From a bacterium (GTDB lineage Bacteria; UBP15; UBA6099; JAJRTR01), in contig JAJRTR010000050.1 in assembly GCA_024278215.1 (NCBI GenBank), positions 1 to 16,003 of the forward strand: DNA of 16,003 nt. The letters are read 5' to 3'. Positions 1 through 16,003 of the stretch are shown piece after piece. Below the pieces are notes generated by a model. That model was not told where the DNA came from and searched no databases. It was given only the letters and a program-made list of their open reading frames with translations. The first letter of the stretch is position 1; each line of letters starts with the position of its first letter. A program made the position numbers and the translations under genes.

Positions 1-190
1 GCAATTGTCAACAGCTGCATTGTCGGCACAAAATCTTCCTCGACGTACTCTACAAGTACGCCTGCGGGGATTTTGCACATCCGCTTTGCTTTAGTCCAAT
101 TTCGCTCGACCTCGCTTCGAACATAATTTTGCAACTGGCTCAGGCATTCTCCCGATTTTTCACCCGCATTGGTGGAATATGCGGGATAAA
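1..190. other. Hairpin-rich non-coding stretch, possible dispersed repeat element
   Basis: No convincing gene is present. Two nested inverted repeats are visible. The first has an outer arm CAAAATC at 29-35 pairing with GATTTTG at 69-75, and an inner arm CGTACT at 44-49 pairing with AGTACG at 55-60. The second has CCCGCAT at 163-169 pairing with ATGCGGG at 179-185. One minus-strand frame stays open from the left edge to about position 180, but it has no good start codon or ribosome binding site. The compact palindromic layout resembles intergenic repeat elements, but one copy in one window cannot prove it. The edge of a minus-strand gene is the alternative. Confidence 0.3.
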
Positions 191-212
191 CGTGCAGCAG
201 ATGGTAGACGCA

Positions 213-241
213 TTGAAACATGGGAAGTATGATAATATAAT
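213..241 (+). promoter_or_regulatory. Sigma70-type promoter for ffs
   Basis: A -35 box TTGAAA (213-218) is followed, after exactly 17 bases, by a perfect -10 box TATAAT (236-241). Transcription would start near 248, about 95 bases before the predicted mature 5' end of the SRP RNA. The transcript would therefore carry a leader that is trimmed. The strong match fits an abundant stable RNA, and read-through could also feed dnaX. Confidence 0.75.
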
Positions 242-342
242 AGATGGTCCCTTGATACAGGATCGTGAAAGCCCTTGAAAGAGGGGAAGGGGCGGAAAAG
301 AAAGAGTCGGAAGGAGATCAAACCACAACGGAGATGAGGAAC

Positions 343-613
343 GGGCTGTGCTAGGCGGGGTGTTAGCGGTACCCTGTACCCGCAATCCGCTACAGCGGGG
401 TTGAATCCCCGGTTGAGGCGCTGTCCTGTTCGGTCTGCCCCCGGTAAGCGGTGTTGAGGACCGGGCCCTGCGCAAGGAGCGCCCGTGAATCCCGTCAGGG
501 TCGGAAGGCAGCAGCGGTAAGCGGTCACGTTCTTGTGCCGCAGATCAGCATGGTCTGAGCTGGCTGCCGGGGTAAGCGCGGGTGGGAAGTTGTCGAGGCC
601 GGGTGCACAGTCC
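343..613 (+). ncRNA. ffs: Signal recognition particle RNA, bacterial long (Alu-containing) form
   Basis: This is the RNA scaffold of the signal recognition particle, which binds Ffh and directs ribosomes making membrane and exported proteins to the membrane. The S-domain hallmark is at 494-515: GTCAGG, a GGAA tetraloop closed by a short stem, then AGCAGC, the conserved Ffh-binding symmetric loop. The 5' half (346-420) carries the Alu-domain core, including GTGCTAG and the TGTACCCGCAATCCGC segment. The ends pair: 343-351 matches 605-613 over 9 bp with one G-U pair, giving helix 1 and setting the boundaries. A short T-rich stretch follows at 614-620. ffs immediately upstream of dnaX is a conserved arrangement in many bacteria. 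The exact ends are inferred from the pairing. Confidence 0.93.
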
Positions 614-662
614 TTTTCTCCTCTCCGCAGGGTTCGTCTTCAAGCGGGAGTCCGTGTTCTCC

Positions 663-2552
663 ATGGCATATATTTCTTTATATAGAAAATACAGGTCACG
701 TGATTTCGACGATCTCGTCGGCCAGGATCACATCACTACAACCCTGAAAAATGCCATTATCCGAAACAGGATAGGCCACGCATATCTCTTTTCAGGGCCG
801 CGCGGCACAGGCAAGACCAGCACGGCCCGCATCTTCGCTAAAGCGCTCAACTGCCTCAGTTCCGACGGCCCCACGCCCAGCCCGTGCAACGAGTGCGACG
901 CCTGCACCGCTATCGCCACGGACAGTATGTTCGACGTGATCGAGATCGACGCCGCCTCCAACCGCGGCATCGACGACATACGCGATCTGCGCGAGAAGGT
1001 CAGGGTACCGCCCGCGCAGGCACGTTACAAAGTCTACATCATCGACGAAGTCCACATGCTCACGAAAGATGCTTCCAACGGTCTCCTGAAAACACTCGAA
1101 GAACCGCCGCCGAAAGTCGTTTTCCTGCTTGCCACCACCGAGCCGCAAAAACTGCTTAGCACTATTCTCTCGCGCTGCCAGCGCTACGATTTCCGACGCC
1201 TCACCGACAGCGAAATCGCCGGCCACCTGACAAATATCGCTTCCCGGGAAGGTTTTACCATCGAGGACGAGGCGCTGAATACTATCGTCAAGGCCGCCGA
1301 CGGCTCGATGCGCGATTCCATCAGCCTGCTCGACCAGCTCGTCTCTTTCAGCGACGGACAGGTGCTCGCCAAAGATGTCAACGAAGTATTCGGTCTCGTC
1401 GAAAAGAAGGAAATCGGCAACTTCATGAACGCTGTCTTCAGCGGCGACACCGCGACGACCTTCTCGCTTTTCAACGGCTTCTTCCAGGCAGGCAAAAGCT
1501 TCAGTCTTTTCATTCGTCTCCTGCTCGAATACATCCGTGACCTTTACCTTATCAAACAAAAAATCAAACCATCATCGACAACATATACCGATAGTGATAT
1601 CAAGGTTCTGCGCAGACAGGCCGGAGCGGTTTCGAGGGGGGCGCTGGTCGCGATGCTCGACGAACTCGCCCGCGTCGAGGACCGCATCAGGTGGGAAACT
1701 TACCCGCGCATCATTCTCGAGGTAATGGTCGTGAAACTTCTCGATATGGTCGCTGGCCCAGGTCTCATCGGCGATGTCGCCCCCGGCACGACCACAGATG
1801 TAAAAGATACCGCCGTTCCGCCCACGCCGGCTGGAAAAAAAACCACGCCATCACCCGCTCCCGCCCGGAAACCGGCGCCAGAGCCGAAACCCGAGTCCCC
1901 CGCGCCGGCTCCGGCAAAGGCACCGACACCCCCTGCACGGCAGGATGAGCCGGACTTTTCCGAAGAGCCCCTTCCTCCCGAACCGAAACCCGCACCCGCG
2001 CCGCCGAAAACATCCGGCGGCGACCCGCGCATGATGCCGGTTCCCGACATAAACGACGATCAGTTCCCGCCTGTCGAGGACGACGACTTCATCTTCGAGG
2101 ACGTCGACGACCCGGACCTCAATAACATTCGCAAGAACTGGAAAAACATTCTCTCTGAAGTCAGAGGCATCAATCTCACAGCTTATTTTCAATTGAAGAA
2201 GGGTGTTCCCGCAACACTCGACGACGGGATGGTCGCGCTCGTATTTGATCCGCGGCATGAGTTCCAGAGAATAAAATCGCTTGACGCTCAAAATGCGAAA
2301 TCACTCGAGAAGGCTATGGATAAGGTGCTCGGGACCGACTACAGAATAAACGTGGTATCGAGTGCCGACAAAGATAAAAAGAAACCAGTTGAGAGCGGCG
2401 GCGGACTGGAACTCGAGGTTCAGAAAACAGAATCCGGGCCCGAAAAGCCGCCGGTAAAAACTGAAGAGAATAAAAAGAAGAAAAAATCCGGAGGGCCGCA
2501 TCTCGCCGACCTTTTCGAAGAGATTTTTCCGGACAGCAAGGAAATAAGTTGA
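663..2552 (+). CDS. dnaX: DNA polymerase III subunit gamma/tau (clamp loader ATPase)
   Basis: DnaX is the ATPase motor of the clamp loader that places the beta sliding clamp on primed DNA; the long tau form also tethers polymerase to helicase. The 629-residue product shows Walker A GPRGTGKT (45-52), zinc-module cysteines 64, 75, 78 and 81, Walker B box DEVH (128-131) and the SRC arginine finger at 170-172. A proline/alanine-rich linker follows (about 380-470), then an acidic stretch and a C-terminal DnaX domain from about 485. The ATG at 663 is preferred over an in-frame GTG at 582 because the protein then begins AYISLYRKYR, the family's normal N-terminus, with GGGAG upstream at 646-650. The GTG would overlap the SRP RNA. 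ybaB follows after 21 bases. An A8 run in the linker may make a short gamma-like form. Confidence 0.97.
   Translation: MAYISLYRKYRSRDFDDLVGQDHITTTLKNAIIRNRIGHAYLFSGPRGTGKTSTARIFAKALNCLSSDGPTPSPCNECDACTAIATDSMFDVIEIDAASNRGIDDIRDLREKVRVPPAQARYKVYIIDEVHMLTKDASNGLLKTLEEPPPKVVFLLATTEPQKLLSTILSRCQRYDFRRLTDSEIAGHLTNIASREGFTIEDEALNTIVKAADGSMRDSISLLDQLVSFSDGQVLAKDVNEVFGLVEKKEIGNFMNAVFSGDTATTFSLFNGFFQAGKSFSLFIRLLLEYIRDLYLIKQKIKPSSTTYTDSDIKVLRRQAGAVSRGALVAMLDELARVEDRIRWETYPRIILEVMVVKLLDMVAGPGLIGDVAPGTTTDVKDTAVPPTPAGKKTTPSPAPARKPAPEPKPESPAPAPAKAPTPPARQDEPDFSEEPLPPEPKPAPAPPKTSGGDPRMMPVPDINDDQFPPVEDDDFIFEDVDDPDLNNIRKNWKNILSEVRGINLTAYFQLKKGVPATLDDGMVALVFDPRHEFQRIKSLDAQNAKSLEKAMDKVLGTDYRINVVSSADKDKKKPVESGGGLELEVQKTESGPEKPPVKTEENKKKKKSGGPHLADLFEEIFPDSKEIS
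1835..1842 (+). other. A8 slippery run in dnaX, candidate frameshift or transcript-slippage site
   Basis: Eight consecutive A residues are read in frame as GGA AAA AAA ACC (codons 391-394), so the heptamer A AAA AAA fits a -1 slippery site. It lies just after the conserved ATPase and oligomerisation domains, at the start of the proline-rich linker. After a -1 shift, 35 further codons are read before TGA at 1946-1948. The product would be 428 residues, close to the 431 residues of E. coli gamma. Thermus dnaX uses transcript slippage on an A9 run, and E. coli uses ribosomal slippage. Whether either occurs here is inference. Confidence 0.45.
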
Positions 2553-2573
2553 ATATTTTAGGGGGACAACAAT

Positions 2574-2900
2574 ATGTCTTTTAATATGCAGAACATGGGC
2601 AGCATGATGAAAAAAATGCAGGATGACATGGCCCGAATACAGAAGGAACTCGAAGAAGCGAAGATTACCGGGGCCGACCCGAGCGGCAAAGTCGTCTGTA
2701 CGGTGAACGGACAGCGGGATGTGCATGAAATAAAGATCGACCCGTCGGTCGTGGACCCGGACGACATGGAGATGCTCGAAGACCTCGTGCTTTACGCGGT
2801 CAGGGACGCGATGAAAAAAGCGGAGGCGTTCTCGACCGAGAAGATGGGCGCACTCACGAAAGGCCTGCCGAATATTCCCGGACTCCAGATGCCGTTCTGA
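2574..2900 (+). CDS. ybaB: YbaB/EbfC family nucleoid-associated protein
   Basis: This is a small dimeric DNA-binding protein of the YbaB/EbfC family, thought to bind nucleoid DNA and linked by gene order to recombination and replication repair. The 108-residue length is typical. The N-terminal helix is rich in Met, Lys and Gln (MQNMGSMMKKMQDDMARIQ), the familiar long helix of the family. A central beta region follows (GKVVCTVNGQRDVHEIKIDP), then a helix with LEDLVLYAVRDAMKKA, and a Gly/Pro-rich tail ending PGLQMPF. A strong ribosome binding site, AGGGGGA, lies 7 bases before the ATG. The gene sits between dnaX and recR, the classical order, and is probably cotranscribed with dnaX. Confidence 0.95.
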   Translation: MSFNMQNMGSMMKKMQDDMARIQKELEEAKITGADPSGKVVCTVNGQRDVHEIKIDPSVVDPDDMEMLEDLVLYAVRDAMKKAEAFSTEKMGALTKGLPNIPGLQMPF

Positions 2901-2995
2901 TGTAAATTCATGGATGTTTCCGCCAATTTCACCGCCCGTTTCGTCACCGGCAAACGGTTGCCGTGCTTAATTGGTGTAAACGAGACTGATAATAA

Positions 2996-3595
2996 ATGAA
3001 CCGCCCACGCTCACTTGCAACACTTATAGAAGCGCTCCAGAAGTTTCCGGGAGTCGGACCGCGCACGGCGCAACGCATGGCTGACGCCGTGCTCTCGATG
3101 GACTATGAGGCAGCCCGTGAAATATCACGCGCCGTGCTCCGCGTCAAGAAGACAATTGTCAACTGTTCCGTATGCGGAATTCACACCGAGCGCGACCCCT
3201 GCGATATATGCGACAATGCCGCGAGAGACCGGGGCTTTATTTGCGTGGTGGAGGAAGACGAAGACGTGTTTGCGTTCGAGCGTTCGGGCGCGCATCCGGG
3301 AGTGTATCATGTGCTTGGCGGCGTGATAAAAGCAAACAAAGGCGTAGGCCCTGATAAATTGCGCATCGGGCAGCTGGCCGAGCGGGTTCGCGAGGGCGGC
3401 GTGCGGGAAATCCTGATCGCGACCGACCCCAGCCTTTACGGCGAAACGACCGCGGCTTATATTATTGAGTTGCTGAAAGACACCGGAATAATAATGACAA
3501 GACCCGCAAGAGGCATTCCCACCGGGGCAGACCTCGATTATCTCGACAGCGAGACTCTTTCACATGCTTACACGGAAAGAAAGGAGATAATGTGA
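2996..3595 (+). CDS. recR: Recombination mediator protein RecR
   Basis: RecR works with RecO (and RecF) to load RecA on single-stranded DNA coated with SSB at gaps and stalled forks. The 199-residue protein has the complete layout: a helix-hairpin-helix around FPGVGPRTAQRM (17-28), a zinc finger with Cys57, Cys60, Cys69 and Cys72, then a Toprim domain from about residue 80 with VVEEDEDVFAFE, YHVLGG and the C-terminal RPARGIPTG segment. The Toprim motif reads ATDPSLYGETTA, whereas the family usually has an acidic residue where this protein has Tyr. A 95-base gap separates it from ybaB. The ribosome binding site is weak (GAG around 2982), which suggests translation from the shared transcript. 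Confidence 0.96.
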   Translation: MNRPRSLATLIEALQKFPGVGPRTAQRMADAVLSMDYEAAREISRAVLRVKKTIVNCSVCGIHTERDPCDICDNAARDRGFICVVEEDEDVFAFERSGAHPGVYHVLGGVIKANKGVGPDKLRIGQLAERVREGGVREILIATDPSLYGETTAAYIIELLKDTGIIMTRPARGIPTGADLDYLDSETLSHAYTERKEIM

Positions 3596-3666
3596 TTCGT
3601 TTTAACGACAGAACACAGCAATCGGCTTGCAGCAAATAACAAATATGAAGAGAGAAGGTAAATAAC

Positions 3667-4164
3667 ATGATTTTACAGGCACAGAGAGTAGGCGTTTTTG
3701 TAGATGTGCAGAACCTGTTTTATTCCGCGAAATATCAGCACCACATGAAAGTGGATTTCCAGAAACTGCTGGCGCTATGCCTCAACGAACGTCAGTTGAT
3801 ACGTGCGCTTACATATATTGTCCAGACGCCCGACATCGACCAGTCGAGCTTCATCAATTTCCTGTCGAGCATCGGCTACGAGGTCAAATCGAAAACGCTG
3901 CGCGTGCGGCCCGACGGAACAGCGAAGGGCGATTGGGACATGGGTATCGCCATCGACACCATCGCCATGGCGGACCGGCTGGATGTCGTTGTGCTCGTAT
4001 CCGGCGACGGCGACTTTGTCGATCTCGTGGACATGCTCAAGGCTCGCGGCGTTATTGTCGAGATTGTTTCTTTCCCCAACAACACAGCGGAAGACCTCAA
4101 GCTCGCCGCCACTCTCTACATGCCTCTTGACCGCAGCATTCTCATCAAGGGCTCGAAGGCGTAG
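3667..4164 (+). CDS. NYN domain protein (LabA/DUF88-type, PIN-like fold)
   Basis: The 165-residue protein is a single NYN domain, a PIN-like fold often associated with RNA cleavage or RNA binding. Typical motifs are present: VGVFVDVQN with Asp13 at the end of the first strand, KGDWDMGIAIDT with Asp91 and Asp97, and LVSGDGDFVDLVDML with Asp114 and Asp116. These acidic residues would form the metal site. A clear ribosome binding site (AGAAGG near 3653) precedes the ATG. The gene starts 71 bases after recR and may be read from the same transcript. No partner toxin or antitoxin gene is visible beside it, so its cellular target cannot be named. Nuclease activity is inferred from the fold and acidic residues. 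Confidence 0.85.
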   Translation: MILQAQRVGVFVDVQNLFYSAKYQHHMKVDFQKLLALCLNERQLIRALTYIVQTPDIDQSSFINFLSSIGYEVKSKTLRVRPDGTAKGDWDMGIAIDTIAMADRLDVVVLVSGDGDFVDLVDMLKARGVIVEIVSFPNNTAEDLKLAATLYMPLDRSILIKGSKA

Positions 4165-4249
4165 AGAAAATTTCATAATATCGCAGCCGTTAACCGATGT
4201 TTTTTCTGTAAAGAAACCGAAACCGTGTAAGTTTTTGTTCCGAACTATA

Positions 4250-4278
4250 TTGACAATACAGCGGCTGTGTAATTTAAT
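4250..4278 (+). promoter_or_regulatory. Sigma70-type promoter for the FecR-domain gene
   Basis: A perfect -35 box TTGACA (4250-4255) is followed after 17 bases by TTTAAT (4273-4278), four of six matches to the consensus with the key AAT end. It lies in the AT-rich 174-base gap between the NYN gene and the FecR-domain gene, with about 55 bases of leader before the ATG. This suggests that a new transcription unit starts here. A run of six T (4200-4205) earlier in the gap follows only a weak stem, so I do not call a terminator. Confidence 0.6.
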
Positions 4279-4338
4279 ATAAAAGTATAAAAACTCTGAA
4301 CAGACAAACACATAAAACAACAATGGGGGTAAAGAAGA

Positions 4339-5322
4339 ATGAAAAAAACAGTTATCCTGGGATTAGTGTTGGTATTTGCAATCGCGGGGCTGGCCTGTGA
4401 ATCGGCGCGCGCGTCGGACACGGCGGCAATGATTATAAAAGTCACAGGAAATGTCAAGGTGCAGCGCGGTGCCAAACAAAAAGCCATCAAATCGAAGTTC
4501 CCGCTTAAAATGGGCGACAAAGTGCTTGTGGCGGACGGCTCGTCGGCGCTGATACTGTTTTCGAACGGCAAGAAGATTACAGCCACAACCGACCTGGAGA
4601 TTAATGAAGCGGCGATGAAGATAGAAGGTAAGGAAGTGAGTGCAGTGGCGGGTGCGTCGAGTATGCTGATGAAATCAGTGGCCGGCGGCGACAAGAACGC
4701 GGACCTGAAGGCGAAGGGCGGTGTCGGCGGCGCGGTGCGCGCGGCGGCGAAGACAGAGGTGCAGCTTCTTTCATACCTTAACACCAGCACGCTGAACACA
4801 CGTCCTGTATTCGCATGGGAGCCTTCGGCGAAAGCGGACAGCAGTAAAGTCACTCTCATGGACGAGGACGGCGAAGAACTGTGGTCGGGAAAAACAGCGG
4901 ATAAGCTTATCGCCTATCCTGACGATATGGACCCGCTCGAGCCGGGCATGGAATACACTTATGAAGTAAAATCGGTAATCGACGGCGATGAGATCGAAGC
5001 GGCCTCGACGTTCTACATTCTCGACGAGGACGAAGCGGCGGAGGTCAAAAAAGCTGTTGATGCCATTAAGAAACAGTATGCAAAAGATGACGATGTGATA
5101 ATCCAGCACATGTTGCTCGCGCAGTATTATAAGGAAAAAGAATTATACATGGACGCTATCGACGAGCTGAAAAGTCTCGTGGCGCTCGACGAATACGATG
5201 TCGCTTCCAGGATGGCGCTTGCGGATATCTACGACACGGTCGGTAACAAGGGCGCGTTCAAGGCCGAGATAGCGAAGGTCGAGGAAATCGAGAAAGAGAT
5301 CGGCGACCCAACAGCTTTTTAG
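4339..5322 (+). CDS. Secreted FecR-domain protein with C-terminal TPR region
   Basis: The 327-residue protein starts with a classical signal peptide (KK, then a hydrophobic run to about residue 20) with likely cleavage after ARA at 23-25. Cys20 lacks a proper lipobox, so I favour ordinary periplasmic export. Residues about 28-95 match a FecR domain: a VTGNVKVQRG opening, then PLKMGDKVLVADGSSALILFSNG. A beta-rich section follows (about 150-235). The C-terminal 255-315 looks like tetratricopeptide helices (MLLAQYYKEKELYMDAIDEL and the next pair). FecR-domain proteins of this kind are often encoded beside CHASE2-domain cyclases, as here, and probably act in periplasmic sensing or scaffolding. 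GGGG at 4325-4328 serves as ribosome binding site. The ligand is unknown. Confidence 0.85.
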   Translation: MKKTVILGLVLVFAIAGLACESARASDTAAMIIKVTGNVKVQRGAKQKAIKSKFPLKMGDKVLVADGSSALILFSNGKKITATTDLEINEAAMKIEGKEVSAVAGASSMLMKSVAGGDKNADLKAKGGVGGAVRAAAKTEVQLLSYLNTSTLNTRPVFAWEPSAKADSSKVTLMDEDGEELWSGKTADKLIAYPDDMDPLEPGMEYTYEVKSVIDGDEIEAASTFYILDEDEAAEVKKAVDAIKKQYAKDDDVIIQHMLLAQYYKEKELYMDAIDELKSLVALDEYDVASRMALADIYDTVGNKGAFKAEIAKVEEIEKEIGDPTAF

Positions 5323-5343
5323 TACATTAGTTTGCGAGGTTAC

Positions 5344-5378
5344 ACCCGGGCAGTTCTTTCAGCGAATTGCCCGGGTTT
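5344..5378 (+). terminator. Hairpin after the FecR-domain gene, probable intrinsic terminator
   Basis: ACCCGGGCAGTT (5344-5355) pairs with AATTGCCCGGGT (5365-5376) over 12 bp with one G-U pair and a 9-base loop. Only three T residues follow directly, so termination may be partial. It starts 22 bases after the stop codon and separates the FecR-domain gene from the downstream cyclase gene. Confidence 0.6.
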
Positions 5379-5469
5379 GATCGTTTATAGGGGATCATTC
5401 GAAAAAGAGTTTTTTTCTACGCCGGGTAAAAAATCATACAAAACAGAAAACCGGCAGCATTACACAACA

Positions 5470-5530
5470 GGTAACACTTTAGACATCTGAAGCAAAGTCG
5501 TGGAATTCTTCACTTGGCTAAAGTGTTACC
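5470..5530 (+). repeat. 61-bp palindromic insert with 13-bp inverted ends, MITE-like or operator
   Basis: GGTAACACTTTAG (5470-5482) and CTAAAGTGTTACC (5518-5530) are perfect inverted copies around a 35-base spacer. Each side is flanked by the direct repeat ACAACA (5464-5469 and 5531-5536), like a target-site duplication. The element ends 13 bases before the ribosome binding site of the cyclase gene. It could be a very small non-autonomous insertion, or a hairpin or operator controlling the cyclase. The in-frame GTG at 5500 lies inside it and is not a credible start. Confidence 0.65.
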
Positions 5531-5556
5531 ACAACAGGGATTTTGAGGAGTCGCAC

Positions 5557-7134
5557 ATGAAAATCGTCAAGAATTTTGTTGTTCCCGTTATTCTCATTTC
5601 TCTTGCCGCGTCGGGAATCATATTCCTGCTTTTTAAGATGGGCACATTCGACGCGCTCGAGCTCAAGACACTCGATTTGCGTTTTATCACACGCGGCGAA
5701 CGTGAGTATAAGAACGAAAACGCGCGCGACGTGGTGAAAATCGTCGGGATAGACGCGAAAAGTATCGAGGAAGTGGGGCGGTGGCCGTGGCCGCGCGGCG
5801 TGATCGGAGAACTTGTCTACGGCATTTGCGGCGACGGGGGTATGGGTGTCGGTTCCGATTCTGATGCTGGTTGGGAAGACGCGGGAGATGACGAAGGTTG
5901 GGAAGACGCTCCGGACGACGAGGGCTGGGAGGACGTGCCCGGTGAGGAGTCTGTGGAAACAGGTGATGCTGCCGGTACGGCTGACGATAACGGCACGGCG
6001 CAGGCTGAAGAGGAGTCCACTGAGACCGCGAAACCTATCGGGAAACACAGGGTTGCGGGCATTGACATTCTTTTCGACCGCGCTGAGCGCGACTACAGCA
6101 AATACCTGTACCGCAAAGGTTCCATGATGGACCCCGCCCAGCAGGATGCGATGGCTGTCGAAGCGCTGGATCTCTGCGATTCCGTTGTCCAGATTTCGCT
6201 TTTGAAATGGGCAGATGAAGGTGTCAACGTCGGTCGCGGCGACCGGAGCGCGGAACATGTTATGAACGGGGCAAAAGTTATTTATAATACGCCGCTGCCG
6301 AATTTTCGGACTCCGAATTCATCATTGGGCACCGCGAATATGCAGCCCAGCAGATTCGACGAGCGCGTCCGCAAAGCGCGTATGTATTATAAGTTTGATA
6401 ATGAAGAAGGATATATATATCCATTCGCGCTGGCGTCACTGGCGTCGTTCCTTGGGGTCGACCAGAAAGATATAATCGTCAGGGAAGGCAAATACGTCAG
6501 GGTCGGCGAATATACGATTCCCGTCGATAAAAACGGCGACATATACATCAATTACCGTGGCAAGGAATACGAGCCGGATAAGGACGGTAACGTCAATAAG
6601 GACAACATACTTTCAGCGCTCGATGTGATGCAGACGCCTGAGATGATACCGATGATGATGCAGGGCAATTACATTTTCCTTGTCGGCGTGACGGACCCGG
6701 ACATAAAGGATATTTTTTACACGCCGTTCGCGCAGGCGCAATCGACATATCCGAACAATGCTATTCTCAACGGGATCGAGATACACAAAGCGATAATCGA
6801 CACGATTCTCCAGGGCGATTATCTTCACGACGTATCGCCCGCTACAGTGTTTATATTTATTTTCGCGGCGGCGGCGGTCGTCACAATTCTTACGCTGATC
6901 CGCCTGTGGCTCGGCGCGCTCGGCATGGTCGCGATCGGTGCGGCGCACTTCTATTACGCTGTCACGGCTTTCAATTCGTCGGGAGCGATCTACCCGGTAT
7001 TCTCGGTGATTATTGTGCTGCCGGTCTGTTCGCTGCGACGATTTTCTATCGCAATTTCGTCGTCGACAAAGAGAAAAACCGTGTTAAAAAAGCGTTCGGA
7101 AGTTATGTCGCGCCGCACGTGCTCGCCGAACTGA
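5557..7134 (+). CDS. CHASE2-domain sensor part of a class III cyclase (N-terminal piece of a frameshifted gene)
   Basis: This is the sensor half of a CHASE2-nucleotide cyclase, an inner-membrane receptor with an extracytoplasmic CHASE2 domain. Residues 7-26 form a first membrane helix, followed by the CHASE2 hallmark LELKTLDLRF. The domain runs to about residue 425 and includes VAGIDILFDRAE and INYRGK. Two membrane helices follow (about 429-449 and 453-473) and a third starts near 479. At about residue 490 the frame slips. The remaining residues, to the stop at 7134, lose family character, while the missing helix end and cyclase domain continue in the -1 frame. The ATG at 5557 is chosen because GAGGAG lies at 5545-5550 and a membrane helix follows. 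An unusual acidic insert with three nonapeptide repeats interrupts the CHASE2 domain. Confidence 0.85.
   Translation: MKIVKNFVVPVILISLAASGIIFLLFKMGTFDALELKTLDLRFITRGEREYKNENARDVVKIVGIDAKSIEEVGRWPWPRGVIGELVYGICGDGGMGVGSDSDAGWEDAGDDEGWEDAPDDEGWEDVPGEESVETGDAAGTADDNGTAQAEEESTETAKPIGKHRVAGIDILFDRAERDYSKYLYRKGSMMDPAQQDAMAVEALDLCDSVVQISLLKWADEGVNVGRGDRSAEHVMNGAKVIYNTPLPNFRTPNSSLGTANMQPSRFDERVRKARMYYKFDNEEGYIYPFALASLASFLGVDQKDIIVREGKYVRVGEYTIPVDKNGDIYINYRGKEYEPDKDGNVNKDNILSALDVMQTPEMIPMMMQGNYIFLVGVTDPDIKDIFYTPFAQAQSTYPNNAILNGIEIHKAIIDTILQGDYLHDVSPATVFIFIFAAAAVVTILTLIRLWLGALGMVAIGAAHFYYAVTAFNSSGAIYPVFSVIIVLPVCSLRRFSIAISSSTKRKTVLKKRSEVMSRRTCSPN
5869..5949 (+). repeat. Three tandem 27-bp units encoding an acidic nonapeptide repeat
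   Basis: The units 5869-5895, 5896-5922 and 5923-5949 encode GWEDAGDDE, GWEDAPDDE and GWEDVPGEE. They lie within a wider low-complexity acidic stretch (about 5845-6040) rich in Asp, Glu, Gly and Thr. The stretch sits inside the CHASE2 domain, between the ELVYGI helix and the VAGIDILF strand, so it would form an extracytoplasmic negatively charged loop. Copy number could vary between strains. Confidence 0.85.
7024..7028 (+). other. Single-base frameshift inside a cyclase transmembrane helix
   Basis: Up to GTC (7024-7026) the reading VIIVLPV is a good membrane helix. Re-entering one base back at CTG (7026-7028) gives LFAATIFYRNF, which continues the same helix into the cyclase linker VKKAFGSYVAPHVLAEL. 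One extra base here would restore a single 803-residue protein. No slippery heptamer is present, so programmed shifting is unlikely. A real deletion or an assembly error are the main options. Confidence 0.8.
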
Positions 7135-7967
7135 TGGACAACCCGGACAACCTGCAACTCGGCGGAAACCGCAGCAAGGTTTCGGTGCTGTTCTCCGACA
7201 TACGCGGCTTCACCACAATCAGCGAAAACCTCGAACCCGATACGCTCATCCAGGGTCTGAACCACTACCTTGAAAAGATGACGAACCTTGTGCTGGACAA
7301 CTCGGGCATGATCGACAAGTTCATCGGCGACGCCGTCATGGCTATATGGGGCGCGCCTGTCGCACACGAGGAAGATGCTAAGAAAGCGGTTGCTTCTGCT
7401 GTAAAAATGGAGATCGTGCTGAATGAAATCAGGCCGCGCGTGCTCGATCTCTGGAACAACAAAGAGGGACTGGACATCCGGATAGGGGTAGGCATAAACA
7501 CCGGCATAGCCACGCTTGGCAACATCGGCTCGGCGGGCAAACTCGACTACACTGTCATCGGTGACACGGTCAATCTCGCCTCACGGCTCGAAGGTCTCAC
7601 CAAGCAATACGGCGCTTTCACCATTATCAGCGAAACTACTTATGAAGAGGTGAAAGACGAGTTCGACTGCTGTCTGCTGGACAAAGTCATGGTCAAAGGG
7701 AAGGTGCTTCCTGTCGGTATCTACCAGGTATTCTGCGAGAAGGGCCGCCTGCCGGACGTGACGAGAAAGATGATCGAGCAGTTCGAGAGCGGCATGAATT
7801 ATTACCTTGATAAAGAATGGGAAAAAGCGATTGTTTCATTTAAGAAATCGCTGGCTGTCGTCGACGGACACAAGGCGTCGCTGCTGTACATCGACAGGTG
7901 CGGCCACTACGCGGAGAACCCGCCGCCCGACGACTGGGACGGATCGTTCGCCTGGAAGACGAAATAG
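7026..7967 (+). CDS. Class III adenylate/guanylate cyclase catalytic domain (C-terminal piece of the frameshifted gene)
   Basis: This is the catalytic half of the CHASE2 cyclase, which makes a 3',5'-cyclic nucleotide, probably cAMP. It contains the post-membrane linker FGSYVAPHVLAEL, the first metal motif LFSDIRGFTTIS, the substrate loop IDKFIGDAVMAIWGAP with the Lys usual in adenylate cyclases, GINTGIATLGNIGS, and DYTVIGDTVNLASRLE carrying the transition-state Asn and Arg. The last about 60 residues form the TPR-like tail ending WDGSF, which is common in CHASE2 cyclases. The catalytic residues look intact. It lacks its own credible start or ribosome binding site at 7026, and the upstream GTG at 6906 would give a non-family N-terminus. 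It may be silent unless the frameshift is an assembly error. The next gene starts 55 bases later. Confidence 0.85.
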   Translation: MFAATIFYRNFVVDKEKNRVKKAFGSYVAPHVLAELMDNPDNLQLGGNRSKVSVLFSDIRGFTTISENLEPDTLIQGLNHYLEKMTNLVLDNSGMIDKFIGDAVMAIWGAPVAHEEDAKKAVASAVKMEIVLNEIRPRVLDLWNNKEGLDIRIGVGINTGIATLGNIGSAGKLDYTVIGDTVNLASRLEGLTKQYGAFTIISETTYEEVKDEFDCCLLDKVMVKGKVLPVGIYQVFCEKGRLPDVTRKMIEQFESGMNYYLDKEWEKAIVSFKKSLAVVDGHKASLLYIDRCGHYAENPPPDDWDGSFAWKTK

Positions 7968-8022
7968 AGTGCGGGCAGTTACAAATTTTTCAACAGGCTC
8001 TGACGGGCAGAGGTGGATAAGT

Positions 8023-9831
8023 ATGATGATAGAACGCAACAGGTATCTTCTGGTGATTATAACATTAGTTGCGGTGGCGCTGGTTGCTGCGGGATGCGGC
8101 GGCGCGGGCGGCGGCTGGAGCAGCGGCGACGTCACACCGGCGAACACAAGCGCCGGCAGTGTGGCGGGCTATGTGTATCAGTCGGCGCAGGCCGCGAGCA
8201 GACAGGCTGCGGCAAGGCAGGTGCTCGTGCCGCTCGAAGGCGCTGTTGTTACAATCAACGGCCTATCCGACACTACGAACGAAAGCGGCTACTATCTGAT
8301 CGAAAACGTATCCGCCGGCACTTACAGCCTGGAGATAAGCGCGACAGGATTTACGACCGTAACTGTACAATCGGTTTCAGTCACCGGCGGGCAGACGGTA
8401 ACGGCTACAGCCGAGGATGACGGCACTTACGCACTGACACCGTCGGCCACGGCGAGTTTCGAGATAGATTCCTCGCCCCAGGGCGCGGCGATATACATAA
8501 ACGGCGCGGATACTGAAAGCGTTTCACCCAATACATTCGATATAATCGCCGGATCATATTCGATAAAGCTGATCAAATCCGGATACGAGAATTATGAGAC
8601 AACAGCCGCCGTTTCGTCGTCGGGCGGTTCGGTGACTTATGCGATGGCACTGAAAGTGTCGTCGATAACGGCAGTCACGACGAACCTTACAGTGACTTAC
8701 GGCGGGACGTCGGCACCGTCATATACATGCACCTACTCGGACAGTTCGACCGGCAGTTGCCCAACCCTCACATGGACTTCAGCCGACACTTCCGTCGCCA
8801 CCGTGGACTCGACAACGGGAACTGTAACGGGCATAGCAGGCGGCACGACAACAGTCACCGGCACAAGGTCTGAAAGCAACGCGAGTGTTTCCATACCTGT
8901 CACTGTTATATCGTCGGGGGACACTGTCAGTTCGGCCACCATAGACGCATCGGGCGTGAGCAACAACGCGCTGAGCCTCTCCGGCGGTGCCACAGCAACC
9001 TTCACGAGCGTTTGTGTTTACTCGTTGTCGGGAACCACTGCCTGTGACGGTTCATGCGTATACAGTTCGTCGGATACGACCGCTGGAACGATAACATCAG
9101 GCGGTGTGTTCACCTGCGCGGTGGCGGGTGGCAGCACGGATGTCAAACTAACCTGCGGTTCGACGGACAGCAACACGGTGGAAGTGTCGTGCGCTGTCGA
9201 AGACACGAATATCGAATTGAAGCTGTTCGGGGCACCCGACACCGACGGCGACGGTGAGGCGGACACGGCTTACGCGGACTCGATAACGCTCGATCCGGGC
9301 GATAGCCTGATCGTGCGGGTGAAGGTCGAGAACGGCGACGACCTTACCGGCTTCAGGACCGATCTCGAAATAAACGGTGGCTACATCTCGCCGAAGACAC
9401 AAACCGATTCGTCGAACTGTTCGGCCTACGACGATACCGCTTACGATTCGTCGTCTATCTGCATCACTAATTTCGGAACAGTTATCTCGCCGTCGAATCC
9501 TTTCTTCGGCAGCGACGACCTGGATACCATCAGTGCGGCGACCTATGTGAGCAACTCGACTGTCGAACCACTGACCTGCGTGGACACGGCGAAAAAAGCG
9601 AACCGGCTCGACTGCGCTGTCTCGACAAGGCAATCCGGCGATGTCCAGCCTTCCGCGGACGGTTCGGGCTACTTCGCGTATTTCCTGCTGGAGACAAGTT
9701 CGTCCATTGCGTCCGGCACGCAGACAACTGTTTCTATATCGTCGGATACCATGCAGATAATGACAACCGACGGTGTCGAGATTACAATCGGCACCAGCCA
9801 GGTTTCGGACCTGACGATTACGTTCAATTAG
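8023..9831 (+). CDS. Multidomain surface lipoprotein: PEGA, Ig-like domains and a cohesin-like C-terminus
   Basis: The 602-residue protein begins with a hydrophobic signal ending VAAGC, a plausible lipobox, followed by a Gly/Ser-rich tether. Domains in order: carboxypeptidase-regulatory-like (about 43-140, ESGYYLIENVSAGTYSLEI); PEGA (about 144-210, FEIDSSPQGAAIYINGAD); a Big_2-type Ig domain (about 214-296, WTSADTSVATVDSTTGTVTG); a second Ig-like domain rich in Cys (about 305-393); and a 200-residue C-terminal module (396-602) with a DTDGDGEAD loop, LDPGDSLIVRVKVENGDDLTGF and GSGYFAYFLLE. This last module reads like a divergent cohesin. GAGGTGG sits just before the ATG at 8023, with an adjacent second ATG at 8026. 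It is probably anchored in the outer membrane and could act as a docking protein. The cohesin call is tentative. Confidence 0.8.
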   Translation: MMIERNRYLLVIITLVAVALVAAGCGGAGGGWSSGDVTPANTSAGSVAGYVYQSAQAASRQAAARQVLVPLEGAVVTINGLSDTTNESGYYLIENVSAGTYSLEISATGFTTVTVQSVSVTGGQTVTATAEDDGTYALTPSATASFEIDSSPQGAAIYINGADTESVSPNTFDIIAGSYSIKLIKSGYENYETTAAVSSSGGSVTYAMALKVSSITAVTTNLTVTYGGTSAPSYTCTYSDSSTGSCPTLTWTSADTSVATVDSTTGTVTGIAGGTTTVTGTRSESNASVSIPVTVISSGDTVSSATIDASGVSNNALSLSGGATATFTSVCVYSLSGTTACDGSCVYSSSDTTAGTITSGGVFTCAVAGGSTDVKLTCGSTDSNTVEVSCAVEDTNIELKLFGAPDTDGDGEADTAYADSITLDPGDSLIVRVKVENGDDLTGFRTDLEINGGYISPKTQTDSSNCSAYDDTAYDSSSICITNFGTVISPSNPFFGSDDLDTISAATYVSNSTVEPLTCVDTAKKANRLDCAVSTRQSGDVQPSADGSGYFAYFLLETSSSIASGTQTTVSISSDTMQIMTTDGVEITIGTSQVSDLTITFN

Positions 9832-9892
9832 TTACAACAGAGCTTATTTCCCGGTCGCATCATCCGGGCGCCGGGCAACGGGAGTTAATATT

Positions 9893-10453
9893 ATGAAAAA
9901 CATTATATTCGTTTTGTTCTTCGCAGCAGCGGCAATATTTGTAATGCCTGCCGCGACGCATGCCGACGACGCGGGAAGTGATAAAACCCCTGCGGTTTCT
10001 TTATCAGGCACAGTGCGTGTCGAGAACGGAGAACGATACCTGCTAACCCTGATAAACGTCGAAAACATATCCGGCCTGAACTCGGCGCGCGTCGATGTCG
10101 TCTACGAAACAGAAGCGCTCGAACTGATAAACGTGTCGTCGGACACCGATATCGAAACAACCGGAAAGCAGAATTTCCTCGGCCCGAATGTCCTTCACGT
10201 CAACAGCATAAAAGAGAAAGGCGTTTCGGAATACGCCGTATCCAGAACATGGAAGAAAGGCGGCGCGCCCGCTGGAGCGTCAGGTTCGGGGGCGATAGGA
10301 CTGCTTGTCTTCCGCATACTTGACGATAAGGAAACACAACTCTCCATAAGAAGAAAAACGCTGCTGCTGTTGAGCGACGAAGAGACGCCGATACCGGAGA
10401 TGTCGCCGGAATTTAAGATAAACGGATTCACTTATAAGCTGGGCGGCGAGTGA
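9893..10453 (+). CDS. Small secreted cohesin-like domain protein
   Basis: The 186-residue product has a signal peptide with likely cleavage after THA at 22-24, then one beta-sandwich domain (about 34-165). Cohesin-like features are GTVRVENGERYLLTLINVENISGLNSARVDVVYETEALELINV near the start (a strand, then NISGLNSA and a YDxxxL-like turn) and GSGAIGLLVFRILD near the end, the position of the conserved GSG-IAxxxF strand. Cohesins bind dockerins, and the next gene carries a dockerin. GGGAG (9880-9884) precedes the ATG, and the gap from the lipoprotein gene is 61 bases, consistent with an operon. The length, about one cohesin plus signal, suits a free adaptor. It could instead be a related carbohydrate-binding-type sandwich. 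Confidence 0.75.
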   Translation: MKNIIFVLFFAAAAIFVMPAATHADDAGSDKTPAVSLSGTVRVENGERYLLTLINVENISGLNSARVDVVYETEALELINVSSDTDIETTGKQNFLGPNVLHVNSIKEKGVSEYAVSRTWKKGGAPAGASGSGAIGLLVFRILDDKETQLSIRRKTLLLLSDEETPIPEMSPEFKINGFTYKLGGE

Positions 10454-10544
10454 GAAAGTGTCAATCCTGTGGACTGGCGCAAACTTGTTTGTTCACAGTC
10501 GATAGCAACAGAGCGATGAATAAAAAAAGTGCAGGGAACAACTA

Positions 10545-13500
10545 ATGAAAAGAAAATATTGCCTGATAACGACAATAATGCTGTTCGCGACGATTTTATT
10601 CGTTCGGACAGTAAATGCGGACGAAAGCGGCTGGCGGCTGATAAGCATACCGTGCTACACGGCTGCCGGAGGTGCGGGCGCTTTATTGTCGCCGGTGCCC
10701 GAGTATGTGTACGAGATAGACGGCACAAGCAGCTATGCCCTTGCCGGCGAGGATATATCGCCCGGAAAGGCATACTGGATGTACTTCGACAGCGAGCCGC
10801 AGCCGCAGGCAGGCTGCATGACCATTTCCTACAGCAGCGTCGATGTCCGGCTCGATCCCGGCTGGAACCTTATCGGAAATCCTTTCATTTACGACGTGCC
10901 GCTCACCGGCGAATGGGACAATGTATACGAATATGATTTCACGACTGAAAAATATAAAAAAGTAAGTGTGTTGAAACCCTGGCACGGGTATTTTATCAAG
11001 GCCCCGGCATCGTGCGCCACGGGCTGCACGTTTACGATTGCCAACCCCGCGCCCGGCAGCATGGCGGGCCGCGCGGACGAACCGCATCTCGCTCGCGTCG
11101 TCGCCTGCCCGGCTTCCGGCGATGCAGACGGCAACAGCCTCGTCGACGCCAGCGATCTGTTCGCGATTAGTCAGAACTACGGAACATTGGTGACGAGTTC
11201 GACCTCTCTTTCGATCAGCCGCGCGGACACCGACGGCAACGGCATCATCGACGCCAGCGACCTGTTCGCGATCAGCCGCAATTATGGCGACACCTGCGAA
11301 GCGGGCATGACAAATGCTATCCCGGCGGCCGTCACGCAGAATGTCACCACTTCGCAGGACACGGCGCTTGACATCACACTTTCCGGTTCGGATGCGGACG
11401 GCGACACGCTTTCTTACGCAATCGTATCGAATCCGCTGCACGGCACTCTCACTACGACTTCAATACCGGCAGTCACATACACGCCGGAATCAGGCTACTA
11501 CGGACAGGACAGCTTCACTTTCAAAGTTAACGATGGCACGGCGGATTCTCTTTCCGCGGCGGTTACGATTACAATCGACCAGTCGAGTGTTCCTTCTGTG
11601 CCGGAAGTCACAGGCATCGAGGTCATACCCGATCCGAACCGGCGTTTCTCGTCGCTGCTCGTTAGCTGGGACCCGCCGTCCGACACTTCAGTCAACGCCT
11701 TCGACATCTACTGCAACGGCTCGCTCGTCAACACCTGCCCGGAGCAGCTCCAGTGCTTCAGCGGAATGGATTGCGACCCGAATATCGTATACACGTATTA
11801 CATCAATATCCCCAACGTTTCCGGCGCTCCCGCCGACCCCAGCAGTTTCTCGTGCGATGTGCAGATACAGGCTTTCACGATCGACAGCACGAATCTGATA
11901 GCGGCGCAGAGTCAGCTCACGGCGGCGGTCGCGGCGAGCACCTTCGCGCACACCGCCGATTCGCCTTACGCGGGCGGCACGACGAAAAAGGAAGGCACGC
12001 CCGAAGACTGCTCGGGCGTCCGCAACTCGCAACGTTCCGCAAACGCGGGCGGGTCGACTGTCGTCCTGCCCAACGCGCGCATCGAGGCATGGCGCAAGGA
12101 AAGTTCGTCCGAGAGCCCCAACGGGACACTTGTCGCGACCGTCTACTCGAACGACCAGGGCTACTACGAGTTCTCAAGTCTCGATCCCGGCTACTACAAC
12201 TTCATCGCTTTCCATGATAACGGAACCACACAGACCGACGACGATGTGTACAGTATGCTCGAGAGCATCAACATACAGCCTTCTCCGTTCAATGAAGGCG
12301 GATTCAACGATCTGGGTGACATGAAACTCGAAGAGACCGGAAGCATATACGGAAAGATCAAACTTGCGCTCGACGCGACCGGAGGAAACCTGCTGGCGAC
12401 ACCCGACGACACTTATATGGGCATCGACGTCTATATACCCGGCACGTCGTTCACTGCGAAAACCAACAGGTCCGGCGAATTCTACATCCTCTATCTGCCG
12501 CCCGCGACATATTCCATCGTGGCCGTAGCAGACAACTACGCGCTCGCACAGCGTGACGACATAAAAGTCGAGAGCAAACAGATAACAACCGTCACGCCCG
12601 ACCTGGTGCTGCTCTCGTCCATCGGCAGCGTCGTCGGAACCGCCACATTCGCGGATTCGAGCAACGACGGCGACGCATCCGTCGCGCTCCAGAAAGACGA
12701 CGACACTTCGGTCGTGAAAACCGTCAGCACACTCACTGACGGCACTTTCACTTTCACTGGGCTCGCCACCGGCACCTATACACTGACGATCAATCGCTAC
12801 GGCTGGCAGGCATACACACAAACATCCGTGAACGTGCTCAGCAACACGACCACCGACCTCGGCACCATCGGCCCCATCGCGCGCATCCCGGGTCCTTCGA
12901 TCAGCACGATAAGCCCGACTTCCGGCGACAACGACTCCGCCACCACTATAACCATCACCGGCTCGGAATTCGCCACGGGTACACTATTCTACATCGAAAA
13001 AGGACTGCTTGAAGCGCAACTCGAATCAATCACTTATGTTTCTGAAACAGAAATGACAGCCTCGGTTCCGGCAGGCTACGACTGGGGCATCTACGATATA
13101 AAAGCGGTCAACCCGGACACGCAATCGGTCACACTGAGCGAAGTTTTCAGCGTGACACTCCCCGCGCCGACGGTCACCTCGATATCGCCCGCGGAAATGG
13201 ACAACAGCGTTGCGGAGGAAGCGACGATAACCGGCACCGGCTTCGTCGACGGCGCGTCGGTGCGCATCGGCACAACACTGACAAGCAATACAACGGTAGG
13301 CAACGGCGGCGCGTCGATTACAACCACTATCCCTGCGGGAATTACCGCGGGCGTTTATTCTGTCGAAGTGACCAACCCCGACTCCGCCGCGCGCTCGGCA
13401 ACCCTCTCCACGGCGTTTACATCGAAGGCCCTTTTCCTGATCGAGCCGAGCCCCTACACGGAGGGGACGCTCAGCCTCGCGAAGTCCGCCACGATGACAT

Positions 13501-16003
13501 TCACCGCGACATGCAGTTTCACAGATGGAACCAACACCACGCAGACGGACTGCTCGAGCGATGTCCAGTGGTATTCGACGAACCCGGACGCTGGAACTAT
13601 CACACTTACAGGCGGCGCGTTCACCGCCGTCGCGGCAGGCACGACGATTGTTACGGCACAGCGCGGCACAGTCTCCAGCTCGGAACTCGATATCGCAGTC
13701 TACGATCCGGCAAATATATTCCTCGACAGCGGGCAGCGAATTTATTACACGAAAGACCACCAGTCGGCTTCCGTATCCGGCGACTTCGACGGCGATGGCT
13801 ACATGGATATGATGTCGTCCAACTCCGGTTACGGACGCGCATATCTCAACAACGGCAGCGGAACGCTAGCGCATGACGGCACATCGAACGCCTGCTCCGT
13901 GTCGGAAGGGTTCTCCGCGCTCGACGCGGCCGACTTCGACGGCGACGGCGACCTGGATGTCGTATGCCTGTGGGACTCAGGCGGCTACGGGTCCGGCATA
14001 CTCGGCAACAACGGCGATACGAGCGACTGGATCGGCGGTCTCGGCGGCTACGCCAACGGTGTGCAGGCGACGTCGATAGTTGCCGCCGACTTCAACATGG
14101 ACGGCAGGCCCGACTGGGCTGTGGGCAATCCGGACGGTGGTAATGAAGTGCTGTTTGTCAACAGTGACGGCACGTCCACATCCTCGGGACAATCGCTCGG
14201 CTCATACAACACCGGCTGGCTCGCCGCGGGCGACGTAGACGGCGACGGCGACAACGACCTCGTCGAAGGCATCGCCAATGGCGGCAACCGCGTGTGGATA
14301 AACAACGGCAGCGGCTCGTTCACCGACAGCGGCCAGTCGCTCGGCAGCGGCATGACTATGTTCGTGCTACTGTCCGACTTCGACGGCGACGGCGACCTCG
14401 ACATGTTCGACGGCACAGGTAGTTACGAGGGCGACCCCGCCGAGGCCGACACGATATGGCTCAACGACGGCAGCGGAACCTTCACCGCGGGCAGCCAGTC
14501 TTTCACAGCTACCCTGACTTCCTCCGCGGCGGCTGTGGATGTCGATAACGACGGCGATTACGACCTCATTGTCGGCGTCGCAAAAGGCGGCGGCGACATT
14601 CTCTATCTCAACGACGGCAGCGCGAACTTCACCGACAGCGGCCAGTCGTTCGATCCGTCATACACGAACAGCATCGGAATCGGCGACTTCAACGGCGACA
14701 ACGACGTTGACTTCGCCGCCGCCGCGCTCTCCGGGATTGTTGTATACTATGGAGGAAACGGCGGGGTGCCCGCCAACACGCCGCCGCAGGCACCGTCTTC
14801 ACTTTCCGCTTCCGCCTCCGACGAAGATGGCGACGAGCTTTATAACGACGTCACCCTCACCTGGAACTCAGGCTCAGACTACGAAACACCGGACGCGCTA
14901 CTAACTTACAATCTGAACATATACAGGTCCGACGGCTTCACTATCAGTTCGACAAATCACAGGTTCGGTCCAGGCCTCATGGGACACTCGATGACTGTTT
15001 CTTTGAAAAACCTTCCGGATGGCTATTACTCCTGGCGTGTGCAGACGGTCGATTCGGCATATAAAACATCGGAATGGTCTGTGCCCTCGAACTTCACAAC
15101 CGGCATGATATTAGTCGAAAAAACCGGGCAGTTCAGCAGCAGCGATACTGGCGCGTCGCTCGCCGCCGACCTCGACGCGGACGGCGACGTCGACGTGATC
15201 GAGGCCCGCGACGCTACCGGCGGCGGACTGAATGTCGTGTGGACAAACGACGGCTCCGGCTCTTTCTCCGAATACTCTTCATTCGGTTCGGCGGACACCG
15301 GCGCGCTCGTCGCGGCGGACATAGACGGCGACGGCGACCCCGCCGCCGTCGAAGCCGCAAACGGAGACGGCACAATCTGGCTGAATAACGGCTCCGGCAC
15401 CTTCACCGACAGCGGCGAGGACATTGGAAGTTACGCCAACGACATCATATTATTCGACGCGGACAACGACGGCGACCTGGACCTGCTCACTGTCAACTCC
15501 GGCTCGGAATCTTTGCTTTACAGAAACGACGGCACCGGCGCTTTCAGTGTTTTCGCGTCTCTCGGCTCACACAGCGCTTATGCCGCGGACGCCGCGGACG
15601 TGACCGGCGACGGCCTGACCGATGTGGCGTTAGCCGCAGGCACTGAAGGTATGTTGCTTTATGGAAACGGCGGCGACGGCTCATTCTCTCTTATCGACGA
15701 TTACTCGGGCGGCGGTGCCGACATCAATAATGTAGTCATTGCCGATATTACCGGCGACGGATATTCGGATTACATTATTTCCGACGAAGATGATTACGTG
15801 AGAGAACTCACGGGTAAAGGCTATGTAACAAGCTTCCCCTGGTATTCGACAGCTTACGGGATTTCGCCTACAACTACTGTTGCCAGGCACATTGCAACGG
15901 TGGACATCGATGTTGACGGCGACACGGACATCGTAGTCTTCAACTACAACCAGTCGCTGCAGGTGTTGCTGTTCGACCATTACGACTCCGGAACATCGTA
16001 TCC
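10545..16003 (+). CDS. Very large secreted dockerin / FG-GAP repeat surface protein (3' end beyond the window)
   Basis: I read one frame open from the ATG at 10545 to the window edge: 1819 codons and no stop. A signal peptide (1-25, cleavage after VNA) leads into a domain with two GW-LI motifs (28-185), then a type I dockerin (192-251) with two calcium loops DADGNSLVDASD and DTDGNGIIDASD. Then come a cadherin-like/Big_9 domain (257-347), an Fn3-like domain (348-462), three carboxypeptidase-regulatory-like domains (506-780), two IPT/TIG domains (782-962) and a Big_2 domain (963-1055). Seven FG-GAP repeats (1070-1407), an Fn3-like domain (1411-1523) and at least six more FG-GAP repeats follow. 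AGGGA (10534-10538) precedes the ATG, 91 bases after the cohesin-like gene. The role is probably adhesion or matrix assembly at the cell surface. No catalytic domain was seen. Confidence 0.93.
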   Translation, partial: MKRKYCLITTIMLFATILFVRTVNADESGWRLISIPCYTAAGGAGALLSPVPEYVYEIDGTSSYALAGEDISPGKAYWMYFDSEPQPQAGCMTISYSSVDVRLDPGWNLIGNPFIYDVPLTGEWDNVYEYDFTTEKYKKVSVLKPWHGYFIKAPASCATGCTFTIANPAPGSMAGRADEPHLARVVACPASGDADGNSLVDASDLFAISQNYGTLVTSSTSLSISRADTDGNGIIDASDLFAISRNYGDTCEAGMTNAIPAAVTQNVTTSQDTALDITLSGSDADGDTLSYAIVSNPLHGTLTTTSIPAVTYTPESGYYGQDSFTFKVNDGTADSLSAAVTITIDQSSVPSVPEVTGIEVIPDPNRRFSSLLVSWDPPSDTSVNAFDIYCNGSLVNTCPEQLQCFSGMDCDPNIVYTYYINIPNVSGAPADPSSFSCDVQIQAFTIDSTNLIAAQSQLTAAVAASTFAHTADSPYAGGTTKKEGTPEDCSGVRNSQRSANAGGSTVVLPNARIEAWRKESSSESPNGTLVATVYSNDQGYYEFSSLDPGYYNFIAFHDNGTTQTDDDVYSMLESINIQPSPFNEGGFNDLGDMKLEETGSIYGKIKLALDATGGNLLATPDDTYMGIDVYIPGTSFTAKTNRSGEFYILYLPPATYSIVAVADNYALAQRDDIKVESKQITTVTPDLVLLSSIGSVVGTATFADSSNDGDASVALQKDDDTSVVKTVSTLTDGTFTFTGLATGTYTLTINRYGWQAYTQTSVNVLSNTTTDLGTIGPIARIPGPSISTISPTSGDNDSATTITITGSEFATGTLFYIEKGLLEAQLESITYVSETEMTASVPAGYDWGIYDIKAVNPDTQSVTLSEVFSVTLPAPTVTSISPAEMDNSVAEEATITGTGFVDGASVRIGTTLTSNTTVGNGGASITTTIPAGITAGVYSVEVTNPDSAARSATLSTAFTSKALFLIEPSPYTEGTLSLAKSATMTFTATCSFTDGTNTTQTDCSSDVQWYSTNPDAGTITLTGGAFTAVAAGTTIVTAQRGTVSSSELDIAVYDPANIFLDSGQRIYYTKDHQSASVSGDFDGDGYMDMMSSNSGYGRAYLNNGSGTLAHDGTSNACSVSEGFSALDAADFDGDGDLDVVCLWDSGGYGSGILGNNGDTSDWIGGLGGYANGVQATSIVAADFNMDGRPDWAVGNPDGGNEVLFVNSDGTSTSSGQSLGSYNTGWLAAGDVDGDGDNDLVEGIANGGNRVWINNGSGSFTDSGQSLGSGMTMFVLLSDFDGDGDLDMFDGTGSYEGDPAEADTIWLNDGSGTFTAGSQSFTATLTSSAAAVDVDNDGDYDLIVGVAKGGGDILYLNDGSANFTDSGQSFDPSYTNSIGIGDFNGDNDVDFAAAALSGIVVYYGGNGGVPANTPPQAPSSLSASASDEDGDELYNDVTLTWNSGSDYETPDALLTYNLNIYRSDGFTISSTNHRFGPGLMGHSMTVSLKNLPDGYYSWRVQTVDSAYKTSEWSVPSNFTTGMILVEKTGQFSSSDTGASLAADLDADGDVDVIEARDATGGGLNVVWTNDGSGSFSEYSSFGSADTGALVAADIDGDGDPAAVEAANGDGTIWLNNGSGTFTDSGEDIGSYANDIILFDADNDGDLDLLTVNSGSESLLYRNDGTGAFSVFASLGSHSAYAADAADVTGDGLTDVALAAGTEGMLLYGNGGDGSFSLIDDYSGGGADINNVVIADITGDGYSDYIISDEDDYVRELTGKGYVTSFPWYSTAYGISPTTTVARHIATVDIDVDGDTDIVVFNYNQSLQVLLFDHYDSGTSY
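11145..11275 (+). repeat. Near-identical DNA duplication of the two dockerin calcium repeats
   Basis: The 26 bases at 11145-11170 and at 11250-11275 match at 24 positions and encode DASDLFAIS twice, offset by 105 bases (35 codons). Only synonymous differences are seen in this core. Both halves keep Ala-Ser at the positions that usually set cohesin specificity, so the dockerin is internally symmetric. Confidence 0.85.
13782..14760 (+). repeat. First FG-GAP/VCBS block, seven repeats
   Basis: Calcium-loop motifs of the type DFDGDGDLD begin at 13782, 13932, 14088, 14232, 14376, 14538 and 14685, spaced 144-162 bases (48-54 residues). Each is followed by a hydrophobic strand and, in most repeats, a LNNGSGTF- or NDGSGTF-like turn. 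Seven repeats match a complete seven-bladed integrin-type propeller. Repeats 3 and 7 have altered loops (DFNMDGRPD, DFNGDNDVD). Confidence 0.9.
15168..16003 (+). repeat. Second FG-GAP/VCBS block, at least six repeats
   Basis: Calcium-loop motifs begin at 15168, 15318, 15456, 15597, 15744 and 15903, spaced 138-159 bases. The block follows an Fn3-like domain and is cut by the window edge within its sixth repeat. A seventh repeat just outside would complete a second propeller. Repeat 9 overall has lost its last acidic positions (DIDGDGDPA). Confidence 0.88.

Follow-up and report, generated by a model that had tools for sequence, protein, structure and literature searches.

A putative lipoprotein-borne cohesin next to a giant dockerin protein suggests enzyme-free tethering in an uncultivated bacterium

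Three consecutive genes at one end of the window, as we call the whole 16,003-nucleotide stretch of DNA analyzed here, raise the question of whether a giant secreted protein could be held at the cell envelope by a lipoprotein encoded in the same cluster, through cohesin-dockerin binding outside any cellulosome. The window spans all of contig C20 in a draft genome of 4.55 Mb (G000, 95% complete), from an order with only seven genomes in the collection. From position 8023 onwards, the plus strand encodes a lipoprotein, a small secreted protein, and a giant secreted open reading frame, with the same boundaries as in the initial annotation (8023-9831, 9893-10453, and 10545 to the contig end at 16003). 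The intergenic gaps are 61 nt and 91 nt, a ribosome-binding-like sequence lies upstream of every start, and terminator-like sites are not more common in the cluster than in shuffled sequences, so that the three genes likely form one operon. ExbB- and TonB-like genes, present in other genomes of the order, suggest a diderm envelope for the host. In the same window, a CHASE2-adenylate cyclase gene (5500-7967) is found in two overlapping frames, 5500-7134 with CHASE2 and 6906-7967 with the cyclase domain, split by an apparent frameshift near 7030-7060 that is either a real mutation or an assembly error.

The features of the cluster are as follows:

8023..9831, plus strand: lipoprotein gene, 602 aa, with signal peptide, lipobox, tether, and domains
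8095..8097, plus strand: codon of the lipobox cysteine (residue 25), then GGAGGG, read from the sequence
8230..8409, plus strand: CarboxypepD_reg domain of the lipoprotein (PF13620, E 4.4e-11)
8461..8616, plus strand: PEGA domain of the lipoprotein (PF08308, E 6.7e-13)
8656..8889, plus strand: first Big_2 domain of the lipoprotein (PF02368, E 4.9e-10)
9196..9828, plus strand: putative C-terminal cohesin-like domain of the lipoprotein, aa 392-602 (profile, hhalign, homologue)
9893..10453, plus strand: secreted protein with a predicted single cohesin, 186 aa, Sec signal peptide, no anchor seen
9995..10399, plus strand: predicted cohesin domain of this middle protein, aa 35-169 (32.9 bits; PDB type II cohesins)
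10545..16003, plus strand: giant secreted protein of at least 1819 aa, running off the contig
11118..11294, plus strand: type I dockerin of the giant protein, aa 192-250, whose two calcium-binding repeats, DADGNSLVDASDLFAISQNYG and DTDGNGIIDASDLFAISRNYG, are nearly identical
13674..15938, plus strand: FG-GAP repeats of the giant protein (PF13517, E 5e-54)

Dockerin and cohesin domains of the three proteins

The giant protein consists of a signal peptide and an N-terminal domain followed by dockerin, Big_9, CarboxypepD_reg, TIG, Big_2, and FG-GAP domains. Both calcium loops of the dockerin, DADGNSLVDASD and DTDGNGIIDASD, match DxDxN....DxxD and are complete with respect to D-x-D/N-x-D/N....D/N-x-x-D, and the two repeats are identical at 16 of 22 positions. 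The score against PF00404 is 25.6 bits in the genome search, above the cut-off of 22.9, and 17.8 bits, below it, in the scan of the full-length protein. On the strength of its intact calcium loops, we assign the domain to the type I dockerins. As the window is the whole contig, the C-terminus of this protein is missing, and the part beyond the contig end may carry an anchor of its own. Very large FG-GAP proteins are also seen on contigs C151, C43, and C201 of the same genome (open frames of 3842, 2793, 2029, and 1400 aa), which has 129 FG-GAP_3 matches overall.

The middle protein is, as judged by comparison with known domains, a secreted single cohesin. A single-sequence search of the PDB returned four matches, all to type II cohesins, with a best E-value of 0.0026, and the closest solved relatives are the SdbA type II cohesins. 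On an independent profile, for which 30 cohesins from other genomes with Pfam E-values of at most 1e-5 were used, it scores 32.9 bits, compared to 8.4 for the best of 2000 shuffles. The hhalign comparison with cohesin gives 93%, and at most 2.9% for shuffles. The match to Pfam PF00963 is under the cut-off of 24.1 (16 bits, E 0.015), and a homologue search yielded one weak match only. The AlphaFold2 model obtained without homologues is all-beta, with a mean pLDDT of 58 and a pTM of 0.55; searching with this low-confidence model, Foldseek gave mostly type II cohesins as top matches, with E-values above 1e-3.

The lipoprotein begins with a signal peptide, MMIERNRYLLVIITLVAVALVAAGC, ending at a lipobox cysteine (VAAGC, Cys25), both identified by inspection like the signal peptides of the other two proteins, and continues with a glycine-rich tether, CarboxypepD_reg, PEGA, two Big_2 stretches, and the cohesin-like domain, which displays an insertion of about 60 aa relative to the cohesin profile. 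This last domain scores 13.9 bits on the independent profile (best of 2000 shuffles, 12.5). In hhalign it reaches 77% against cohesin, compared to at most 6.2% for shuffles and at most 5.1% for nine other domains of the same proteins. Its AlphaFold2 model, made without homologues, has a pLDDT of 37, too low to be of use. Used alone as query, the domain found no reliable homologue among 290 genomes, and a scan of named-genome contigs with the lipoprotein gave only two distant matches, both to its N-terminal part. Taken together, the comparisons modestly support a cohesin-like C-terminus, related to cohesins beyond chance.

The initial annotation had placed a type I dockerin in the third gene and cohesin-like domains in the two genes before it, one in the lipoprotein and one in a small free protein. 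The dockerin is borne out by its loops and the genome search, and the small free cohesin by the agreement of the PDB search, the shuffled-profile test, and hhalign, with a sub-threshold Pfam score. For the lipoprotein C-terminus, hhalign, the shuffles, and a homologue within the order (see below) speak for the assignment, but the Pfam search with PF00963 gave no match in a scan up to E 1.

Lipoprotein cohesins beside dockerin genes

In another family of the order, genome G002 encodes a lipoprotein 37% identical to that of the window and similar through the N-terminal domains, with a C-terminus that matches the Pfam cohesin family at 40.5 bits, over the cut-off. The lipoprotein gene is followed directly, in the same orientation and with no small cohesin in between, by the gene for a secreted protein that combines RCC1 repeats with an N-terminal dockerin. 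Pairwise BLASTP of the window domains against the G002 cohesin gave no match, as expected at such divergence. In a further family (f2), lipoprotein homologues adjoin dockerin-like proteins but end, as judged by sequence motifs, in TolB-type propellers, which means that adjacency of lipoprotein and dockerin does not always reflect cohesin tethering.

At the f2 loci L043, L044, L046, and L048 (genomes G004, G003, and G001), where TolB/PD40-like propellers take the place of the cohesin, the adjoining genes encode small proteins that look secreted and contain several dockerin or EF-hand loops, a variant of the pairing. A further protein conserved in the order, about 730-1000 aa long, terminates in a cohesin-like domain (loci L083, L097, L098, L099, and L102). 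Its gene cluster, likewise conserved, also includes a TonB-like gene and genes for a small SLH-like protein and a receptor-like sensor; a dockerin was not seen nearby.

Outside the order, we surveyed the surroundings of cohesin domains in other lineages, 80 regions in all. Genome G232 has four lipoproteins of about 190 aa consisting of a lipobox and one cohesin, the genes of which lie at most 18 nt from, or overlap, genes for secreted proteins with C-terminal dockerins; these partners carry RCC1, BNR-like propeller, VWA, or PKD domains. In G379, one lipoprotein cohesin gene lies within the same distance of a dockerin gene, beside an M6-peptidase-like protein. G361 closely follows the plan of the window: 5 nt after the gene for a giant FG-GAP, fn3, and PEGA protein with a C-terminal dockerin lies the gene for a lipoprotein that combines CarboxypepD_reg with a cohesin scoring above the Pfam cut-off (26.7 bits). 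Within the surveyed regions, 6 of 16 lipoprotein cohesins have a dockerin gene next to them. The corresponding counts are 5 of 75 for other cohesins (p 0.003), 1 of 26 for other lipoproteins (p 0.008), and 8 of 488 for other open reading frames (p 9e-7); these p-values overstate independence, since four of the six adjacent pairs come from one genome.

The pairing is seen in three lineages outside the order, in addition to G002 and the window. As the pairing recurs in unrelated bacteria, surface tethering by a cohesin-dockerin plug and socket, with no cellulose-degrading enzyme involved, may be common. Genome G232 has at least eight paralogous lipoprotein cohesins (loci L114-L120 and L125), several with their own dockerin neighbor, and these form a natural set for studying the orthogonality of cohesin-dockerin pairs.

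Possible partners of the dockerin

We consider it probable that the lipoprotein tethers the giant protein to the envelope by calcium-dependent cohesin-dockerin binding, in a one-to-one, enzyme-free arrangement. The lipoprotein would be lipidated at Cys25 and stay in the envelope, with the glycine-rich, CarboxypepD_reg, PEGA, and Big_2 segments holding out its cohesin-like domain. The giant FG-GAP protein would be exported by its signal peptide, and its N-terminal dockerin would fold on calcium and dock into the lipoprotein cohesin, keeping the protein at the cell. The middle protein could be a free copy of the socket that escorts or caps the dockerin, or that frees the giant protein by competition. 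We infer the binding, its calcium dependence, the surface rather than periplasmic location, and the role of the middle protein. The proposal in the initial annotation that the lipoprotein cohesin holds the giant protein has gained comparative support, from G002 and from gene neighbors in three other families, and its binding step keeps the standing of an inference; the adaptor role that it suggested for the small protein is conjectural.

An alternative, to which we give a minor share of the probability, is that the partner of the giant protein is the small free cohesin, acting as chaperone, cap, or cross-linker, and that the lipoprotein domain has diverged towards another ligand. Of the two, the middle protein gives much the stronger cohesin match (32.9 versus 13.9 bits, and 93 versus 77% in hhalign), and its gene directly precedes that of the giant protein. 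In a quick tree of 146 cohesins with few resolved forks, the lipoprotein domain also has the longer branch (2.2, compared to 1.12 for the middle cohesin). However, in G002 the lipoprotein cohesin adjoins the dockerin gene with no small cohesin between them, and in G232, G379, and G361 the neighbor of the dockerin is again a lipoprotein cohesin. The two cohesin domains of the window pair with each other in this poorly resolved tree (93, unstarred), a pattern compatible with duplication within the operon; the lipoprotein cohesins paired with dockerins do not form one clade in it.

Slightly less likely still is that the cohesin-like domains and the dockerin of the window do not bind each other, being ordinary building blocks of surface proteins, as beta-sandwich and calcium-loop domains, or having partners encoded elsewhere. 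The genome encodes six dockerin proteins in all, five of them outside the window, and further cohesin-like genes are scattered in it; in the regions read, dockerin genes of the order mostly lack a cohesin neighbor, and the chance of a dockerin and a cohesin falling within two genes of each other in this genome alone is about 0.036. Against this, cohesin-dockerin adjacency is repeated in independent lineages, and the specificity residues of the window dockerin differ from those of four other dockerins of the same genome. These four of the five have an ALDLAxMKP-like recognition helix, with AL and KP, KK, KG, or KS at positions 10, 11, 17, and 18, where the window dockerin has AS/SQ and AS/SR. 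Such distinct residues would be expected of a dedicated partner and are not proof of one. A lysine at position 17, found order-wide and absent in the window, was considered as a mark of lipoprotein-coupled dockerins and dropped as a general signature because most dockerins outside the order also lack it. At another locus of this genome (L039 1012-4836, contig C54), one chain combines an N-terminal dockerin and a cohesin, followed by fn3 repeats, and could polymerize or bridge.

Membership in a cellulosome-like multi-enzyme scaffold, which might be suspected as cohesin and dockerin domains define cellulosomes and as a cellulosome-like complex built around a multi-cohesin scaffoldin occurs in Cloacimonadota (PMC8542988), is highly improbable and was rejected, in line with the non-cellulosomal reading of the initial annotation: a profile search of the genome found no multi-cohesin protein, only single and sub-threshold cohesin matches, and a glycoside hydrolase domain was recognized on none of its six dockerin proteins.

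Beyond tethering of the giant protein by the lipoprotein in this operon, a more tentative generalization, which we hold to be plausible but rather less than an even bet, is that diderm candidate phyla use operons of a lipoprotein cohesin and a dockerin cargo as a general module for surface display. Such operons would have come together repeatedly in different lineages, several orthogonal pairs would coexist in one cell (as in G232), and most of the cargo would be beta-propellers. In the window, duplication next to the anchor would have added a soluble cohesin that serves as decoy or escort.

Comparison with known systems

Cohesins and dockerins are widespread outside cellulosomes, where their roles are largely open; the standard survey, cited in the work on archaeal pairs, is that of Peer et al. 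(2009). Noncellulosomal cohesin-dockerin pairs are known. Searches of open papers for lipoprotein-borne cohesins paired with dockerins yielded, as judged by titles and abstracts, only engineered display and other unrelated uses, and we did not find a lipoprotein-anchored one-to-one operon described in them. The anchoring of giant surface proteins in diderms is commonly attributed to sortases, type 9 secretion, or autotransporters. The lipoprotein-cohesin/dockerin gene pairs provide a concrete and cheaply testable one-to-one hypothesis for a reversible, calcium-dependent anchoring of such proteins and, if it is true, new orthogonal binding pairs for biotechnology.

Among described systems, Ca. 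Stygibacter (Cloacimonadota) has a multi-cohesin scaffoldin of 3,755 aa and dockerin-bearing glycoside hydrolase and peptidase enzymes (PMC8542988), and resembles the window in that an uncultivated candidate phylum encodes both cohesin and dockerin proteins. ANME archaea, which are not cellulose-degrading, encode many cohesin and dockerin proteins, including some with one dockerin and up to five cohesins, and archaeal cohesin-dockerin pairs bind specifically (PMC9012536). In comparison, the cohesin proteins of the window have one predicted cohesin each, and the anchor lipoprotein is encoded beside the cargo gene. In Archaeoglobus fulgidus, AfuCoh76 and AfuDoc75 show strong noncellulosomal cohesin-dockerin binding (PMC9705933). 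The window resembles this system in its proposed one-to-one pair outside cellulosomes, but would differ in its lipoprotein anchor and FG-GAP cargo. To our knowledge, neither a bacterial lipoprotein anchor nor FG-GAP cargo accompanies the A. fulgidus pair. The clostridial SdbA and OlpB scaffoldins offer a further parallel, as an anchored type II cohesin displays a dockerin protein at the cell. They involve SLH anchoring in the Gram-positive wall, X-dockerin partners, and enzymes, whereas the system proposed here would combine a lipid anchor with a plain dockerin and no enzymes.
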